From Microvirga pudoricolor (lineage in GTDB: Bacteria; Pseudomonadota; Alphaproteobacteria; Rhizobiales; Beijerinckiaceae): DNA of 64,000 bases. The stretch covers positions 558,001 through 622,000 of the forward strand of contig NZ_JAFEMB010000001.1 of assembly GCF_016892705.1 (NCBI RefSeq), read 5' to 3'. Positions 1-64,000 of this stretch are shown in pieces (the stretch's first letter is position 1; each line of letters starts with the position of its first letter). Below the pieces are notes generated by a model. That model saw only the letters and a program-made list of their open reading frames with translations, had not been told where the DNA came from and did no database searches. A program made the translations under genes and the position numbers.

Positions 1-202
1 CCGGGATGGCCCGCATGGAATCCACGTAGAAGCCGAGGACGACCCGCAGCCATTTGGGGCCGTAGAGACGCCCCAAGCCGACCGCGAGGCCGAGGAGTGT
101 CGCCAGCGCCATGGTGGCGAGCGACAGCACGACCGTCAGCTCCAGGCCACGGAGCAGGAAGCGCCAATTGTCTGTAATCGGAGAGAAATCGAATTCCATC
201 AT
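1..202 (-). CDS. Amino-acid ABC transporter permease, N-terminal part (cut by window edge)
   Basis: Only the first 67 residues are present. They read MMEFDFSPITDNWRFLLRGL followed by a hydrophobic helix and a short loop ending near SMRAIP, the usual start of His/Glu/Gln-type (GltJ/GlnP/HisM) inner-membrane permeases. Two adjacent ATG codons (202 and 199) could start it. It lies 55 bases downstream of the solute-binding protein gene on the same strand, so it is most likely its membrane partner. The ATPase gene would be expected outside the window. Confidence 0.85.
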   Translation of the reverse strand, partial: MMEFDFSPITDNWRFLLRGLELTVVLSLATMALATLLGLAVGLGRLYGPKWLRVVLGFYVDSMRAIP

Positions 203-257
203 ACGCTCATGCACGACGGCGGCGGGTTAGAACCCACCGCCGCTGAGGGGAGATTTA

Positions 258-1082
258 TTAGAGAGCGTTGACGACGCGCTGCTCGTCGGCCTTGAGCTGG
301 GTTTCCATGCGCTTGGCGACCGCGCGCAGCCACGTGGCGTAGGAGTCCTGGTTCTTATCGATGGCCAAGCCCACCGGGCTCGCCTTTTCGGTGCTGTCCT
401 GGCAGTTGTTCTCCTGCGGCAGGACCGCGAGGCCCTTGACCTTCTTCTGCAGGCCGACCAGCGGAACGCGGTTGATCGGCGTGGCGTCCGCGCGCTTGGC
501 CATGATCTCCTCGACCGGAGCCGCGCCCGACCCCGCCACGCCGCGCAGCTTCGCGTTCGGGAAGCGCGACTTGACCCAGGCTTCTTCCGCGCCGCCCGTG
601 AAATACGCGATAGTCACGTCCGGGCTGTTGAGCGCGTCGACGGTCTTGGCGCCCGCGAATTTCGGGTTGTTGGCGAGGCCGAACATGCACACGCTGGTGT
701 TCGAATAGAGCACGAAGTCCACGACCTTCAGGCGCTCCGGCGTCTCGGCGAGGGGCGAGATCGTCATGTCGACCTGATTGGCGGCGAGCACCGGCACCTT
801 CGTCTCGTGGCTCACGAGAACCGGCGTGAGCTTCACGTTCAGGAGCTTCGCGTACTCCTTCGCGAGCGTCCACACGGGACCGTCCCAGGCCTCGCCCGTG
901 CCGCTGGTGTTCTCGACGAGCCAGGGGATGTTGGCGAGAACGCCCACGCGCAGCTCGCCGGCCTTGCGGATGGCGTCGATGCGCGGGCTTGCGCCGGCCG
1001 CCGGCGGCTCCTGGGCCTGCACGGCGCCGGACATCAGAACGGCGGCCGCGGCTGCGAACGCGAGTGTCTTGATCATGGTCAT
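258..1082 (-). CDS. Amino-acid ABC transporter periplasmic substrate-binding protein
   Basis: 274 residues, family 3 solute-binding protein (SBP_bac_3). Residues 1-23 are a Sec signal peptide (charged start, Ala-rich core, AVQAQ cleavage region). The mature part opens with the typical DAIRKAGELRVGV segment and has the two-lobed fold signature, including a VDFVLYSNTSVC segment in the hinge region. The specific ligand cannot be read from sequence. Start is ATG at 1082 or 1076: a GGGAG sits 8 bases before the first and an AAGGA 7 bases before the second. It is followed by the permease and preceded 34 bases away by a GntR regulator on the same strand, so all three probably form one operon. Confidence 0.9.
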   Translation of the reverse strand: MTMIKTLAFAAAAAVLMSGAVQAQEPPAAGASPRIDAIRKAGELRVGVLANIPWLVENTSGTGEAWDGPVWTLAKEYAKLLNVKLTPVLVSHETKVPVLAANQVDMTISPLAETPERLKVVDFVLYSNTSVCMFGLANNPKFAGAKTVDALNSPDVTIAYFTGGAEEAWVKSRFPNAKLRGVAGSGAAPVEEIMAKRADATPINRVPLVGLQKKVKGLAVLPQENNCQDSTEKASPVGLAIDKNQDSYATWLRAVAKRMETQLKADEQRVVNAL

Positions 1083-1116
1083 TTCCTTGTCTCCCTTTTT
1101 GAATAGGTCGCCCGCC

Positions 1117-1815
1117 TCAGGCGCTTTGCCGGGCTGGCGGGTTCTTGAACACGTTGGGGCGCGAGCGGGTGATGCTCTCGATCGCGCCGAAGACGCTTTG
1201 CAGGTGATCGCGCATGGCTGCCTCGGCGCCGGTCGGGTCGGCGGCGCAGACGCGTTCCAGAATGAGTTCGTGCTGGCCGAAGATCATGCGCAGCCAATCC
1301 TCGCTCTCCAGGGACAGTCGGCGCACCCGGTCGAGCTGCGTCTTCACGCCCTGGATCAGGGTCCAGACCGAGGCATGGCCGGCCAGGGTGGCGAGCGAGG
1401 TATGGAAGGCATCGTCCAGATCAAAGAAAACCTGTCGGTCTTCGTTGCGGATCGCCTTCTGCTGCCGCTGAAGCAAGTCTTTCAGGGCCCGGCGCTGCGC
1501 TTCCGTCGCGCGCTCGGTGGCCAGCGCGACGGTGCGGCATTCGAGGGTCTCGCGGATGAACTGGCTGTCATAGACCGCATCGAGGTCGATGGGCGCCACG
1601 AAGGTGCCCACCTGGGGAACCACGTTGAGAAGCCCCTCGTCGGCCAAGCGGCGGAACACCTCCCGAACGGGGGTTCGGCTCGCGCCCACCCGTTCGGCCA
1701 GCCTCACCTCCGAGATCGCGACGCCGGGCAGCAGCTGCGCCGTGAGAATCTCCTCACGCAGCATTCGGTAGAGCTGGTCGGCCACGGGCCGGGTCGGGTC
1801 GATCGCTTGAGGCAT
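1117..1815 (-). CDS. GntR-family (FadR/FCD subfamily) transcriptional regulator
   Basis: 232 residues. Residues 10-75 form the winged helix-turn-helix (ISEVRLAERVGASRTPVREV is the recognition region), and residues 85-220 form an FCD effector domain with the characteristic helical bundle. FadR-subfamily regulators usually bind small carboxylates or amino acids and repress the operon they sit in. This gene is the first in the unit and is followed by the solute-binding protein and permease genes, so it most likely controls them and itself. A strong promoter overlapping a 14-base perfect palindrome lies just upstream, which fits autorepression. The effector is unknown. Confidence 0.92.
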   Translation of the reverse strand: MPQAIDPTRPVADQLYRMLREEILTAQLLPGVAISEVRLAERVGASRTPVREVFRRLADEGLLNVVPQVGTFVAPIDLDAVYDSQFIRETLECRTVALATERATEAQRRALKDLLQRQQKAIRNEDRQVFFDLDDAFHTSLATLAGHASVWTLIQGVKTQLDRVRRLSLESEDWLRMIFGQHELILERVCAADPTGAEAAMRDHLQSVFGAIESITRSRPNVFKNPPARQSA

Positions 1816-1823
1816 CGTTGTCC

Positions 1824-1837
1824 ACTAGTATACTAGT
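1824..1837. promoter_or_regulatory. Putative GntR operator, perfect 14-bp palindrome
   Basis: ACTAGTATACTAGT is a perfect palindrome. It begins two bases downstream of the -10 element of the gntR promoter and covers the expected transcription start. FadR-type GntR proteins bind short palindromes with a central GT/AC core, so this is the natural autoregulatory operator. Confidence 0.75.
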
Positions 1838-1838
1838 A

Positions 1839-1866
1839 AGCATAAAAAGATGCCTGGACGTGTCAA
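1839..1866 (-). promoter_or_regulatory. Sigma70-type promoter of the gntR-ABC importer operon
   Basis: On the minus strand a perfect TTGACA (1866-1861) is followed after 16 bases by TATGCT (1844-1839). The start of transcription would fall inside the palindromic operator immediately downstream, and the gntR ATG at 1815 lies about 20 bases further. Confidence 0.7.
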
Positions 1867-2110
1867 GAAACCGGGGCGCGCATCGGCGCCTCAAGCCACT
1901 AGACTTAAGTTCAATAAGATGGCGATGTCTTCTGGTGATCGAGGCCGGCTTATGAACGGCGCGTTCCCGGCCCAGGCCGCGCGCGTGCAAGTGCGGGGAT
2001 AGGCGCCTTGGGGCCAACTGCCGGCTCGGCGGGCGCAGCCCGGCGACGTCCCCGGAGAACGATCCAGGTCCGGTACGGCCGCGCTGCGGGGCAGGGTTTT
2101 CAGTAAGGCG
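1867..2110. other. Intergenic region, no gene seen
   Basis: Between the gntR promoter and the hlyU-like gene. Open frames here lack family features and a convincing ribosome-binding site. No RNA structure or repeat was recognised. Confidence 0.5.
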
Positions 2111-2419
2111 TCAGTCGAAGATGCGGTCACCCTGCTCGTCGATGATCTGGCGGCCTTTCGCGAGCGCGAAGGAGACGGCATCGTCCTTGCTGGCATGGGT
2201 CTCGGCCCGCACGAAGCGGTGCTCCTTGACCCCGGTCGGGAAGTCCTTCTCGATCACGCCGGCGGTCTGGAACTGACCTCGCGACGGGTACGGCGCCGGG
2301 CGGATGCGGAAGCCCTTGTATTCCGTGGCCTCGCCGGGCGCCTCGTCCTGCCCCCCGCTTTCACCGTTTCCCGACAGGCGGGAGAACAAACCTTTGAGAC
2401 CTGAGAACATCGACAACAC
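2111..2419 (-). CDS. HlyU-family protein
   Basis: About 100 residues. The core from residue 34 (YKGFRIRPAPYPSRGQFQTA) through the block around KEHRFVRAETHASKDDA to KGRQIIDEQGDRIF is the signature of the alphaproteobacterial HlyU family, named after the Vibrio haemolysin activator. In Vibrio HlyU is a winged-helix regulator, but this short alphaproteobacterial family is uncharacterised and need not do the same job. Start is GTG at 2419 (giving MLSMFSG) or ATG at 2410; the shorter version is equally plausible. It stands alone between intergenic regions. Confidence 0.85.
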   Translation of the reverse strand: MLSMFSGLKGLFSRLSGNGESGGQDEAPGEATEYKGFRIRPAPYPSRGQFQTAGVIEKDFPTGVKEHRFVRAETHASKDDAVSFALAKGRQIIDEQGDRIFD

Positions 2420-2508
2420 CCATACCTGAGAATGACGGCTCGTCTCTTAAACGATGACGCCCGAAGCTGGAAATAGGCGTGTCCCGTCGCAGGGCCACCT
2501 CGCGTGCC

Positions 2509-3450
2509 TCAGGGCAGGCAGGCCTCGCAGATGGCGGCGATGTGGCGATGGTCCGTCCCACAGCAGCCGCCGAGCACCCGCAGGTGCCCCATCCGGTCGC
2601 GCAAAGCCCGATAGCGCCGTCCGAGATCCGCCGGGTCCCCGATGTCCAGCTCCAGGGACTCGTCCAGTTCCGCATGGGATTTGGTCGAAGCATTGGCCCT
2701 GATGCCGCCGACGCGCCGGATCCAGCTCCCATCCGTGCCGAGAGCGTCCTCGAAATGATCCGGATGGGCGCAGTTGATCATGTAGTAGGCCGGCCCCCCA
2801 TGCGTCGCGTCGTCAACCCGCCGGATGGCGTCCGCGAGGCTGTCGCCCGTCGCGAGGCTGCCGTCGGTCTCGACCGTGAACGAGACAGCGATCGGCAAAC
2901 CGGCGGACCCGGCGGCCCGCACGATCCCGATGGCTTCCTCGGCGTAGTTGATCGTCATGGCGCTCGCCATGTCGGCACCCGCGTCACGGAAGGCGCTCAC
3001 CTGCGCGGCATGGTAGTCCTGGGCTTGATCCGGGCTCATCAGGCTCCCGGGCCGATATCCGTCTCCCCGGGGGCCGATCACGCCGTTGACGACGATGGGC
3101 GTGTCCGGCGTGGCATAAAGCTCGCTCATGGACCGCGCCCAGCGCACCACCTCCCGGTTGACGACCTCGAGATCCTCGGGCGAGTAGCCGAGCCGGGCGC
3201 CCCAGTCGCGGTTGGCGCGCCAGGTGGGCGTATCCAGCAGGAAGCCGATGCGGCGAGCCAGCGCCATCCGGATATAGGGCTCGTAGTATCGCTCGATCCG
3301 CCCCCGCCCCTTCTCGTCCCGGAGCAGCGGAAAGGCCGCGAAGCACGGCAGGTCGATCCCGTCGTGGAAGACCAAGGTGGTTTCCAGCCCACCATCGGTC
3401 AGGAACGGGCCGTCCGTCATGGACGGGAGAGAGCTGATCGAAGCTGCCAT
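2509..3450 (-). CDS. Homocysteine S-methyltransferase family protein
   Basis: 313 residues, one S-methyltransferase TIM barrel. Residues 15-25 (FLTDGGLETTL) match the barrel start. The zinc ligands are visible as a Cys in YMINCAHPDHF (about residue 217) and the paired Cys in LGGCCGTDHRHI near the C-terminus. Members (MmuM, BHMT-like, MetH N-terminal half) move a methyl group from S-methylmethionine or a betaine to homocysteine. No cobalamin-binding or folate domain follows, so a B12-independent donor is likely. Monocistronic by spacing. The methyl donor is not determinable from sequence. Confidence 0.9.
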   Translation of the reverse strand: MAASISSLPSMTDGPFLTDGGLETTLVFHDGIDLPCFAAFPLLRDEKGRGRIERYYEPYIRMALARRIGFLLDTPTWRANRDWGARLGYSPEDLEVVNREVVRWARSMSELYATPDTPIVVNGVIGPRGDGYRPGSLMSPDQAQDYHAAQVSAFRDAGADMASAMTINYAEEAIGIVRAAGSAGLPIAVSFTVETDGSLATGDSLADAIRRVDDATHGGPAYYMINCAHPDHFEDALGTDGSWIRRVGGIRANASTKSHAELDESLELDIGDPADLGRRYRALRDRMGHLRVLGGCCGTDHRHIAAICEACLP

Positions 3451-3623
3451 GGCGGGCCTTTCGAAGCGCGATCCGCGTCGCCGGTCTCCATCCTATACCC
3501 CTTCCGGTGAGGTCCGCCCTCACAACGGATAAGAATCGCCATGATCCGCATGATCCGGGGAGCCGAACGGCCTTCTTAGCAAATGAAGTGCGCTCCGGGC
3601 GCCGACGGCTTCAAGGTCGCGTC

Positions 3624-3758
3624 ATGTACAAGCACAGCCCCGATACCGACCTCCACTCCTCTCCCGCCAATGATGCGCTGGCCCAGGCCTGCCGCTGGAT
3701 CGCCCTGATCGTAGGCCTCGGGCTCTGCGCCTGGAGCATTGTCCAGGGCCTGTCCTGA
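3624..3758 (+). CDS. Possible small single-pass membrane protein
   Basis: 44 residues from ATG 3624. The N-terminal half is polar (YKHSPDTDLHSSPAND) and residues 22-40 (CRWIALIVGLGLCAWSIV) form one hydrophobic helix. The ribosome-binding site is weak (AAGG). The frame remains open upstream to 3507 but that extension is Arg-rich and looks non-coding. Real small proteins of this design are common in the order, but the support is limited to the hydrophobic segment and codon pattern. Confidence 0.35.
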   Translation: MYKHSPDTDLHSSPANDALAQACRWIALIVGLGLCAWSIVQGLS

Positions 3759-3846
3759 CGGGAGCGGCCCGCGCGAACGATCCGTTAAGCGCGCCTCGCT
3801 ACATCGTTGGACCCGGCCTCGCGCCGGCGCGGCGGGAGAGGTGCGG

Positions 3847-4596
3847 ATGTCGGAGTGGCGCGCGGAAAGGAACAAGAAAGCCAGGGCACGCCTTGAGCGC
3901 TGCCTCACGGATCTCTTTCCCAAGGCGGTTCTCGCTCACGCGCTGAGGCAGCCCTTCGTGCCGCCGACCCAGCGCCGCGCCGTCGAATCCTATTGGCGTC
4001 ACCACCCCCTGAGGGCCGACCGGCTCGCCCGCGCCCTCGCGGCCGAAAGCGGGTCGCCAGACGGTTGGGCTTGGCGCCTCGGCACCGACAAGGCTTCGGG
4101 CCTGGCCCTCTCGTTCCGCATGCCGCCGACCCCCTTTCGCGAGGCGCCCTACGTCAAGGGCCCCGGCCATTGCTGCATCTGCGGACAGCCGGTCTACCGC
4201 CTGGGATGGCATTGCGACCTCTGGCAGGACGGCAAGCCGAACCGAAATGCCACGTGGCACGCCTGCTGCGTCGTGGCTTGGCAGTTGTGGACCGCACCGA
4301 CGGAGCATCTCAAGATCCTGAAGCGCCGCCAGGAGCATCGCTGCCGCACCACCGGGAAAAGGCTGCTCAAAACGTCCGAAGTCGACCATAGGACGCCTCT
4401 GTTCAGCGTCTGGGCGGATCGCCGGGATAGGCCGTGGCCCGAATTGCTGGGCTACTGGGGTACGCCCAACCTGCAGGTGATCAACCGGTCGGCCCATGTG
4501 GAGAAGTGTTCGCAGGAAGCAGGCCAGCGCGCCCGCCGCCGAGCTTTGTCGGACGAGGACCCTCACGCCCTGGATCAAAGCGTCGATGCGGCCTGA
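3847..4596 (+). CDS. Standalone HNH-like nuclease-fold protein
   Basis: 249 residues. A zinc-binding pair (CCICGQ, about residue 107) is followed by HACC (residue 138) and then the HNH core: SEVDHRTPLFSVW (residues 178-190), an Asn in PNLQVINRSAHVEKC (about residue 213), and a His five residues later. The order Cys-Cys, Asp-His, Asn, His matches HNH nucleases. The N-terminal 90 residues are basic with no recognised domain. The start was chosen at ATG 3847 because GGGAGAGG lies 6 bases upstream; the frame is open further back without support. There is no methylase or phage gene nearby, so this is not an obvious restriction or homing enzyme. Function unknown. Confidence 0.75.
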   Translation: MSEWRAERNKKARARLERCLTDLFPKAVLAHALRQPFVPPTQRRAVESYWRHHPLRADRLARALAAESGSPDGWAWRLGTDKASGLALSFRMPPTPFREAPYVKGPGHCCICGQPVYRLGWHCDLWQDGKPNRNATWHACCVVAWQLWTAPTEHLKILKRRQEHRCRTTGKRLLKTSEVDHRTPLFSVWADRRDRPWPELLGYWGTPNLQVINRSAHVEKCSQEAGQRARRRALSDEDPHALDQSVDAA

Positions 4597-4889
4597 CCGA
4601 GGGTCGCCTCGCGGGCAACCTGTCTCCGCTCTCACTCCAAGATCTAACGAGGGGAGATCGGCATCCGCGGCAGACGCGGCCAGGCATCGCGAACCCGTTG
4701 AGGCCAAGCGGGGACGGTCCATTCTTCCACAGGCCACCTCCCGCCTCGCGCAACAACGTCACCGGATCTTCGTTTGACTGAGATGTGCCGCGTCCATCCT
4801 GTCGCTGCCCGCAAAATATGGTTAAGGTTTTGCCGTTAGGACATGATGTCAGGATAAACCTTGAACGACACCATGATGAGGTCCGTGCC
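4597..4889. other. Intergenic region with a small palindrome
   Basis: No gene is supported here. GACATGATGTC at 4840-4850 is a perfect 5+1+5 palindrome 39 bases before the next gene, and AAGGTTT (4824-4830) faces AAACCTT (4856-4862). These could form an operator or a leader hairpin for the coiled-coil/phosphatase pair, but this is only suggestive. Confidence 0.35.
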
Positions 4890-5306
4890 ATGCACCGATC
4901 CGCCCCCGCAAATCCCACCCCAAGGCCAAGGGCTTCCGACGACATGACCGCTTCCATCGAAACCCTGGCCGAACAGATGCTCGCCCTCATCGAGATCGTG
5001 TCGGATCAGGAAAAGGACGTGCAGACCCTCAAGCAGCGCTGCCAGCGCCTGGAGGACCACAACCAGGCGATCATGGTGGCCTTCACGACCTTCTTTCACG
5101 TGCTGGCGGCCGGGCGGGTGGCGAAGCTGGACGAGATCGCCGGCATCGTGCAGAGCATCGTCGCCCGGGCCGAGAAGGAGGAGCGGCCCCAGGACTCGGT
5201 CGATTTCCTCAAGGGCCTCGCCCGCATGCTGCACGAACACCACCAGGACAAGCCGGTCGAGGAGGGAATGAGGCCCGAACAGCTCAACTCCTCGAACGAC
5301 GGCTAG
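4890..5306 (+). CDS. Hypothetical coiled-coil protein
   Basis: 138 residues from ATG 4890, which has GATGAGG upstream; ATG 4944 (MTASIETLAEQ) is an alternative. Residues 20-60 show heptad-like spacing of Leu/Ile (IETLAEQMLALIEIVSDQEK) consistent with a coiled coil. A moderately hydrophobic middle (FTTFFHVLAAG) is followed by a second helical region. No known family was recognised. Its stop codon lies four bases before the GTG of a PPP phosphatase gene, so the two are probably co-translated and may be functionally linked. Confidence 0.75.
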   Translation: MHRSAPANPTPRPRASDDMTASIETLAEQMLALIEIVSDQEKDVQTLKQRCQRLEDHNQAIMVAFTTFFHVLAAGRVAKLDEIAGIVQSIVARAEKEERPQDSVDFLKGLARMLHEHHQDKPVEEGMRPEQLNSSNDG

Positions 5307-5310
5307 GCCC

Positions 5311-5973
5311 GTGAACGGCCTGACCTACGCGATCGGGGACATCCATGGCCGGCACGACCTCCTGGTCCGGCTTTTGTCCGACATCGCGGCCCATGCGGAC
5401 GGCCGGAACCATCGCGTTATCTGCCTCGGCGACTACATCGACCGCGGCCCCGACAGCGCCGGCGTCCTCGGGACGCTGATGACGCTCCAGTCGTCCCGCC
5501 CAGGAGAAGTCGTGTGCCTGATGGGCAATCACGAGGCGATGCTCCTGGAGGCGATGTCAGACCTTCGGGCCGCCACCCTTTGGATCATGAACGGCGGAGA
5601 CGCGACCCTCGCATCCTATGGCGTTTCCTCGCCGCAGGCGGTTCCGACCGCCGTGACGGAATGGCTCGCGACCCTGCCGGCGGCCTTCCAGGACAACAGG
5701 CATTACTTCGTTCATGCGGGCTTCCGTCCGGGACGGCGCATCGACAAGCAATCGCGGACCGACATGCTGTGGATCCGAGAGGCCTTCCTGGATCGGGACT
5801 ACGATTTCGGGAAGCATGTGGCGCACGGGCACACGCCCTCGGCCGATTTTCGGCCCGACAATCGGCCGTTCCGCACCAATCTCGATACCGGCGCTGTTTT
5901 CGGTGGCCCTCTCACGGCCGGGATCTTCGACGACCGGCAGGGACCGCCCGTCGGCTTCCTGTCAGTCTCCTAG
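5311..5973 (+). CDS. PPP-family metallophosphatase (serine/threonine phosphatase-like)
   Basis: 220 residues with all core motifs of calcineurin-like PPP enzymes: GDIHGR (residues 8-13), GDYIDRGPDS (37-46), GNHEAM (72-77), a His in YFVHAGFRPG, and AHGHT near the C-terminus. These residues bind two metal ions and attack phosphate esters. Bacterial relatives include protein phosphatases and Ap4A hydrolases (ApaH), and sequence alone does not separate them. Starts at GTG 5311, four bases after the coiled-coil gene, which implies translational coupling. Confidence 0.9.
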   Translation: MNGLTYAIGDIHGRHDLLVRLLSDIAAHADGRNHRVICLGDYIDRGPDSAGVLGTLMTLQSSRPGEVVCLMGNHEAMLLEAMSDLRAATLWIMNGGDATLASYGVSSPQAVPTAVTEWLATLPAAFQDNRHYFVHAGFRPGRRIDKQSRTDMLWIREAFLDRDYDFGKHVAHGHTPSADFRPDNRPFRTNLDTGAVFGGPLTAGIFDDRQGPPVGFLSVS

Positions 5974-6030
5974 GGGACGAGGCGGCCGGGCAGCCTTCAA
6001 AGGGTCGAATTTGTCCCCTAACCCCCGGGG

Positions 6031-6639
6031 ATGCGTTGGTTCACCCGCTCCCTCATCATGCTCGCCCTCGTGTGGGCGATCTTCGCCGTGTCGCCCTACG
6101 TGGCGCTCTACAGCTTTGCGAAGGCGGTGCAGGCCCGTGACGAGGCTGCCATCGCCGAGCGCGTCAATTTCGGCGCCGTGCGCATCTCCATCACGAAACA
6201 GCTCGTCACGGCCTACCTGAACGCGACCGGGCGCGCGGACGAGTTGAAGGGCACCGCCGGGCGGTTCGTGGTCGGCGCCGCCACGAGCTTCGCCGACCCC
6301 CTGGTCGAGGAATACGTGACGCCGGAGGCGCTGATGGCGCTCCTGCAGGATGACGGCGGCGCGAGGCAGGATCGCGCGATCCCGGCTCCGGAAGGGGGCC
6401 TCGGCGTCATGTCGCTGCAATCGCTCGACCAAGCCTGGGACGTGTTCGCCAACGCCGAGACCCGCGGTTTTCGAGCCGTCTCCTTCGCGGTGCCGCCGGG
6501 CCGGCACGCGGATGATCGCTTCCGGCTGCAATTCCGGTTGAACGGCACGACGTGGCGCGTCGTCGGCCTTGAAATGCCGAAAGCCATCGAGGCGCGTCTG
6601 GTCCAGGAGCTGATCAAACGGAACCCGACGGCCAGCTAG
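6031..6639 (+). CDS. DUF2939 family membrane-anchored protein
   Basis: 202 residues. Residues 5-28 form an N-terminal membrane anchor or uncleaved signal (LIMLALVWAIFAVSPYVALY), followed by the DUF2939 pattern ALYSFAKAVQARDEAAIAERVNF, a VRISITKQLV segment and a periplasmic C-terminal part. The family has no known activity. It lies 57 bases after the phosphatase gene on the same strand and could be read from the same transcript. Confidence 0.85.
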   Translation: MRWFTRSLIMLALVWAIFAVSPYVALYSFAKAVQARDEAAIAERVNFGAVRISITKQLVTAYLNATGRADELKGTAGRFVVGAATSFADPLVEEYVTPEALMALLQDDGGARQDRAIPAPEGGLGVMSLQSLDQAWDVFANAETRGFRAVSFAVPPGRHADDRFRLQFRLNGTTWRVVGLEMPKAIEARLVQELIKRNPTAS

Positions 6640-6692
6640 TCGAGACTTCGTGCAGAAATGGACATCCGGTTGCGTCAGCAATCAGGGGTTTC

Positions 6693-6720
6693 TTGGAAAA
6701 ATATTCGCCCTGTGAATACT
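6693..6720 (+). promoter_or_regulatory. Candidate promoter for the small gene at 6877
   Basis: TTGGAA (6693-6698), 16-base spacer, AATACT (6715-6720) in a locally AT-rich stretch. It would give a leader of about 150 bases. The -10 match is only 4 of 6. Confidence 0.3.
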
Positions 6721-6876
6721 AACCTAAAGCGAGATCAGGCGACCCTGGGGTCGATCTGCGGACTGGGAAGTCGAAGGAACAGCCGGTAGATCAGGCTTGT
6801 GCGGGTAGTCACCTTCGGACGTCGGGACGATTAGGTTGGGATAAGAGGCGAGCGAAGCTGACAAGGGGGACAGTTC

Positions 6877-7101
6877 ATGGACGACCGGGAAATCGAAGCC
6901 GTCGCGCTTGCCTTCTACAACGTTACCGAAGGCTCCCGCGGGTGGCACCGGGAGCCGGAGCGGCTGAAGGCCAAGTTCCGAAGCGAAGCGCGGGCCGCAA
7001 TCGCAGCGATCGACGAAATCCGTGAGATGGCCGTATCCGTGGACCAGCAAGACCTGATCCCGGTGCCGCGCGGCATCGATCGGCAAAAGAAAGCCAAATA
7101 G
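6877..7101 (+). CDS. Small hypothetical protein, paralogue of the next gene
   Basis: 74 residues, ATG 6877 with a purine-rich AAGGGGGA 6 bases upstream. The N-terminal pattern E-x-EAVA...W...RE...AR-x-AIAAID is shared with the protein at 7326-7739, so the two are diverged tandem copies of one short helical domain. The C-terminal 25 residues are different. No known family was recognised and no catalytic motif is visible. Confidence 0.65.
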   Translation: MDDREIEAVALAFYNVTEGSRGWHREPERLKAKFRSEARAAIAAIDEIREMAVSVDQQDLIPVPRGIDRQKKAK

Positions 7102-7325
7102 ATCTCGGGACCCGCCTGGAAGCTCAGGGGCAATGCCTGAACGAAAGTCCAGCTTCCCAACTCTTCTCGAAACCTGCAACAGACGAGCCGGACCCTATCG
7201 GGCAGCCGAAAGTTGCTGTAGGGTTGGCGCCGCCGACAGGTCTGCCAGTGATACAATTCTACGGTATTCATTGAGCCTTCATGCTGCCTGGCTTGCGTTG
7301 CGTAATATCATCATGAGGCATCGAA

Positions 7326-7739
7326 GTGACTGAGGAACAGGTGGAAGCCGTCGCTGCGGAACTCGCAAAGATCGGTGGCACCTCTTGGTATCCGGGACGC
7401 GAACGGGGCGGGATCCTGCGGCTTGTGGGCGAACGGTATCGCGACCGGGCCCGGGTCGCCATCGCGGCCTTGGAGCGCCTTGAGGCCAATCGGAAGATCG
7501 CCAGCGAGCAAGGCCCGTCCGACGAGGGCTCGGACCATGGCATCGTCTCCGAGCCCGGCGAGATGATTGCGGTCGGGTCCGTCGTGGTCTACCGCCCTCC
7601 GAGCGACAACCGCGCCATCGCCTGCCGCGTCGAGAAGATCGAAAGCGGCCGGGCCTACCTGGTGCCCTGCCCGAAGCCGGATGTCGGCTGGGTCTCCCTG
7701 GAGGGCCTCGGCCAGGTCGAGCCGGCACGGGAAACCTGA
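7326..7739 (+). CDS. Hypothetical protein with duplicated N-terminal domain plus a C-terminal beta-rich domain
   Basis: 137 residues, GTG 7326 with GAGG about 9 bases upstream. Residues 1-50 (EEQVEAVAAELAKIGGTSWY then RDRARVAIAALERL) match the small upstream protein. Residues 80-125 (GSVVVYRPPSDNRAIACRVE and onwards) look like a small beta barrel. It is separated from its paralogue by 224 bases without a supported gene. Function unknown. Confidence 0.7.
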   Translation: MTEEQVEAVAAELAKIGGTSWYPGRERGGILRLVGERYRDRARVAIAALERLEANRKIASEQGPSDEGSDHGIVSEPGEMIAVGSVVVYRPPSDNRAIACRVEKIESGRAYLVPCPKPDVGWVSLEGLGQVEPARET

Positions 7740-7748
7740 ACGCACGCT

Positions 7749-8684
7749 TCAGCCCCGGGGCAACTCCGACCTGTAGGGTGGATCCGCGCCGGGCCGCGAA
7801 CAGGTCACTCCGGCACAAAGCGTCCCGAAGACGAGGGCTTCCCGGAGATCGGCTCGCGACAGCCGCCCAAGGGCCTCGCGCCGGATCGATCCGGCCTCCC
7901 GCAACGCCACGAGCAGACCGCCCTGGAACGTGTCGCCGGCGCCGATCGTGTCCGCCACGGTCACCGGGGGAGGCACGACCTCGACCATGCCGCTCTCGCA
8001 CCATGCCTGCACGCCCTTGGGTCCTCGGGTCACCACGACCAGGGATGCGCCGCCGGCAAGGGCCGCCTCCGCGAAGTCCGTGTAATTCTCGCCGCCGTAG
8101 AGAAAATCGAAGTCGACATCCGACATGCGCACGATGTCGGCCGCGGCCACGAACGCGTCGATGCGCCGGCGGTAATCGGCCTTGTCCCGCACGAGATTGG
8201 GCCGGCAATTGGGATCGAACGAGATCGTCGTCTGGGCTCGCGCATCCTCCACCATCGCGAGGGTTTCGGCCGAGACCGGATCATTGATCAGCGATGTCGA
8301 CCCGACATGGATGGCGTCGATCTCTCCGAAAGGGATCGTGCCGGGCCGGTAGGTCCAGAGCCGCGTGGCGGTCGTTTCATCGTAAAACGCATAGGTCGGC
8401 TCACCGCCGACGAACCGGACGAAAGCCAGGGTCGTCTCGGCGGGCGAGCGCTGGACGTAGCGCAGGCTCACGCCCGAGGACCCGGCATGCTCGGCGATCA
8501 TCGCTCCGAACATGTCCGTGGAGATGCCGCCGATCAGGCCGGTGGGCGCGCCGAGCCGCGCCATGGCGACAGCGACGTTCAGGCACGAGCCGCCTACCGC
8601 CGGCACATAGGCGTCGCGCCCATCCTCCGCCTTGGCCGGCATGAAGTCGATCAGGGCGTCACCGCAACTCAGCAACATGGGCAA
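7749..8684 (-). CDS. PfkB-family carbohydrate kinase (fructokinase-like)
   Basis: 311 residues, ribokinase/PfkB fold. The N-terminal GGSCLNVAVAMARLG (about residues 31-45) is PfkB signature 1, and DTIGAGDTFQGGLL (about residues 246-259) is signature 2 with the catalytic Asp. The sugar-binding residues around GDALIDFMP and the DPNCRPNL segment resemble fructokinases, but ribokinase- or ketodeoxygluconate-like specificity cannot be excluded. No sugar transporter or catabolic gene is adjacent, and it ends nine bases from the convergent paralogue gene at 7739. Confidence 0.9.
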   Translation of the reverse strand: MPMLLSCGDALIDFMPAKAEDGRDAYVPAVGGSCLNVAVAMARLGAPTGLIGGISTDMFGAMIAEHAGSSGVSLRYVQRSPAETTLAFVRFVGGEPTYAFYDETTATRLWTYRPGTIPFGEIDAIHVGSTSLINDPVSAETLAMVEDARAQTTISFDPNCRPNLVRDKADYRRRIDAFVAAADIVRMSDVDFDFLYGGENYTDFAEAALAGGASLVVVTRGPKGVQAWCESGMVEVVPPPVTVADTIGAGDTFQGGLLVALREAGSIRREALGRLSRADLREALVFGTLCAGVTCSRPGADPPYRSELPRG

Positions 8685-8735
8685 TTCCTGTCATGGGGTC
8701 GGGCCGAGGGCGTCGGCTCCTCGCGAAGGTTGGGC

Positions 8736-9056
8736 TCAGGACGTCCGGCAGGTGACCGACGTGGAGCCCCTGGTATAGGTCGCTTCCCGCCCCTTGACCC
8801 AGAATTCCAGGTTCTCGGCCGCATAGCGGCCGCCATCCGCCGAAAGAGCTTGAGGCAGGGTCACGGGCTGGCCGGCGCCGGGAAGCGTCAGGGCAACGGA
8901 GCCCGGCATAGTGGCGGGCGGGGTGAAGACGGCGGTCAGATGCGTGCCGTCCGCGCAGGCATACCGCGCCGTGATCGGACCGCCCTGGGCGGACGCGGGG
9001 ACAACGGGCAAGAGGGCCAGGACGCCCCAGGCGATCGGCAACAGGCCCCTTTGCAT
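8736..9056 (-). CDS. Periplasmic C-type lysozyme inhibitor-like protein (MliC/PliC family)
   Basis: 106 residues from ATG 9056. A signal peptide (MQRGLLPIAWGVLALLPVVP, cleavage after ASA) is followed by the MliC domain: ARYACADG with the first Cys, LTAVF, LPQALSADGGRYA, and a terminal VTC that can pair with the first Cys. There is no lipobox, so the protein should be soluble in the periplasm (PliC-like) rather than lipid-anchored. These proteins bind host or predator C-type lysozyme. An in-frame extension back to 9176 overlaps the divergent gene start and was rejected. Confidence 0.8.
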   Translation of the reverse strand: MQRGLLPIAWGVLALLPVVPASAQGGPITARYACADGTHLTAVFTPPATMPGSVALTLPGAGQPVTLPQALSADGGRYAAENLEFWVKGREATYTRGSTSVTCRTS

Positions 9057-9130
9057 CCCTTGGACTCCCCCGGTCGGTTCGATGGCCTGCCAGCCTATAG
9101 CTTCATCGGCCCGAGGGGAATCGGGTCGCT

Positions 9131-10207
9131 GTGGACAGTCCGGCCCTTTCGCGCGACTTCCTTGTGAATTATGCACGCGACACCATGCCGTTCGCCCGCG
9201 TCCGATCCCCTGCCCCCGCCCTCCACCAGGAGATCGACCATCTCCGGCAGCAGGTGCGCGGCCTCCTGCCGGCCTGGGGGTTGCCCGACACCTCGGCGAT
9301 CACGCTCCTGAACGAGTCGGAGAACATCACGTTCCGGATCGACCCGCCCGGCTCCCCTGCACGGACGATCCTGAGGGTCTACCGGCACGGTTACCACGAC
9401 ACGGGAACGATCCGTTCCGAACTGGCCTGGATGAAAGCTCTCGGGTCTGCCGGAGAGATCGTCGTGCCGGCGGTCGTGCCCACGTGCCGTGGAGACGATC
9501 TCCAGAACCTCCACGACGCCTTGCGCGGGACCGAGCGCCATGCGGCCATGTTCACGTTCCTCGAGGGCCGCGAACCCTCCGGGGCCGATCTTCCTGCCGC
9601 CTTCGAAAGCCTGGGCCGGCTCGCGGCCGGGATGCACGCGCAAAGCGCCGCCTGGCAAAGGCCGCCAGCCTTCCGCCGCCCCACCTGGGATGTCGAGACC
9701 ATGATCGGGCGCCCGCAGCCGATCTGGGGACGCTGGCAGGACGGCCTTGGCCTGACAGCGGAGGACCTGGAGCTTCTCGACCGAGCCGGCGACGTCCTGG
9801 CCCGCAGGCTTGACGCCTTCGGACGCGGCGACGACCGGTTCGGCCTCATCCATGCGGATCTACGGCTGACGAACGTCCTGGTCGAGGGAGATGTCACGAA
9901 GGTCATCGATTTCGACGATTGCGGGTTCGGCTGGCACCTCTACGACCTCAGCGCGGCCCTCACCTTCATCGAGGACCGGCCGGAGGCCCCGGCCCTGTCC
10001 GAGGCATGGCTGCGCGGCTACCGGGCCGTCCGGCCCCTGACGTCGGACGAGCGGGACGAGATCCCGACCTTCAACCTCCTGCGCCGCATCCTGATCGTGG
10101 CCTGGATCGCGTCCCATATCGAGAGCGAAACCGCTCAAGCCAATGGCGAGGCCTATACGCGGGGCACCTGCGCCGAGGCCCGGCGCTACCTGGCGCGCTT
10201 CGGCTGA
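9131..10207 (+). CDS. Aminoglycoside phosphotransferase-fold (APH/ChoK-like) kinase
   Basis: 358 residues. The kinase-like fold is shown by NESENITFRID (nucleotide loop region), HADLRLTNVLVEG (the Brenner motif HxDxxxxN, catalytic Asp about residue 238) and VIDFDDCGFGWHLYDLSAAL (DFD metal-binding motif). Closest in design to SrkA/homoserine-kinase-II type proteins rather than true aminoglycoside-resistance enzymes; the substrate is not predictable. Start is GTG 9131, or ATG 9185 (MPFARVRSP). It is divergent from the lysozyme-inhibitor gene across a 74-base gap. Confidence 0.85.
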   Translation: MDSPALSRDFLVNYARDTMPFARVRSPAPALHQEIDHLRQQVRGLLPAWGLPDTSAITLLNESENITFRIDPPGSPARTILRVYRHGYHDTGTIRSELAWMKALGSAGEIVVPAVVPTCRGDDLQNLHDALRGTERHAAMFTFLEGREPSGADLPAAFESLGRLAAGMHAQSAAWQRPPAFRRPTWDVETMIGRPQPIWGRWQDGLGLTAEDLELLDRAGDVLARRLDAFGRGDDRFGLIHADLRLTNVLVEGDVTKVIDFDDCGFGWHLYDLSAALTFIEDRPEAPALSEAWLRGYRAVRPLTSDERDEIPTFNLLRRILIVAWIASHIESETAQANGEAYTRGTCAEARRYLARFG

Positions 10208-10210
10208 ACC

Positions 10211-10822
10211 CTAGAACTCGATGCCCTCCTGGGACTTAACGCCCGCCGCGAAGTGGTGCTTCACGAGGGTCATTTCGGTCACGAGGTCGGCGGCCTCGAT
10301 CAACTCCGGCTTGGCGTTGCGGCCGGTGACGACCACGTGAAGGTCCGGCCGCCTGGCGGCGAGCGCGGACACCACCTCCTCCAGGGGCAGGTAATCGTAC
10401 CGCAGCGCGATGTTGAGCTCATCCAGGATCAGGAGGCGGATCTCCGGCCGCGCCATCAGTTCCACGGCCTTGGCCCAGGCTTGACGGGCGGCCGCCACGT
10501 CCCGGTTGCGGTCCTGCGTCTCCCAGGTGAACCCCTCGCCCATCGTGTGCCATTCCACCAGGTCGCCGAATCGGTCCAGGGCAGTGCGCTCGCCGGTGCT
10601 CCAGGCCCCCTTGATGAACTGGACCACGCCGATCCTCCAGCCATGGCCCAACGCCCGCAGCATCAGGCCGAAGGCCGCCGTCGACTTGCCCTTTCCGGGA
10701 CCGGTGTGAACGATGAGGAGGCCCTTCTCGACCGTCTTCGAGGCGACCTCGCGATCCTGCACCTCCTTGCGCTTGGCCATCTTGGCCCGGTGGCGGGCGG
10801 CTTCGTCGGGGGTGGAGTTCAT
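10211..10822 (-). CDS. cobO: Corrinoid adenosyltransferase CobO (BtuR type)
   Basis: 203 residues from ATG 10822. The P-loop HTGPGKGKSTAAFGLMLRAL (about residues 37-56) and the ILDELNIAL block are diagnostic. The enzyme transfers the adenosyl group of ATP to cob(I)yrinate diamide or cobalamin. The N-terminus (DEAARHRAKMAKRKEVQDRE) is the usual helical segment of this family. The frame is open far upstream through the riboswitch region, but that part has no family similarity. It is the only cob gene on this side of the riboswitch and is transcribed away from it. Confidence 0.95.
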   Translation of the reverse strand: MNSTPDEAARHRAKMAKRKEVQDREVASKTVEKGLLIVHTGPGKGKSTAAFGLMLRALGHGWRIGVVQFIKGAWSTGERTALDRFGDLVEWHTMGEGFTWETQDRNRDVAAARQAWAKAVELMARPEIRLLILDELNIALRYDYLPLEEVVSALAARRPDLHVVVTGRNAKPELIEAADLVTEMTLVKHHFAAGVKSQEGIEF

Positions 10823-10896
10823 GGGGCCTCTCCGGTCTGGGGCGGTTCTTGGACCGCGCCCGCGCCCTCCCGTCAACCTTTCGGCGGCGTCGCGGA

Positions 10897-10925
10897 TTGC
10901 CCGACCGGCCGGGACGGGGTAAGAA
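10897..10925 (+). promoter_or_regulatory. Promoter of the B12-regulated cob operon
   Basis: TTGCCC (10897-10902), 17-base spacer, TAAGAA (10920-10925). The predicted start of transcription (about 10932) falls exactly where the riboswitch P1 stem begins, which supports the assignment although both boxes are imperfect. Confidence 0.5.
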
Positions 10926-10932
10926 CGGTCCC

Positions 10933-11078
10933 GACGGTGCCTCATCGAGGTGAAAAGGGAACGCGGTCGAAGCCGCGGCTGCCCCCGCAACTGTGATCGG
11001 CAAGGCCCGCTCCACGCGCCACTGGATCTTCGATCCGGGAAGGCGGAGCGGGTGCCGCGAGCCAGGAGACCTGCCGTC
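10933..11078 (+). ncRNA. Cobalamin (AdoCbl) riboswitch upstream of the DUF1636-cobWNGHIJ operon
   Basis: All conserved blocks occur in order: GTGAAAAGGGAA, GCGGCTGCCCCCGCAACTGT, CCACTG, GGGAAGG, and the B12 box GAGCCAGGAGACCTGCC at 11059-11075. GACGG (10933-10937) and CCGTC (11074-11078) close the P1 stem. Known B12 riboswitches turn off downstream cobalamin genes when the coenzyme is abundant. The next gene starts about 150 bases downstream. Confidence 0.95.
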
Positions 11079-11182
11079 ACCATGCTTCTTCGGGCCGACC
11101 GGGCGGGGTGTCCTGGTGGGGCTGCCTTGGGCTCGTTCGGCCCAGCTTGTCCGCGGAAGCCCCTTCGCGTTCCGGAACCGGC

Positions 11183-11199
11183 CCCAGGCCGGGCCTGGG
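11183..11199 (+). promoter_or_regulatory. Hairpin in the riboswitch expression platform
   Basis: CCCAGGCC and GGCCTGGG form a perfect 8-base inverted repeat with almost no loop, 27 bases before the TTG start of the DUF1636 gene and without a following U-run. It could be part of the expression platform that controls access to the GGAG at 11214-11217, but no exact alternative pairing was worked out. Confidence 0.4.
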
Positions 11200-11226
11200 A
11201 CCATGCGCTGATCGGAGCGGCCGACA

Positions 11227-11643
11227 TTGGGCACGGACGAGACCACCACACCGGACGAGCTGAGGCTCTATGTCTGCGTCACCTGCCGCAAGGCGGATGC
11301 TCCCGAGGGAGAGATACGCCCAGGCGCACGCCTGCACCGCGCCCTGCGCGACGCCCTCCAGGCCGATCCCGCCAATCTTCCCCGCGTTCGGATCGAGCCC
11401 GTCGAGTGCCTGAGCGGCTGCAAGCGCGCCTGCACGGTCGCGCTCTCGGGTCCTGGCCGCTGGACCTATGTCTACGGCGATCTCGACCCCGACGCCTCCG
11501 TCGAGGCCATTCTCGACGGGATCCGCCGCTACGGCGCGACCGATAACGGCCTCGTGCCCTGGCGCGAGCGTCCCGAAGCCTTCCGCAAGGGCGTCCTCGC
11601 CCGCATCCCGCCCTTTCCAACCCTCATGGACAACGCCACATGA
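11227..11643 (+). CDS. DUF1636 metal-binding, ferredoxin-like protein
   Basis: 138 residues. Cys pattern CVTC (about residues 18-21) and CLSGCKRAC (about residues 61-69) within a thioredoxin-like 2Fe-2S ferredoxin-type fold, typical of DUF1636. The family is often found beside cobalamin genes, but its role is not established; donating electrons or handling metal for the cobalt chelation or reduction steps is an inference. The start is TTG 11227: an in-frame TGA lies at 11209-11211, no ATG or GTG lies between it and the conserved core, and GGAG sits 9 bases before the TTG. Overlaps cobW by ATGA. Confidence 0.85.
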   Translation: MGTDETTTPDELRLYVCVTCRKADAPEGEIRPGARLHRALRDALQADPANLPRVRIEPVECLSGCKRACTVALSGPGRWTYVYGDLDPDASVEAILDGIRRYGATDNGLVPWRERPEAFRKGVLARIPPFPTLMDNAT

Positions 11644-12686
11644 CGAGCACCGCCAAAATCACGTCCAAGATCCCCTGCACCATCGTGACCGGCTTCCTCG
11701 GGGCCGGGAAGACGACCCTGGTGCGCAATCTCCTCGAGAATGCGGGCGGGCGGCGCCTCGCCGTGCTCGTGAACGAGTTCGGAGATATCGGTTTCGACGG
11801 CTCCTTCATCGAGGGCTGCGGCATCGCCGGCTGCAGCGAGGATGACATCGTGGAACTGCCCAACGGCTGCATCTGCTGCACCGTGGCGGACGATTTCGTG
11901 CCCGCGCTCAACAAGCTGCTCAACCGTCCCAACCCGCCCGAGCACATCCTCATCGAGACCTCGGGTCTGGCCCTGCCCAAGCCCCTGGTGACGGCCTTCA
12001 ACTGGCCCGACATCCGCTCACGCGTGACCGTGGACGGGGTGATCGCCGTGGTGGACGGCCCAGCGGTCGCATCCGGCCTGTTCGCGGACGATCCGGAGGC
12101 GCTCGCCGCCCAGCGCGCGGCGGACGCCTCCGTCGAGCACGACAACCCCCTGGAGGAAGTGTTCGAGGACCAACTGCTCTGCGCCGACATGATCCTGCTC
12201 AACAAGACCGACCTCATGAGCGTCAGCGACCGCAACCGCGTCAAGGGTGACATCAACGAGCACCTGCCGCGCGCCGTGAAGATCGTCGAGACCGACCATA
12301 GCGGCGTCGATCCGTCCCTCATCCTGGGCCTGAACGCGGCGGCCGAGGCCGATCTGGCGGCCCGCCCCTCGCACCACGACGCCTTGGAGGCTCACGACCA
12401 CGACGATTTCGACAGCGTCGCGATCCCGGTCGGCACGGTGGCGTCCCCGGAAGCCCTGGCGGCCCGGGTCGGCAAGGCCGCCGAGGCGGAAGGCGTGTTG
12501 CGCATCAAGGGTTTCGTGCCGGTGCAGGACCGGCCCATGCGCCTCGTGGTGCAGGGGGTCGGCCAGCGGGTGGCCCACCACTACGACCGCCCGTGGAATG
12601 CGGGCGAGGACCGGCAGGGCCGCCTCGTCGTCATCGGCCTCAAGGGCTTCGACCGCTCGGCGGTCGAAGCGGCGCTTGCGGGGTGA
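11640..12686 (+). CDS. cobW: CobW, G3E-family GTPase of cobalamin synthesis
   Basis: 348 residues. The P-loop GFLGAGKTT (about residues 18-26), the CXCC metal site in ELPNGCICCTV (about residues 73-83), ETSGLALPKP (switch II) and NKTDLM (guanine specificity) define the G3E family. A His/Asp-rich stretch (HHDALEAHDHDD) near residue 245 is typical of metal-chaperone members. CobW is thought to deliver cobalt to the CobNST chelatase, and cobN follows directly. Translation is coupled to DUF1636 (ATGA), and cobN begins one base after the stop. Confidence 0.95.
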   Translation: MTSTAKITSKIPCTIVTGFLGAGKTTLVRNLLENAGGRRLAVLVNEFGDIGFDGSFIEGCGIAGCSEDDIVELPNGCICCTVADDFVPALNKLLNRPNPPEHILIETSGLALPKPLVTAFNWPDIRSRVTVDGVIAVVDGPAVASGLFADDPEALAAQRAADASVEHDNPLEEVFEDQLLCADMILLNKTDLMSVSDRNRVKGDINEHLPRAVKIVETDHSGVDPSLILGLNAAAEADLAARPSHHDALEAHDHDDFDSVAIPVGTVASPEALAARVGKAAEAEGVLRIKGFVPVQDRPMRLVVQGVGQRVAHHYDRPWNAGEDRQGRLVVIGLKGFDRSAVEAALAG

Positions 12687-12687
12687 G

Positions 12688-15600
12688 ATGCATCTCCTGC
12701 CGGTCACGACGGTTTCGCTCGACGAGAGCGACAGGGCGATCGACCTGGGCCAGGTGCCCGGCGACGTGCTCGTGCTGTCGTTCACCGACAGCGACCTGAC
12801 GGCCCTGGCGGCTGCCTATCGGCTGGGACGAAACAGCCTGCCGAGCCTGCGTCTCGCCAGCCTGCGCCAGCTCAGGCACCCGCTCTCGGTGGATCTCTAT
12901 GCCGAGAAAACCGTGCCGGGGGCCAAGTTCGTGCTCGTGCGGTGTCTCGGCGGGCTCGATTACTGGCGCTATGGCCTGGAGCGCCTGCGGGCGGTGTGCC
13001 GCGAGCGCGGCATCGGTCTCGCCGTTCTGCCGGGAGACGACAGGCCGGATCCGCGCCTGGCGGAATTCGGCACGGTTCCGCCGCACCTGCTGCGGGAACT
13101 CGACGCCTATTTCCGCGCGGGCGGGGTCGACAATCTTCATGCGATGTTGCTCCGGATCGCGTCGGAGATCGGCGACGGCCGGGGTGCGGACGCGCCGAAG
13201 GCCGTATCCCGCGCCTTCGTCTGGCATCCGGGCATGGGCGCGATATCGGTCCAACACGCTTGCGCTCCCTTGGAGCCGGAGCGCCCCGTCGCGTACGTCA
13301 TCGTCTATCGCTCGTCGGTTCTGTCGGCCGATATGGCGGCGGTCGAGGCTTTCGCTGCATCGCTGCGGGCCGAGGGGGTCTCACCGCTGGTCGTGGCGGT
13401 GGCGAGCCTGAAGGACGAAGAGGCGAGCCGCCTGCTCCGCGAGCTGCTGCGGGTTCGCCGTCCCGACATCATCGTGACCACCACGGCCTTTTCGGCCCGC
13501 GACGACGCGGGCTTCGTGCTCGACGAGGCCGATTGCCCCGTCCTGCAGGCCCTCAACCCGAGTTCGTCCCGCGAGGCCTGGGAGGCTTCCGCGCGGGGAT
13601 TATCCGCGTCCGATCTCACGATGCAGGCCGTTCTGCCCGAATTCGACGGGCGGCTCGCCATCGGGCCCATCGGCTTCAAGGAAGAGGACGAGCCCGACCC
13701 CGTACTGGGGTTCACGGGCCGCCGCCAACAGCCCTACCCGGAGGGCATCGCGGCCGCCACGGAGGCGGCTCTCGCGTGGATCGGGCTGCGGCGCAAGCCG
13801 CGCCCGGACCGCCGCCTGGCCCTGGTGCTGTCGGATTATCCGGCCCGTGGCGGGCGGGCCGGCTTCGCCGTGGGCCTCGACACGCCGGCCAGCGTCTGCG
13901 CCATCCTCGACACCCTCGCGGCCGACGGCTACAGGGCCCGGCGCGGCTTCGCGCAGGACGACCTGATGCCGGCCCTGACCGGGAGCGGCGAAGCCTTCGC
14001 GGTGCCGCTCGCTCCTTATCTGGCCTGGCTGGCCGGACTGCCCGCGCCCGTGCGGGACGGCATCGCGGCCGCCTGGGGTCCGCCCGAGGCCGATCCGGCG
14101 ATCGCCGACGGGGCGTTCCGCTTCACGGTCGTTCGGGCCGGACACGTGCTTGTCGCCCTTCAGCCGGATCGCGGGCGCGGTGCGGACCGCAAAGCCTTCT
14201 ACCACGATCCCGATGCACCGCCGACCCATGCCTATCTGGCCTTCTATCTCGGCCTGCGCCGGATCGAGGGCATCGACGCGATCATCCATCTCGGAACCCA
14301 TGGGACCACGGAATGGCTGCCGGGCAAGGCCGCGGCCTTGTCCCCCCGTTGCGCGCCACGCCTCGCCGTGGGCTCGCTGCCCGTGATCTATCCGTTCATC
14401 GTGGACGATCCCGGCGAGGCGGCCCCCGCCAAGCGTCGGCTGAGCGGCGTCACGGTCGGACACATGACGCCCGCGGTCGCCCAGGCCGAACTGTCGGAGG
14501 ACAATGCGGTGCTGCGCGAGCTCGTGGAGGAGTATTCCGCCGCGCAGACCCTCGACCCGCGCCGCGCCGATATCGTCGCGCGGGAGATCATGGAGCGGGC
14601 GCGGGCGAGCGGATTGGCGGCCCAATGCGGCGTCAGGGCCGATGCGCCGATGGACGAGGCGCTGACCTGCCTCGACGCGCATCTGTGCGACCTCGCCGAA
14701 GTGACGATCCGCGACGGGCTTCACGTCTTCGGCGAGGGCGCCGGATCCCTGGAACACTCCGCGCGAGGCGAGCGGGAGGGCTTGCGGCGCGCCCTCGATG
14801 GCCGCTTCGTCATCCCAGGCCCCGCAGGCTCACCGTCGCGCGGGCGCCTCGACGTGATGCCGACGGGCCGCAACCTCACGACCCTCGACCCGCGCGCCAT
14901 CCCGACACGCGCCGCAACGGCTTTGGGCCAACGCGCCGCCGCGGAGGTCATTCGGCGCCACCTGCAGGACGAGGGCGATTATCCGCGCCGGATCGTCATG
15001 GATCTCTGGGCATCGCCGACCCTGCGATCCGGCGGGGAGGACCTCGCCCACGCCATGACCCTCATGGGCGTGCGGCCGAAATGGGATACGGGCTCGACCC
15101 GCGTCACGGGATTCGAAATCGTTCCGCAACCGCTCCTCGACCACCCGCGCATCGACGTCACCTTGCGTATTTCCGGCGTCTTTCGCGACACGTTCCCGGA
15201 CCAGATCGTGCTTCTCGACCGGGCCGCCCGCGCGGTGGCGGCCCTCGACGAGGACGACGAGTGGAACGCGCTCGCGGCGGCCCGCCGCCGGGGCGAGTCG
15301 TTGGCGCGGGTCTTCGGAGCCGCACCGGGCCGTTACGGCGCAGGCGTCTCCGGAGAGGCCCTCGACGGGGATTGGGACAGCGACGCCGATCTCGGCCGGG
15401 CCTATCTGGCCCTCACCTCCCATGCGTTCGGGACGGACGAGAACGGACGGCCCGATGGGTCCTTCGAGCGCCGCGTCGCCGGGGCCGACGCCTTCGTGCA
15501 CGTGAGCGACGTGGCGGAGCGCGACCTCCTCGACGGCGACTCCCATGGCGACGCCGTCGGGGGCTTCGCGGCGGCCGCGAGGCTGCTCGGCGCCGCGCCC

Positions 15601-15999
15601 TCCCTCTACAGCCTCGACACGAGCCGCGCCGAGGCCCCGAAGGCCCGGACCCTGCGGGAGGATATCGGCCGCCTCGTCCATGGCCGACTGGTGCATCCGC
15701 GCTGGATCGAGGCGCAGCTTCGCCATGGCTGGCGTGGAGCCGCGGAATTCGCCCAGGCCGTGGACGCGCTCTACGTGTTCGCGGCCACGACCGATGCGGT
15801 GAGCGATGCGGCCCTGGATGCGGTCTACGGGGCTTATGTGGCGGATCCGAACGTCTACGAGAGGATCCAGGCCGCCAATCCCGACGCCGCCCGGTCGATC
15901 CTGAACCGCCTGGCCGACGCGCGCCGCCGCGGCCTCTGGACGAGCCGCCGCAACTCGGTCGACGCCGCGCTCGATGCCCTGAGGGAGCGCGCTCCATGA
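12688..15999 (+). CDS. cobN: Cobaltochelatase subunit CobN
   Basis: 1103 residues from ATG 12688, matching the family (about 1100-1270). It is the large subunit of the ATP-dependent CobNST complex that inserts cobalt into hydrogenobyrinate a,c-diamide. The diagnostic IHLGTHGTTEWLPGKAAALS block lies near residue 535, and the family's DLWASPTLRSGGEDLAHAM and VTGFEIVPQPLLDHPRIDVT blocks follow near residues 770-825. The ORF is open upstream into cobW, but the ATG just after the cobW stop is the sensible start. CobS and CobT are not in this window. Ends in an ATGA overlap with cobG. Confidence 0.95.
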   Translation: MHLLPVTTVSLDESDRAIDLGQVPGDVLVLSFTDSDLTALAAAYRLGRNSLPSLRLASLRQLRHPLSVDLYAEKTVPGAKFVLVRCLGGLDYWRYGLERLRAVCRERGIGLAVLPGDDRPDPRLAEFGTVPPHLLRELDAYFRAGGVDNLHAMLLRIASEIGDGRGADAPKAVSRAFVWHPGMGAISVQHACAPLEPERPVAYVIVYRSSVLSADMAAVEAFAASLRAEGVSPLVVAVASLKDEEASRLLRELLRVRRPDIIVTTTAFSARDDAGFVLDEADCPVLQALNPSSSREAWEASARGLSASDLTMQAVLPEFDGRLAIGPIGFKEEDEPDPVLGFTGRRQQPYPEGIAAATEAALAWIGLRRKPRPDRRLALVLSDYPARGGRAGFAVGLDTPASVCAILDTLAADGYRARRGFAQDDLMPALTGSGEAFAVPLAPYLAWLAGLPAPVRDGIAAAWGPPEADPAIADGAFRFTVVRAGHVLVALQPDRGRGADRKAFYHDPDAPPTHAYLAFYLGLRRIEGIDAIIHLGTHGTTEWLPGKAAALSPRCAPRLAVGSLPVIYPFIVDDPGEAAPAKRRLSGVTVGHMTPAVAQAELSEDNAVLRELVEEYSAAQTLDPRRADIVAREIMERARASGLAAQCGVRADAPMDEALTCLDAHLCDLAEVTIRDGLHVFGEGAGSLEHSARGEREGLRRALDGRFVIPGPAGSPSRGRLDVMPTGRNLTTLDPRAIPTRAATALGQRAAAEVIRRHLQDEGDYPRRIVMDLWASPTLRSGGEDLAHAMTLMGVRPKWDTGSTRVTGFEIVPQPLLDHPRIDVTLRISGVFRDTFPDQIVLLDRAARAVAALDEDDEWNALAAARRRGESLARVFGAAPGRYGAGVSGEALDGDWDSDADLGRAYLALTSHAFGTDENGRPDGSFERRVAGADAFVHVSDVAERDLLDGDSHGDAVGGFAAAARLLGAAPSLYSLDTSRAEAPKARTLREDIGRLVHGRLVHPRWIEAQLRHGWRGAAEFAQAVDALYVFAATTDAVSDAALDAVYGAYVADPNVYERIQAANPDAARSILNRLADARRRGLWTSRRNSVDAALDALRERAP

Positions 16000-17342
16000 C
16001 GGCGTCCGCCCTGCGCAGGGGCTGGTGCCCCGGGATGCTTCGCCCCATGCCGACGGGGGACGGCCTTCTGGTGCGCCTGCATCCGCGCGCCGGCATCCTG
16101 AGCGCCGACCAGGCCGGGGTCATCGCCGAAGCCGCGAGCCGCTACGGCAACGGGCTGCTCGACGTGACGGGGCGCGGCAATCTCCAGATCCGGGGCGTTT
16201 CCGACGCGACCCACGGGCCTCTGGCCGAGGCCCTGATGAACTCGGGGCTGACGGACGGGGCGCGATCCGAGGGCCCGTTCCGCCTCACCCTCACGTCCCC
16301 GTTCGCGGGTTTCGATCCTCACGACGCCACCGACGCCCTCGCCCTCGCCGAAGGGATCGAGGCCGCCTGCGCATCCGTGACCGGCCTCGCGCCCAAAACC
16401 TGCGTGGCGGTGGATGGCGGCGGGCTCTACCCGCTTGACGATGTCGAGGCCGACCTCCGCGTGGTGGCCCTGGGTTCCACCGCAGCGCTCGGCATTGCGG
16501 TCACCCACGGGACGCAATGGCTGGGAACCCTGCCCATGGACGGCATTCCCGGAGCCATTCGGCGCATTCTCACCCGCCTGTCCGCGCTGCAGGGCGACGG
16601 CGACGGGGAGATCCGTCGCCTGCGTGACCTTCCGGCACCCCTGTGGCCCGACCTCGTCGCGGGTTTGCCGCTCGGTGCCGTGATCGCGCCGCCCGTTCGC
16701 CCGGCGGCTCCTCGCGCCGGATCGATCCCGACCGGGGACGGGACGACCGTGCTGCTCGCCCTCCCCTACGGGCGGTGCCAGGCGCGAACATTGGCCCAGG
16801 CCGGGCATTGGAGCGACCGGTACGGCACCGGCGAGATCCGACTCTCGCCGGGCCGCGCCATCGCGATCCCGCAGGTGGCGGACGGCGACCTGCGCCCGCT
16901 CCTGGACGCGGCCGAGCGCCTGGACCTGATCGGGACGCATGACGACCCACGGCTCTCCGTCTCGGCCTGCCCGGGCGCGCCCGCCTGCGCCCGGGGCTCG
17001 ACCCCCACCCACGCGGATGCGGACGCGGTGGCCGCCGGGGCGGGACAACTGATCGCGCAGGGAATGTCCGTCCACGTGTCCGGCTGCCCGAAAGGCTGCG
17101 CCCATCCGGGGCCTGCCGCCCTGACCCTCGTCGGCAGCGACGGCGCTTATGAGGTTGTGCTCCACGGGACCGCACGCGATAAGCCTGCCATCCGGCTCAC
17201 GCGGGAGGCCATCGTGGACCGGCTGCGCGCGGCGGACGATGCCACAGGCCTCACGGCACTTTTATCGAACCCCTCATCGAACCCCTTGCTGACCCCTTTG
17301 CTGAACCCTTTGCTGAACCCCTTGCCGAAGTCCCAGCCATGA
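15996..17342 (+). CDS. cobG: Precorrin-3B synthase CobG with a repeat-derived tail
   Basis: 448 residues, related to sulfite/nitrite reductases. It begins RRGWCPGMLRPMPTGDGLLV, contains the TGRGNLQIRG block, and binds a 4Fe-4S centre through C-x5-C (SACPGAPAC) and C-x3-C (SGCPKGCAHPG) near residues 325-370. It uses oxygen to hydroxylate precorrin-3A, so this is the aerobic pathway. The last about 24 residues (SNPSSNPLLTPLLNPLLNPL and a few more) are encoded by a 12-base tandem repeat and look like a recent addition. Start and stop both overlap neighbours by ATGA. Confidence 0.93.
   Translation: MTASALRRGWCPGMLRPMPTGDGLLVRLHPRAGILSADQAGVIAEAASRYGNGLLDVTGRGNLQIRGVSDATHGPLAEALMNSGLTDGARSEGPFRLTLTSPFAGFDPHDATDALALAEGIEAACASVTGLAPKTCVAVDGGGLYPLDDVEADLRVVALGSTAALGIAVTHGTQWLGTLPMDGIPGAIRRILTRLSALQGDGDGEIRRLRDLPAPLWPDLVAGLPLGAVIAPPVRPAAPRAGSIPTGDGTTVLLALPYGRCQARTLAQAGHWSDRYGTGEIRLSPGRAIAIPQVADGDLRPLLDAAERLDLIGTHDDPRLSVSACPGAPACARGSTPTHADADAVAAGAGQLIAQGMSVHVSGCPKGCAHPGPAALTLVGSDGAYEVVLHGTARDKPAIRLTREAIVDRLRAADDATGLTALLSNPSSNPLLTPLLNPLLNPLPKSQP
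17262..17333 (+). repeat. 12-base tandem repeat at the 3' end of cobG
   Basis: About six units of the type TTGCTGAACCCC, with drift at the ends (TCATCGAACCCC, TTGCTGACCCCT, TTGCTGAACCCT, TTGCTGAACCCC, TTGCCGAAGTCC). The unit is a multiple of three and encodes LLNP, so length changes keep the frame and the downstream ATGA overlap with cobH. Confidence 0.9.
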
Positions 17343-17971
17343 ATGCTCCGTTCGAGTACATCCGCGACGGTGCGGAAATCTACAAGCGCTCCTTCGCGAT
17401 GATCCGCGCAGAGGCCGACCTGTCCCGGTTCGAGGGCACGGCCGAGCGGGTCGTGGTGCGCATGATCCATGCCTGCGGCATGACGGACCTACCGGGCGAC
17501 GTGGAGATGTCAGCGGACTTCGCGGGAGCCGGCGAGGCGGCCCTCATGCGCGGCGCTCCGATCATCTGCGATTCCAAGATGGTGGCGAACGGCATCACCC
17601 GCGCGCGCCTGCCCGCCGGCAACCCCGTGATCTGCACCCTCGACGACCCGCGAGTGCCGGACCTGGCGAAGGCGCTGAACAACACGCGCACCGCCGCCGC
17701 CATGGAGCTCTGGCGCGAGGCGATGGGGGGCGCCGTCCTGGTGTTCGGCAACGCGCCGACCGCGCTCTTCCGCCTGCTGGAGATGATCGATACCGGAGCG
17801 CCCAAGCCCGCCGCCGTCATCGGCATTCCGGTGGGTTTCGTGGGCGCGGTGGAGTCGAAGGAAGCACTCGCCCGCCACGGCGGGGTCCCGTTTCTCGTCG
17901 TGCACGGACGGCGCGGCGGAAGCGCCATGGCGGCCGCCGCCGTCAACGCCCTCGCAAATCCGGTGGAATAG
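17339..17971 (+). CDS. cobH: Precorrin-8X methylmutase CobH
   Basis: 210 residues, full length. The conserved segment ERVVVRMIHACGMTDLPGDV (about residues 36-55) holds the catalytic His, and CDSKMVANGITRARL follows. The enzyme moves a methyl group from C11 to C12 to give hydrogenobyrinate. ATG 17339 overlaps the cobG stop (ATGA), and cobI begins immediately after the stop. Confidence 0.95.
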   Translation: MNAPFEYIRDGAEIYKRSFAMIRAEADLSRFEGTAERVVVRMIHACGMTDLPGDVEMSADFAGAGEAALMRGAPIICDSKMVANGITRARLPAGNPVICTLDDPRVPDLAKALNNTRTAAAMELWREAMGGAVLVFGNAPTALFRLLEMIDTGAPKPAAVIGIPVGFVGAVESKEALARHGGVPFLVVHGRRGGSAMAAAAVNALANPVE

Positions 17972-18715
17972 ATGACCGTTTCCCGTGACAGCGCCCGCTT
18001 CTTCGGCGTCGGCCTTGGGCCCGGCGATCCAGACTACATGACCGTGCGGGCGCTCAAGGTCCTTCAAGGGGCCGACAGGCTGGTGCACTTCTCCAAGAAG
18101 GGGAAACGCGGCAACGCCCGCACGATGGTGGATGCGGTGATCCCGCCCGATCCCGCACGGGAAATCGCGCTCGTCTATCCGATCACCACCGAGGTCACGG
18201 CGGATGATCCCGCTTATGGGGCGGCAATCACGCCATTCTACGAGGAATCCTGCGCCCGTCTGGCCGGGGAGTTGGAGGCAGGCCGCAAGGTTGCGGTCCT
18301 GTGCGAGGGCGACCCCTTCTTCTACGGCTCGTTCATGCATCTCTGGCGCCGCCTCGCGCCGCGCTATCCGACCGAGGTGGTGCCCGGCATCACCGGCATG
18401 TCGGGGTGCTGGACGCGGGCGGGGGTGCCCATCACCTGGGGCGACGACGTGCTGACCGTGTGCCCCGCCACATTAGGCGCGGAGACGCTGCTCCAGCGCC
18501 TTCGAGCCACCGACGCCGCCGTGATCATGAAGCTCGGGCGGCATCTGCCGAAGGTGCGCGCGGTGCTTCAACAGGCGGGCCTGCACGAGCGCGCCGTCTA
18601 TGTGGAGCGCGGCACCATGCCGGACGAGTTCATCTGTCCGCTGCCCGACAAGACGGACGACGACGCGCCGTATTTCGCCATGATCCTCGTGCCGGGCCAG
18701 GGGCGGCGCCTATGA
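17972..18715 (+). CDS. cobI: Precorrin-2 C20-methyltransferase CobI
   Basis: 247 residues, SAM-dependent tetrapyrrole methyltransferase fold. GVGLGPGDPDYMTVRALKVL (about residues 11-30) is the N-terminal SAM-binding loop, and CEGDPFFYGSFMHLW (about residues 111-125) is the CobI/CbiL-type second motif. It methylates precorrin-2 at C20 to give precorrin-3A. There is no gap from cobH, and it overlaps cobJ by ATGA. Confidence 0.95.
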   Translation: MTVSRDSARFFGVGLGPGDPDYMTVRALKVLQGADRLVHFSKKGKRGNARTMVDAVIPPDPAREIALVYPITTEVTADDPAYGAAITPFYEESCARLAGELEAGRKVAVLCEGDPFFYGSFMHLWRRLAPRYPTEVVPGITGMSGCWTRAGVPITWGDDVLTVCPATLGAETLLQRLRATDAAVIMKLGRHLPKVRAVLQQAGLHERAVYVERGTMPDEFICPLPDKTDDDAPYFAMILVPGQGRRL

Positions 18716-19473
18716 GCGGATCGCTCACCGTCATCGGCCTCGGCCCCGGCGACGCCCGCTGGATCACCCCCGCAGCCAGCGCCGCCCTGGAGGCCGCGAC
18801 GGATCTGGTCGGCTACGGCCCCTACCTCGACCGCGCGCCGGAGCGCGAGGGCCAGCGCAAGCACGCTTCCGACAACCGTGTCGAGGTGGAGCGCGCGCGT
18901 TTCGCCCTCGATCTCGCGGCCGAAGGGCGGCGGGTGGCCGTGGTGTCCGGCGGCGATCCCGGGGTCTTCGCCATGGCGGCGGCGGTGTTCGAAGCCCTCG
19001 ACGGCGGCGGCCCGCAATGGCGGGATATCGCCATCACGGTCGAACCCGGTATCACGGCGATGCTGGCGGCCGCCTCGCGCATCGGCGCGCCGCTGGGCGG
19101 CGATTTCTGCGCCTTGTCGCTGTCCGACAACCTGAAGCCCTGGGATATCATCGAAAAACGCCTGAAAGCCGCGCTCTCGGCCGATTTCGTGATCGCGCTG
19201 TACAACCCCATCTCGAAGGCGCGGCCGTGGCAGCTCGGCGCGGCGCTTGCGCTCGCCGCCGAGGCTCACCCTCCGGAAACCCCGGTCATCTTCGCCCGCG
19301 CCGTCGGGCGTCCTGGGGAGACCGTCACGGTCGCGTCCGTGCGGGATGCCGCGACGGTTGCGGCCGACATGTCCACCCTCGTCATCATCGGCGCCAGCAC
19401 GACCCGGTTGATCCCGAGAGAAGGCGGTGCTCCTTACGTCTACACGCCGCGCTTCTATGGGGTTCGTCCATGA
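18712..19473 (+). CDS. cobJ: Precorrin-3B C17-methyltransferase CobJ
   Basis: 253 residues from ATG 18712, which overlaps the cobI stop. VIGLGPGDARWITPAASAAL (SAM loop), VVSGGDPGVFAMAAAVFEAL and ALYNPISKARPWQL (about residue 162) are the CobJ/CbiH signatures. It methylates C17 and drives ring contraction. It is the last plus-strand gene of this block: its end overlaps the convergent cobK by 19 bases. Confidence 0.95.
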   Translation: MSGSLTVIGLGPGDARWITPAASAALEAATDLVGYGPYLDRAPEREGQRKHASDNRVEVERARFALDLAAEGRRVAVVSGGDPGVFAMAAAVFEALDGGGPQWRDIAITVEPGITAMLAAASRIGAPLGGDFCALSLSDNLKPWDIIEKRLKAALSADFVIALYNPISKARPWQLGAALALAAEAHPPETPVIFARAVGRPGETVTVASVRDAATVAADMSTLVIIGASTTRLIPREGGAPYVYTPRFYGVRP

Positions 19474-20201
19474 GCCTTGATCAGGGCCATCGCCTCCGCC
19501 ACGGTCGCGGCGGTCGGAACGACCGGCTTGTCGGGCTGGCTCACGACCACCACGGGCAGGCCGAGCCTGCGGGCGGCCGCAATCTTGCCGTAGGTGGCGG
19601 GACCGCCCGAGTTCTTGGTGACCACGACCTCGATCCCATGCTCCGCCAGGAGAGCTTCCTCAGTGGCCTCGTCGAACGGTCCCCGGGCCTGCAGGGTGGT
19701 GACGCGGGGCACGCGCAAGGCGTCTCCGACCGGTTCGATGGTTCGCACGAGATAGTGGTGCTGCGGGGCGCGGTTGAAGGCGTCCAGCTCAAGCCGTCCA
19801 ACGGTGAGGAAGACCCGTCGGGGCTCCGGGCCGACGGCCTCGGCCGCCTCGGCCATGGAGGTCGCCTCGATCCAGCGATCTCCCTGGCGCATCGTCCAAG
19901 GCGGACGGCGAATGGCCATGAGGGGGATCCCTTCCCGCTCGCAGGCTTGGGCCGCGTTGGCGGAGATCCGCGCCGCGAAGGGATGCGTCGCATCGATCAC
20001 CAGATCCGTGAGGTTTTCCCTCAGCCAGCGGCGCAAGCCTTCCACGCCCCCGAATCCGCCAATGCGGGTGCGAGCCTCCGCCCGCCTCGGCGCCGCGGTG
20101 CGCCCCGCCAGCGACAGCATCACGGCGTCCTGGCGCATCTGCGCCAGGGCTTCGGCCAGAGCGAGGCCCTCCGTCGTTCCACCGAGAATGAGAATGCGCA
20201 T
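19455..20201 (-). CDS. cobK: Precorrin-6A reductase CobK
   Basis: 248 residues from ATG 20201. The Rossmann-like start [34 protein letters not shown] (about residues 70-84) and VTKNSGGPATYGKIAAARRL (about residues 205-224) are CobK/CbiJ hallmarks. It reduces precorrin-6A with NADPH. It is the only core ring-modifying gene on the minus strand. Its start codon overlaps that of cobL (shared CATG), so its promoter must lie inside cobL. Confidence 0.93.
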   Translation of the reverse strand: MRILILGGTTEGLALAEALAQMRQDAVMLSLAGRTAAPRRAEARTRIGGFGGVEGLRRWLRENLTDLVIDATHPFAARISANAAQACEREGIPLMAIRRPPWTMRQGDRWIEATSMAEAAEAVGPEPRRVFLTVGRLELDAFNRAPQHHYLVRTIEPVGDALRVPRVTTLQARGPFDEATEEALLAEHGIEVVVTKNSGGPATYGKIAAARRLGLPVVVVSQPDKPVVPTAATVAEAMALIKAHGRTP

Positions 20202-21450
20202 GGCAGCCTTGTCGCCTAACGGTTCGCCCGTGTCGAGCGCCTCCCAGACGCCCTGGCTCTTCATCGTCGGCATCGGCGAGGATGGACGCGCGGGGCTCTC
20301 GGCGACGGCCATCCAGGCCATCGAAGGGGCAGGTCTCGTGTTCGGCGGCAAGCGCCATCTCGAACTCGCGGGGCCCTTTCCGGGCGAGGCACGGCCTTGG
20401 CCGAGCCCGATGACCGATGTTTATCCGCAGATTTTGGCTCATCAGGGCGAAAAGGTCTGCGTCCTGGCCTCCGGCGATCCGTTTCATTACGGCATTGGGG
20501 CCGAACTGGCGAAACTCGTCCCGGCCGAGGAGATCAGCGCTTTCCCGCATGTCTCGGCCTTCAGCCTCGCGGCGGCGCGTCTCGGCTGGTCCTTGCCCGA
20601 CTGCGCCTGCGTGAGCCTGCATGGCCGCGCCCTGGAGCGGATCGTCCCCCATCTTCAACCCGATGCCCGTGTCCTCGCGCTGTCCTGGGACGGCACGACG
20701 CCGGAGCGATTGGCGTCTCTCCTCAACGAGCGTGGCTTTGGGGGATCGGACATCACGGTTCTGGAGGCTATGGGCGGCCCTCGCGAGCGGGTGCTGCGGG
20801 CCCAGGCCGATAGCTTCGACCTTGGGGACATCGACCCGCTGAACGTCATCGCGGTTCGGATCGTGGCCGCGCCCGAAGCGCACGTCGTCCCGCTGGCATC
20901 CGGCCTTGACGATACGTGGTTCGAGAACGATGGGCAGCTCACCAAGGCGGAAATCCGCGCTATCACGTTGTCGGCTCTCGCGCCTCGCGCGGGCAACCTC
21001 CTGTGGGACGTGGGCGCGGGGGCCGGCTCGGTGTCTATCGAATGGATGCTGCGCCATCCGGCCAACCGCGCCATCGCGGTCGAGGCGCGCGGGGATCGCG
21101 CGGAGCGTCTCCTTCGCAACGCCTCGCATCTCGGGGTGCCGGATGTGAAAAGCATCGTCGGAAAAGCGCCCGACGCTTTGAAGGATCTGCCGCGACCGGA
21201 CGCCATCTTCATCGGCGGCGGCGCGACAGGTGATGGGGTTATAGAAGCCTGCTGGGAGGCCCTGAAACCGGGTGGGCGGTTCGTCATCAATGCTGTTACG
21301 CTGGAGACGGAGCACGTTCTGAATACCTGCTTCGCGCGCTATGGCGGAGCCATGCGGCGGATCGCGGTCTCCCGCCTCGATCCGATCGGCTCCCTTCATG
21401 GCTGGCGGCCCGCGATGCCGGTGACGCAATGGTGGGCGACGAAGCCATGA
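20194..21450 (+). CDS. cobL: Precorrin-6Y C5,15-methyltransferase (decarboxylating) CobL
   Basis: About 418 residues, a fusion of the CbiE-type methyltransferase (residues 20-210, starting [20 protein letters not shown], with [17 protein letters not shown]) and the CbiT-type class I methyltransferase (residues 240-415, [32 protein letters not shown]). It adds methyls at C5 and C15 and decarboxylates the C12 acetate. Start candidates are ATG 20194, ATG 20200 and GTG 20230; none has a strong ribosome-binding site. It is divergent from cobK with no intergenic space, and its stop overlaps cobE. Confidence 0.93.
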
Positions 21451-21830
21451 TCGTGGCGGGCCTGGGCTTCCGGCATGGCGTGACAGCGGACGAGATCGTC
21501 GATCTCGTGGAACGCGCGCTGCACCTTGCATCGCTGGCGAGAAGCGACCTGGCGGCGCTGGCGACGATCGAGGAGCGTTCCGGCGAGCCGGGCTACCGGC
21601 TGGCGGCCGAGCACATGAGCCTCACGCCGCTCGCAGCGGATCGGAACGGCCTGGACCGGGTCGCTTCTTTCGTCGAAACACATTCGCAGCGCGTTCGCGA
21701 CCGCTACGGCGTGGGCTCGGTCGCGGAAGCGGCGGCGCTCGCCTGTGCCGGCGATCACCCGCGCCTGATTCTCAAGCGCATCGCATCGGATCGCGTCACC
21801 TGCGCGCTCGCCCGGGGAGACGCCTCATGA
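21447..21830 (+). CDS. cobE: CobE / CbiG C-terminal-domain protein
   Basis: 127 residues. [20 protein letters not shown] near the start and a [14 protein letters not shown] block (about residues 90-103) match the CobE/CbiG-C family, which accompanies the cobalamin methyltransferases; its exact step in the aerobic route is unsettled. ATG 21447 was chosen over ATG 21429 because it forms an ATGA overlap with the cobL stop, the usual coupling in this cluster. It overlaps cobM by ATGA. Confidence 0.9.
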
Positions 21831-22591
21831 CCGTCCACTTCATCGGCGCGGGCCCAGGCGCGCCCGACCTCATCACCGTGCGGGGCCGCAGCCTCATCGA
21901 ACGCTGTCCGGTTTGTCTCTACGCCGGATCCATCATTCCGCCCGACATCTTGACCTGGTGCCCCGCCGATGCGCGGATCGTCGACACCGCCCCCCTCGAC
22001 CTCGACGCCATCGTGGCGGAGATCCGTCGCGCCCATGAGGCGGGGCAGGACGTGGCGCGCCTGCATTCGGGAGACCTCTCGATCTGGAGCGCGGTGGGGG
22101 AGCAGACCCGGCGGCTCGACGCGCTGGGCATTCCCTACACGCTGACGCCGGGCGTGCCGTCCTTTTCGGCGGCCGCTGCCGTGTTGGGGCGCGAACTCAC
22201 CTTGCCGGAGGTGGCGCAATCGGTGGTTCTCACCCGCACGTCGGGACGGGCCTCCGCCATGCCCGAGACCGAAAGCCTGGAGGCCTTCGCGGCCACGCGG
22301 GCCACGCTGGCGATCCATCTCTCGATCCACGTCATCGACAAGGTGGTGGCCGAGCTGACCCCTGCCTACGGGGAGAAGTGCCCCGCCGCCGTCGTCTGGC
22401 GCGCCACCTGGCCGGACGAGCGGGTGATCCGCTCGACGCTGGGCGAGATCGCCGCCGCCGTGAAGGGCGCGGGCCTGGAGCGCACGGCTCTCATCCTCGT
22501 GGGCCCAGCCCTGGGAGACGACATGTTTCGCGAAAGTGCCCTCTATTCCACGGGCTACGACCGCCGTTTCCGGCCGAAGGCGGGCGCGTGA
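21827..22591 (+). CDS. cobM: Precorrin-4 C11-methyltransferase CobM
   Basis: 254 residues. [20 protein letters not shown] (residues 4-23), [17 protein letters not shown] and [19 protein letters not shown] (about residues 81-99) are CobM/CbiF signatures. It methylates precorrin-4 at C11. The ATGA overlap with cobE indicates coupling. A 112-base gap follows before cobA, the largest internal gap of this arm. Confidence 0.95.
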
Positions 22592-22703
22592 CCTTGGGCC
22601 GCGTCCACCTCCCGCCCGCCTGTTCGGACCCAGGGGTCGCCATGGGACACTCCCTTGCCGTATATGGCCATGAACGCCCCGCGCCGGCCCCGAGGATTTC
22701 CAC

Positions 22704-23495
22704 TTGAGCACGAACGATCTCACCCCCGTTTTCGACCCCGGCACGGTCTGGCTCGTGGGTGCCGGTCCAGGCGATCCGGGCCTGCTCACGCTTCACGCCT
22801 TCAATGCCTTGCGCCAGGCCGATGTGATCGTCCATGACGCCCTGGTCGACCCGCGCATCCTCGCCTTTGCCCGCGAGGGCGCCGTGCTCGAATACGCGGG
22901 CAAGCGCGGAGGCCGGACCTCCGTGGCGCAGGACTCGATCACGTCCCGGCTGATCGCGCTCGCTGAGGAAGGCAAGCGGGTTCTGCGGCTCAAGGGCGGC
23001 GACCCGTTCATCTTCGGCCGCGGCGGCGAGGAAGCGCTGGCGCTGGCCCAGGCCGGGATCGCATTCCGGATCGTCCCCGGCGTGTCGAGCGGCTTGGCCT
23101 CGCTTGCCATCCACGGCATCCCGGCCACCACCCGCGACACCAACCACGCCGTCATCCTGGCGACGGGCCATTGCGCTGAGGGCCAGGCCACCGACTGGGC
23201 CGCCCTTGCTCGTACCGGGGCACCGCTCATCCTCTACATGGCGGTGACGAACCTCGCCTCCATCGTTGGAGAACTCCTCGACGGGGGCTTGAGCCGCCAG
23301 ACCCCGGCCCTCATCGTGCACGCGGCCACCACCGAGGCGGAAGCCGTCGCGGAAGCGCCCCTGGGCGACCTGCCGCGTCTGGCCCTGGAGCGGGCCATCC
23401 AATCGCCGGCCATCGTGGTGGTGGGGGCCATCGCGGGATTCCGCTCGGGGGTGCTCGACCACCTGCTGCTCTTCCGGGCGGAAGCGGCAGCGTGA
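22704..23495 (+). CDS. cobA: Uroporphyrinogen-III C-methyltransferase CobA (SUMT)
   Basis: 263 residues. LVGAGPGDPGLLTLHAFNAL (about residues 17-36), VIVHDALV, and RLKGGDPFIFGRGGEEALAL (about residues 97-116) are the SUMT motifs. It makes precorrin-2, the entry point to B12 and siroheme. No dehydrogenase/ferrochelatase domain is fused, so this is the CobA type rather than CysG. The start is TTG 22704 with GAGG 8 bases upstream; no better start lies before the SAM motif. Coupled to cobB by GTGA. Confidence 0.93.
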   Translation: MSTNDLTPVFDPGTVWLVGAGPGDPGLLTLHAFNALRQADVIVHDALVDPRILAFAREGAVLEYAGKRGGRTSVAQDSITSRLIALAEEGKRVLRLKGGDPFIFGRGGEEALALAQAGIAFRIVPGVSSGLASLAIHGIPATTRDTNHAVILATGHCAEGQATDWAALARTGAPLILYMAVTNLASIVGELLDGGLSRQTPALIVHAATTEAEAVAEAPLGDLPRLALERAIQSPAIVVVGAIAGFRSGVLDHLLLFRAEAAA

Positions 23496-24808
23496 CCCCG
23501 AACGCCGCTCCCGGCCTCCTGGTCGCGGCGCCTCGATCCGGGTCCGGCAAGACGACGGTCACCCTCGGCCTCCAGCGGGCCCTGCGACGCCGGGGTCTCG
23601 CGGTGCGGGGGCTCAAGTGCGGACCCGACTACATCGACCCCGCCTTCCACGAGGCCGCAACCGGAACGCCCAGCGCCAATCTCGACAGCTTCGCCATGGG
23701 CCCGGACCTCTTGAACCGGCTCGCGGGTGAGGCGGCGGCGGACACCGACCTGGTGATCGCCGAGGGCTCCATGGGTTTGTTCGACGGCATCCAGGCCGAG
23801 GCCGGGCGCACGGGCGCGAGCGCCGATATCGCGGCGCGCTTCGGCTGGCCCGTCCTCCTGGTGCTCGACATCGCCGGCCAGGCGCAATCCGCCGCCGCGA
23901 CGGCGCTCGGCTGCAAGCTCTACGACCCGCGCATCGCCCTCATGGGCGTCGTCCTCAACAATGTCGCCAGCGACCGGCACCGCCGTCTGACGGAAGACGG
24001 TCTCGCCCGCGTCGGCCTGCCCGTGCTGGGCGCCTTGTCGCGGGACAAGTCCATGGTGTTGCCGGAGCGGCATCTCGGCCTCGTCCAGGCGCGCGAGACG
24101 GCAGACCTCGAGGCCCGGCTGGAAAAGCTGGCCGACACCGTCGAGGCCGGCCTCGACATCGAGCGCATCCTGGAGCTCGCCGGCCCGACCCGCCTCGACC
24201 CCATTCGGCCAGGCGTGCCTCTTCGGCCGCCGGGCCAGCGGATCGCCCTGGCGCGGGACGAGGCCTTTTCGTTCGTCTATCCCCATATCCTGAACGGCTG
24301 GCGAGGCGCGGGCGCCGAGATCCGCTTCTTCTCGCCCCTCGCCGACGAGGCCCCCCCGCCGGATTGCGACGCCTGTTGGCTTCCCGGAGGGTACCCGGAG
24401 CTTCATGCCGGCCGGATCGCGGGCGCTCGCCGGTTCTTGGAGGGCCTGCGCGCCTTCGCCGGGTCACGGCCAGTCCATGGGGAATGCGGCGGCTACATGG
24501 TTCTGGGCCGCACCCTCGAAGATGGGGATGGATGCACCCACCCCATGGCGGGCCTGCTGCCGGTCGCCACCAGCTATGCGCGGCGCAAGCTTCATCTGGG
24601 CTACCGGGTGGCGCGCTCCCTGGAGGCCAGCGCGCTCGGCGAACCGGGCCACACCCTGGTCGGTCATGAATTCCACTACGCGTCGGTCGTCGAGAGCGAG
24701 CCCGCCAACCTCGCTGCCGTCAGCGACGCCACCGGGTCCGATCTTGGCCGTGCGGGCCATCGCTCGGGCCAGGTGAGCGGTACGTTCTTCCACGTTCTGG
24801 CGGGCTGA
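23492..24808 (+). CDS. cobB: Hydrogenobyrinate a,c-diamide synthase CobB
   Basis: 438 residues. The N-terminal P-loop domain (APRSGSGKTTVTLGLQRAL, about residues 10-28; KCGPDYIDPAFH) is followed by a C-terminal glutamine amidotransferase domain with the nucleophile Cys in HGECGGYMVLGR (about residue 331) and the catalytic His in VGHEFHYASV. It amidates the a and c side chains with glutamine and ATP. GTG 23492 overlaps the cobA stop. A strong hairpin follows the stop codon. Confidence 0.95.
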   Translation: MTPNAAPGLLVAAPRSGSGKTTVTLGLQRALRRRGLAVRGLKCGPDYIDPAFHEAATGTPSANLDSFAMGPDLLNRLAGEAAADTDLVIAEGSMGLFDGIQAEAGRTGASADIAARFGWPVLLVLDIAGQAQSAAATALGCKLYDPRIALMGVVLNNVASDRHRRLTEDGLARVGLPVLGALSRDKSMVLPERHLGLVQARETADLEARLEKLADTVEAGLDIERILELAGPTRLDPIRPGVPLRPPGQRIALARDEAFSFVYPHILNGWRGAGAEIRFFSPLADEAPPPDCDACWLPGGYPELHAGRIAGARRFLEGLRAFAGSRPVHGECGGYMVLGRTLEDGDGCTHPMAGLLPVATSYARRKLHLGYRVARSLEASALGEPGHTLVGHEFHYASVVESEPANLAAVSDATGSDLGRAGHRSGQVSGTFFHVLAG

Positions 24809-24813
24809 ACGAA

Positions 24814-24845
24814 AACGGCCGGCGCCATGAGGGACGCCGGCCGTT
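24814..24845. terminator. Bidirectional terminator between cobB and cbtA
   Basis: A perfect 11-base stem (AACGGCCGGCG facing CGCCGGCCGTT) with a 10-base loop lies 5 bases after the cobB stop. Read on the minus strand it is followed by TTTTCG, a short U-run, so it fits cbtA termination best, but it should also block cobB read-through. Confidence 0.8.
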
Positions 24846-24865
24846 CGAAATCACCCAAAGACCGA

Positions 24866-25582
24866 TCAGGCGACCCGCATGAAGCGCGAGCGCAGGTAGC
24901 CTGCCACGCCGCCGAGTAAGACCCAGAACACAAGGCTCGAGGCCACGACCGCCACGACGAAGCTGTGCAGCAGGCCATGGGGCACCGCCGTCTCATGGCT
25001 TTCCGGCTGGGGGGCTCCCACGATGTGGGGCGCGACGATCAACGCCACGCCCAGGACCGCCCAAGCGACGGAGCGCCGGAAAACGATCAGCGAAAGTCCC
25101 GCCGCCGTGGCCAATGCGGCCAAGATCCACCAGACCTGGCGAGTGGCGACATCGGCTGCGGGCATTCCCGGAAGCTCCGGCGGAAGGCCGAGGCCGGGCG
25201 CGAGGGTGAAGACCGCGAACCCGGCAAGGCCCCAGAACATGCCCTGACGCCAGCCTGTCATGCCGCCCGCGAACTCGGACGCGACGACGAGCAGGAGCGC
25301 GAAACCGATGGCCGTCGCGACATTGGCCAACGCCGTATAGGCCGACCGCTCGAAGCCGTCCTCCGGAGCCCAACCGTCAGCCTCGTCGTGGGAATGGGCG
25401 GCGGTGGCCTCCGCGTGCTGGTGGGCGGCAGTCGCGGGCCCTTCGCCGCCCGCGGCATTCTCGAAGGTTTCAGCCTTGAGGATGAGCGGGACGGTGCTGG
25501 CATATTGCATGCCGGTCATGCCGATCCCGGCCACGAGGCCAGCCAGGGCGGCTACGAATACGATATTCCGGAACAATGACAT
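24866..25582 (-). CDS. cbtA: CbtA, predicted cobalt transporter subunit
   Basis: 238 residues. An N-terminal membrane helix, a His-rich periplasmic-type loop (AAHQHAEATAAHSHDEADGW, about residues 52-71), and four further hydrophobic helices match CbtA. The family was predicted as a B12-riboswitch-controlled cobalt transporter working with the small CbtB; direct transport evidence is limited. Twelve bases separate it from cbtB, and both are downstream of a B12 riboswitch on this strand. Confidence 0.9.
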   Translation of the reverse strand: MSLFRNIVFVAALAGLVAGIGMTGMQYASTVPLILKAETFENAAGGEGPATAAHQHAEATAAHSHDEADGWAPEDGFERSAYTALANVATAIGFALLLVVASEFAGGMTGWRQGMFWGLAGFAVFTLAPGLGLPPELPGMPAADVATRQVWWILAALATAAGLSLIVFRRSVAWAVLGVALIVAPHIVGAPQPESHETAVPHGLLHSFVVAVVASSLVFWVLLGGVAGYLRSRFMRVA

Positions 25583-25594
25583 GGGGCGATCTCC

Positions 25595-25780
25595 TCAGTG
25601 GCAGGGAAAGGCCAAGGAGTGCCGGACGTCATGCGCGGCGTTGTGCACGGCGCTGATGTGGGAGAAGCCCGCAAAGCCCACGACGAAAAGTCCGAGGAAA
25701 GCCGCAAGTCCCAGCTGCACGAGGCGCGAGGACGGCGTGACGGACGTGGAAAGCTGAAGGGAAGTGTCGTTCGGTGTCAT
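25595..25780 (-). CDS. cbtB: CbtB, small predicted cobalt transporter subunit
   Basis: 61 residues. One membrane helix (about residues 20-42, LVQLGLAAFLGLFVVGFAGF) is followed by a His-rich tail SAVHNAAHDVRHSLAFPCH, the metal-site signature of CbtB. It is the first gene after the minus-strand riboswitch. The C-terminal Cys-His is the usual family end. Confidence 0.92.
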   Translation of the reverse strand: MTPNDTSLQLSTSVTPSSRLVQLGLAAFLGLFVVGFAGFSHISAVHNAAHDVRHSLAFPCH

Positions 25781-25829
25781 CGTGATGACTTTCCGCCCTC
25801 CACCCGAGGGCCGGTCAAGAGGTTTCGTG

Positions 25830-25999
25830 CGTCGGCAGGTCTCCTGGCTTGCGGATGAGCGTGTCTCCCCTGCCTTCCCGGGAAACCCAGTGGCGTTGGT
25901 CGAGGATCACTGTCCGCTGACAGTTGCGGGGGCAGCCGCGGCTTTGGATGGAGGTCCATCCGCACCGCATTCCCTGTTCGTCCCGATCGGGAACCGACG
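25830..25999 (-). ncRNA. Cobalamin riboswitch upstream of cbtB-cbtA
   Basis: On the minus strand, in order: CAGGGAATGCGG (in place of the usual AAAAGGGAA), GCGGCTGCCCCCGCAACTGT, CCACTGG, GGGAAGG, and the B12 box AAGCCAGGAGACCTGCC (25852-25836). CGTCGG (25999-25994) pairs with CCGACG (25835-25830) as P1. cbtB begins about 50 bases after it. Confidence 0.95.
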
Positions 26000-26004
26000 G
26001 CTGG

Positions 26005-26032
26005 ACTATAGAGACATGTTGTCCAACCTCAA
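26005..26032 (-). promoter_or_regulatory. Promoter of the cbtBA riboswitch transcript
   Basis: TTGAGG (26032-26027), 16-base spacer, TATAGT (26010-26005) on the minus strand. The predicted start lies at about 25998, at the first base of P1. The -35 box overlaps the stop codon of the preceding hypothetical gene. Confidence 0.6.
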
Positions 26033-26331
26033 GCCGAAAGGCTCTGGTGTTTCAATCCATTTTCCATGGCCCGGAGGATGTCGCGGCTCGTCAAATGGAA
26101 GTGTGCGTCGGTCGCGAGGTTGCGGCGCTCGATCTTGAGAGCCGCCGCCACCCCGAAGGCGTCAGCCTGTTTTACGAAGAACGCCGCACATTCCTCCGGC
26201 GAGGGAGCTGTGCCGATCAGGGTGCGGAAGGCCAGCCGGTGGACGAAACAATCGCCTTCATGGCCGTGCGGCCGGAAGCGGAGCGAATCGACGCCCGGGT
26301 GCCACGAGGCGGAGGCTGGAAAATCAGGCAT
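26029..26331 (-). CDS. Conserved hypothetical protein
   Basis: 100 residues. The central part HGHEGDCFVHRLAFRTLIGT and the C-terminal FHLTSRDI look like a compact conserved alphaproteobacterial family of unknown function; this is recognition by pattern, not by a named domain. It has no signal peptide or membrane helix. Its stop codon lies within the cbtBA promoter, 30 bases before the riboswitch. Confidence 0.65.
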   Translation of the reverse strand: MPDFPASASWHPGVDSLRFRPHGHEGDCFVHRLAFRTLIGTAPSPEECAAFFVKQADAFGVAAALKIERRNLATDAHFHLTSRDILRAMENGLKHQSLSA

Positions 26332-26454
26332 ATCTTCATGCCATTCTGGCGAACGGGCGGCACGGTCGCAAGCGGCGTCTCCGGCTGGCCCGAACCAACT
26401 GACAAGGTCGGGCGTTCAACCCTGGCACGCAGAGATGGCACGACGGAGCCCCAG

Positions 26455-26736
26455 ATGCCGGCCGAGACGAAGACGAACGGTGAAGACGACGCGCCCACGC
26501 TGCCCCGGCCCGTGCAGGAGCACCTGGGCCAGAAGCTCCGGGCCGCCTATTACGAGGCGGGCGACCGACCGGCCTATCTGGGCGACCCGGCGATCCCGCC
26601 CGAGCTCGACACCCATGTGAGGAAGCTCGAGCAGCGGGACCGCATCCATGTGAAGGGCATCGAGGCCGTCGAGGAAGCGCTGGGCGACATCCTCCATCCG
26701 GATGCGCCCGCCCCCGATCCCGTCAGGCGCCGCTGA
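26455..26736 (+). CDS. Small conserved hypothetical protein
   Basis: 93 residues from ATG 26455, with GGAG about 7 bases upstream. The central part (LPRPVQEHLGQKLRAAYYEA, then DPAIPPELDTHVRKLEQRD) is amphipathic helix-proline-helix. The design vaguely recalls NepR anti-sigma factors, but the NepR consensus is not met and no EcfG or PhyR gene is nearby. Convergent with the helicase gene 19 bases away. Confidence 0.6.
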   Translation: MPAETKTNGEDDAPTLPRPVQEHLGQKLRAAYYEAGDRPAYLGDPAIPPELDTHVRKLEQRDRIHVKGIEAVEEALGDILHPDAPAPDPVRRR

Positions 26737-26755
26737 GCACTGGAGGCGCGGTGGG

Positions 26756-28672
26756 TTACCGCTCGCGCTTGGAGGAGAACTTTTTCTTAGGTCCGCCAGG
26801 CTTCGGCCCACCAGGCTTGGCGTCCTTGCCGGCCCATTTCTTGCCGCCCGGCGGCTTCTTGTCTCCGTGCGGCCTGTCGTCGGCGCCCTTCCGAGGCTCG
26901 TAAGGTTTCTTGCCCTCATAGGGCTTCTTGCCTTCGTGTGATTTCTTGCCGTCGAACGGCTTCTTGCCCTCGAACGATTTCTTGCCTTCATAGGGCTTTT
27001 TGGACCCGAAGGGTTTCTTGCCGTCCTGCGGCTTCCCGCGCTCGAAACCCGCGGGCTCGATGCGGATGTCCTCGTCGTTGCTCTTGCGCGCCGCCGAGGC
27101 GAAGCGGGGTGCGAACGACTTCAGAATGCCGAATTTGGTCTCCCGGTCGTAAATCTTGATCGGGCCGACCTCCTTCCGGGTCACGTGTCCCAGGCGGCAG
27201 ATGATCGGCAGGAGCCAGCGCGGGTCGGCGTTGTTCCGCCGTCCGACGCTCATGGTGAACCACGCCATGTCCTCGGCCTCGAAGGCCTCGTCGCGGGCAT
27301 GCCGCTCCCGGGGCGGACGATCATCGCCGAAGTCCCGCTTGGCGCGGGGTCCCCGGTCGGGACCGGCCTCGACGAGTTCCTCCGGCGCCGGCAACCGGGC
27401 CCGGTGCATGCGCGCGAGGGCGGCGGCGACCTCCTCGGCGCTGTGCTGCGCCAGGAGAACGCGGCCCATCTCCAGATCCTCGTCGAGCTTGTCCTCGGTC
27501 CAGGCCGGGTCGCTCACGAGGCGTTCCTGGTCGCGCTTGCGGATTTCCTCGGCCGTGGGCGGGCCCGCCCATTCGGCATCGACCCGAGCGGCCGCCAGAA
27601 GGCCCTCGGCCTTGCGGCGACGGGTGAACGGCACCAGCAGGACGCAGACGCCCTTGCGGCCCGCGCGGCCCGTCCGGCCGCTGCGATGGAGCAGGGTCTC
27701 GTGGTCGTTGGGCAGCTCCGCGTGGATGACGAGGCCGAGATCGGGCAGATCGATGCCCCGCGCCGCCACATCGGTCGCCACGCAGACCCGGGCGCGCCCG
27801 TCGCGGAGGGACTGAAGCGCGTTGCTGCGCTCGTTCTGGGTCAGCTCGCCCGAGAGGGCCACGGCCGCGAAGCCGCGCTCCGTCAGGCTGGCATGAAGAT
27901 GCCGCACCGCCTCGCGGGTTTTGCAGAACACCATGGCGTTGCGCATCTCGTAGAAGCGCAGGACGTTGACGACACCGAGCTCGATCTCGTTGGGAGCCAC
28001 GCGCAAGGCGCGGTATTCGATGTCGCTGTGGGGTTCGTTCTCGACGAGCGTGTCGATGCGGAAGGCGTCGCGCTGGTAGCGCCGGGCCATGGCCACGATG
28101 TTCCGCGGCAGGGTTGCCGAGAACAGGAGGGTCCGGCGGCTTTCGGGCAGGGCGTCCAGGATGAACTCGAGGTCCTCCCGGAAGCCCAGGTCGAGCATCT
28201 CGTCGGCTTCGTCCAGGACGACGGCCCTCATCTGCGACGGGTCGAGGCGACCGCGCTCCAGATGGTCGCGCAGGCGGCCGGGGGTGCCCACCACGATGTG
28301 GCAGCCGTCTTCGAGAGCCCGCTGCTCGCGGCGCACGTCCATGCCGCCGACGCTGGAGGCAACCCGCACGCCGGCGGGCCCATAGAGCCAGATCAGCTCG
28401 CGGTGAACCTGGAGGGCCAGTTCACGGGTCGGCGCCACGATCAGCGCCAGGGGCTCGGCCGGCGGGCCGAACCGCTCGGCTTCGCCCAGGAGGGTCGAGG
28501 CGAGCGCGAGCCCGTAGGCGACGGTCTTGCCGGAGCCGGTCTGGGCGGAGACCAGGAGGTCCCGGCCCTCGGCCTCGGGCTGCAGAACGGCGGCCTGGAC
28601 GGGGGTCGGGTCCTGGTAGCCTCGGTCGGTCAGGGCGCGTTCGAGGCTGGGATTGGTGGTGGGAAAGGGCAT
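26756..28672 (-). CDS. DEAD-box RNA helicase with DbpA-type RNA-binding domain and a Lys-rich repeat tail
   Basis: 638 residues. The Q motif is followed by AQTGSGKTVAYGLALA (motif I, about residue 43), DEADEMLDLGF (motif II), SATLP (III) and HRSGRTGRAGRKG (VI). Residues 455-535 form a DbpA-type RNA-binding domain (MAWFTMSVGRRNNADPRWLL and on). The last 90 residues contain six to eight copies of a hexapeptide like PYEGKK, followed by Gly/Pro/Lys-rich sequence. DbpA relatives act in 50S ribosome assembly; the basic tail probably adds RNA affinity. Confidence 0.93.
   Translation of the reverse strand: MPFPTTNPSLERALTDRGYQDPTPVQAAVLQPEAEGRDLLVSAQTGSGKTVAYGLALASTLLGEAERFGPPAEPLALIVAPTRELALQVHRELIWLYGPAGVRVASSVGGMDVRREQRALEDGCHIVVGTPGRLRDHLERGRLDPSQMRAVVLDEADEMLDLGFREDLEFILDALPESRRTLLFSATLPRNIVAMARRYQRDAFRIDTLVENEPHSDIEYRALRVAPNEIELGVVNVLRFYEMRNAMVFCKTREAVRHLHASLTERGFAAVALSGELTQNERSNALQSLRDGRARVCVATDVAARGIDLPDLGLVIHAELPNDHETLLHRSGRTGRAGRKGVCVLLVPFTRRRKAEGLLAAARVDAEWAGPPTAEEIRKRDQERLVSDPAWTEDKLDEDLEMGRVLLAQHSAEEVAAALARMHRARLPAPEELVEAGPDRGPRAKRDFGDDRPPRERHARDEAFEAEDMAWFTMSVGRRNNADPRWLLPIICRLGHVTRKEVGPIKIYDRETKFGILKSFAPRFASAARKSNDEDIRIEPAGFERGKPQDGKKPFGSKKPYEGKKSFEGKKPFDGKKSHEGKKPYEGKKPYEPRKGADDRPHGDKKPPGGKKWAGKDAKPGGPKPGGPKKKFSSKRER
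26900..27040 (-). repeat. 18-base degenerate tandem repeat in the helicase tail
   Basis: On the minus strand repeated units of the type PYEGKK/PFDGKK/SHEGKK are encoded by an 18-base motif resembling AAGCCCTACGAGGGCAAG. The array is in frame and confined to the C-terminal tail of the DEAD-box helicase. Confidence 0.8.
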
Positions 28673-28725
28673 GGTGTTGCGGCTCGGCCGTTCCTGCGGA
28701 GCCGTGGCATGCTCCTGTCGGTTGC

Positions 28726-29040
28726 TCAGCTCAGGGCTGAAGGTTCGTCGGTTTCGTCGATCTCGACCAGGAAGACCACATCGATGCCGAGTTCCTCGTC
28801 ATCGTCTCCCAGATCGTCGTCCTCGCCTTCTTCTTCGAGCACCTCGTCGACGGCGTCCATTTCCTCGTCGGAGGCGGCCCGAACCGTTAGGGCGGAGGAG
28901 CCGTCCCAGAGGGGCTTGCTCTCGCTCTTGAGGGAGAGGAGGTCGGCCTTGAAATCCTCGCTCATGAAGAGGTCGCGTGCCTGTTCCTCGTCCGCATTGG
29001 TGACCGCAATCGCTTTCCCAGCAACTTCGAGAGTAAACAT
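28726..29040 (-). CDS. Acidic hypothetical protein
   Basis: 104 residues from ATG 29040, supported by AAGGA 7 bases upstream. Residues 1-30 (MFTLEVAGKAIAVTNADEEQ) look folded, and residues 75-95 are strongly acidic (EEEGEDDDLGDDDEELG). No family was recognised. It sits 54 bases upstream of the helicase gene on the same strand; an acidic partner for the basic-tailed helicase is conceivable but untested. Confidence 0.75.
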   Translation of the reverse strand: MFTLEVAGKAIAVTNADEEQARDLFMSEDFKADLLSLKSESKPLWDGSSALTVRAASDEEMDAVDEVLEEEGEDDDLGDDDEELGIDVVFLVEIDETDEPSALS

Positions 29041-29370
29041 GGCTTTTTCCTTCATGACGCTAGAGAAGGTCACAATCCCAGAACGGAGCATTTGTTTCCG
29101 ACCCGTCGAGGGATCGGGTCCGGTGCCTGCGACCTTCGCACTGCCTACAGGAGGGCGGACCAAAAAGGTAGCATTATGCTGCGGCCGCCTGGAGATTTTT
29201 CGGCTTTATATTCCTAGAGACGCCGTCGGACCCTTCGTTGCGGTCGGCAGACTTCGACAGGCGCCGGAGAACGCCGCAGTCCCGCGTCCCTCTGGCGGGT
29301 TGCTTTCCCCTACCCGTAACATTAGAGGCTTGGGCCATCCATCCCATGGCGGCCCCAGAGCAGATTTTCC
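29041..29370. other. Divergent intergenic region before cysD
   Basis: 330 bases between the acidic protein gene and cysD. No gene is supported. A weak plus-strand promoter candidate for cysD is TTGCTT (29300-29305), 17 bases, TAGAGG (29323-29328). No riboswitch or CysB/Cbl-like site was recognised. Confidence 0.4.
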
Positions 29371-30270
29371 ATGTCCCTCAGCCATCTTCAGCGCCTCGAG
29401 GCTGAATCGATCCATATCTTCCGGGAGGTGGCCGCCACCTGTTCCAATCCGGTGATGCTCTACTCCATCGGCAAGGATTCGTCGGTGATGCTTCATCTGG
29501 CCATGAAGGCGTTCTACCCGGCCAAGCCTCCTTTCCCGTTCCTACACGTGGACACGACCTGGAAGTTCAAGGAGATGACCGCCTTCCGGGACCGGATGGC
29601 CCGGGACCTCGGGATCGACCTCCTGGTCCACGTCAACCCGGACGGGATCACACAGAATATCGGACCCTTCAGCCACGGCTCGAGCGTCCACACGCACGTG
29701 ATGAAAACCCTGGGTTTGCGCCAGGCCCTGGAGAAATACGGCTTCGACGCGGCCTTCGGGGGCGCCCGCCGGGACGAGGAGAAGTCCCGCGCCAAGGAGC
29801 GCATCTTCTCCTTCCGCAACGACCAGCACGCCTGGGACCCGAAGAACCAGCGCCCGGAGATGTGGAAGACCTACAACACCCACGTCGGCCCCCGCGAGTC
29901 GATGCGGATCTTCCCGCTGTCCAACTGGACCGAACTCGATATCTGGCAATACATCATGAAAGAGCAAATCCCGGTGGTGCCGCTGTACTTCGCCGCCAAG
30001 CGGCCGGTGGTGGAGCGCGACGGCATGCTGATCATGGTGGATGACGACCGCATGCCGCTGACCGAATCCGACGTGGTCAGGGAGCGGCTCGTCCGCTTCC
30101 GCACGCTCGGCTGCTATCCCCTGACGGGCGCCATCGAGTCCGACGCGACATCCCTGGAAGATATCGTGCGCGAAATGCTCACGGCCCGCACGTCGGAGCG
30201 GCAGGGCCGGCTCATCGACAAGGATGAGGTCGGCTCCATGGAGAAGAAGAAGCGCGAGGGGTATTTCTAG
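29371..30270 (+). CDS. cysD: Sulfate adenylyltransferase subunit 2 CysD
   Basis: 299 residues, full length. The PP-loop [18 protein letters not shown] (about residues 31-48) binds [23 protein letters not shown] and the [10 protein letters not shown] block are CysD signatures. With the GTPase subunit it makes adenosine 5'-phosphosulfate from sulfate and ATP. cysNC starts at the base after its stop, so the subunits are made together. No cysH, cysI or sulfate transporter gene is adjacent. Confidence 0.96.
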
Positions 30271-32166
30271 ATGAACCACGCGACTCCCTTCCCTGGCAGC
30301 ATGACGGAGTACCTGCGGGAGCAGGAATCCAAATCTCTCCTGCGCTTTCTCACCTGCGGGTCCGTGGACGACGGCAAGTCCACGCTAATCGGCCGCCTGC
30401 TCTACGACAGCAAGCTGATCTTCGAGGATCACCTGGCGGCTCTCGAGCGCGACAGCGCGAAGCACGGCACCACGGGCGAGGATATCGATTTCGCGCTTCT
30501 CGTGGACGGTCTGGAGGCCGAGCGCGAGCAAGGCATCACCATCGACGTCGCCTACCGGTTCTTCACCACCGCCAAGCGCAAGTTCATCGTGGCCGATACG
30601 CCCGGCCACGAGGAATACACGCGCAACATGGCAACCGGGGCCTCCACGGCGGATCTCGCCATCGTGCTGGTGGACAGCCGGCAGGGAATCCTGCGCCAGA
30701 CGCGCCGTCATTCCTACATCGCCTCCCTGCTCGGCATCCGCCACATCGTGCTGGCGGTCAACAAGATCGACCTCGTGGGCTACGACCAGGCGGTGTTCGA
30801 CCGCATCGTGGCGGACTACACGGCGTTTGCCCGGGATCTCGGCTTCAAGACCGTCCAGCCGATCCCGATCTCGGCGCGCTACGGCGACAACGTCACCGAG
30901 GCATCGTCCCATACAGGGTGGTATGCGGGCCCGACCCTGATGCATCACCTCGAAACCGTTCAGGTCGAGAACGATGCCCGTGACAAGCCCTTCCGCTTCC
31001 CGGTCCAGTACGTGAGCCGCCCCAATCTCGATTTCCGCGGCTTCGCTGGGCAGGTCGCGTCCGGACAGGTCGCGGTGGGCGACCCGGTGAGCGTGGCCAA
31101 GTCCGGCCATCGATCCCGGATCAAGGAGATCGTCACCCAGGACGGCTCCCTCGACCGCGCGGTGGAGGGCCAGGCCGTCACGCTGGTCCTGGAAGACCAG
31201 GTCGAGGTCTCCCGCGGCAACATGCTGGCGGCGCCGGAGGCCCGGCCCCATGTCGCCGATCAGTTCCAGGCGCACCTGATCTGGTTCTCGCCGACACCGA
31301 TGATCCCAGGCCGCAGCTATATCCTGCGCACGGAAGCCGACAGCGTCGGCGCCACGGTCACGGCCCTCAAGCACCAGGTGGATGTGAACACCTTCGCGCA
31401 CGAAGCCGCGAAATCCCTGCAGATGAACGAGATCGGCGTGTGCAATATCGGCACGCAGTCGCCCATCGCCTTCGACGCCTACCGGGACAACCGGGTCACC
31501 GGAGGCTTCATCCTGATCGACCGCTTCACCAACGCGACGGTTGGCGCCGGCATGATCGACTTCCCGCTCCGGCGCGCGCAGAACATCCACTGGCAGGCCA
31601 TTGAGGTCGACAAGCAGGCCCGAGCGGCGATCAAGCACCAGAAGCCGTCCGTCCTCTGGTTCACCGGACTCTCGGGCTCGGGCAAGTCCACCATCGCCAA
31701 CGCGGTGGAAAAGCTGCTGCACGCCAAAGGCCGCCACACCTACATCCTCGACGGCGACAACGTCCGCCACGGTCTCAACCGGGATTTGGGCTTCACGGAA
31801 GCGGACCGGGTCGAGAACATTCGCCGCGTCGCCGAGGTGGCGAAGCTGATGGCGGATGCGGGCCTCATCGTCATCGTGTCGTTCATCTCGCCGTTCCGGT
31901 CCGAGCGCCAGCTTGCCCGCGACATGATGCCGGACGGCGAGTTCATCGAGATCTTCGTCGACACGCCCCTGGAGGAATGCGCCCGGCGCGACCCGAAGGG
32001 TCTCTACCGCAAGGCGATGGCGGGCGAGATCAAGAATTTCACGGGGATCGACTCGCCCTACGAGCCGCCGCAGCAGCCGGAGATCCACCTGCATACGATC
32101 GGCCGGGAGCCCGTGATGCTGGCCGTGCAGGTCGAAGAGTTCCTGGAGTCGCGCGGGATCCGGTGA
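30271..32166 (+). CDS. cysNC: Fused sulfate adenylyltransferase subunit 1 / adenylylsulfate kinase CysNC (NodQ type)
   Basis: 631 residues. Residues 25-440 are the CysN elongation-factor-like GTPase: [44 protein letters not shown]. Residues 455-630 are APS kinase: [35 protein letters not shown]. The fusion makes APS and then PAPS, as in rhizobial NodQ. PAPS is either reduced to sulfite or used by sulfotransferases; a sulfotransferase gene follows 54 bases later. Confidence 0.96.
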
Positions 32167-32220
32167 GACCGCGCGACCCTGTCGCAAACGCAGACGTCTC
32201 TAGCTTGGACAAGACCACCC

Positions 32221-33543
32221 ATGGACATCGTTCTTCACATCGGGACCGAGAAGACCGGCACGACGACGATCCAGGAGCTCCTGCACAAGAATCGCGATGC
32301 GCTGATCCGGAACGGGTATTACTTCCTGAGCTCGCCCGGCATCCACAACAACAGGGACCTAGCGGCCTACTGCCTGCGCCAGGACCGGTTCGACGATCAC
32401 TTCCGCGCCCAGCTCATCGACACGCCCGAGAAGCGCGAGGTCTTCCAGCGCGACTTCCTGCGGCGCTTCGACGACGAACTGGCGGCGATCCCGCCGCACG
32501 TCCATACCGTTCTGGCAACGAGCGAGCACTTTCATTCGCGCGTCATCCACGACGATGAGATCGAGACCCTGAAGCGGCTCCTGGCGGAACGGTTCGAGAG
32601 GGTCAGGGTTCTCACCTACCTGCGCAAGCAGATCGATGCGGCGTTGTCCGCCTATACGACGTTTCTGATCAGCGGCGGTCACGGAACCCTGCACGATTTC
32701 GTCAGCGACATGTGCCGGCCCGACAACCCGTATTTCGATTATCTCGCCTATCTCGCACGGTGGGAGAAGGCCTTCGGCCGGGAGAACCTCACGGTCCGGA
32801 TCTTCGAGCCGGGGGAGTTCCTCAACGGGGACCTGGTCGACGACTTCTTCGACCAGGTCGATCCGGAACTGGGACGCAAGATCGACCGACGCATCGAATC
32901 CAAGAACGAGTCCGTCAATCAATTCGGCCAGACGCTGCTCAACATCATCAACCGGTATGTCCCCCGCCTCGTCCCGGGCATCGGGCTCAACCGGCGCAAT
33001 ATCGATCTGTCCGACATCGTCCTCGACGGAACGAAGGGGCGAAGCGTCGGCCTGGACGAGGTGACCTATGACGGGATCCAATCCCGCTTCGAGGCGGTCA
33101 ACGAGGCTGTCAGACGCGGCTATTTCCCTCACCGGTCGTCACTTTTCAGCCCAGGTCAGGGAAAGGCCGGCCCGGTTCTGATCTCGCCGGACAACGCGCT
33201 CATCCTCGACAGGCTCGTCGAACGCCTCACCCGCGAGAGCCGGGACAGCGCCGGAGCATCCCCCGTCCCGCCCGTCTATGCCGACCAGATCGCAAGCCTC
33301 ACCCAGCTTCTGAGCGAGACGGAGGCCAACCGGGGTCTCGTGCACAGCCAGCTCGTCGCGATGACGAACGAATGCATTGCCGTGACGGCCAACCGCGACA
33401 CCGTCTACGAGCAGCTGGTGGCCGCGAATGATCGCCTGGCCCGACAGGACGCGGATCTGCGTCTTCTGCGTCGCAATCCGATGAACCGGATCATGCTGAA
33501 ATTGCGCGATGCTTTCAGGAAGAGCGCGAAAACGCAGGCCTAA
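32221..33543 (+). CDS. Sulfotransferase-family protein with C-terminal coiled coil
   Basis: 440 residues. The first residues HIGTEKTGTTTIQELLHKNR form the 5'-phosphosulfate-binding loop of PAPS sulfotransferases, and the LRKQIDAALSAYTTF segment (about residues 136-150) supplies the Arg-x6-Ser 3'-phosphate site. Residues 340-430 are helical with coiled-coil character (TQLLSETEANRGLVHSQLVA and on). It has no signal peptide, so it acts in the cytoplasm or at the inner face of the membrane. Position directly after cysD-cysNC indicates that PAPS is made for this enzyme. The acceptor (polysaccharide, LPS, lipid) is unknown. Confidence 0.85.
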   Translation: MDIVLHIGTEKTGTTTIQELLHKNRDALIRNGYYFLSSPGIHNNRDLAAYCLRQDRFDDHFRAQLIDTPEKREVFQRDFLRRFDDELAAIPPHVHTVLATSEHFHSRVIHDDEIETLKRLLAERFERVRVLTYLRKQIDAALSAYTTFLISGGHGTLHDFVSDMCRPDNPYFDYLAYLARWEKAFGRENLTVRIFEPGEFLNGDLVDDFFDQVDPELGRKIDRRIESKNESVNQFGQTLLNIINRYVPRLVPGIGLNRRNIDLSDIVLDGTKGRSVGLDEVTYDGIQSRFEAVNEAVRRGYFPHRSSLFSPGQGKAGPVLISPDNALILDRLVERLTRESRDSAGASPVPPVYADQIASLTQLLSETEANRGLVHSQLVAMTNECIAVTANRDTVYEQLVAANDRLARQDADLRLLRRNPMNRIMLKLRDAFRKSAKTQA

Positions 33544-34001
33544 TCACCTTTTGGGCGTTCGTCCCTCGCGCGCGAAGCCTCGCCAAAAGCCAGCGCATGC
33601 GCGCGTTCGTTCAACGGATCGCCCGCATGGCCGCGGACCCAGTGCCATGTCACGGCGCGATCTTCGATCAGGTCCGACAGGCGCTGCCAGAGGTCCCGGT
33701 TCGCCACCTTGCCGCCCTTGACGATGCGCCAGCGTCGGGAGCGCCACCAGGGCAGGCGCTCGGTGGCGCCCGTGATGACGTAGCGGCTGTCCGTGTGGAT
33801 GGCGGCGGGCAGGCCGGGCACGAGCGCCTCCAGGGCCGCGATCACGCCCATGAGCTCCATGGCCGTGCTCGTGGCGGCGGAACACCGCCCCGTCACGATG
33901 CGCTCCTCCTCACCGGTCCGGATGATGGCCGCGAAACCTCCCGGCGTGCCGCCGCCGCTGCCGATGCAGGCGCCGTCCGTGTAGATAACGGCTTGCATCA
34001 T
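33540..34001 (-). CDS. rnhA: Ribonuclease HI with an altered fourth active-site residue
   Basis: 153 residues. The carboxylates of RNase HI are present at Asp9 (YTDGAC), Glu49 (AMELMG) and Asp71 (HTDSRY). The fourth, Asp134 in E. coli (ERCDELA), is His135 here (ERAHALA; codon CAT, 33599-33597). The handle region WWRSRRWRIVKGGKVANRDLW is conserved. It degrades RNA in RNA:DNA hybrids. ATG 34001 overlaps the stop of the upstream exonuclease gene, so the two are coupled. Confidence 0.92.
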   Translation of the reverse strand: MMQAVIYTDGACIGSGGGTPGGFAAIIRTGEEERIVTGRCSAATSTAMELMGVIAALEALVPGLPAAIHTDSRYVITGATERLPWWRSRRWRIVKGGKVANRDLWQRLSDLIEDRAVTWHWVRGHAGDPLNERAHALAFGEASRARDERPKGD

Positions 34002-34831
34002 GCGCGGAGCATCTGCCAGAACTCGTCCTCGCTCACGATGGAGACCGGATGTCCGCCCGCGCGCAGCCGCTCGGCCTCGCGCTCCTTCGCGCTCTTGCCG
34101 GTCACCGTGCCCTCGCGTCCGATGCAAAGCAGGCTGGTGGTGGGCGTCATGGCGGATTCGATGCTGAACCCCCGTTCGGCCGCCAACCGCGCGGCCTCGG
34201 CCCGCTTGATGCGCATGCGTCCCGTGAACACGACGGATTGCCCCGAGAAGTCCGCGCCGGAGACCCCCTGCAGCACGATCGAGGCCCGCGCCGAAGCGCG
34301 CCCTGCGATCTCCGCATGCCATTGCGACGCGGTCTTGCCGCTCTCGTCCAGGGCGCGGCGGAAGATGTGGGCCGTCGCGATGGCGTCCTCCAGGGCGTCG
34401 TGGTGCCGGAACGCGATGCCGAAATGGTTTGCCAGGTTGCCCAAGGAGTAGCCGCGTTTGGCGAACTGGCTCCAGGTCCGGCGCACCACCGTGGTGTTAT
34501 CGAGCCAGTTCGCCTCCGTGATCGGGAGCCCGTAACGGGCGCAGGCCCGGTGGATCGCCGTCCGGTCGAAGGATCCTTGAGTCACCACGATCCGTCCTTC
34601 GACCAACCCGGCGAGTTCGCGCCAAACCTCCGGAAAGGCGGGCTGGCCCGCCACCTGATGGGGCTGGATGCCGTGAACCTTGATGTTCCAGGGATCGAAG
34701 TAATCCTCCGGGTCCACCAGGCGCGACACCGTGCCGGCGATCTCGCCCCCCTCCACATGCACGATCCCGATCTGGCAGATGGAAGCGCAGTCGGAATTGG
34801 CGGTCTCGAGGTCGAGGACGAGATAGTTCAT
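33998..34831 (-). CDS. DnaQ-like 3'-5' exonuclease with C-terminal BRCT domain
   Basis: 277 residues from ATG 34831. Residues 1-175 are a DEDDh exonuclease: LVLDLETANSD (Exo I), a NIKVHGIQPHQVAG segment, VTQGSFDRTAI (Exo II), and HHDALEDAIATAHIF (Exo III, His and Asp). Residues 198-277 are a BRCT domain (FSGQSVVFTGRM and an ECxGREG-like loop). Such proteins resemble the epsilon-like exonucleases linked to repair. Forms a two-gene unit with rnhA. Confidence 0.9.
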   Translation of the reverse strand: MNYLVLDLETANSDCASICQIGIVHVEGGEIAGTVSRLVDPEDYFDPWNIKVHGIQPHQVAGQPAFPEVWRELAGLVEGRIVVTQGSFDRTAIHRACARYGLPITEANWLDNTTVVRRTWSQFAKRGYSLGNLANHFGIAFRHHDALEDAIATAHIFRRALDESGKTASQWHAEIAGRASARASIVLQGVSGADFSGQSVVFTGRMRIKRAEAARLAAERGFSIESAMTPTTSLLCIGREGTVTGKSAKEREAERLRAGGHPVSIVSEDEFWQMLRA

Positions 34832-34925
34832 GGGAGCTCTGCGGCGGGGCACGGACGGGAGCCGGACCCTAGCGGCTTCGGCCCCCTTGCGCGAGGGATC
34901 GATTGCCGCGCCGGAGAGGCCGAAC

Positions 34926-36419
<1,494 letters not shown>

Positions 36420-36520
36420 GCGGTCCCCCTGTCCCTGATGTCGTTTCCCGTATCGGAGGCCAGACATAGCCCAACCGGGAGGGGCGAGAAAAGGCCCGGT
36501 CGCGCCCCATGAGCGGCCGG

Positions 36521-36847
36521 CTACGCGGCGCGGGGGCCCAACAGGATGAGCCCGGCGCCGATCAGGCAGACGGCTCCGCCCGCGAGATCCCACCGGTCCG
36601 GGCGAACGCCCTCCACCGACCAGAGCCAGGCCAGCGAGGCCGCGATATAGACGCCCCCATAGGCCGCGAAGGCCCGTCCGGCCGCGGCACTGTCGATAAG
36701 GGTCAGGAGCCCGGCGAACAGGGCCAGCATCGCGACCCCCGGCAGAAGCCAAAAGGCCGGCGCTCCCTGCCGCAGCACCGACCACACCGCGAAGCAACCC
36801 GCGATCTCGGCCAAGGCCGCGCCGGCATAGATCAGAAAAACCGTCAT
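36521..36847 (-). CDS. ynfA: YnfA / UPF0060 family membrane protein
   Basis: 108 residues with four membrane helices and the family pattern [19 protein letters not shown] near the start and [15 protein letters not shown] (about residues 62-76). Members resemble small multidrug resistance efflux pumps, but a transport role is not firmly established. It lies downstream of merR on the same strand but is separated from it by a terminator-like hairpin. Confidence 0.93.
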
Positions 36848-36871
36848 GATCCGGCGGTGCCCAAAACAGGA

Positions 36872-36895
36872 AGGGACGTCAAGGGCGACGTCCCT
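36872..36895 (-). terminator. Rho-independent-type terminator after merR
   Basis: A perfect 9-base stem AGGGACGTC/GACGTCCCT with a 6-base loop. On the minus strand it is followed by TTCCTGTTTTGG. It lies 43 bases after the merR stop and 25 bases before ynfA. Confidence 0.7.
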
Positions 36896-36937
36896 GTCGT
36901 GTTACGGTGGCGGGCGCGGCCGGTGACCGCGCAGCTT

Positions 36938-37360
36938 TCAGGCCGCGACGGCCATGCCGGACAGGCGCGACCGGAGCTCGGCCAGGGCCTGCTCGATCTC
37001 CACCTTCTGGGCTTCCAGATGCTCGATCTGGTCCTCGATCTGCTCGAGGGACAGGTTGAGGTTCAGCATCGAGCCGTCCGGGCGACGCTCCTCGGCCAGC
37101 ATGGCGCGGATTTCCGTGAGGGTGAAGCCGAGCTGCTTGCCCTTGAGGATAACCGACAGGCGGTCCCGGTCGCGAGCGTCGTAGATGCGCGACAGCCCGT
37201 CCCGGCGGGGGGACAGGAGACCTCGGTCCTCGTAGAAGCGCAAGGTGCGCAGCGTGACGCCGAACTCCCGCGCGAGGTCGCCGATCGTAAAGGATGGTGC
37301 CGCCTCGGCGGTCCGGCTTAAGGCTGTCACTAATGGCTGTTCATATGAAATCGTGCTCAT
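36938..37360 (-). CDS. MerR-family transcriptional regulator
   Basis: 140 residues. Residues 24-90 form the MerR winged helix (FTIGDLAREFGVTLRTLRFY, EDRGLLSPRR), followed by a long dimerisation helix (LEQIEDQIEHLEAQKVEIEQ). There is no C-terminal Cys pair, so it is not a metal or redox sensor of the MerR/SoxR sort. Rhizobial relatives of this short type are often linked to acyl-CoA catabolism, but no such genes are next to it here, so its target is unknown. Confidence 0.92.
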   Translation of the reverse strand: MSTISYEQPLVTALSRTAEAAPSFTIGDLAREFGVTLRTLRFYEDRGLLSPRRDGLSRIYDARDRDRLSVILKGKQLGFTLTEIRAMLAEERRPDGSMLNLNLSLEQIEDQIEHLEAQKVEIEQALAELRSRLSGMAVAA

Positions 37361-37422
37361 GTCGCCCCTGTTATCGTTAAGACAGCAAGCCTCCTGAAAA
37401 CCTGGAAGCTCGCAGTAATGAT

Positions 37423-37451
37423 ATTATAGAACATTTTATTTACTAAACCAA
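37423..37451 (-). promoter_or_regulatory. Strong promoter of merR
   Basis: On the minus strand TTGGTT (37451-37446), 17-base spacer, and a perfect TATAAT (37428-37423) in the most AT-rich stretch of the region. The leader would be about 55 bases. The 17-base spacer is not the stretched 19-20 bases typical of MerR-activated promoters. Confidence 0.75.
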
Positions 37452-37697
37452 GTGAGTTTAAAAACCCGGGCTCGCTCAGAGGTAGCGACGAGTTTGCTTT
37501 GGGGAATCGGAAGCGGCGCCCTCCAAACGAAGGGGACACCGAGCCTTAAGCTTCAGTCTTAACTTGGTTTTTACCACGTCCGCGAAAAGTTCTGATCGTC
37601 GGAGCCGAATCGTCCGCGCGTGATTCGCGCGGCGAGCCGGAGCCGAGCGGCGTTCCCGGAACGGCCGCGATCGAGTTTCAAGTATTCGCGGACGGAC
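37452..37697. other. Intergenic region upstream of podJ-like gene
   Basis: About 245 bases between the merR promoter and the podJ-like ATG. No clear plus-strand promoter was identified; TTGGTT at about 37564 has no matching -10. The open frame from 37620 lacks coding character before 37698. Confidence 0.4.
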
Positions 37698-40600
37698 ATG
37701 AGACGGCACGTTCTCACCACCCCTGACGGTCTGGACATTCGCGAACTGGCCGAGGCGGCTGCCCGCCGGGCGGGCCTGACCCTCGATCAGTGGATCGCCG
37801 CGCTGCAGGCCGACCGCCCGGCGACGGGACGCCTGCGTCCGACGCCGGACGACGAGCTGGACGCCATCCTGGCCCGCCTGGGGAAGACGGGCCGTCCCCT
37901 CGGCGGACCCGACGACACACCTGCGGGGGCAGCCCTGGACTCCGTGGCGGGCTGGATCGCGCAGGCCGAGGAACGGATCGATCGGGTCTCCCGCCAGACC
38001 GCCGACCACCAGAGCAAGCTGGCCGCATCGTTGTCGGACGCGCTGATCGCCTTGAGGAACAGGCTGGACGGCGTCGAACGCAGAACCGAGACGGAGCGGG
38101 CACCGCCTCCCGCGCCTCAGATCGTCTTTCCCGTTCGGGAGGCCGCTGAGGCGCTCGCTCCTCTGTCGGATACCCTGGCGGGCCTGCGCGCCGACATGGC
38201 CCGGCTCACGGACCGCCTGGAGCAACCGCTTCAAGTGGGATCGCCCCCCGGCCTGGACGGTATCCGGAGCGAGATCGAGCGCCTGCAGGGCACAGTCGAC
38301 GCCTTGGCGACACGGGACGAGATCACAGGTCTCGAGGAGCAGGTGCGCAGCCTGGCCGCAACCATCGCCGCGGACCGCGGTCCCGCGGACATGGCGCTGA
38401 TGGCCGCGTCGGTGTCGGATCTGCAGACGCGGCTGGATCGGACGCTCGCGTCCCATGCCGACGCTGTCCACCAGAAGGTTTCGAGCCAGATCGAGCGGCT
38501 ACGGGACAGGATCAACCGCGCAGCCGAAACCGGAATCGACCGCACCGTCATCGATTTCCTGAGCAGCCAGATCGTCGACCTCCGTCAGGACCTCGCCCAC
38601 AGGGCCGAGCCGGCGCAGATCGCGGGGCTGTCGGGCGACATCGCGGCGCTGACCCGCCAGTTCGCCGACCTGCGCCAGAATCAGGTCGGGCGCGGCGACT
38701 TCGCGGCGCTCAAAGGTTCCCTTGAGGACATCTGCGGAGTCCTGACCCGCACGGTCGAGCAGCAGGCCGCGACCGACGTGTCGGACCGGCTGCAGGATCT
38801 CGGGGAGAAGATCGACCGTCTCGCCAATCGCCCCGACCCACCCCCCCCCAGCCTCGAACCCATGGCGCGCCAGCTCGCGCTCCTGACCGAGCGCATGGGC
38901 GCCCTGAACGACGGCCGGAAAGCGGAGGCCCAAACCCTGACCGCCATGATGGAGCGCCTGTCGGGCGACGTCCGGTCGGTGGCCGAGAAACCCGACCCGT
39001 CTCCGGAGCCCCTGCTCCGGCGCTTCGACCGGATCGAGGAGGAACTGCGCCAGGTCTGGCAGCAGGCCGATACCTCGGCGATGGAGCTCATGCTGCGCAC
39101 CCTCGCGGAAAAGCTGGAGCAGCGCCCCCTTCCCGACCTGGGACCAATGGAGAGCCGGATCGCCGACCTCGCGGACAGGCTCTTGACCCTTCCGCCTCAT
39201 TCCGCCTCCCAGGCGAACGCCGATGAAGCCATCCCCCTGAAGGGGCTCCAGGACGAGGCGTCCCGCATCGCCGAGAGCGCGGCGCGGACGGCCTTGCAGG
39301 AAGTCCGAGCCCAGATCCAAGCTCCGGCGGCCCCGGAGGCGGATCTCGACGCGTTCAAGCAAGGCTTGGTCGAGCTCAAGGCGCTTCATATCCGATCCGA
39401 CAAGAAGACCCACCAGACCCTCCAGGCCGTTCACGACGCCCTGGCGACCTTGATCGACCGCTTCGCGGCGCATCCCAAGACGTCCCCTGCGATGGCGGTC
39501 GAGGGTGAGGCTCCAGCCTCCGCCGCCCTGCCCGTCGACAGGCTGGAAGCAGCCGTCCGCAAGCTTCATGCGGCGGCGATCTCGCAGGCCGCGACAGTCT
39601 CTACGCCGGCTCCGGACGGTCCTGTCCTGGACGGTCCGATGGGCGACCGCAGGGCCGGCCCGCCGCCCGCGCCCCAGTCGGAGGCGCCCCGTAACGTGGC
39701 CGCGGCCTTCGCGTCGGGCGCCGGCGACACCGGCGGCTTGCGGGCGAGCTTCATCGCGGCCGCCCGGCGCGCCACGCAGACCATCGTGGCGGCGCAGGAT
39801 GCGGGCGCCGACAGGGCTTCCGACCTGGAAGCCCTGGATGCCGGAGCCGAGCCGAACCCCGAACCCCACAGCAACCTGATCGAGCGCCTGAAGAAGACCC
39901 TCGACGGCCACAAGCGCCCGCTCCTCTTCGGCTTGGCCACCCTCCTGCTGGCCTCGGGAACCGCTCAGGTGTTCGTGAGCGCGTCCACGGCGGGAGCTGT
40001 CGATGCCATCCCGGTTGCGCGAGCTGCCGCGCCCGTACCGGCCGCGCTCACGGCGGAGCGCGCGCCCCTCGTCCAACCCGTGGGCTTTGGGGCTGGCGTG
40101 CCGGTTCAGGCGGCTCCGCAATTCAGGCTCGATCCTTCCAGTCTCGGGACGCTGCCGCAGGGGCTTCCCGAAGCCTTGAGCGCGGCGGCTTTGGGCGGGG
40201 ACGCCTCCGCCGTTCATGAGATCGCCTCCCGGGCGGCCGACGGCCGGGGCCTGGAGAAGGATCCCACTCTGGCGGCCCGTCTGATGGAACGTGCCGCGAG
40301 GGCTGGTCTCGCCCCCGCGCAGGAGCGGCTCGCCATGTTCTACGAGAAGGGGTTCGGCCTGGCGCGGGACACCAAGATGGCCCTCACCTGGTACGAACGC
40401 GCCGCGACCGGCGGCAACACCCGCGCCATGCACAATCTCGCGACCCTCCTGGCCGCCGGCGCCGGCGGAAAACCCGACTACGCCGCCGCCCTGCGCTGGT
40501 ACCTCGAGGCCGCCGAGGCAGGCGTGCGGGACAGCCAGTTCAACATCGGCGTGTTGTTCGCCCGCGCGGTCGGCACCCGTCCGGACTTGACCCAATCCTA

Positions 40601-40811
40601 CAAGTGGTTTGCGCTCGCGGCGGCTCAGGGCGACCTGGAGGCTGGCCGGAAGCGGGACGAGATGGCGGCCCGGCTCAACCCGTCCGACCTGGCTTCGGTC
40701 CGCGTCGCGGTCGAGCGCTGGCGCCCCCGCGCGGTCGACATCTCGGCCAACGAGGTGGCGATTCCGGCCGAGAGCGCGAGCCTTGGGGTGCCGGCCCACA
40801 ACCGAATTTGA
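37698..40811 (+). CDS. podJ: PodJ-like polar localization protein with Sel1 repeats
   Basis: 1037 residues from ATG 37698. Residues 1-35 carry the LDIRELAEAAARRAGLTLDQ motif common to rhizobial PodJ-like proteins. Residues 80-650 are long helical and coiled-coil segments. A membrane helix (LLFGLATLLLASGTAQVFVS) lies near residue 742. After a Pro/Ala linker, residues 835-1005 contain four or five Sel1/TPR-like repeats (for example AAGLAPAQERLAMFYEKGFG). The arrangement cytoplasmic coiled coil, one membrane span, periplasmic Sel1 matches Caulobacter PodJ, a pole organiser. The C-terminal peptidoglycan-binding domain of Caulobacter PodJ is absent. Confidence 0.85.
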   Translation: MRRHVLTTPDGLDIRELAEAAARRAGLTLDQWIAALQADRPATGRLRPTPDDELDAILARLGKTGRPLGGPDDTPAGAALDSVAGWIAQAEERIDRVSRQTADHQSKLAASLSDALIALRNRLDGVERRTETERAPPPAPQIVFPVREAAEALAPLSDTLAGLRADMARLTDRLEQPLQVGSPPGLDGIRSEIERLQGTVDALATRDEITGLEEQVRSLAATIAADRGPADMALMAASVSDLQTRLDRTLASHADAVHQKVSSQIERLRDRINRAAETGIDRTVIDFLSSQIVDLRQDLAHRAEPAQIAGLSGDIAALTRQFADLRQNQVGRGDFAALKGSLEDICGVLTRTVEQQAATDVSDRLQDLGEKIDRLANRPDPPPPSLEPMARQLALLTERMGALNDGRKAEAQTLTAMMERLSGDVRSVAEKPDPSPEPLLRRFDRIEEELRQVWQQADTSAMELMLRTLAEKLEQRPLPDLGPMESRIADLADRLLTLPPHSASQANADEAIPLKGLQDEASRIAESAARTALQEVRAQIQAPAAPEADLDAFKQGLVELKALHIRSDKKTHQTLQAVHDALATLIDRFAAHPKTSPAMAVEGEAPASAALPVDRLEAAVRKLHAAAISQAATVSTPAPDGPVLDGPMGDRRAGPPPAPQSEAPRNVAAAFASGAGDTGGLRASFIAAARRATQTIVAAQDAGADRASDLEALDAGAEPNPEPHSNLIERLKKTLDGHKRPLLFGLATLLLASGTAQVFVSASTAGAVDAIPVARAAAPVPAALTAERAPLVQPVGFGAGVPVQAAPQFRLDPSSLGTLPQGLPEALSAAALGGDASAVHEIASRAADGRGLEKDPTLAARLMERAARAGLAPAQERLAMFYEKGFGLARDTKMALTWYERAATGGNTRAMHNLATLLAAGAGGKPDYAAALRWYLEAAEAGVRDSQFNIGVLFARAVGTRPDLTQSYKWFALAAAQGDLEAGRKRDEMAARLNPSDLASVRVAVERWRPRAVDISANEVAIPAESASLGVPAHNRI

Positions 40812-41022
40812 GACCGGAACGGATTTTGTCAGCTTCCGTTCACACCAGGAGCGCTAAGAGCGCCTGAAGGCGCCGGGACATCCACCCTGGCCATCCGTCG
40901 GAGCCGTTCCCTCATCCGCAGGCGAGCGTCTCCCGTACACCAGTCATGCGTCGTGACGGCGAACCTTCCGGGCCGCCGGCCGGCGCTCTCGAACCGGCTG
41001 CACCGGCCACAGGGGAACCGGG
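40812..41022. other. Short intergenic region
   Basis: 211 bases between the podJ-like gene and the TauE-family gene. No gene or clear signal was seen. Confidence 0.4.
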
Positions 41023-41952
41023 GTGCAAATTTATCTGCCGATTGCCGAGATGCCCGTGAGCGTCCTCTTGATTCTCGCGATGGGGGCAGCGGTGGGGTTC
41101 ATTTCCGGCCTGTTCGGGATCGGCGGCGGGTTCCTGATGACCCCTCTGCTGATCTTCCTCGGCATTCCTCCGGCGGTGGCGGTGGCCACGCAATCGGCCC
41201 AGATCGTCGCCTCGTCCACGACGAGCGCACTGGGGGCGCTCCGGCGCAGGGCGCTCGACCTGAAGCTCGGATCCATGCTGATCGCCGGCGGCCTCATCGG
41301 GTCCGGACTCGGCGTCTGGTTTTTCGCGGCCGCCCGGCGGGCGGGCCAGCTCGACCTCGTGATCGTCGTCTCGTATGTGACCCTCTTCACCGTGGTAGGC
41401 AGCCTGATGATGCGCGAGAGCATCCGGGAATTCTGGGTGAAGCGCAGGGGCGGCGCGGCGCGCCCGCGCCGGCGGGGCGGCGACCACGCGCCTTATCTCG
41501 GCTGGCCGCTGCGGATGCGCTTCCCGCGCTCCAAGCTCTATGCCAGCGTGATCCCGATCCTCGGCTTTGCCCTGTTCGTCGGCTTCGCGGGCGCGCTTCT
41601 GGGGATCGGCGGCGGCTTCATCATGGTGCCGGCCCTGCTCTACATCTTCCGCGTGCCCACCGGCGTGGTGGTGGGAACCTCCCAGTTCCAGATCGTGTGC
41701 ACCACCCTCATCACCCTCGTCCTGCACGCGGTGGCGAACCAGGCGGTGGACATCGTCCTGGCGATCCTTCTCATCGTGGGCGGGGTGTTCGGCGCACAGT
41801 TCGGAGCCCGAGCCGGCCGCAACCTGCGCGCCGAGGTGTTCCGCTTCCTCCTGGCGATCCTGCTCCTGGCGGTGGGCCTGCGCTTCGCCCTTGAACTCAT
41901 GATCCGCCCCAACGAGCCGTTCTCCATCACCACGGAGGAGGTGCGCGCATGA
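41023..41952 (+). CDS. TauE/SafE-family membrane transporter
   Basis: 309 residues with about eight membrane helices in two homologous halves, each with a Gly-rich signature (GLFGIGGGFLMTPLLIFLG near residue 30 and GALLGIGGGFIMVPALLYIF near residue 190), diagnostic of TauE/SafE permeases, which move sulfite, sulfoacetate or other organosulfur anions. The start is GTG 41023. An ATGA overlap ties it to the TIGR02186 gene, a pairing seen widely in alphaproteobacteria. The substrate is unknown. Confidence 0.92.
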   Translation: MQIYLPIAEMPVSVLLILAMGAAVGFISGLFGIGGGFLMTPLLIFLGIPPAVAVATQSAQIVASSTTSALGALRRRALDLKLGSMLIAGGLIGSGLGVWFFAAARRAGQLDLVIVVSYVTLFTVVGSLMMRESIREFWVKRRGGAARPRRRGGDHAPYLGWPLRMRFPRSKLYASVIPILGFALFVGFAGALLGIGGGFIMVPALLYIFRVPTGVVVGTSQFQIVCTTLITLVLHAVANQAVDIVLAILLIVGGVFGAQFGARAGRNLRAEVFRFLLAILLLAVGLRFALELMIRPNEPFSITTEEVRA

Positions 41953-42719
41953 TGCGGATCGCGGCGCGGCTCTGGATCTGCCTGCTGGCGCTCGCACCCG
42001 TGCCGGTCCTCGGGGAGAGCCTCGTCACGTCCCTGTCGAGCAGCCGGGTTCTCATCAATTCCAACTACACCGGCACGTCGATCGCCGTGTTCGGCGCCAT
42101 CGAGCGCGACGCCCAGACCATTTCCCGCGCCACGCCCTACAACGTGGTCATCACGGTGCGGGGGCCTCGCCAGTATATCGTGGTGCGGGAAAAGGAACGC
42201 CTGGGCCCGCTCTGGCTCAACCGCGAGCAGCAGAAGTTTCCCGGCGCCCCGTCATACCTTGCGGTGCTCACCTCGGAGCCCGTGCGTGAGATCACCAGCG
42301 AACAGTTGCGCATGCGCCAGAAGATCGGCCTCCAGGCCATCATCCATGCGGCGGACTTCACCAACGACCGCAGCGGCGCCGACCGCCCCTTCCGCGATGC
42401 CCTCTTCCGCCTGAAATCGCGCGAGGGCCTCTACCGGGAGGACGAGCGCGGCGTCGCCTTCCTGACACCCAACATCTTCCGGGCCAGCATTCCGCTCCCC
42501 GCCACCGCGCCGCCCGGCGACTACGACGTGGAGGTGACGCTCCTGGCCGACACCGTGATCCTGGCCCGGACGCTCACCCATTTCGAGATGGTGAAGACGG
42601 GCTTCGAGCAGCAGGTGGGCGTCGCCGCCCGGGATTGGTCCTGGCTCTACGGCGCCATGACGGCCCTGCTCGCCCTGTTCTTCGGCTGGACTGCCAGCAT
42701 GATTTTCCGGCGGGACTGA
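41949..42719 (+). CDS. TIGR02186-family membrane-anchored protein
   Basis: 256 residues: signal peptide (residues 1-22, ending VLGES), a beta-rich periplasmic domain beginning SLSSSRVLINSNYTGTSIAV, and a C-terminal membrane helix (LYGAMTALLALFFGWTASMI). The family has no known activity but regularly accompanies TauE-type permeases, as here, so it is probably an accessory of that transporter. Confidence 0.88.
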   Translation: MMRIAARLWICLLALAPVPVLGESLVTSLSSSRVLINSNYTGTSIAVFGAIERDAQTISRATPYNVVITVRGPRQYIVVREKERLGPLWLNREQQKFPGAPSYLAVLTSEPVREITSEQLRMRQKIGLQAIIHAADFTNDRSGADRPFRDALFRLKSREGLYREDERGVAFLTPNIFRASIPLPATAPPGDYDVEVTLLADTVILARTLTHFEMVKTGFEQQVGVAARDWSWLYGAMTALLALFFGWTASMIFRRD

Positions 42720-42728
42720 CCGGGCCGG

Positions 42729-43430
42729 TCAATCCCGGCACAGCATCGCGCGGGCGATCGCGAAGATGCGTTCTGTGCCGATCAGATAGGCCGTGAAACC
42801 CTTCGGAAAGAGCGGCTTGTAGACCGCGTCGCAGGCATTGAGCCCGCCCGTATAGGCGCCGATGGCCGGCATGATGCAGCGGGCGCCGTCGCTCAAGAAA
42901 CAGCGTCGGCGGGTCGCTCGCCCGCGCATCACCACCTTGCCCACCGGATGGAGATGACCCGCGACCTCGCCGGTCGCGCCCTCCTTGGGTTCATGGCGGA
43001 GGATCAGATCGCGGATCTCCATGTCCTCCACCACCGTGCCGCCGATATGGTCCGGCAGGGAGCGGTCGTGGTTGCCCGTGACCCAGACCCAGTCGCGCCC
43101 GGACTGAACGGCGCCGAGCGTCTCCCGCTCCTCGCCGCCCAACCGATCCGGGCCGCCGACATCGTGAAAACTGTCGCCCAAAGCGACCACCCGGCGCGGG
43201 CCGAGGCGGAAGATCACCTCGCTCAAGGCCGCCAGGGTTTCGCGGGTGTCATAGGGCGGCAGCAGCATGCCGCGCCTCGCATAAGACGAGCCCTTCTCGA
43301 AATGGAGGTCGGCGACGAGCAGCGTGTCCTCGTCGGGCAGGTACATCGCCCCCGAGAGGTCGAGGATCGCCGCCATGCCGCCGAGGCCGATCTCGGTCGT
43401 TGTCTGTTTGTTCTTGAGCAAAGCCGTCAC
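42729..43430 (-). CDS. pdeM: Ligase-associated DNA repair metallophosphoesterase PdeM (MPE)
   Basis: 233 residues from GTG 43430. Binuclear metallophosphoesterase motifs: VADLHFEKGSSYARRG (about residues 41-56), ALGDSFHD, VTGNHDRSLP and AGHLHPVG. A Pseudomonas relative (MPE) is a manganese-dependent endonuclease on single-stranded DNA. Overlaps the Lhr-type helicase stop by GTGA, so both are made together as part of the ligase-associated repair system. Confidence 0.93.
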   Translation of the reverse strand: MTALLKNKQTTTEIGLGGMAAILDLSGAMYLPDEDTLLVADLHFEKGSSYARRGMLLPPYDTRETLAALSEVIFRLGPRRVVALGDSFHDVGGPDRLGGEERETLGAVQSGRDWVWVTGNHDRSLPDHIGGTVVEDMEIRDLILRHEPKEGATGEVAGHLHPVGKVVMRGRATRRRCFLSDGARCIMPAIGAYTGGLNACDAVYKPLFPKGFTAYLIGTERIFAIARAMLCRD

Positions 43431-46078
43431 GCCAGAGCCTCGTCGAGAAGCGTCGCTTCCGCCTCGGCCAGAATCTCGTCCGCATCGTCGCTGTAGACGC
43501 GCTCGCGGCCGATCTCCAGCATCACGGAGACACTTAAGGGAGATACCCGGTCGAGCGCCTTGTGGATGATTCGCCCCCGGATGCGCGAGAGCATCATGCC
43601 GAGGCGCTTCACGTCGAGGAGTCCAGATGCCGCATCCGCCCGCGCGGCTCTCAGCAGAACGTGGTCCGGCTCGTGCTTGCGCAGCACGTCGTAGACGAGG
43701 TCCGTCGAAACCGTGACCTGGCGGCCGGTCTTCTCCTGGCCCGGAAAGCGCCGCTCGATCAGCCCCGCGATCACGGCGCAATGCCGGAAAGTGCGCTTCA
43801 TGAGGGCGGATTCGGCGAGCCAATCCTCCAGGTCGTCGCCCAACATGTCCTCGGAGAACAGCTCCTCCATGAAGCCGGGCTCCCGCCCGGCCCGCGCCGA
43901 GATGTCGCCGTTGGCATAGACGGCGAGGCCGTAATCGTTCGCCACGAAGCCCAGAGGCTTGAGCCCCGCCCGCTCCAGACGCCGGGTGAGCAGCATGCCC
44001 AGCGTCTGGTGCGCGAGCCGGCCCTCGAAGGGAAAGCACGTCATGTAGGAGCGCCCTCCGCGCGGGAAGGTCTCGACCAGGAGGTCGCGCGGTCCGGGGA
44101 TCACGGAGCGGCGGCGCTGCTGGAGCAGCCATTCGTTGAGCTCGCGCGGCAGCCGGTCCCATTCGAACGGATCGGCCAGGATCGCCCGCACCCGGGCGGC
44201 CAGGAAGGTCGAGAGCGGGAACTTGCCGCCGTCATAGGCCGGGATCTTTGGGTCCGTGCCCGACGCCGCCTTGGTGACCAGGGCCTCGTCCTCGCTCATG
44301 CCCTCGAAGCGCAGAACCTGTCCGGCGAACAGGAACGTGTCGCCCGGCGTCAGGGTCTCGGCGAAGTACTCCTCGATCTCGCCCAGCACCGGACCGCGCG
44401 GCAGGATCGTGCCGGGCCGCGCGCGGCGGGAGCGGCCGAGCCGCACTTTGACCGTCGTGGAATCCATGATGGTGCCCACGTTGAGCCGGTACTGCTGGGC
44501 GATGCGCGCATCCCTGACCCGCCAGAGGCCGTCGGGCCCCTTCACGATCTTGGCGAAGCGCTCATAGGCCCGCAGCGCGTAGCCCCCGGTCGCCACGAAG
44601 GCCACGCAGGCCTCGTACTCCTCCCAGGTCAGGTTGGCGTAAGGCGCCGCCGAGACGATCTCGTCATAGAGGTCCTCCAGCCGGAAAGCATCCGCGCAGG
44701 CCATGCCGAGGATGTGCTGGCACAACACGTCGAGCGCGCCGACGCGGGCATCGGGCGTATCCTGGGCGGCTTCATGGACGGCATCGAGGGCCGCCCGGCA
44801 TTCCAGGATCTCGAAGCTGTTGGCGGGAACCAGATAGGCCTTCGAGGGCTCGTCCATGCGGTGGTTGGAGCGCCCGATGCGCTGCATGATGCGCGACGCC
44901 CCCTTGGGCGCCCCCACATTCACCACGAGGTCGACGTCGCCCCAATCGATGCCGAGGTCGAGGGTGGCGGTGCACACCACCCCGCGCAGCTTGCCCGCAG
45001 CCATCGCCTCCTCGACCCGGCGGCGCTGCGACACGTCCAGCGACCCGTGATGGAGGGCAATGGGAAGCCCGTCGTCGTTGAGGTCCCACAGCTCCTTGAA
45101 GGTGTACTCGGCCTGAAGGCGGGTGTTGACGAAGACCAGCGTGGTCTTGTGCTCCCGAATGAGGTCGTAGATCGCCGGCATGGACCGATAGGCCGTATGG
45201 CCGGCGAGCGGCAGGCGCTGGCGGATATCGAGCATCTCGATGTCGGGCTGCGCCCCGCCCTTCACGACGACGAGATCGGCGAGAGGGTGGGTGCCTACCA
45301 CCTCCCCCTTGAGGGGGGAGGTCGCGCCGGAGGCGCGGGAGGGGGTGGGAAGCGCGACCTCACCAGGCTCAGCGGTTCCACCCCACCCCGGATCGCTGAT
45401 GCGATCCGACCCTCCCCCTCCAGGGGAGGGTAGACGCTGCGGCACCAGGTACCGCCTGAGATCGTCCGGCTCGCGCACGGTGGCGGACAGCCCCACCGTC
45501 GTCATGTTCGGCGCGAGTTTATGGAGCCGTGCGAGGTCGAGGGACAGGAGGTCTCCCCGCTTGGACGTCACCAGGGAGTGCAGTTCGTCCAGCACCACCC
45601 GCCGGAGATCCTTGAAGAACTCCCCGGCCTCCCGGTGCGCGACCAGGAGGGCCAGTTGCTCCGGGGTGGTGAGCAGGATATCGGGCGGACGCTCGATCTG
45701 GCGGGCGCGCTTGTGGGAGGGCGTGTCGCCCGTGCGGGTCTCGACCCGGAGCGGAAGGTTCATTTCCTGAACGGGCGTCTCCAGGTTCCGGGCGATGTCG
45801 GTCGCGAGCGCCTTCAGGGGCGAGATGTACAGGGTATGGAGAGAACCGCCCTTCAGCCTCGCCTTGGGAGCTTTCGCGTTCCGCTCGGCCAGCTCTACCA
45901 GGCTGGGCAGGAACCCCGCCAGCGTCTTACCGGCGCCGGTGGGCGCCACCAGCAGCACGGATCGCCCGGCCTGCGCCTTGGCCAGAAGCTGGAGCTGATG
46001 CTCGCGGGGCTTCCAGCCTCGGCTCTTGAACCAGTCTCGGAAGGGTTTAGGCAGGAGGGACGCGGACGCTTTCGGCAT
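43427..46078 (-). CDS. Ligase-associated DEXH-box (Lhr-Core type) DNA helicase with an in-frame repeat insert
   Basis: 883 residues. APTGAGKTLAGFLPSL (motif I, about residues 44-59), DELHSLVTSKRGD (motif II region, about residues 167-179), RIGRSNHRMDEPSKAYLVPA (motif VI region). The remaining C-terminal half is the Lhr-Core winged-helix and beta-barrel part. Between residues 215 and 260 an insert (LPSPGGGGSDRISDP ... SRASGATSPLKGEV) encoded by the palindromic element at 45300-45432 interrupts the helicase core without breaking the frame. Works with PdeM, exonuclease and ligase. Confidence 0.93.
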   Translation of the reverse strand: MPKASASLLPKPFRDWFKSRGWKPREHQLQLLAKAQAGRSVLLVAPTGAGKTLAGFLPSLVELAERNAKAPKARLKGGSLHTLYISPLKALATDIARNLETPVQEMNLPLRVETRTGDTPSHKRARQIERPPDILLTTPEQLALLVAHREAGEFFKDLRRVVLDELHSLVTSKRGDLLSLDLARLHKLAPNMTTVGLSATVREPDDLRRYLVPQRLPSPGGGGSDRISDPGWGGTAEPGEVALPTPSRASGATSPLKGEVVGTHPLADLVVVKGGAQPDIEMLDIRQRLPLAGHTAYRSMPAIYDLIREHKTTLVFVNTRLQAEYTFKELWDLNDDGLPIALHHGSLDVSQRRRVEEAMAAGKLRGVVCTATLDLGIDWGDVDLVVNVGAPKGASRIMQRIGRSNHRMDEPSKAYLVPANSFEILECRAALDAVHEAAQDTPDARVGALDVLCQHILGMACADAFRLEDLYDEIVSAAPYANLTWEEYEACVAFVATGGYALRAYERFAKIVKGPDGLWRVRDARIAQQYRLNVGTIMDSTTVKVRLGRSRRARPGTILPRGPVLGEIEEYFAETLTPGDTFLFAGQVLRFEGMSEDEALVTKAASGTDPKIPAYDGGKFPLSTFLAARVRAILADPFEWDRLPRELNEWLLQQRRRSVIPGPRDLLVETFPRGGRSYMTCFPFEGRLAHQTLGMLLTRRLERAGLKPLGFVANDYGLAVYANGDISARAGREPGFMEELFSEDMLGDDLEDWLAESALMKRTFRHCAVIAGLIERRFPGQEKTGRQVTVSTDLVYDVLRKHEPDHVLLRAARADAASGLLDVKRLGMMLSRIRGRIIHKALDRVSPLSVSVMLEIGRERVYSDDADEILAEAEATLLDEALA
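45300..45432 (-). repeat. Palindromic repeat element inserted in frame in the helicase gene (copy 1)
   Basis: About 132 bases (44 codons) flanked by two perfect 23-base hairpins: ACCTCCCCC-5-GGGGGAGGT at 45300-45322 and ACCCTCCCC-5-GGGGAGGGT at 45409-45431. Inside lie CGCGCC-3-GGCGCG (45323-45337) and GGATCGC-4-GCGATCC (45390-45407). Read in the gene's sense it shares GCGATCCGGGGTGGGGTGG and neighbouring bases with copy 2 at 49125-49255. Confidence 0.92.
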
Positions 46079-46228
46079 ACGGATTTAGATAGGCAGCGGC
46101 GTCCCGATCGCCATGGCAGGTCCGACGGGCGCTTTGATCGATGTGGGCAAGCGCGGCTCCGGCCTTGCCCACTCCTGAAACAGGGCTCACCCTGCCGACC
46201 TCGATCGTCATAACAAAGAACCCATACA

Positions 46229-47053
46229 ATGCCGGAAGCGCTCTCATCCCTGAACAACACTATCGCGGTCGTCACGGGAGGCACCCAGGGCCTCGGCGAG
46301 GCCATCGCCCGCCGCTTCGCCGCGCGGGGAGCCGCGGGCCTCGTCATCTGCGGCCGCAACGCCGAGCGTGGCGAGGCGGTCGCCCGGGAACTCTCGGGGC
46401 AAGGCTGCCGCACGGAGTTCGTCCGGGCCGACCTCGCGAACGTGGACCAGGCGCGGGCTGTGGCGGCGCGGGCGGACGAGGTCTTCGGCCGGGTCGACGT
46501 CCTGGTCAACGCGGCGGGCATCACGGACCGGGGCACGATCTTCGACACCAGCCCCGAACTCTTCGACCGGATGTTCGCCGTGAACGTGCGGGCGCCGTTC
46601 TTCCTGATGCAGGACGCCGCCAAGATCATGCGGCGGGAGCGGATCGAGGGCCGCATGGTCAACATCCTGTCCATGTCGGCCCATGGCGGCCAGCCCTTCA
46701 TCACGGCCTATAGCGGCTCGAAGGGCGCGCTCGCGACGCTCACCAAGAACGCCGCCTTCAGCCTCATGCCGTGGCGCATCCGCGTGAACGCCCTCAACAT
46801 CGGGTGGATGAACACCCCCGGCGAGGACCGGATCATGCGCACCTTCCACGGGGCCCAGGACGGCTGGCTCGACGAGGCCATGGAGAGCCAACCCTTCGGC
46901 CGCCTGCTGGAGCCGGACGAGGTCGCCCGCTCCGTCGCCTTCCTGGCGAGCGCCGAATCTGGGATGATGACGGGTTCCGTGATCGATTTCGATCAATCGG
47001 TCATGGGCTGCTACGAGAGCGCGCCGCACCCCTCGAAGCCCGAAGCCGCCTAG
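46229..47053 (+). CDS. Short-chain dehydrogenase/reductase (SDR)
   Basis: 274 residues, classical SDR. VTGGTQGLGEAIARRF (cofactor loop TGxxxGxG), ADLANVDQARA, VNAAGITDRG (NAAG), the catalytic Ser in VNILSMSAHGG and Tyr-x3-Lys in AYSGSKGALATL. The Arg after the glycine loop region (CGRNAERG) suggests NADP preference. Substrate unknown. It separates the two halves of the ligase-associated repair genes and is divergent from the helicase gene. Confidence 0.92.
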   Translation: MPEALSSLNNTIAVVTGGTQGLGEAIARRFAARGAAGLVICGRNAERGEAVARELSGQGCRTEFVRADLANVDQARAVAARADEVFGRVDVLVNAAGITDRGTIFDTSPELFDRMFAVNVRAPFFLMQDAAKIMRRERIEGRMVNILSMSAHGGQPFITAYSGSKGALATLTKNAAFSLMPWRIRVNALNIGWMNTPGEDRIMRTFHGAQDGWLDEAMESQPFGRLLEPDEVARSVAFLASAESGMMTGSVIDFDQSVMGCYESAPHPSKPEAA

Positions 47054-47979
47054 CGTTCGAGAACCGCGAGATAGCCCGGCACCGCCATATCCCGGTCCCG
47101 CCGGGTCGACACGGCGTCCAGCACCACGACGGAGAACCCCGTCGTGGCCGCAAGCCAGCGCAGATAGGTCTCGCTGTGGGCGTAGCGGGCATCCTCCCCG
47201 AGGGAGAAGCCCTCCCCGTCGAAGGCCTGGACCGTGAAGGCGAAGAAGCCCTCCGGGCGCAGGACGCGGTAAGCCCCAGCGAAAGCCGCCTCCAGGCCCG
47301 CCATGTAGACGAACACGTCCGCCGCGATGGCGAGGTCAGCCTCCCCGTCCGGACGGCCCGCCAGGAAGGAGACCAGGTCGGCCTCGTGCAGGGCGTCGTA
47401 GAGATGGGTCTTGCGGGCCTGATCCAGCATGCGCGGGGATAGGTCGATCCCTTCCAGGGGCGAGGCGACGCCCGAAAGCGCCCGCCCCATGAGGCCGGTG
47501 CCGCAGCCGAGGTCGAGGGTGAGGCCGAAGCGATGGGGCCGCATGCGCTCGTGGCACGCGCGGCGGAGGGCGTCCGCGATCAGCTCCGGCCCGCGATAGG
47601 AGAGTGGCCCCGTCAGGTGCCCGTCGAAGCGCGGCGCGTATTCGTCGAAGAGCGCCCGCACGTAGCCGCCGCTGATGGCCTCGCCAGCCGGGAGGGCACC
47701 GAGCCTCGCCAGATCGAGCCGCACGCCGAGGGCATCGTCCGGCTCGAGCGACAGGGCCTGACGCAGGGCCTCGATTGCTTCCTCACGATGGCCGAGCTCC
47801 ATCAGCGAGCGCCCGAGAAGCGCCTGGGCCGGAGCGAAAAAGGGCACGAGCTCCAAGACCTGGCGGGCCAAGTCGGCCGTGGCCTCGAAATCCCGCTCGT
47901 CGAAGGCGCCGCGGGCGTATTCGTAGCGGCGGTCGGCGATGAGGTCGCCGGAGGTTCTGAGAGCGGACGAGGATACCAT
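47050..47979 (-). CDS. TPR-containing class I SAM-dependent methyltransferase
   Basis: 309 residues from ATG 47979. Residues 10-100 form TPR-like repeats (FEATADLARQVLELVPFFAP, HREEAIEALRQALSLEPDDA). Residues 105-305 are a class I methyltransferase with the SAM motif LTLDLGCGTGLMGRALSGVA and LEGIDLSPRMLDQA. This fusion is a known alphaproteobacterial family of unknown target. Convergent with the SDR gene (4-base overlap at stops) and divergent from the exonuclease gene. Confidence 0.9.
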   Translation of the reverse strand: MVSSSALRTSGDLIADRRYEYARGAFDERDFEATADLARQVLELVPFFAPAQALLGRSLMELGHREEAIEALRQALSLEPDDALGVRLDLARLGALPAGEAISGGYVRALFDEYAPRFDGHLTGPLSYRGPELIADALRRACHERMRPHRFGLTLDLGCGTGLMGRALSGVASPLEGIDLSPRMLDQARKTHLYDALHEADLVSFLAGRPDGEADLAIAADVFVYMAGLEAAFAGAYRVLRPEGFFAFTVQAFDGEGFSLGEDARYAHSETYLRWLAATTGFSVVVLDAVSTRRDRDMAVPGYLAVLER

Positions 47980-48070
47980 GGCGCCGTCGATGCGCGAGCG
48001 GGAACGACCTGTCAACGGGCGGCTTTCCCCCTCCCTGACATCGCTCCGGCAGACCCTATATCCGAAACCC

Positions 48071-49267
48071 ATGGCCCTGCGTTCGACCGACATCCTGACC
48101 CAGACCCCGCAAGGGCTCTATTGCCCCCTCGGCGACTTCCACATCGATCCGATCCGCCCCGTGAAGCGGGCGCTCATCACCCACGGCCACTCGGACCATG
48201 CCCGGGCCGGCCACCGGGCCGTGATGGCGACCCGGGAAACCTTGCGGATCATGGGCGTGCGCTACGGCGAGGATTTCGCGGCCACGACGCAGGAGGCGGC
48301 GCTCGGCGAAAGCGCAAAGCTCGGCGACGTGACCGTGCGCTTCACGCCTGCGGGTCACGTGCTCGGCTCGGCTCAGATCTCCATCGAGGCGGGCGGCACC
48401 CGCGTCGTGGTCTCGGGCGACTACAAGCGCGCCGAGGACCCGACCTGCCTGCCCTACGAGGTAGTCCCCTGCGACGTGTTCATCACGGAGGCGACCTTCG
48501 GCCTGCCGGTGTTCCGCCACCCCGACACCCGCGACGAGGTGCGCAAGCTCCTCGATTCCGTGGCTCTGTTTCCCGAACGCGCCCATATCGTCGGGGCCTA
48601 TGCGTTGGGCAAGGCCCAGAGGGTCATGGCCCTGCTGCGGGAGGAGGGCTACGACAAGCCGATCCATCTCCATGGCGCCATGGAACGGCTGACCGAACTC
48701 TACAAGAGCGAAGGCGTGCCCTTGGGCGAGACGCCCAAGGTCGTGGCGGCGGAGCGCTCCAAGCTTGCGGGCGCCATCGTGCTCTGCCCGCCCTCCTCGA
48801 TCCAGGACCTGTGGTCGCGCCGGTTCCCCGACCCCGTCACTTGTTTCGCGTCCGGCTGGATGCAGGTGCGCGCCCGCGCCCGCCAGAAGGGCGTGGAGCT
48901 GCCTCTCGTGATCTCCGACCATTCCGACTGGGACGACCTGTGCCGCACCATCGTGGAAACCGGAGCGGGCGAGGTCTGGGTGACCCACGGCCAGGAGGAC
49001 GCCCTCGTCCATTGGTGCACGACCCAGGGCATCCAGGCGCGGCCCCTGCACATGCTGGGCTACGGCGACGAGGGCGAGGCGGAGCCGGATGAGACGGCGC
49101 ACCCTCCCGTGGAGCCGCCAGCCCACCCTCCCCTCGAGGGGGAGGGTCGGAGCGCGTCAGCGATCCGGGGTGGGGTGGGAAGCGCCAGCGCTGATGAGGT
49201 CGCGGTTCCCACCCCACCTCGGCCTTTGGCCGATCCTCCCCCTCAAGGGGAGGATAGCTCCCCATGA
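48071..49267 (+). CDS. Ligase-associated DNA exonuclease (metallo-beta-lactamase/beta-CASP type) with repeat-derived tail
   Basis: 398 residues from ATG 48071. THGHSDHARAGH (about residues 36-47) is the HxHxDH metal site; AGHVLGSAQ, VVSGDYKRAED and VISDHSDWDDL (motif region near residue 282) follow. Family members normally end shortly after GIQARPLHMLGYGDEGEA. Here about 55 extra residues (Pro/Gly/Glu-rich) are encoded by the palindromic element at 49125-49255. ATGA overlap with the ligase gene. Confidence 0.93.
   Translation: MALRSTDILTQTPQGLYCPLGDFHIDPIRPVKRALITHGHSDHARAGHRAVMATRETLRIMGVRYGEDFAATTQEAALGESAKLGDVTVRFTPAGHVLGSAQISIEAGGTRVVVSGDYKRAEDPTCLPYEVVPCDVFITEATFGLPVFRHPDTRDEVRKLLDSVALFPERAHIVGAYALGKAQRVMALLREEGYDKPIHLHGAMERLTELYKSEGVPLGETPKVVAAERSKLAGAIVLCPPSSIQDLWSRRFPDPVTCFASGWMQVRARARQKGVELPLVISDHSDWDDLCRTIVETGAGEVWVTHGQEDALVHWCTTQGIQARPLHMLGYGDEGEAEPDETAHPPVEPPAHPPLEGEGRSASAIRGGVGSASADEVAVPTPPRPLADPPPQGEDSSP
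49125..49255 (+). repeat. Palindromic repeat element forming the exonuclease tail and ligase ribosome-binding site (copy 2)
   Basis: 131 bases bounded by perfect 23-base hairpins ACCCTCCCC-5-GGGGAGGGT type at 49125-49147 and ATCCTCCCC-5-GGGGAGGAT at 49233-49255. Inside, GGTGGGGTGGGAA (49169-49181) faces its exact complement at 49206-49218. It shares the core with copy 1 in the same sense orientation but is read in a different frame. Its last arm contains GGGGAGGA 9-10 bases before the ligase ATG. Confidence 0.93.
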
Positions 49268-51168
49268 ACCGCTTCGCCGCCCTCCTCGACCGGGTCATGT
49301 ACGAGCCGCGCCGGAACGCGAAGCTACGGCTGCTCGTCGACTACTTCCGGCATACCCCCGACCCCGACCGGGGCTACGCGCTGGCGGCCATGACCGGCGC
49401 GCTCATGTTCAAGGAGGCCAAGGCCGGGCTGATCCGGGGCCTCGTGGAGGAGCGGGTCGACCCGGTGCTGTTCCGGATGTCGTATCACTACGTGGGCGAC
49501 CTGGCCGAGACGGTGGCGCTGATCTGGCCTGCGCCGCATTCCCAAGTCAACGAAGCTAGGCCAAACCAGCACGACAGGCCCTCTCCACCCTTGTGGGGGA
49601 GAGATGGAGAGGGGGGTGCCCACGGGTCGACCGGGTTGGACGATCTGACCGTTGGCGCCATACCCCCCTCCCGGCCACTATCGCGGCCCCCCCTCCCCCA
49701 CAAGGAGGGAGGGGATTTCGGTGCGCCCGCCATGGGCCACAACAACCCGCCGCCCCACGTGCCCAGCATCTCCGAGGTGGTCGAGACCCTCGCGACGACG
49801 AGCAAGAGCGATCTCCCGGCCAAGCTGACGGCTTGGCTCGACGCTCTCGACGAGGAGGGCCGCTGGGCGCTGCTGAAGCTCATCACGCGGGAATTGCGCG
49901 TGGGCGTCTCGGCCCGGCTCGCCAAGACCGCCGTGGCGCAGCTCGGCGGGATGGAGGCCGACGAGGTGGAGCTGATTTGGCACGGGCTGGAGGCTCCTTA
50001 CGAGAACCTGTTCGCCTGGGTCGAAGGCCGGGGCGAGAAGCCGGAATCGGGCAATCCGGCTCCGTTTCGCCCACCCATGCTGTCTCATCCTCTCGAGGAC
50101 GAAGATTTCCCCAAGCTCGATGCGCGGGACTTCCTCGGCGAGTGGAAATGGGACGGCATCCGGCTCCAGGCCGTCTCGGGCCATGCCTCGGACGGGCGAC
50201 CGGTGCGGCGCATCTATTCCCGCACCGGCGAGGATGTGAGCCGCGCTTTCCCCGACCTCGTGGAGGCGCTCGCCTTCGACGGCGCCATCGACGGGGAACT
50301 GCTCATCGTCCGCGAAGGCCGGGTCCAGACCTTCAACGTGCTCCAGCAACGCCTGAACCGAAAGGCCGTGACGCCCAAGCTCATCGACGAATTCCCGGCG
50401 CACCTGCGGGTCTACGACATCCTGGCCGAGGGCGAGGAAGACCTGCGCGCCCTGCCCTTCGCGGAACGCCGCAAGCGTCTCGAAGCCTTCGTCGCCCGCC
50501 TGAACGATCCCCGCATCGACCTCTCCCCCATGGTGGCGTTCACCTCCTGGGACGAGTTGGAGGCGGCCCGGGCCGATCCGGCCTCGGTAGGCGCCGGCCC
50601 CGATGCGGACGCCATCGAGGGCTGCATGATCAAGCGGGCCGACAGCCCCTACCTGCCGGGGCGGCCCAAGGGGTACTGGTACAAGTGGAAGCGAGACCCC
50701 TACATCGTGGACGCCGTGATGATGTACGGCCAGCGCGGCCACGGGAAGCGCTCGTCCTTCTATTCGGATTATACGTTCGGGGTCTGGCGTGATGGCCCCA
50801 ACGGCGAGGAGCTGGTGCCGGTGGGCAAGGCCTATCACGGGTTCACGGACGAGGAGCTGGTCAAGCTCGACCGCTATGTCCGCAACCATACGGTCAACCG
50901 TTTCGGGCCGGTGCGGGAGGTGGAATACGGGCGGGACCGGGGCCTCGTGCTGGAGGTGGCCTTCGAAGGGCTGCAGCGCTCGACCCGGCACAAATCGGGC
51001 GTCGCCATGCGATTTCCCCGCATCAGCCGCATCCGCTGGGACAAGCCCTCGGCCGAGGCCGACCGGATCGAGACCCTGGAGAAGATCCTCGAACGGGGCG
51101 AGAAGGAGGTCCACCCCTTGGAGGGCACGCCTGTCGAGGGGACCGCACAGCCAAAGGATGCCCCATGA
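49264..51168 (+). CDS. Ligase-associated ATP-dependent DNA ligase (LigB/bacterial type) with a repeat insert
   Basis: 634 residues. The N-terminal DNA-binding domain begins MNRFAALLDRVMYEPRRNAK. Motif I with the adenylated Lys is EWKWDGIRLQ (about residues 293-302). RTGEDVSRAFPD (III region), IDGELLI, EGCMIKRADSPYLPGRPKGY (IV), and KWKRDPYIVDAV (V) follow. Between about residues 98 and 158 an insert (QVNEARPNQHDRP ... PLPHKEGGDFGAP) comes from repeats at 49576-49715; it lies in the linker before SEVVETLATT. Seals nicks after processing by helicase, exonuclease and PdeM. ATGA overlaps on both sides. Confidence 0.94.
   Translation: MNRFAALLDRVMYEPRRNAKLRLLVDYFRHTPDPDRGYALAAMTGALMFKEAKAGLIRGLVEERVDPVLFRMSYHYVGDLAETVALIWPAPHSQVNEARPNQHDRPSPPLWGRDGEGGAHGSTGLDDLTVGAIPPSRPLSRPPLPHKEGGDFGAPAMGHNNPPPHVPSISEVVETLATTSKSDLPAKLTAWLDALDEEGRWALLKLITRELRVGVSARLAKTAVAQLGGMEADEVELIWHGLEAPYENLFAWVEGRGEKPESGNPAPFRPPMLSHPLEDEDFPKLDARDFLGEWKWDGIRLQAVSGHASDGRPVRRIYSRTGEDVSRAFPDLVEALAFDGAIDGELLIVREGRVQTFNVLQQRLNRKAVTPKLIDEFPAHLRVYDILAEGEEDLRALPFAERRKRLEAFVARLNDPRIDLSPMVAFTSWDELEAARADPASVGAGPDADAIEGCMIKRADSPYLPGRPKGYWYKWKRDPYIVDAVMMYGQRGHGKRSSFYSDYTFGVWRDGPNGEELVPVGKAYHGFTDEELVKLDRYVRNHTVNRFGPVREVEYGRDRGLVLEVAFEGLQRSTRHKSGVAMRFPRISRIRWDKPSAEADRIETLEKILERGEKEVHPLEGTPVEGTAQPKDAP
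49576..49715. repeat. Second type of palindromic repeat inserted in frame in the ligase gene
   Basis: Hairpin CTCTCC-A-CCC-TTGT-GGG-GGAGAG at 49581-49603 and a second at about 49687-49714 (CCCCCTCCCCCACAAGG and GGAGGGGA arm). The two arms repeat the words CCCTTGTGGGGG and CCCCCACAAGG in inverted order. The sequence differs from the element in the helicase and exonuclease genes, so it is a separate family. Confidence 0.85.
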
Positions 51169-51623
51169 AACGCTCTACCGTCGAACCCTTGAGCGAGGGC
51201 AGCGTCACCCAGCAGGCGACCGCCCGCCTCGCGGTCGACACCACGGGTCCTGGCTTCACCGAGATCACGGAGCCGGTGGCTCGCTGGGTCCTGGAGACGG
51301 GCATTCTCCAGGGTGTGCTCACCGTGTTCTGCCGCCACACCTCCGCCTCCCTGACGATCCAGGAGAACGCCGACCCCGACGTCAGGCGCGACCTTGCCAC
51401 GGCCCTCGACCGTCTCGCGCCTCGGGATTCAGGATATGTCCACCGGGCCGAGGGGCCGGACGACATGCCGGCGCATATCCGGGCCATGCTCACCGGCGCC
51501 TCCCTGGGCGTTCCGGTGCTGGAGGGGCAGATGGTGCTCGGCACCTGGCAGGGCCTCTACGTCGTGGAGCACCGGGACCGCCCGCACCGGCGGGAAATCA
51601 TCCTTCATCTCCTGGGCGCATAA
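51165..51623 (+). CDS. yjbQ: YjbQ / UPF0047 family protein
   Basis: 152 residues. FCRHTSASLTIQENADPDVR (about residues 48-67), HRAEGPDDMPAHIRAMLTGA (about residues 89-108) and GTWQGLYVVEHRDRPHRREI near the end are family signatures with the conserved His residues. The family has been assigned weak thiamine-phosphate synthase activity; its physiological role is uncertain. ATG 51165 overlaps the ligase stop, so it is the last gene of the exonuclease-ligase transcript. Confidence 0.93.
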   Translation: MKRSTVEPLSEGSVTQQATARLAVDTTGPGFTEITEPVARWVLETGILQGVLTVFCRHTSASLTIQENADPDVRRDLATALDRLAPRDSGYVHRAEGPDDMPAHIRAMLTGASLGVPVLEGQMVLGTWQGLYVVEHRDRPHRREIILHLLGA

Positions 51624-51733
51624 GGGGTGCGCCGTTAAGCACGCCAGACGAGAATGCGCGTGGTCTTTTCGCGCTTCTTGATCTCTTATAAGACTTCCGG
51701 CTAAGGCTGAGGAGCCGGGCGGGAGAGTACAGG

Positions 51734-52408
51734 GTGCAGAGCCAGACCAGCACGACCATCGTGATTGCCGACGACCATCCCTTGTTCCGTGGCGCCCTGC
51801 GCCAGGCAATCGGATCGGTGATGCCCAAGGCCCGCGTCGTGGAAGCCAACGGCATGGAGGAGCTGAACGCCCTCCTGGGCAGCGAGCGCGACGTCGACCT
51901 CATCCTCCTCGACCTGACCATGCCGGGCGTGCAGGGCTTCTCGGGCCTCATGTCGCTCCGGGCCCAGCACCCGGAACTGCCGGTGGTGATCGTGTCCGCC
52001 ACGGAGGAGCCCACGGTGATCCGCCGGGCCATGGATTTCGGCGCCTCGGGCTTCATCCCCAAATCCATCGACATCGACAGCATCGGCGGCGCCATCGAGG
52101 CCGTTCTGGCGGGCGATACCTGGACGCCGCCCGACGTGGACCTGAACGCCGCCGAGGACAAGGAAACCGCCGACCTGGTGCGCCGCCTCGGCACCCTCAC
52201 GCCCCAGCAGGTGCGCGTGCTGACCATGCTGTCCGAGGGCTTGCTCAACAAGCAGATCGCCTACGAGCTGAACGTCTCAGAGGCGACCGTGAAGGCCCAC
52301 GTCTCGGCGATCCTCGACAAGCTCGGCGTCGACAGCCGCACCCAGGCCGTGATCGCCGCCTCGAAGATCGGCGTCACCCAGCGCCCCTCCCCAGCTGGCG
52401 CGGACTGA
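51734..52408 (+). CDS. NarL/LuxR-type response regulator (orphan)
   Basis: 224 residues. The receiver domain (residues 8-125) has the acidic pair in IADDHPLFRG, the phospho-acceptor Asp in ILLDLTMPG (about residue 58), Ser/Ala switch residues and Lys in FIPKS. The LuxR HTH is at residues 158-215 (LTPQQVRVLTMLSEGLLNKQ, SEATVKAHVSAILDKLGVDS). GTG 51734 follows a GGGAGAG. No histidine kinase is nearby, so its signal is unknown. Confidence 0.93.
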   Translation: MQSQTSTTIVIADDHPLFRGALRQAIGSVMPKARVVEANGMEELNALLGSERDVDLILLDLTMPGVQGFSGLMSLRAQHPELPVVIVSATEEPTVIRRAMDFGASGFIPKSIDIDSIGGAIEAVLAGDTWTPPDVDLNAAEDKETADLVRRLGTLTPQQVRVLTMLSEGLLNKQIAYELNVSEATVKAHVSAILDKLGVDSRTQAVIAASKIGVTQRPSPAGAD

Positions 52409-52449
52409 GCGTCCTGTAGTTTTCATCCCACCTCCAACATTCGCCTCCA

Positions 52450-52492
52450 CCTCATCCTGAGGGAATTGCACAGCAATTCGTCTCGAAGGATG
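52450..52492 (+). repeat. REP-like element, plus orientation
   Basis: CCTCATCCTGAGG, then the perfect mini-hairpin GAATTGC-ACA-GCAATTC (52463-52479), then GTCTCGAAGGATG. This is a repeat type frequent in the order. It faces a second copy at 52526-52565. Confidence 0.85.
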
Positions 52493-52525
52493 GCTCCAGC
52501 GGAGCGCTTCCGGTGTGATCTGGAC

Positions 52526-52565
52526 GACCCTTCGAGACGCCGCTTCGCGGCTCCTCAGGGTGAGG
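52526..52565 (-). repeat. REP-like element, minus orientation
   Basis: On the minus strand CCTCACCCTGAGG, mini-hairpin GCCGC-GAA-GCGGC (52551-52539), then GTCTCGAAGGGTC. With the first copy it forms an inverted pair (CGTCTCGAAGG facing CCTTCGAGACG), a BIME-like structure between two convergent genes that may act as a bidirectional terminator. Confidence 0.85.
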
Positions 52566-52586
52566 CTGTAATGAGAGGGTCAGGCC

Positions 52587-53528
52587 TCAAAGCCCCTGAA
52601 TGAACCCGTCGATCCGCGCCAGCGCCGCCTCGCTCAGAGCGCTGTCGAAGCGGATGAAAACGTGGCAGCCGCCGGGCCAGAGTGCGAGGTCCGCGGCATT
52701 TCGGGCGGCCGTCCAGCGCGAGGCCATGAAGAGGGTGTCGTCCAGGAGAAGATCCCTCGTGCCCACCGAGAACAGGGCGGGCGGAAGGCCCGTGAGGTCG
52801 GCGTAGAGCGGCGACACGTCGGGGAACCGGCGGTCCCGGTCGGGGCCGCAGAAATTCTCCGCGAACATGCGCACGTCCCGGCTGTTCAGGATCAGCTTCT
52901 CGTCACCCCAGTTCCGCACACTGGGCGTCAGGGTCAGATCGTAGCAGCCGGCGAACAGGTTCGCGCCCCGGAAGGGGGTGAGGCCATGTCGGTCGCGCAG
53001 CCTCAGCAGGGTGACGGCCGACAGATGCGCGCCGGCCGATTCGCCGCCGATGAAGAGCCGATCCGTTCCGAAGAGGGATTTGGCCTCGCGAACGAGCCAG
53101 AGCGCGGCCGCCTCGCAATCGTCCGGGGCGGCCGGGTAGGGATGCTCGGGCGCGAGCCGGTATTCCACCGACACCACGGCGAGATTGCAAGCATCCGCCA
53201 GCCGGTCGAGCCAGGGGTCCTGCTCGTCCGCCGTGCCCCAGGTCCAGCCGCCGCCATGGATATGCAGGTAGGCGCCGCTCGGGTTGGCGGGGGCGATCAC
53301 CCGCAAGGGGATCGGGCCAGCCGGCCCGTCGATGGCCATGTCCCTCACCCTCCGGCTCAGCGGCATGGGCGGGAAGGGTCCGAGCCCCTGCGCCCTGCGC
53401 TCCCGCACCACGGAGGCCGGAACCGACCAGACATCCGGCAGACCCGACAGCTTGGCCACGATATCGGCATTCTGGCGGCGGATCTCGTCGCTCACGGCGG
53501 CGGGGTCGAAGGAAGCGGGATCGATCAT
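52587..53528 (-). CDS. HSL-family alpha/beta hydrolase (esterase)
   Basis: 313 residues from ATG 53528. The oxyanion-hole motif HIHGGGWTWG (about residues 91-100), nucleophile GESAGAHLS (about residues 164-172, GxSxG), catalytic Asp in VGTRDLLLDDT and His in GGCHVFIRF define a hormone-sensitive-lipase-type carboxylesterase. It has no signal peptide. The substrate is unknown, probably short acyl esters. Convergent with the response regulator across the REP-like pair. Confidence 0.9.
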   Translation of the reverse strand: MIDPASFDPAAVSDEIRRQNADIVAKLSGLPDVWSVPASVVRERRAQGLGPFPPMPLSRRVRDMAIDGPAGPIPLRVIAPANPSGAYLHIHGGGWTWGTADEQDPWLDRLADACNLAVVSVEYRLAPEHPYPAAPDDCEAAALWLVREAKSLFGTDRLFIGGESAGAHLSAVTLLRLRDRHGLTPFRGANLFAGCYDLTLTPSVRNWGDEKLILNSRDVRMFAENFCGPDRDRRFPDVSPLYADLTGLPPALFSVGTRDLLLDDTLFMASRWTAARNAADLALWPGGCHVFIRFDSALSEAALARIDGFIQGL

Positions 53529-53618
53529 CGCGGGCTCGGTTGCAAACGGACGGGACCCTTGCGATGAAGCACGCGTTGAAGCCGAGGTCCAGACCGCGGG
53601 CCCTGCAGAGGACATGCC

Positions 53619-53879
53619 TTGTCGAACATGAACAGATTTCTCGGGGGTTCCCCCGGCTCCGTGCTGGCGAAGCTGATCTTCCTGTCGCTGCTCGTGGGGG
53701 CCTTTCTCTATTATCTCGACATCACGCCGTTCGGGCTGATCGAGGGCCTGTTCAACTGGATCCGCTCGGTCCTGGACATCAGCTTCGAGACGGTGCAGCA
53801 GGTCGGCCTATGGATTCTGTACGGGGCCGTGATCGTGATCCCGCTCTGGCTCCTGTCCCGCCTGTTCAGCCGTCGCTGA
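53619..53879 (+). CDS. DUF6460-like small membrane protein
   Basis: 83-86 residues with two membrane helices (VLAKLIFLSLLVGAFLYYL and VGLWILYGAVIVIPLWLLS) and the family-like start RFLGGSPGSV. Start is TTG 53619 (GAGGA 6 bases upstream) or ATG 53628 in the same frame (GAGGA 15 bases upstream), so the TTG is the better-placed codon. It lies nine bases before the MATE gene and probably shares its transcript. Function unknown. Confidence 0.75.
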   Translation: MSNMNRFLGGSPGSVLAKLIFLSLLVGAFLYYLDITPFGLIEGLFNWIRSVLDISFETVQQVGLWILYGAVIVIPLWLLSRLFSRR

Positions 53880-53887
53880 CGGGCCTC

Positions 53888-55231
53888 ATGGACATTCGTC
53901 CGCCCCTGCGCCGCATCGAGGTCTCCCACCGTCGCCTGCTCCTGCTCGCGATCCCGATGACGCTCGCCCATGTGACGACGCCGCTCTTGGGGCTGGTGGA
54001 CGCCACGGTCATCGGACGCCTGGGGGAGGCGCACCTGCTGGGGGCTGTGGCGCTAGGGGCAGTGATCTTCGATTTCGTGTTCTGGAGCTTTGGGGCCCTG
54101 CGCATGTCCACCGCCGGCCTGACGGCCCAGGCGACGGGCGCCGGCGACGACCGGGAGGTGGACATCGCGCTGGCCCGCGCCCTGGTCATCGCAGGCCTCA
54201 TCGGCCTCGCGCTGATCGCCCTGCAATGGCCCCTCGCCGCCGTCGCTTTTCCGCTGGCGGGAGCGAGCGAGAGCGTCACGCAGGCCCTCGGCGTCTATTT
54301 CGGCCTGCGGATCTGGGCGGCGCCGTTCACCCTGGCGAACTACGCCATCCTGGGCTCCACCCTCGGGCGGGGTCGCACGGATGTGGGGTTGCTGCTGCAG
54401 GTGGCGATCAACGTCGTGAACATTGCCCTGACGAGCCTCTTCGTGCTCGGCCTCGGCTACGGCATCGCGGGCGCGGCGGTGGGCACCGCGCTGGCCGAGA
54501 TGGTCGGGACGGCGCTGGGCCTCTTGGCCTTGCGGCGCCTGGGATCGAGGCCGTTCCGGGTGGGGCGCGCGCGGGTGTTCGACCGCGCCGCCATGCTGCG
54601 CACGCTCGCGGTCAACCGCGACGTGATGATCCGCACCATGGCGCTGATGCTGGCCTTCGCGGTCTTCACGGCCAAGGGCGCGCGGGCCGGAGACGTGACG
54701 CTGGCCGCGAATGCGGTGCTCTACAACATGTTCCTGGTGGGGAGCTACTTTCTCGACGGCTTTGCGACGGCGGCCGAAACCCTGTGCGGCCAGAGCGTGG
54801 GAGCTCGGGACGAGACCGCCTTTCGCCGGGCCGTGCGCTTGAGCGTGGGGTGGAGCATCGGTTTCGGGCTCGCGGCCTCGATGATCCTGCTCGTCGGGGG
54901 CGCGCATTTCATCGACTTCGTCTCCACCAACCTGGAGGTCAGGGCGTTCGCCCGGCAGTACCTGCCCTTCGCGGCGCTGACGCCGCTGTTCGGCGCGGCC
55001 GCCTTCGCCTTCGACGGAATCTATGCGGGCGCGACCTGGACGGCCGCCATGCGCAACCTGATGCTGGCCGCGCTCGCGGCCTTTGCGGCTTTCGTGAGCG
55101 TTGCCGGCAGCCTCGGCAATACGGGCCTCTGGATCGCGCTGCTGATCTTCCTGAGCACGCGTGGCCTCGGACAGGCGCTGCTGGCCCCACGGCTGACGCG
55201 GCGGACGTTCGGAGGCCTTGAGCGGGTCTGA
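53888..55231 (+). CDS. MATE-family efflux transporter (DinF-like)
   Basis: 447 residues with twelve predicted helices in two pseudo-symmetric halves. IPMTLAHVTTPLLGLVDATV near the start is the MATE signature, and the second half contains a matching segment around MIRTMALMLAFAVFTAKGAR. The DinF branch of MATE pumps is coupled to protons or sodium and expels cationic or organic compounds. Substrate unknown. Transcribed with the DUF6460-like gene. Confidence 0.92.
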   Translation: MDIRPPLRRIEVSHRRLLLLAIPMTLAHVTTPLLGLVDATVIGRLGEAHLLGAVALGAVIFDFVFWSFGALRMSTAGLTAQATGAGDDREVDIALARALVIAGLIGLALIALQWPLAAVAFPLAGASESVTQALGVYFGLRIWAAPFTLANYAILGSTLGRGRTDVGLLLQVAINVVNIALTSLFVLGLGYGIAGAAVGTALAEMVGTALGLLALRRLGSRPFRVGRARVFDRAAMLRTLAVNRDVMIRTMALMLAFAVFTAKGARAGDVTLAANAVLYNMFLVGSYFLDGFATAAETLCGQSVGARDETAFRRAVRLSVGWSIGFGLAASMILLVGGAHFIDFVSTNLEVRAFARQYLPFAALTPLFGAAAFAFDGIYAGATWTAAMRNLMLAALAAFAAFVSVAGSLGNTGLWIALLIFLSTRGLGQALLAPRLTRRTFGGLERV

Positions 55232-55249
55232 CCCTTTCCCCGTTTCGCC

Positions 55250-56827
55250 CTACTCTTGGGCCGCGGCCAGAACCTCCTCGCGGGCCAGCCTCTCCGCTTC
55301 CACGGCCGAAGCGGGCCGGCCGTAGAAATAGCCCTGGCCGAAGCGACAGCCCAGGTCCGTCACCAGCCGGGCATCCTCCTCGTCCTCGATGCCCTCCGCC
55401 ACGGTGCCGAGGTCGAGGGTGTTGCCCAGATTGATGATGGCTCCGAGGATCTTGCGGGCCTCGGCGTTCTGGCGCAGGGATTCGATGAAGGACCGGTCGA
55501 TCTTGATGGCGTCGAGAGCCAGTTCCCGCAGGTGGTAGAGGCTCGAATAGCCGATGCCGAAATCGTCCAGCTCGACCTTGATTCCATGCGTCTTCAGGGT
55601 GTCGAGCACCTCCTTGGCGGTGCCGAGGTCCTTCACGAGGGCGGCTTCCGTGATTTCGATGATGAGGCGGTCGGGCGGAAAGGCCATGTCGTCGAGGATC
55701 CGGAGGATTTCATGCGGGAAGGACCGCTCCTCGAGCTGGCAGGGGGACACGTTGAGCGACAGGGTGAAGTGGTTGGGCCAAACCCGCGCATCCTGGCAGG
55801 CCTGGCGCAGGAGGCCATAGGACATGGCGGAGATCTGGCCCGTATCCTCCGCGACGGGAATGAACTCTCCCGGCTGACGCGTGCCTTTGAGCGGATGCTC
55901 CCAGCGCGCCAGGATCTCGAACCCTCTCAGGCGTCCGGTGTCGAGGGCCACGATGGGCTGGAAATAGGGCACGATCTCGCCGCCCTGGATCGCGACTTTC
56001 AGCTCCTGCTCGATGACGGCGCGGTCCCGCATCTCCGCGTCCATACTCTCCTCGAAGAACCGGTACTTGCCGCTTCCCTCCTGCTTGGCCCGGTGCATGG
56101 CAAGGTCGGCCGCGTGGATCAGCGTCTCCGGATCCTTGCCGTCCGCCGGGCAGATGGCGATGCCGATCGAAACGCTCACCTGAGCGTGCGTGTGGCCAAT
56201 GGGAACGGGCTGCGTCAGGGCGCTGATGACCCGCTGGGCAAGGCGGATGGCGGTGGCGTCGTCGTCGTTGGTCGCTGCCACGAGCGCGAACTCGTCGCCG
56301 CCCAGCCGGGCGATGTGGTCGTTCGGGCCCGCCAGGCGGCGCAGGCGCTCGGCGATCTCGATCAGGACCGTGTCGCCGGCGCCGTGGCCGTGCAGGTCGT
56401 TGATCGGCTTGAAGTGGTCGAGGTCGAAGAGCAGCACCGCGACCCCGATGTGATAGTCGAGGGCGTGCTCGACGGTGGCGCTCAGCTCCTCGGAAAACTT
56501 CCGGCGGTTGGGCAGGCCCGTCAAGGGATCATGCCGGGCGAGTTCCAGGGCTTGGCTCTCGGCGGCGATGCGCCGTCGCATCTCCAGGCGAAGGCGGTAC
56601 GCCCTGCGCACCCCGAGAACCGCGAAGACGAGGCAGGCCGCCATTCCGGCGCGGAAGATCTCCGGTAGGTGCCAGTCCGCAAAGGCGAACGTCACGGCGT
56701 AGAGCCGGGACAGGAAATTCGTCTCATACTGGAGCAGGGCCACGCCGGCGGCCAGAATGATCGCGACGCTGTATTCCAGGATGACCTGGCGGGTGTCGAC
56801 GCTGTTGCGCTCCCTACGCGCCGGCAT
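55250..56827 (-). CDS. Membrane GGDEF-EAL protein (cyclic di-GMP turnover)
   Basis: 525 residues. Two N-terminal membrane helices (about residues 15-75), a GGDEF domain (LARHDPLTGLPNRRKFSEEL to RLGGDEFALVAA, about residues 94-180) with an intact active-site motif, and an EAL domain (residues 265-510) with EIL in place of EAL plus SLNVSP, IIEITE, LDDFGIGYSSL, IKIDRSF and VAEGIE. All catalytic residues for phosphodiesterase activity are present, so both halves could be active. Monocistronic and convergent with the MATE gene. Confidence 0.94.
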   Translation of the reverse strand: MPARRERNSVDTRQVILEYSVAIILAAGVALLQYETNFLSRLYAVTFAFADWHLPEIFRAGMAACLVFAVLGVRRAYRLRLEMRRRIAAESQALELARHDPLTGLPNRRKFSEELSATVEHALDYHIGVAVLLFDLDHFKPINDLHGHGAGDTVLIEIAERLRRLAGPNDHIARLGGDEFALVAATNDDDATAIRLAQRVISALTQPVPIGHTHAQVSVSIGIAICPADGKDPETLIHAADLAMHRAKQEGSGKYRFFEESMDAEMRDRAVIEQELKVAIQGGEIVPYFQPIVALDTGRLRGFEILARWEHPLKGTRQPGEFIPVAEDTGQISAMSYGLLRQACQDARVWPNHFTLSLNVSPCQLEERSFPHEILRILDDMAFPPDRLIIEITEAALVKDLGTAKEVLDTLKTHGIKVELDDFGIGYSSLYHLRELALDAIKIDRSFIESLRQNAEARKILGAIINLGNTLDLGTVAEGIEDEEDARLVTDLGCRFGQGYFYGRPASAVEAERLAREEVLAAAQE

Positions 56828-57001
56828 CGGCAGGTCCCGACGCCTGAGGTTTGATCCGTCCCGTGTATGCCAATGGTGATCCCGCCGTTTGCCGCGCCGA
56901 CCTTAAGCCCAACAGCTTCCGGTTGTTAAGCGTTTCACCGATACAAATGATCCATTGAGGGGGCGATCCGGATCATCTTTCGGTCGAGCCCCCGGAGGGC
57001 G

Positions 57002-58084
57002 TCAGCGTCCCGCCAGGGCTTGGGCCTCGCTTCCGATCAGGGAGGCCAGGCTCGCGCCGGTTCGGGCAACCTCGTCGAGAATACCCGCCTTGATGCGAGG
57101 GATCAGGCCCGGGCCTTGATAGATCAAGGCCGAATACAACTGCAGCAGGCTCGCGCCCGCGCGGATCTTCGTCAGGGCGGCCTGCGGCGAGTCGATGCCG
57201 CCCACCCCGATCAGGGGCAAGTCCCGCCCCACCCGCAAGTAGGCTTCGGCCAGGAGCCGCGTCGAGGGACCGAAAAGCGGGGCTCCCGACAGGCCGCCGG
57301 TCTCCCGGGCGAGGTCGGTTTCCCGCAGGCTCGCGGGCCGGGCCACGGTGGTGTTGGACACGATCACGGCATCGATGCGCCGCTTGAGGGCCGTCGCCAG
57401 CATGGCGTCCAGGCCGTCCAGGGCGATGTCGGGGGCGATCTTGAGGAAAATGGCCGTCCGGGCCGACGCCCCGGCATCGGCTCCGTCCCGCGCCTCGATG
57501 CATCGGGCCAGGAGGTCGTCTAGAAAGGCCTCGCCCTGGAGATCGCGCAAGCCCGGCGTGTTGGGTGACGACACGTTGATCGTGAGGAAGTCCGCCAGGC
57601 CGCATAGCTCGCGAACGCATTGCACGTAATCGGCGATCCGATCCGTCGAGTCCTTGTTGGCGCCGATGTTCACCCCGACCGTGCCGGGCCTGCCGCGGCG
57701 GCTCTCGAGACGCCGGCGTGCTGCCGCGAGGCCGTCGCTGTTCAGGCCGAACCGGTTGATGATGGCCCCGTCCCGCGGCAGCCGGAACACCCGGGGCCGG
57801 GGGTTGCCGGGCTGGGCCTTGGGCACGACACCGCCCAGCTCCACGAACCCGAAGCCGAGGGCCAGGAGCTGATCCGGCACCTCGCACTGTTTATCGAAGC
57901 CTGGCGCCAACCCGACCGGGTTGGTGAAGCGCTTCCCGAACAGATCGACCCCCAGGCGGGGATCGTCCGCCGGGACGGGCCCGGGCGGGAGCAACGACAG
58001 GCCCCGGATCGTCATCTGGTGGGCCGTCTCCGGATCGAGCGCGTGGAGAAGCGGCTTGGCGAGGGGGAAGAGGGCGCCGATCAT
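57002..58084 (-). CDS. pyrD: Dihydroorotate dehydrogenase (quinone) PyrD
   Basis: 360 residues, class 2 enzyme. The N-terminal helical membrane-association segment ([20 protein letters not shown]) precedes the FMN barrel: [45 protein letters not shown] (catalytic Ser region) and [20 protein letters not shown] near the end. It oxidises dihydroorotate using ubiquinone. ATG 58084 overlaps the stop of the DUF952 gene, an arrangement common in rhizobia. Confidence 0.96.
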
Positions 58085-58425
58085 GCGGTGAGGTCCGGCA
58101 GGACGTGGCGGCCGTCAGGCCCGACCGGGAGCGGCCTGACCCATCGCACGGCGGAGAGCGGCAACGGGCCGTAGAGGTGCGGGAACAGGTCCCCGCCCCG
58201 CGAGGGCTCGTATTTCAACGCCGGCCCGAGGGCCTCCGCCTCGATCGCCGCGAGGACGAGATCCGTCTGCCCGGCAAAGTGCTTGTCGGCGGTCTCGCCC
58301 AGCTGGGCGGCGGTGGAGAAATGTACGAACCCATCCTGGAGGTCGACCGGAGCGCCCCGGAATACGCCCGCCTTCTCCGCCTCCCCCCAAAGGGCCACGG
58401 AACAGATCTTGTAGATATGAGTCAT
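58081..58425 (-). CDS. DUF952 family protein
   Basis: 114 residues. [40 protein letters not shown] and [20 protein letters not shown] are DUF952 signatures. The fold has been likened to ADP-ribosyltransferase-type domains, but activity is unknown. It is the first gene of the unit with pyrD. An AAGG immediately abuts the ATG, unusually close for a ribosome-binding site. Confidence 0.93.
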
Positions 58426-58521
58426 CCTTCGTGAGTAGCTGGGCAGTTTCGCGGGAGCAACCGGTCATTGGACGATAAGTCGCCGTCACGAGCCTTTTGG
58501 AAACCTTTTCGTCCGAAGCCG

Positions 58522-58550
58522 TTGAAGCCAATCGCAAACGGCCTTAATTT
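58522..58550 (+). promoter_or_regulatory. Candidate promoter of the S24-like regulator gene
   Basis: TTGAAG (58522-58527), 17-base spacer, TAATTT (58545-58550). The leader to the ATG at 58605 would be about 48 bases. Confidence 0.5.
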
Positions 58551-58604
58551 CCTAGGGTGCGGGTTCTATTCCCATGTGTCCGGCAACGTTGAAGGTTCAT
58601 AGCC

Positions 58605-59231
58605 ATGTTGTCTCACGACCGCGTTTGGGCCGCCATCGATGCCCTGGCATCGCGCTACGGCATGACCGCATCCGGACTGGCCCGCAAGGCAGGCCTCGAT
58701 GCGACGAGCTTCAACAAGTCCAAGCGAACGAGTCCTGAGGGCCGGGACCGATGGCCGTCCACGGAGTCGATCTCCAAGATCCTGCAGGCCACGGGCGCCA
58801 GCCTGGAAGACTTCCTGCGGCTGGTGGACCCGGCCTCCGCGTCCGGAGCGCCGTCGATCCCCATGACCAGCACCGAGCGGGCCGGAAACGTGACGCTGCC
58901 TCAGCCCGGCCAGCCCCCAGCCGGCCCGGACTGGCAGACCTTTTCGTTCCCGAATCTGGGGTCCGAGCAAGCCTTCGCCCTTGAAGTGCGCGGCGGCGAT
59001 CTGGCGCCCCTCTACCGGGACGGCAATGTGCTGATCGTGTCGCCCGCCGCCTCGCCGGGCCGGGGCGACCGGGTCGTCATTCGCAGGACCGGCGGCGGCC
59101 TTCTGGCGGGGGAGTTCGTGCGGCGCAGCGCCGAGTCCGTGGACGTGACGGCGTCGCCGGGCGCCGACGAGCAGGCGGTCCCGGCAGGCGACATCGCGTG
59201 GATCGCCCGCGTGATGTGGGCGCGGCTCTGA
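58605..59231 (+). CDS. S24-like helix-turn-helix regulator lacking the usual Ser-Lys dyad
   Basis: 208 residues. Residues 5-70 form a lambda-type HTH (MTASGLARKAGLDATSFNKS). Residues 105-208 match the S24/LexA C-terminal fold (ALEVRGGDLAPLYRDGNVLI, GDRVVIRR). At the position of the catalytic Ser in the usual GDSMxP motif the sequence reads GGDLAP, and the region of the catalytic Lys reads AGEFVRRS, so self-cleavage is unlikely. It has its own promoter, no phage genes nearby, and is convergent with lysK. Confidence 0.88.
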   Translation: MLSHDRVWAAIDALASRYGMTASGLARKAGLDATSFNKSKRTSPEGRDRWPSTESISKILQATGASLEDFLRLVDPASASGAPSIPMTSTERAGNVTLPQPGQPPAGPDWQTFSFPNLGSEQAFALEVRGGDLAPLYRDGNVLIVSPAASPGRGDRVVIRRTGGGLLAGEFVRRSAESVDVTASPGADEQAVPAGDIAWIARVMWARL

Positions 59232-59233
59232 GG

Positions 59234-60967
59234 TCAGGCCGCGCGCCCGGCGCTCCGCTTCGCCAGAAACTCCTCATGCTCCCGCACGAGCCCGCCTGAC
59301 AGGGCCTTATCGATCAGGGCGCGGGTTTCCGCCACGCCGTAGAGCGCCACGAACGAGCCGAAGCGAGGACCCCGCGCCTCGCCCAGCAGCACCTGGTAGA
59401 TCGTGTTGAACCACTCGATGGACACGCCGGGCCGTTCGGGCGTGGCGCCCTTGGCCTTGAAGTCCTGATAGCGGGGCTCGGCCCGGCCCACATTGTAGAT
59501 CTCGTCCTGGATGGCCTCCGCCGTCACGGCCTTCTCGCCCGTCTCGAAACCCGCCAGGACGTCGCTCAGGCGGCGCAGGGACGCGGCTTCGACCTCGTCG
59601 GCGGGGCGGTAGGCCTTCTGGGGCTTCACGAAATCCGTGAAATAGCGGATCGCGTTCCTCACGAGGCTGTCGAGGCGCGGGTGGGTGTCCGGCGAGACCC
59701 CCGGCGCGTAGCGGCGGATGAAGCCCCAGAGCACGGTGGGCTCCTCGGAATTGGCCACCGCCACGAGGTTGAGCAGCATGGAGAACGAGATCGTCGTTCC
59801 GCCATGATTGCTGCCTTGCGACGAGACGAGCTCCGCCGCGGGCGGATGGCCGCCGTGCAGATGCCAGACCGGGTTCGACAGGCGCATCTTCATATCCTGG
59901 GCCGGGTACTTCTCCAGGAAGGTCAGGTAGTCGTCCACCTGGCGCGGGATGACGTCGAAATACAGGCGCTTGGCCTCGCGCGGCTTGTTGAACATGAACA
60001 GGCCGAGGCTATCGGGCGTGCCGTAGGCCAGCCATTCCTCGATGGTGAGGCCGTTGCCCTTCGACTTGGAGATCTTCTGGCCTTTCTCGTCGAGGAACAG
60101 CTCGTAGTTGAACCCCTCCGGCGGCAGGCCGCCCAGGGCCTTGGCGATCTCGCCCGAGAGCTTCACGCTGTCGATCAGGTCCTTCCCGGCCATCTCGTAA
60201 TCGACGCCCAGCGCGACCCAGCGCATCGCCCAGTCCGGCTTCCATTGCAGCTTGGCGTGGCCGCCGGTCACCGGGGTCTCGAAGCGCTCGCCGGTCTCGG
60301 GATCCCGCCACACGATGGTGCCCGCATCGAGATTGCGCTCCTCGAGCGGCACCTGCATCACGATCCCGGTCTTCGGGTGCACCGGCAGGAAGGGCGAGTA
60401 GGTCTGGCGCCGCTCCTCCCGGAGCGAGGGCAGCATGATCGCCATGACGGCGTCGTACCGTTCCAGCACCGTCAGCAGGGCCCGGTCGAAGCGGCCGGAC
60501 CTGTAGCACTCGGTAGCCGACAGGAACTCGTAGTCGAAGCCGAAAGCGTCCAGGAACTCGCGAAGCTTCGCGTTGTTGTGGTGCGCGAAGCTCTCATGGG
60601 TGCCGAAGGGGTCCGGCACCTGGGTCAGCGGCTTGCCGAGGGACTGGGCCAGAAGCTCCTTGTTCGGCACGTTGTCGGGGACTTTGCGCAACCCGTCCAT
60701 GTCGTCGGAGAAGGCATAGAGCTTCGTCGGGACCGTGTCGCCGGTCAGCACCCGGAAGGCATTGCGCACCATGGTGGTGCGGGCCACCTCGCCGAAGGTG
60801 CCGATATGCGGCAGGCCCGAGGGTCCGTAGCCGGTCTCGAACAGGACTTCCTTCTTGCCGGTCTTCCTCAGGCGTTCGATGAGCTTGCGCGCCTCCTCGA
60901 ACGGCCACGCATTGGCGGTCTGGGCGGCTTCGACGAGGGCTGGATCGATGGAGAGGGACTGAGGCAT
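59234..60967 (-). CDS. lysK: Lysyl-tRNA synthetase, class I
   Basis: 577 residues. HIGH-type motif [13 protein letters not shown] (about residues 49-61) and KMSKS-type [11 protein letters not shown] (about residues 300-310) define class I LysRS, which replaces the class II enzyme in many alphaproteobacteria. The C-terminal helical anticodon-binding part is complete. It charges tRNA-Lys. Single gene; no T-box or other leader regulation was recognised upstream. Confidence 0.96.
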
Positions 60968-61193
60968 GATTCCGGCTGGTGATTGCGGCTTGGGAAAGCG
61001 CGGGACACGAGAGCGATGTTTCTATGGGGTGGATCCCGTTCGCCTTCAAAAGTGGCGGTGAAACAAAGCGATGAGCTGATTCCACATCAGGGGGACCAGA
61101 TCTAGAGCATCGATCCCGAAAGGGGAATGCCCTTCGGGGAGACGGCCTGCGCGCGTTTCGAAGCAGCCCGGCCCGCCCTTGCCACGGGCCGGC
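60968..61193. other. Intergenic region with terminator-like hairpin and degenerate repeat
   Basis: CCCGAAAGGG-5-CCCTTCGGGG (about 61115-61139) could end the solute-binding-protein transcript on the minus strand, though no U-run follows. The words AAAAGTGGCGG, GATTCCACATC and AGAGCATCGA resemble a repeat common in the order and look like a decayed copy. The lysK promoter should also be here but was not resolved. Confidence 0.4.
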
Positions 61194-62096
61194 TCAGAAC
61201 GGGCTGACCGGGAAGAACCGCAGGTAAAGCTCGGCGTATTTGCCGTCCTTCCAGAGCTGCTGCAGCCCGTAATCGAGAGCTCGCCGCAGCACCTCGTCGT
61301 CCTGGCGGACGACGAGGCCGATCCCCTCCCCGAAGAACCGGCTCTCCAGGTAGGGCCCGCCGACAAAGGCGCAGCAATCGGCGGATTCGACCCCTCCGAG
61401 CCAGAGCGAGAGGTTGAGACCGTCCGCGAACAGGTAGTCCACCTCCCCGGCCTTCAGGGCCGCCTGGGCATTGGGAAGCGTGTCGAAGGCCTTGAGGGTC
61501 GCCCCTGGCAGGAAGGCCTTGAGGTAGGCCTCGTGGGCCGTGCCGCCGAGCACCCCGACGGTCTTGCCCGCGAGGGCGCCCGCGGTGGGCTCGGGCTGTC
61601 GCCGGTCCTTGCGGGCCGCGAACCGGGCCGGGATCTTGAAGTAGGGATTGGTGACGAGAAAGCGCTGCCGCAGGGCCGCCGAGATCGGAAACCCGGCCGC
61701 CACCACATCCCCTTGGCGGTCCGCCAGGGCATCGAGGAGCATGTTGAAGCGGCGCACCTGAAGCGTGCAGGTCAAAGCCAGTTTCTCGCACAAGGCCCGG
61801 GATAGCTCGATGGAGAAGCCGGTCGGGTTGCCGTCGGGCCCCACGAAGGCCAGGGGCGGGAAGTCGTCGTCCACCAGAAACCGGACAGGCCTGAAGCCCG
61901 TGAGGTCGGGCTTGTCCATGGCGGCCCGCGGGTCCCAGAAATTCGGGATCGCCACCCCCTGCGCAACCGCAGACCCGGGCAGCAGGACCAGAAGCGCAAC
62001 CGCCGGGATCAGATTCCACTTGATCCGGCCCACAAAGCGCGACACGAATATAATAACATTCGCAATTCCAACCACCGACGGTCCTCGTGCCTGCAT
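61194..62096 (-). CDS. Family 3 periplasmic solute-binding protein (orphan)
   Basis: Up to 300 residues, SBP_bac_3 fold: PVRFLVDDDFPPLAFVGPDG, GFSIELSRALCEKLAL, LLDALADRQGDVVAAGFPIS and GKTVGVLGGTAHEAYLKAF. A signal peptide (WNLIPAVALLVLLPGSAVAQ) lies at residues 27-46 when ATG 62096 is used; GTG 62033 would put it at the N-terminus and is more natural. No permease or ATPase gene is adjacent, so it may serve a distant transporter or a sensor. Divergent from the glycosyltransferase gene. Confidence 0.85.
   Translation of the reverse strand: MQARGPSVVGIANVIIFVSRFVGRIKWNLIPAVALLVLLPGSAVAQGVAIPNFWDPRAAMDKPDLTGFRPVRFLVDDDFPPLAFVGPDGNPTGFSIELSRALCEKLALTCTLQVRRFNMLLDALADRQGDVVAAGFPISAALRQRFLVTNPYFKIPARFAARKDRRQPEPTAGALAGKTVGVLGGTAHEAYLKAFLPGATLKAFDTLPNAQAALKAGEVDYLFADGLNLSLWLGGVESADCCAFVGGPYLESRFFGEGIGLVVRQDDEVLRRALDYGLQQLWKDGKYAELYLRFFPVSPF
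62049..62054 (+). promoter_or_regulatory. Candidate -10 element for the glycosyltransferase gene
   Basis: A perfect TATAAT in an AT-rich patch 71 bases before the glycosyltransferase start. No good -35 box lies 16-18 bases upstream. Its location inside the annotated start of the solute-binding gene favours a later start for that gene. Confidence 0.35.
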
Positions 62097-62124
62097 CTCG
62101 ACTTCCCGGCGGGAGCTATCCCCG

Positions 62125-63993
62125 TTGACGCGTCACGGTCAAGCCGGCCCATCGCACCCACGCGTCCTCCCGGGCGAGCTCGGCTTCCTCGCGGCTCACG
62201 GCGTCCCGCCCCGCCTGCTCCGGGCCGTGATGGCGCAGGCCGCGCTGGCGAACGTCTCGCCGGATCAGGTGCTCCTGGCCAACGGGCATGTCGAGCCGGA
62301 CGTCTTCTACCGCGCCCTGGCCCGCGATCTTCGCCTCCCCTTCCTGATTGATCCTCGCCTCTCGGGGGCAACGGTCGCGACGGAGGCCGTCGGGCTCGGT
62401 CTGGCGCCGCTTGCCGGAGGTGGGTTCGTCGTGGCCCCGCGCGGGCGGCAGATCGATGTGCTCCGGCGCCTGCGGCCGTCCGGCGCAGGGCTCGCGCTCA
62501 CCACCCCGGATCGTTTCGCGAAGGCGACCCTTCGCGCAAAGGGCGCGGTCCTGGCCTATCGGGCCGCCAACGACCTGCCCGACCGAGCGCCCTCGCATTC
62601 GTCGCGGGACGGCAGCTCGTCCTGGCAGATCGGCGCCCTCGCGGGCCTGAGCTTCGGCGCGTCCTTTTCCGTCGTGGGCGAGACGGGCCTGGGGCTCGGG
62701 ATCCTGGCGGGCCTGTCCGGGAGCCTGTTCTTCTCCGCCGTCTGCCTGCGCCTCGCGACACTTCTCCTGGCCAGCCGGGTCGAGCCCGACGGACGGGCCT
62801 TCGTGGATGAAGGGCGGCTGCCGGTCTACACGGTGATCGTGGCGCTCTATCGCGAGCGGACGATCCTGCCTCAGCTCGTGGCCGCCCTGGCGGCTTTGCG
62901 TTATCCGGCCGCCAAGCTCGACATCAAACTCGTCCTGGAGGCCGACGACCCGGACACGCTCGCCGCCCTGGAGGCCATGCGCCTGCCCGGTTTCGTCAGC
63001 ATTCTCGTGGCGCCGCCGGGCGCGCCCCGGACCAAGCCCCGCGCGCTCAATCTGGCCCTGCCTTTCGCGTGGGGCGACCTGGTGGTGCTCTACGACGCCG
63101 AGGACGTACCGGACCCGAACCAGCTCCGGCTCGCCGCCAGCCTCTTTGCCCGGTCCCCACCCGAGGTCGCCTGCCTGCAGGCGAGGCTCAGCATCGACAA
63201 TACGGGGGATTCGGCCCTCACCCGACTTTTCACCATCGAATACGCGTCCCTGTTCGACGTCATCAATCCGGGACTGATCGGGATCGGAGCGCCGGTCCTC
63301 CTCGGCGGGACGTCGAATCACTTTCGCATGGAAGCCCTGCGGGCCATCGGAGGTTGGGACGCCTGGAACGTGACGGAGGACGCGGATCTCGGCATCCGTC
63401 TCGCGCGGCTGGGCTACCGGGTCGGGGATCTGCCCTCCCAGACCCTCGAAGAGGCACCGGCCAGGCTCGGCGAATGGATGCGACAGCGAACCCGATGGAT
63501 GAAGGGCTTCATGCAAACCTGCATCTGCCATTCCCGCCATCCCGGACACGCGCTGCGGGAACTGGGCTTCTGGCGCTTCGCCGGCGCGGTGCTGGTCACG
63601 GCCGGCACGGTCGCCAGTGCCCTCGGCTATCCGATCTTCACGGCCCTGTGCCTCTATGCTTGGAACGCTCCCACCCCGGAAGGCGCGCTCACCCTCTGGC
63701 AGCTTCTGAGCCTGGAACTGTTCGTCCTCGGCCTGATCGGGATGCTGGCTCCGGCGCTCCTGGGGATCAAGCGCCGCAGGCTGCTGCGGCTCCTGCCCTG
63801 GGTGCCGCTTCTGCCGCTCTATTACGGCCTCGTCAGCGTGGCGGCGTGGCGGGCGCTCTTCGAGCTGGTGCTGTCGCCGTTCCACTGGCACAAGACCAGC
63901 CACGGCCATGCCCGCACCTCACGGACCGGACGGCTTCAGAAGCACCAGGCGAGGGCCGACACCACCATGTCGTTGAAGACGACGGGACCCTGA
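62125..63993 (+). CDS. Membrane glycosyltransferase family 2 with T2SS-E/MshE-like N-terminal domain
   Basis: 622 residues from TTG 62125 (GGGAG 9 bases upstream; no ATG lies between the in-frame region and the conserved part). Residues 12-140 resemble the N-terminal domain of GspE/MshE ATPases (LLANGHVEPDVFYRALARDL). Two membrane helices follow near residues 170-215. Residues 230-470 are a GT2 domain: YTVIVALYRE, the DAED motif, TEDADLGIRL, and QRTRWMKGF (QxxRW of processive synthases). Three to four C-terminal helices complete it. Probably makes an exopolysaccharide or glycan; MshE-like domains can bind cyclic di-GMP. Confidence 0.88.
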   Translation: MTRHGQAGPSHPRVLPGELGFLAAHGVPPRLLRAVMAQAALANVSPDQVLLANGHVEPDVFYRALARDLRLPFLIDPRLSGATVATEAVGLGLAPLAGGGFVVAPRGRQIDVLRRLRPSGAGLALTTPDRFAKATLRAKGAVLAYRAANDLPDRAPSHSSRDGSSSWQIGALAGLSFGASFSVVGETGLGLGILAGLSGSLFFSAVCLRLATLLLASRVEPDGRAFVDEGRLPVYTVIVALYRERTILPQLVAALAALRYPAAKLDIKLVLEADDPDTLAALEAMRLPGFVSILVAPPGAPRTKPRALNLALPFAWGDLVVLYDAEDVPDPNQLRLAASLFARSPPEVACLQARLSIDNTGDSALTRLFTIEYASLFDVINPGLIGIGAPVLLGGTSNHFRMEALRAIGGWDAWNVTEDADLGIRLARLGYRVGDLPSQTLEEAPARLGEWMRQRTRWMKGFMQTCICHSRHPGHALRELGFWRFAGAVLVTAGTVASALGYPIFTALCLYAWNAPTPEGALTLWQLLSLELFVLGLIGMLAPALLGIKRRRLLRLLPWVPLLPLYYGLVSVAAWRALFELVLSPFHWHKTSHGHARTSRTGRLQKHQARADTTMSLKTTGP

Positions 63994-64000
63994 GCCGCCC

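Follow-up and report, generated by a model that had tools for sequence, protein, structure and literature searches.

In the translation-coupling cassettes of synthetic biology, a hairpin masks the Shine-Dalgarno (SD) sequence and is opened by the upstream ribosome. The hairpin discussed here, just before a DNA ligase gene of Microvirga pudoricolor, differs from these constructs in being natural and derived from a repeat. Among natural gene pairs, 13 of 14 overlapping pairs tested in other organisms were strictly coupled (Huber et al. 2019, PMC6728339); in the available text of that study, removal of the SD substantially lowered reinitiation in four of five E. coli pairs, its contribution ranging from essential to none. 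The ATGA-overlap reinitiation pairs described there (PMC6728339) resemble the ligase junction in their 4-nt overlap and in an SD lying within the upstream gene near the start, whereas the ligase SD is part of a repeat and sealed in a predicted hairpin. Genes VII and IX of phage f1 (PMC12548453) likewise have a -4 spacing and a long hairpin that ends just upstream of the downstream gene, although these are phage genes with no repeat insertion, and their coupling was tested by experiment while ours is predicted. The PvuII C/R genes (PMC2997769) also overlap and carry predicted hairpins over the downstream ribosome-binding site (RBS), but they were shown to be translationally independent and apparently involve no repeat element.

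Two families of repeats offer a further comparison. Intragenic REPs (PMC3733652) are palindromic repeats in DNA-repair genes, some of them at the 3' end of the coding sequence, where their termini provide stop codons; the Microvirga repeat, unlike these, lacks the GTAG tag, and the main text of that paper does not discuss donation of an SD by REPs under the Shine-Dalgarno name. The Rickettsia palindromic elements (PMC10969869), likened to our repeat by description and not by sequence, are palindromes of about 150 bp fused in frame to genes, and the available part of the review makes no mention of RBS donation. In the portion of the open-licence literature covered by our search, we found no repeat that donates a hairpin-masked SD at a gene overlap.

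The exonuclease-ligase junction of M. pudoricolor

The window (the whole stretch of 64,000 nucleotides analysed, from a genome of 4.77 Mb) contains, on the forward strand, the coding sequence of a ligase-associated DNA damage response exonuclease (48071-49267; TIGR04122, 489.5 bits, residues 9-334), followed by that of a cisplatin damage response ATP-dependent DNA ligase (49264-51168; TIGR04120, 825.2 bits). The two overlap by 4 nt in the sequence ATGA (49264-49267), which holds the ligase start and the exonuclease TGA stop (49265-49267). The TIGR04122 match stops at residue 334 of the 398-residue exonuclease, and much of the remaining C-terminal tail is encoded by a palindromic repeat of about 136 nt (49122-49257, no strand assigned), located by an inverted-repeat search and by its other copies in the genome. 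The repeat has outer inverted arms of 24 nt (49127-49150 and 49230-49253; 92% complementary), inner inverted arms (49165-49185 and 49202-49222) and, from a hairpin scan, a left terminal hairpin of 9 bp with a 5-nt loop (49125-49147), these features being likewise unstranded. It lies in frame at the 3' end of the exonuclease gene, whose reading frame runs through it entirely without a stop codon. A different, second palindromic insert lies in frame within the ligase gene (49580-49714), and, where the NNPP motif could be located (43 genus genomes), the ligase stretch from residue 88 to this motif is longer in M. pudoricolor and eight others.

The right terminal hairpin of the repeat (49233-49255, forward strand) consists of the 5' arm ATCCTCCCC (49233-49241), the loop CTCAA (49242-49246) and the 3' arm GGGGAGGAT (49247-49255), with 9 bp and a predicted energy of -16.0 kcal/mol. 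Its 3' arm carries the candidate SD GGGGAGGA (49247-49254), whose core GGAGG (49249-49253) is separated from the ligase ATG at 49264 by the 10-nt spacer ATAGCTCCCC; the canonical 16S 3' end TGGATCACCTCCTTT occurs once in the M. pudoricolor genome. As the initial annotation had proposed, the last hairpin of the element thus supplies a ligase SD about 10 bases before the ATG, inside the overlapping exonuclease frame, and reading of the sequence between hairpin and ATG revealed no second one. Its further statement, that the SD is fully paired in folded mRNA, is borne out in the predicted fold: the 141-nt context folds with exactly the hairpin 49233-49255 (MFE -60.3, z -2.71; 3 of 200 shuffles fold equally well), and opening the SD is predicted to cost 15.2 kcal/mol. 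The bases that follow can indeed pair with GGGGAG (49247-49252) as well, since CTCCCC at 49258-49263 forms 6 bp with it, worth -10.9 kcal/mol by itself in folding. The pattern CCTCCCC-N5-GGGGAGG has 40 sites in the genome against none for a reversed-pattern control, from which we conclude that the hairpin is not a chance structure.

At least 41 strand-wise matches to the whole repeat were found in the genome (40 of the 46 first-look candidates were scored), many places being counted on both strands as the element is palindromic. In the window the scan detected two pairs of such terminal hairpins, one at 45300-45431 and the other at the ligase junction. The repeat is MITE-like in that it has terminal inverted repeats and no gene of its own, the frame passing through it being that of the exonuclease, and in that a gene-bearing relative with like ends exists (L015, 1501-2008, with a DUF559 open reading frame); it is probably mobile. 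The GTAG/CGTC tag of REPs was sought in 49118-49262: GTAG is absent from both strands, and the sole CGTC, at 49155 on the forward strand, does not adjoin the base of a terminal hairpin. A search of Rfam with an E-value threshold gave only matches below the gathering score, nearly all of microRNA type, which we take to be palindrome artefacts. No promoter- or terminator-like sites were found at 48900-49450, the repeat included.

The junction in related genomes

The N-terminus of the ligase was found in each of the 48 Microvirga genomes examined; in a sample of 298 genomes of the family it was found in 213, of which 24 belong to the genus. Our comparison of the junction covers 65 loci, 48 from the genus and 17 from the family. 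The 4-nt overlap (ATGA or GTGA) is found at all 48 genus loci and at 61 of the 65 overall, the exceptions being L086, L089, L093 and L095. As it is also present in the 37 genus genomes that have no repeat at this place, the repeat arrived at a junction that already had the coupling geometry and at most tightens a pre-existing coupling. The initial annotation's view that the hairpin makes the ligase coupled therefore needs qualification: an SD-masking hairpin does lie in the exonuclease frame, but the overlap predates it in a genus where 37 of 48 members do without.

The repeat occupies the junction in 11 of the 48 genus genomes. In seven of these the hairpin arm is the SD (L031, which is M. 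pudoricolor, L041, L042, L043, L044, L047 and L076), with a spacer of 7 nt in six and of 10 nt in M. pudoricolor, the only one of the seven with CTCCCC in its spacer. The other four carriers (L045, L046, L054 and L066) have extra sequence with an SD-like motif downstream of the hairpin, the best such motifs being AAGGAGG in L045 and L046, AAAGG in L054 and AAGGAG in L066. At the repeat-free junctions a GGAG-containing motif stands 3-8 nt before the start in 30 of 37; the remaining seven have none, showing that an SD is not indispensable. Alignment of L054 with L041 leaves a 9-nt gap after the hairpin, which makes a stepwise loss of the native SD stretch plausible from the sequences. The right hairpin is identical in all seven genomes that rely on it, while its 3' arm is changed in two of the four other carriers, too few for significance; no signal of selection on the right hairpin was detected, the stems of the left hairpin being equally well kept.

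Folding was compared in a context of 80 nt upstream and 45 nt downstream, with the SD taken as the longest anti-SD match, trivial picks (AAA in L036, GGA in L051) being retained. To open the SD is predicted to cost 13.8-15.2 kcal/mol (median 14.3) in the seven genomes with the hairpin arm as SD, 0.0-9.7 (median 5.0) in the 37 repeat-free genomes and 5.5-13.3 (median 6.9) in the four carriers with a downstream motif; rank tests on these costs are nominal, as related genomes are not independent and the p-values overstate the case. The median probability that the SD is unpaired is 0.00, 0.37 and 0.35 in the same three groups. Opening of the whole start region (-20 to +6) has medians of 20.4 for the seven, 23.7 for the four and 14.5 for the 37. 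With L046 at 13.3 and these whole-region medians, the four other carriers are not plainly more open, and any contrast in strictness between the two classes of carriers is uncertain in these models. In the comparison with relatives lacking the element, proposed at the outset as a check on the hairpin's role, the overlap is kept in 37 of 37, and the SD is predicted to open at a median of 5.0 against 14.3 kcal/mol.

On a two-gene tree the distribution of carriers needs at least five changes, four of them forced by well supported branches, which excludes a single gain inherited without loss. The carriers group together on the tree more closely than under label shuffling (0 of 500 shuffles as low). 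M. pudoricolor stands outside the main carrier group, and the middle of its repeat is unlike that of the other carriers. A lone gain followed by several losses, repeated gains, and transfer between strains would each be a possible history.

Routes to ligase translation

In the seven genomes the SD lies in the repeat, the overlap is conserved and there is no other SD. The reading that we favour (probability roughly 0.55) is termination-reinitiation: the ribosome that completes the exonuclease would start again on the ligase, and the hairpin would keep independent starts at the ligase down. In the presumed order of events, the repeat would have landed in frame in the last exonuclease codons, upstream of an older overlap that normally has its own SD; in M. 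pudoricolor and six relatives this native SD would have been lost, and GGGGAGGA on the repeat's 3' arm would have taken its place and be the SD in use. In free mRNA, occlusion of the SD by the 9-bp hairpin is predicted from folding, and a fresh 30S would rarely start the ligase alone. A ribosome finishing the exonuclease would unwind the hairpin, stop at the TGA (49265-49267) while spanning both SD and ATG, and then begin translating the ligase. The ligase would then depend on translation of the exonuclease, more strictly so through the hairpin, and would probably be made mainly by ribosomes that have just completed the exonuclease. On its upstream side the ribosome's footprint reaches roughly 15 nt beyond the P site, and a ribosome terminating at 49265-49267 would cover 49247 onward. 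Since SD and start codon should both be covered, reinitiation appears at least as likely as fresh entry of a 30S, and the terminating ribosome is our preferred candidate for the restart, the folding being compatible with both routes. The junction has the SD before the downstream start that is common, though not universal, in termination-reinitiation pairs (GGAGG, 10-nt spacer) and, in the predicted fold, the RBS sequestered within the upstream reading frame that marks structure-gated coupling. The 10-nt spacer, longer in M. pudoricolor than in the other six genomes, counts against this reading.

In a rival reading, exonuclease translation does no more than open the hairpin, which the initial annotation supposed it would have to melt, and new 30S subunits then enter at the exposed SD. 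The masking of the SD within the exonuclease frame on which this rests holds in the predicted fold, but reinitiation by the same ribosome is at least as likely a route, and we regard mere opening as a serious, though less likely, alternative. When the 5' arm is blocked in the seven genomes, the opening cost falls from 13.8-15.2 to 4.2-10.3 kcal/mol, near the 0.0-9.7 of repeat-free genomes, and phage f1 VII/IX, with its -4 spacing and upstream hairpin, is cited for this route in the available text of PMC12548453. The same models leave the SD with a probability of being unpaired of only 0.01-0.37 after blocking of the 5' arm and, with all upstream sequence blocked, of 0.01-0.20 in six genomes and 0.64 in one; in M. 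pudoricolor, CUCCCC (49258-49263) replaces the blocked arm as partner of the SD. Melting of the hairpin is thus predicted to remove much of the opening penalty while local pairing stays. Moreover, at such a spacing no downstream start occurs until the terminating ribosome is gone, according to the part of PMC12548453 available. It is conceivable, if somewhat unlikely, that plain termination-reinitiation operates as in the relatives and that repeat, hairpin and donated SD are neutral baggage of little effect: the overlap is there in 48 of 48 genomes whether or not the repeat is present, seven of the 37 repeat-free junctions manage without a good SD, and the span from essential to none in the SD dependence of reinitiation (PMC6728339) leaves room for it. 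Yet a GGAG-type SD is kept at 30 of the 37 repeat-free junctions, the seven genomes without a native SD have the repeat's arm at 7-10 nt, and a livH-like locus (below) has the same pattern.

We consider it improbable that ligase translation is both independent and efficient, with a hairpin too transient in vivo to mask the SD. The PvuII C/R pair, as described in the accessible part of PMC2997769, is a precedent for such independence; against it stand the predicted opening cost of 15.2 kcal/mol in M. pudoricolor and the expectation that so local a hairpin, closed by a loop of 5 nt, should form rapidly. We attach a similarly low likelihood to an action of the repeat on DNA or RNA stability (intrastrand triplex, 3'-end protection, attenuation) instead of on translation. 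Its polypurine-polypyrimidine hairpins and G-rich mirror tract do resemble G/C-rich triplex motifs, but about 20 nt separate the left stem from the third tract GGGGTGGGGTGG, where the motifs in the available description have loops of 1-6 nt (PMC4666352), and the stretch 48900-49450 offered no terminator- or promoter-like site. Such roles are in any case compatible with a translational one.

A DUF559-bearing relative and an apparent second capture

In M. pudoricolor the DUF559 open reading frame at L015 (G000:C13, 1501-2008) is flanked by the same kind of ends as the 136-nt repeat. Judging by eye from translations, this DUF559-bearing element (near 1490-2030) sits at an apparent glyQ-glyS junction (glycyl-tRNA synthetase). 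PF04480 (DUF559) was detected in 43 of the 48 genus genomes; among the matches listed, 68 have an E-value of 1e-23 or better and the rest are weaker. In a survey of 30 DUF559 loci (L221-L250, one per genome, hairpins within 260 nt), a polypyrimidine-stem hairpin flanks DUF559 on at least one side in 29 and on both sides in 18, and in 18 of the 30 the two flanks share an inverted repeat with an E-value below 1e-3. Such a hairpin stood beside 45 of 2000 random intervals of the 64-kb window, in no case on both sides. This suggests that DUF559 and its flanking hairpins form a mobile element, and the flank hairpins, together with the ends at L015, make the 136-nt repeat look, by its sequence, like a short derivative of it. 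A DUF559 protein of Caulobacter is described, in the available text, as Vsr-like and a predicted mismatch-repair endonuclease (PMC12907096); no report that ties DUF559 to palindromic ends was found in the portion of the open-licence literature searched.

Further matches to the hairpin-ATG arrangement pointed to a gene for a branched-chain amino acid permease (livH-like; PF02653 for L214). From 47 genomes with a match, 31 were compared, namely 30 loci and M. pudoricolor's own (L251-L281). In 12 of the 31 loci the livH-like start is immediately preceded by the hairpin CCCTCCCC-CTCAA-GGGGAGG, with its arm as SD; in L270 the loop is CTCTA. The spacer is 7 nt in nine loci, 9 in L264 and 6 in L265, and the opening cost is predicted at 12.8-17.3 kcal/mol (11 loci); L274 was scored on GGTGA by the SD picker although GGAGG is present. 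No in-frame start lies between the start codon and the upstream in-frame stop in 11 of the 12, and in the twelfth, L252, an ATG is found one codon ahead. The start codon is ATG in seven of the hairpin loci and GTG in five. Among the 19 loci without the hairpin, the aligned codon is CTG in eight, all with a TTG three codons upstream, where the gene seems to start in these eight; one of the 19, L268, carries GGAGG at 7 nt in a hairpin of another kind. A PF04480 match precedes the livH-like gene in 11 of the 12 hairpin loci, its end lying about 90 bases away by coordinates; in the twelfth, L252, the contig runs out. The DUF559 frame of L214 crosses the hairpin and terminates immediately ahead of the new start. 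The hairpin arm thus seems to have been captured as SD at two genes at least.

Capture does not appear to be the rule. Around 1444 hairpin sites in the 48 genomes, ATG occurs 153 times at 4-11 nt and 322 times at 16-23 nt, whereas GTA and GAT occur 74 and 75 times, respectively, at 4-11 nt, a rough comparison as the near flank is partly element sequence. The excess of ATG over GTA and GAT is not specific to SD spacing, and a general RBS function of the repeats was accordingly rejected; since ATG is not enriched at that spacing, the pattern looks like occasional co-option. Of 33 hairpin-ATG sites in 30 loci (one per genome), six were judged convincing gene starts from length and codon-position GC. 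As a separate observation, a gene for a TPM-domain protein (PF04536 for L218, the others alike by eye) has a sister-family hairpin with a GCAAG or GCAGA loop before its ATG, at spacers of 5 (L193), 11 (L195) and 5 nt (L218).

More tentatively, and with doubt, we propose that the palindromic ends of the DUF559 element family in Microvirga may be portable translational-coupling modules: they would bring a strong SD on the outer arm of a terminal hairpin, the upstream frame (host gene or DUF559 open reading frame) would run through it, and insertion at gene junctions would yield structure-gated reinitiation. The corresponding pattern is seen at the ligase in seven of 48 genomes and at the livH-like gene in 12 of 31 loci.

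At the ligase junction, Microvirga presents a natural series of alleles at a conserved DNA-repair pair: no repeat; repeat with a retained downstream SD; and repeat arm as sole SD. With these real alleles, what the overlap, the SD and the hairpin that masks it each add to coupling could be tested separately. It also suggests a route by which a repeat may become part of a needed signal: after loss of the host's SD, removal of the repeat would carry a cost.
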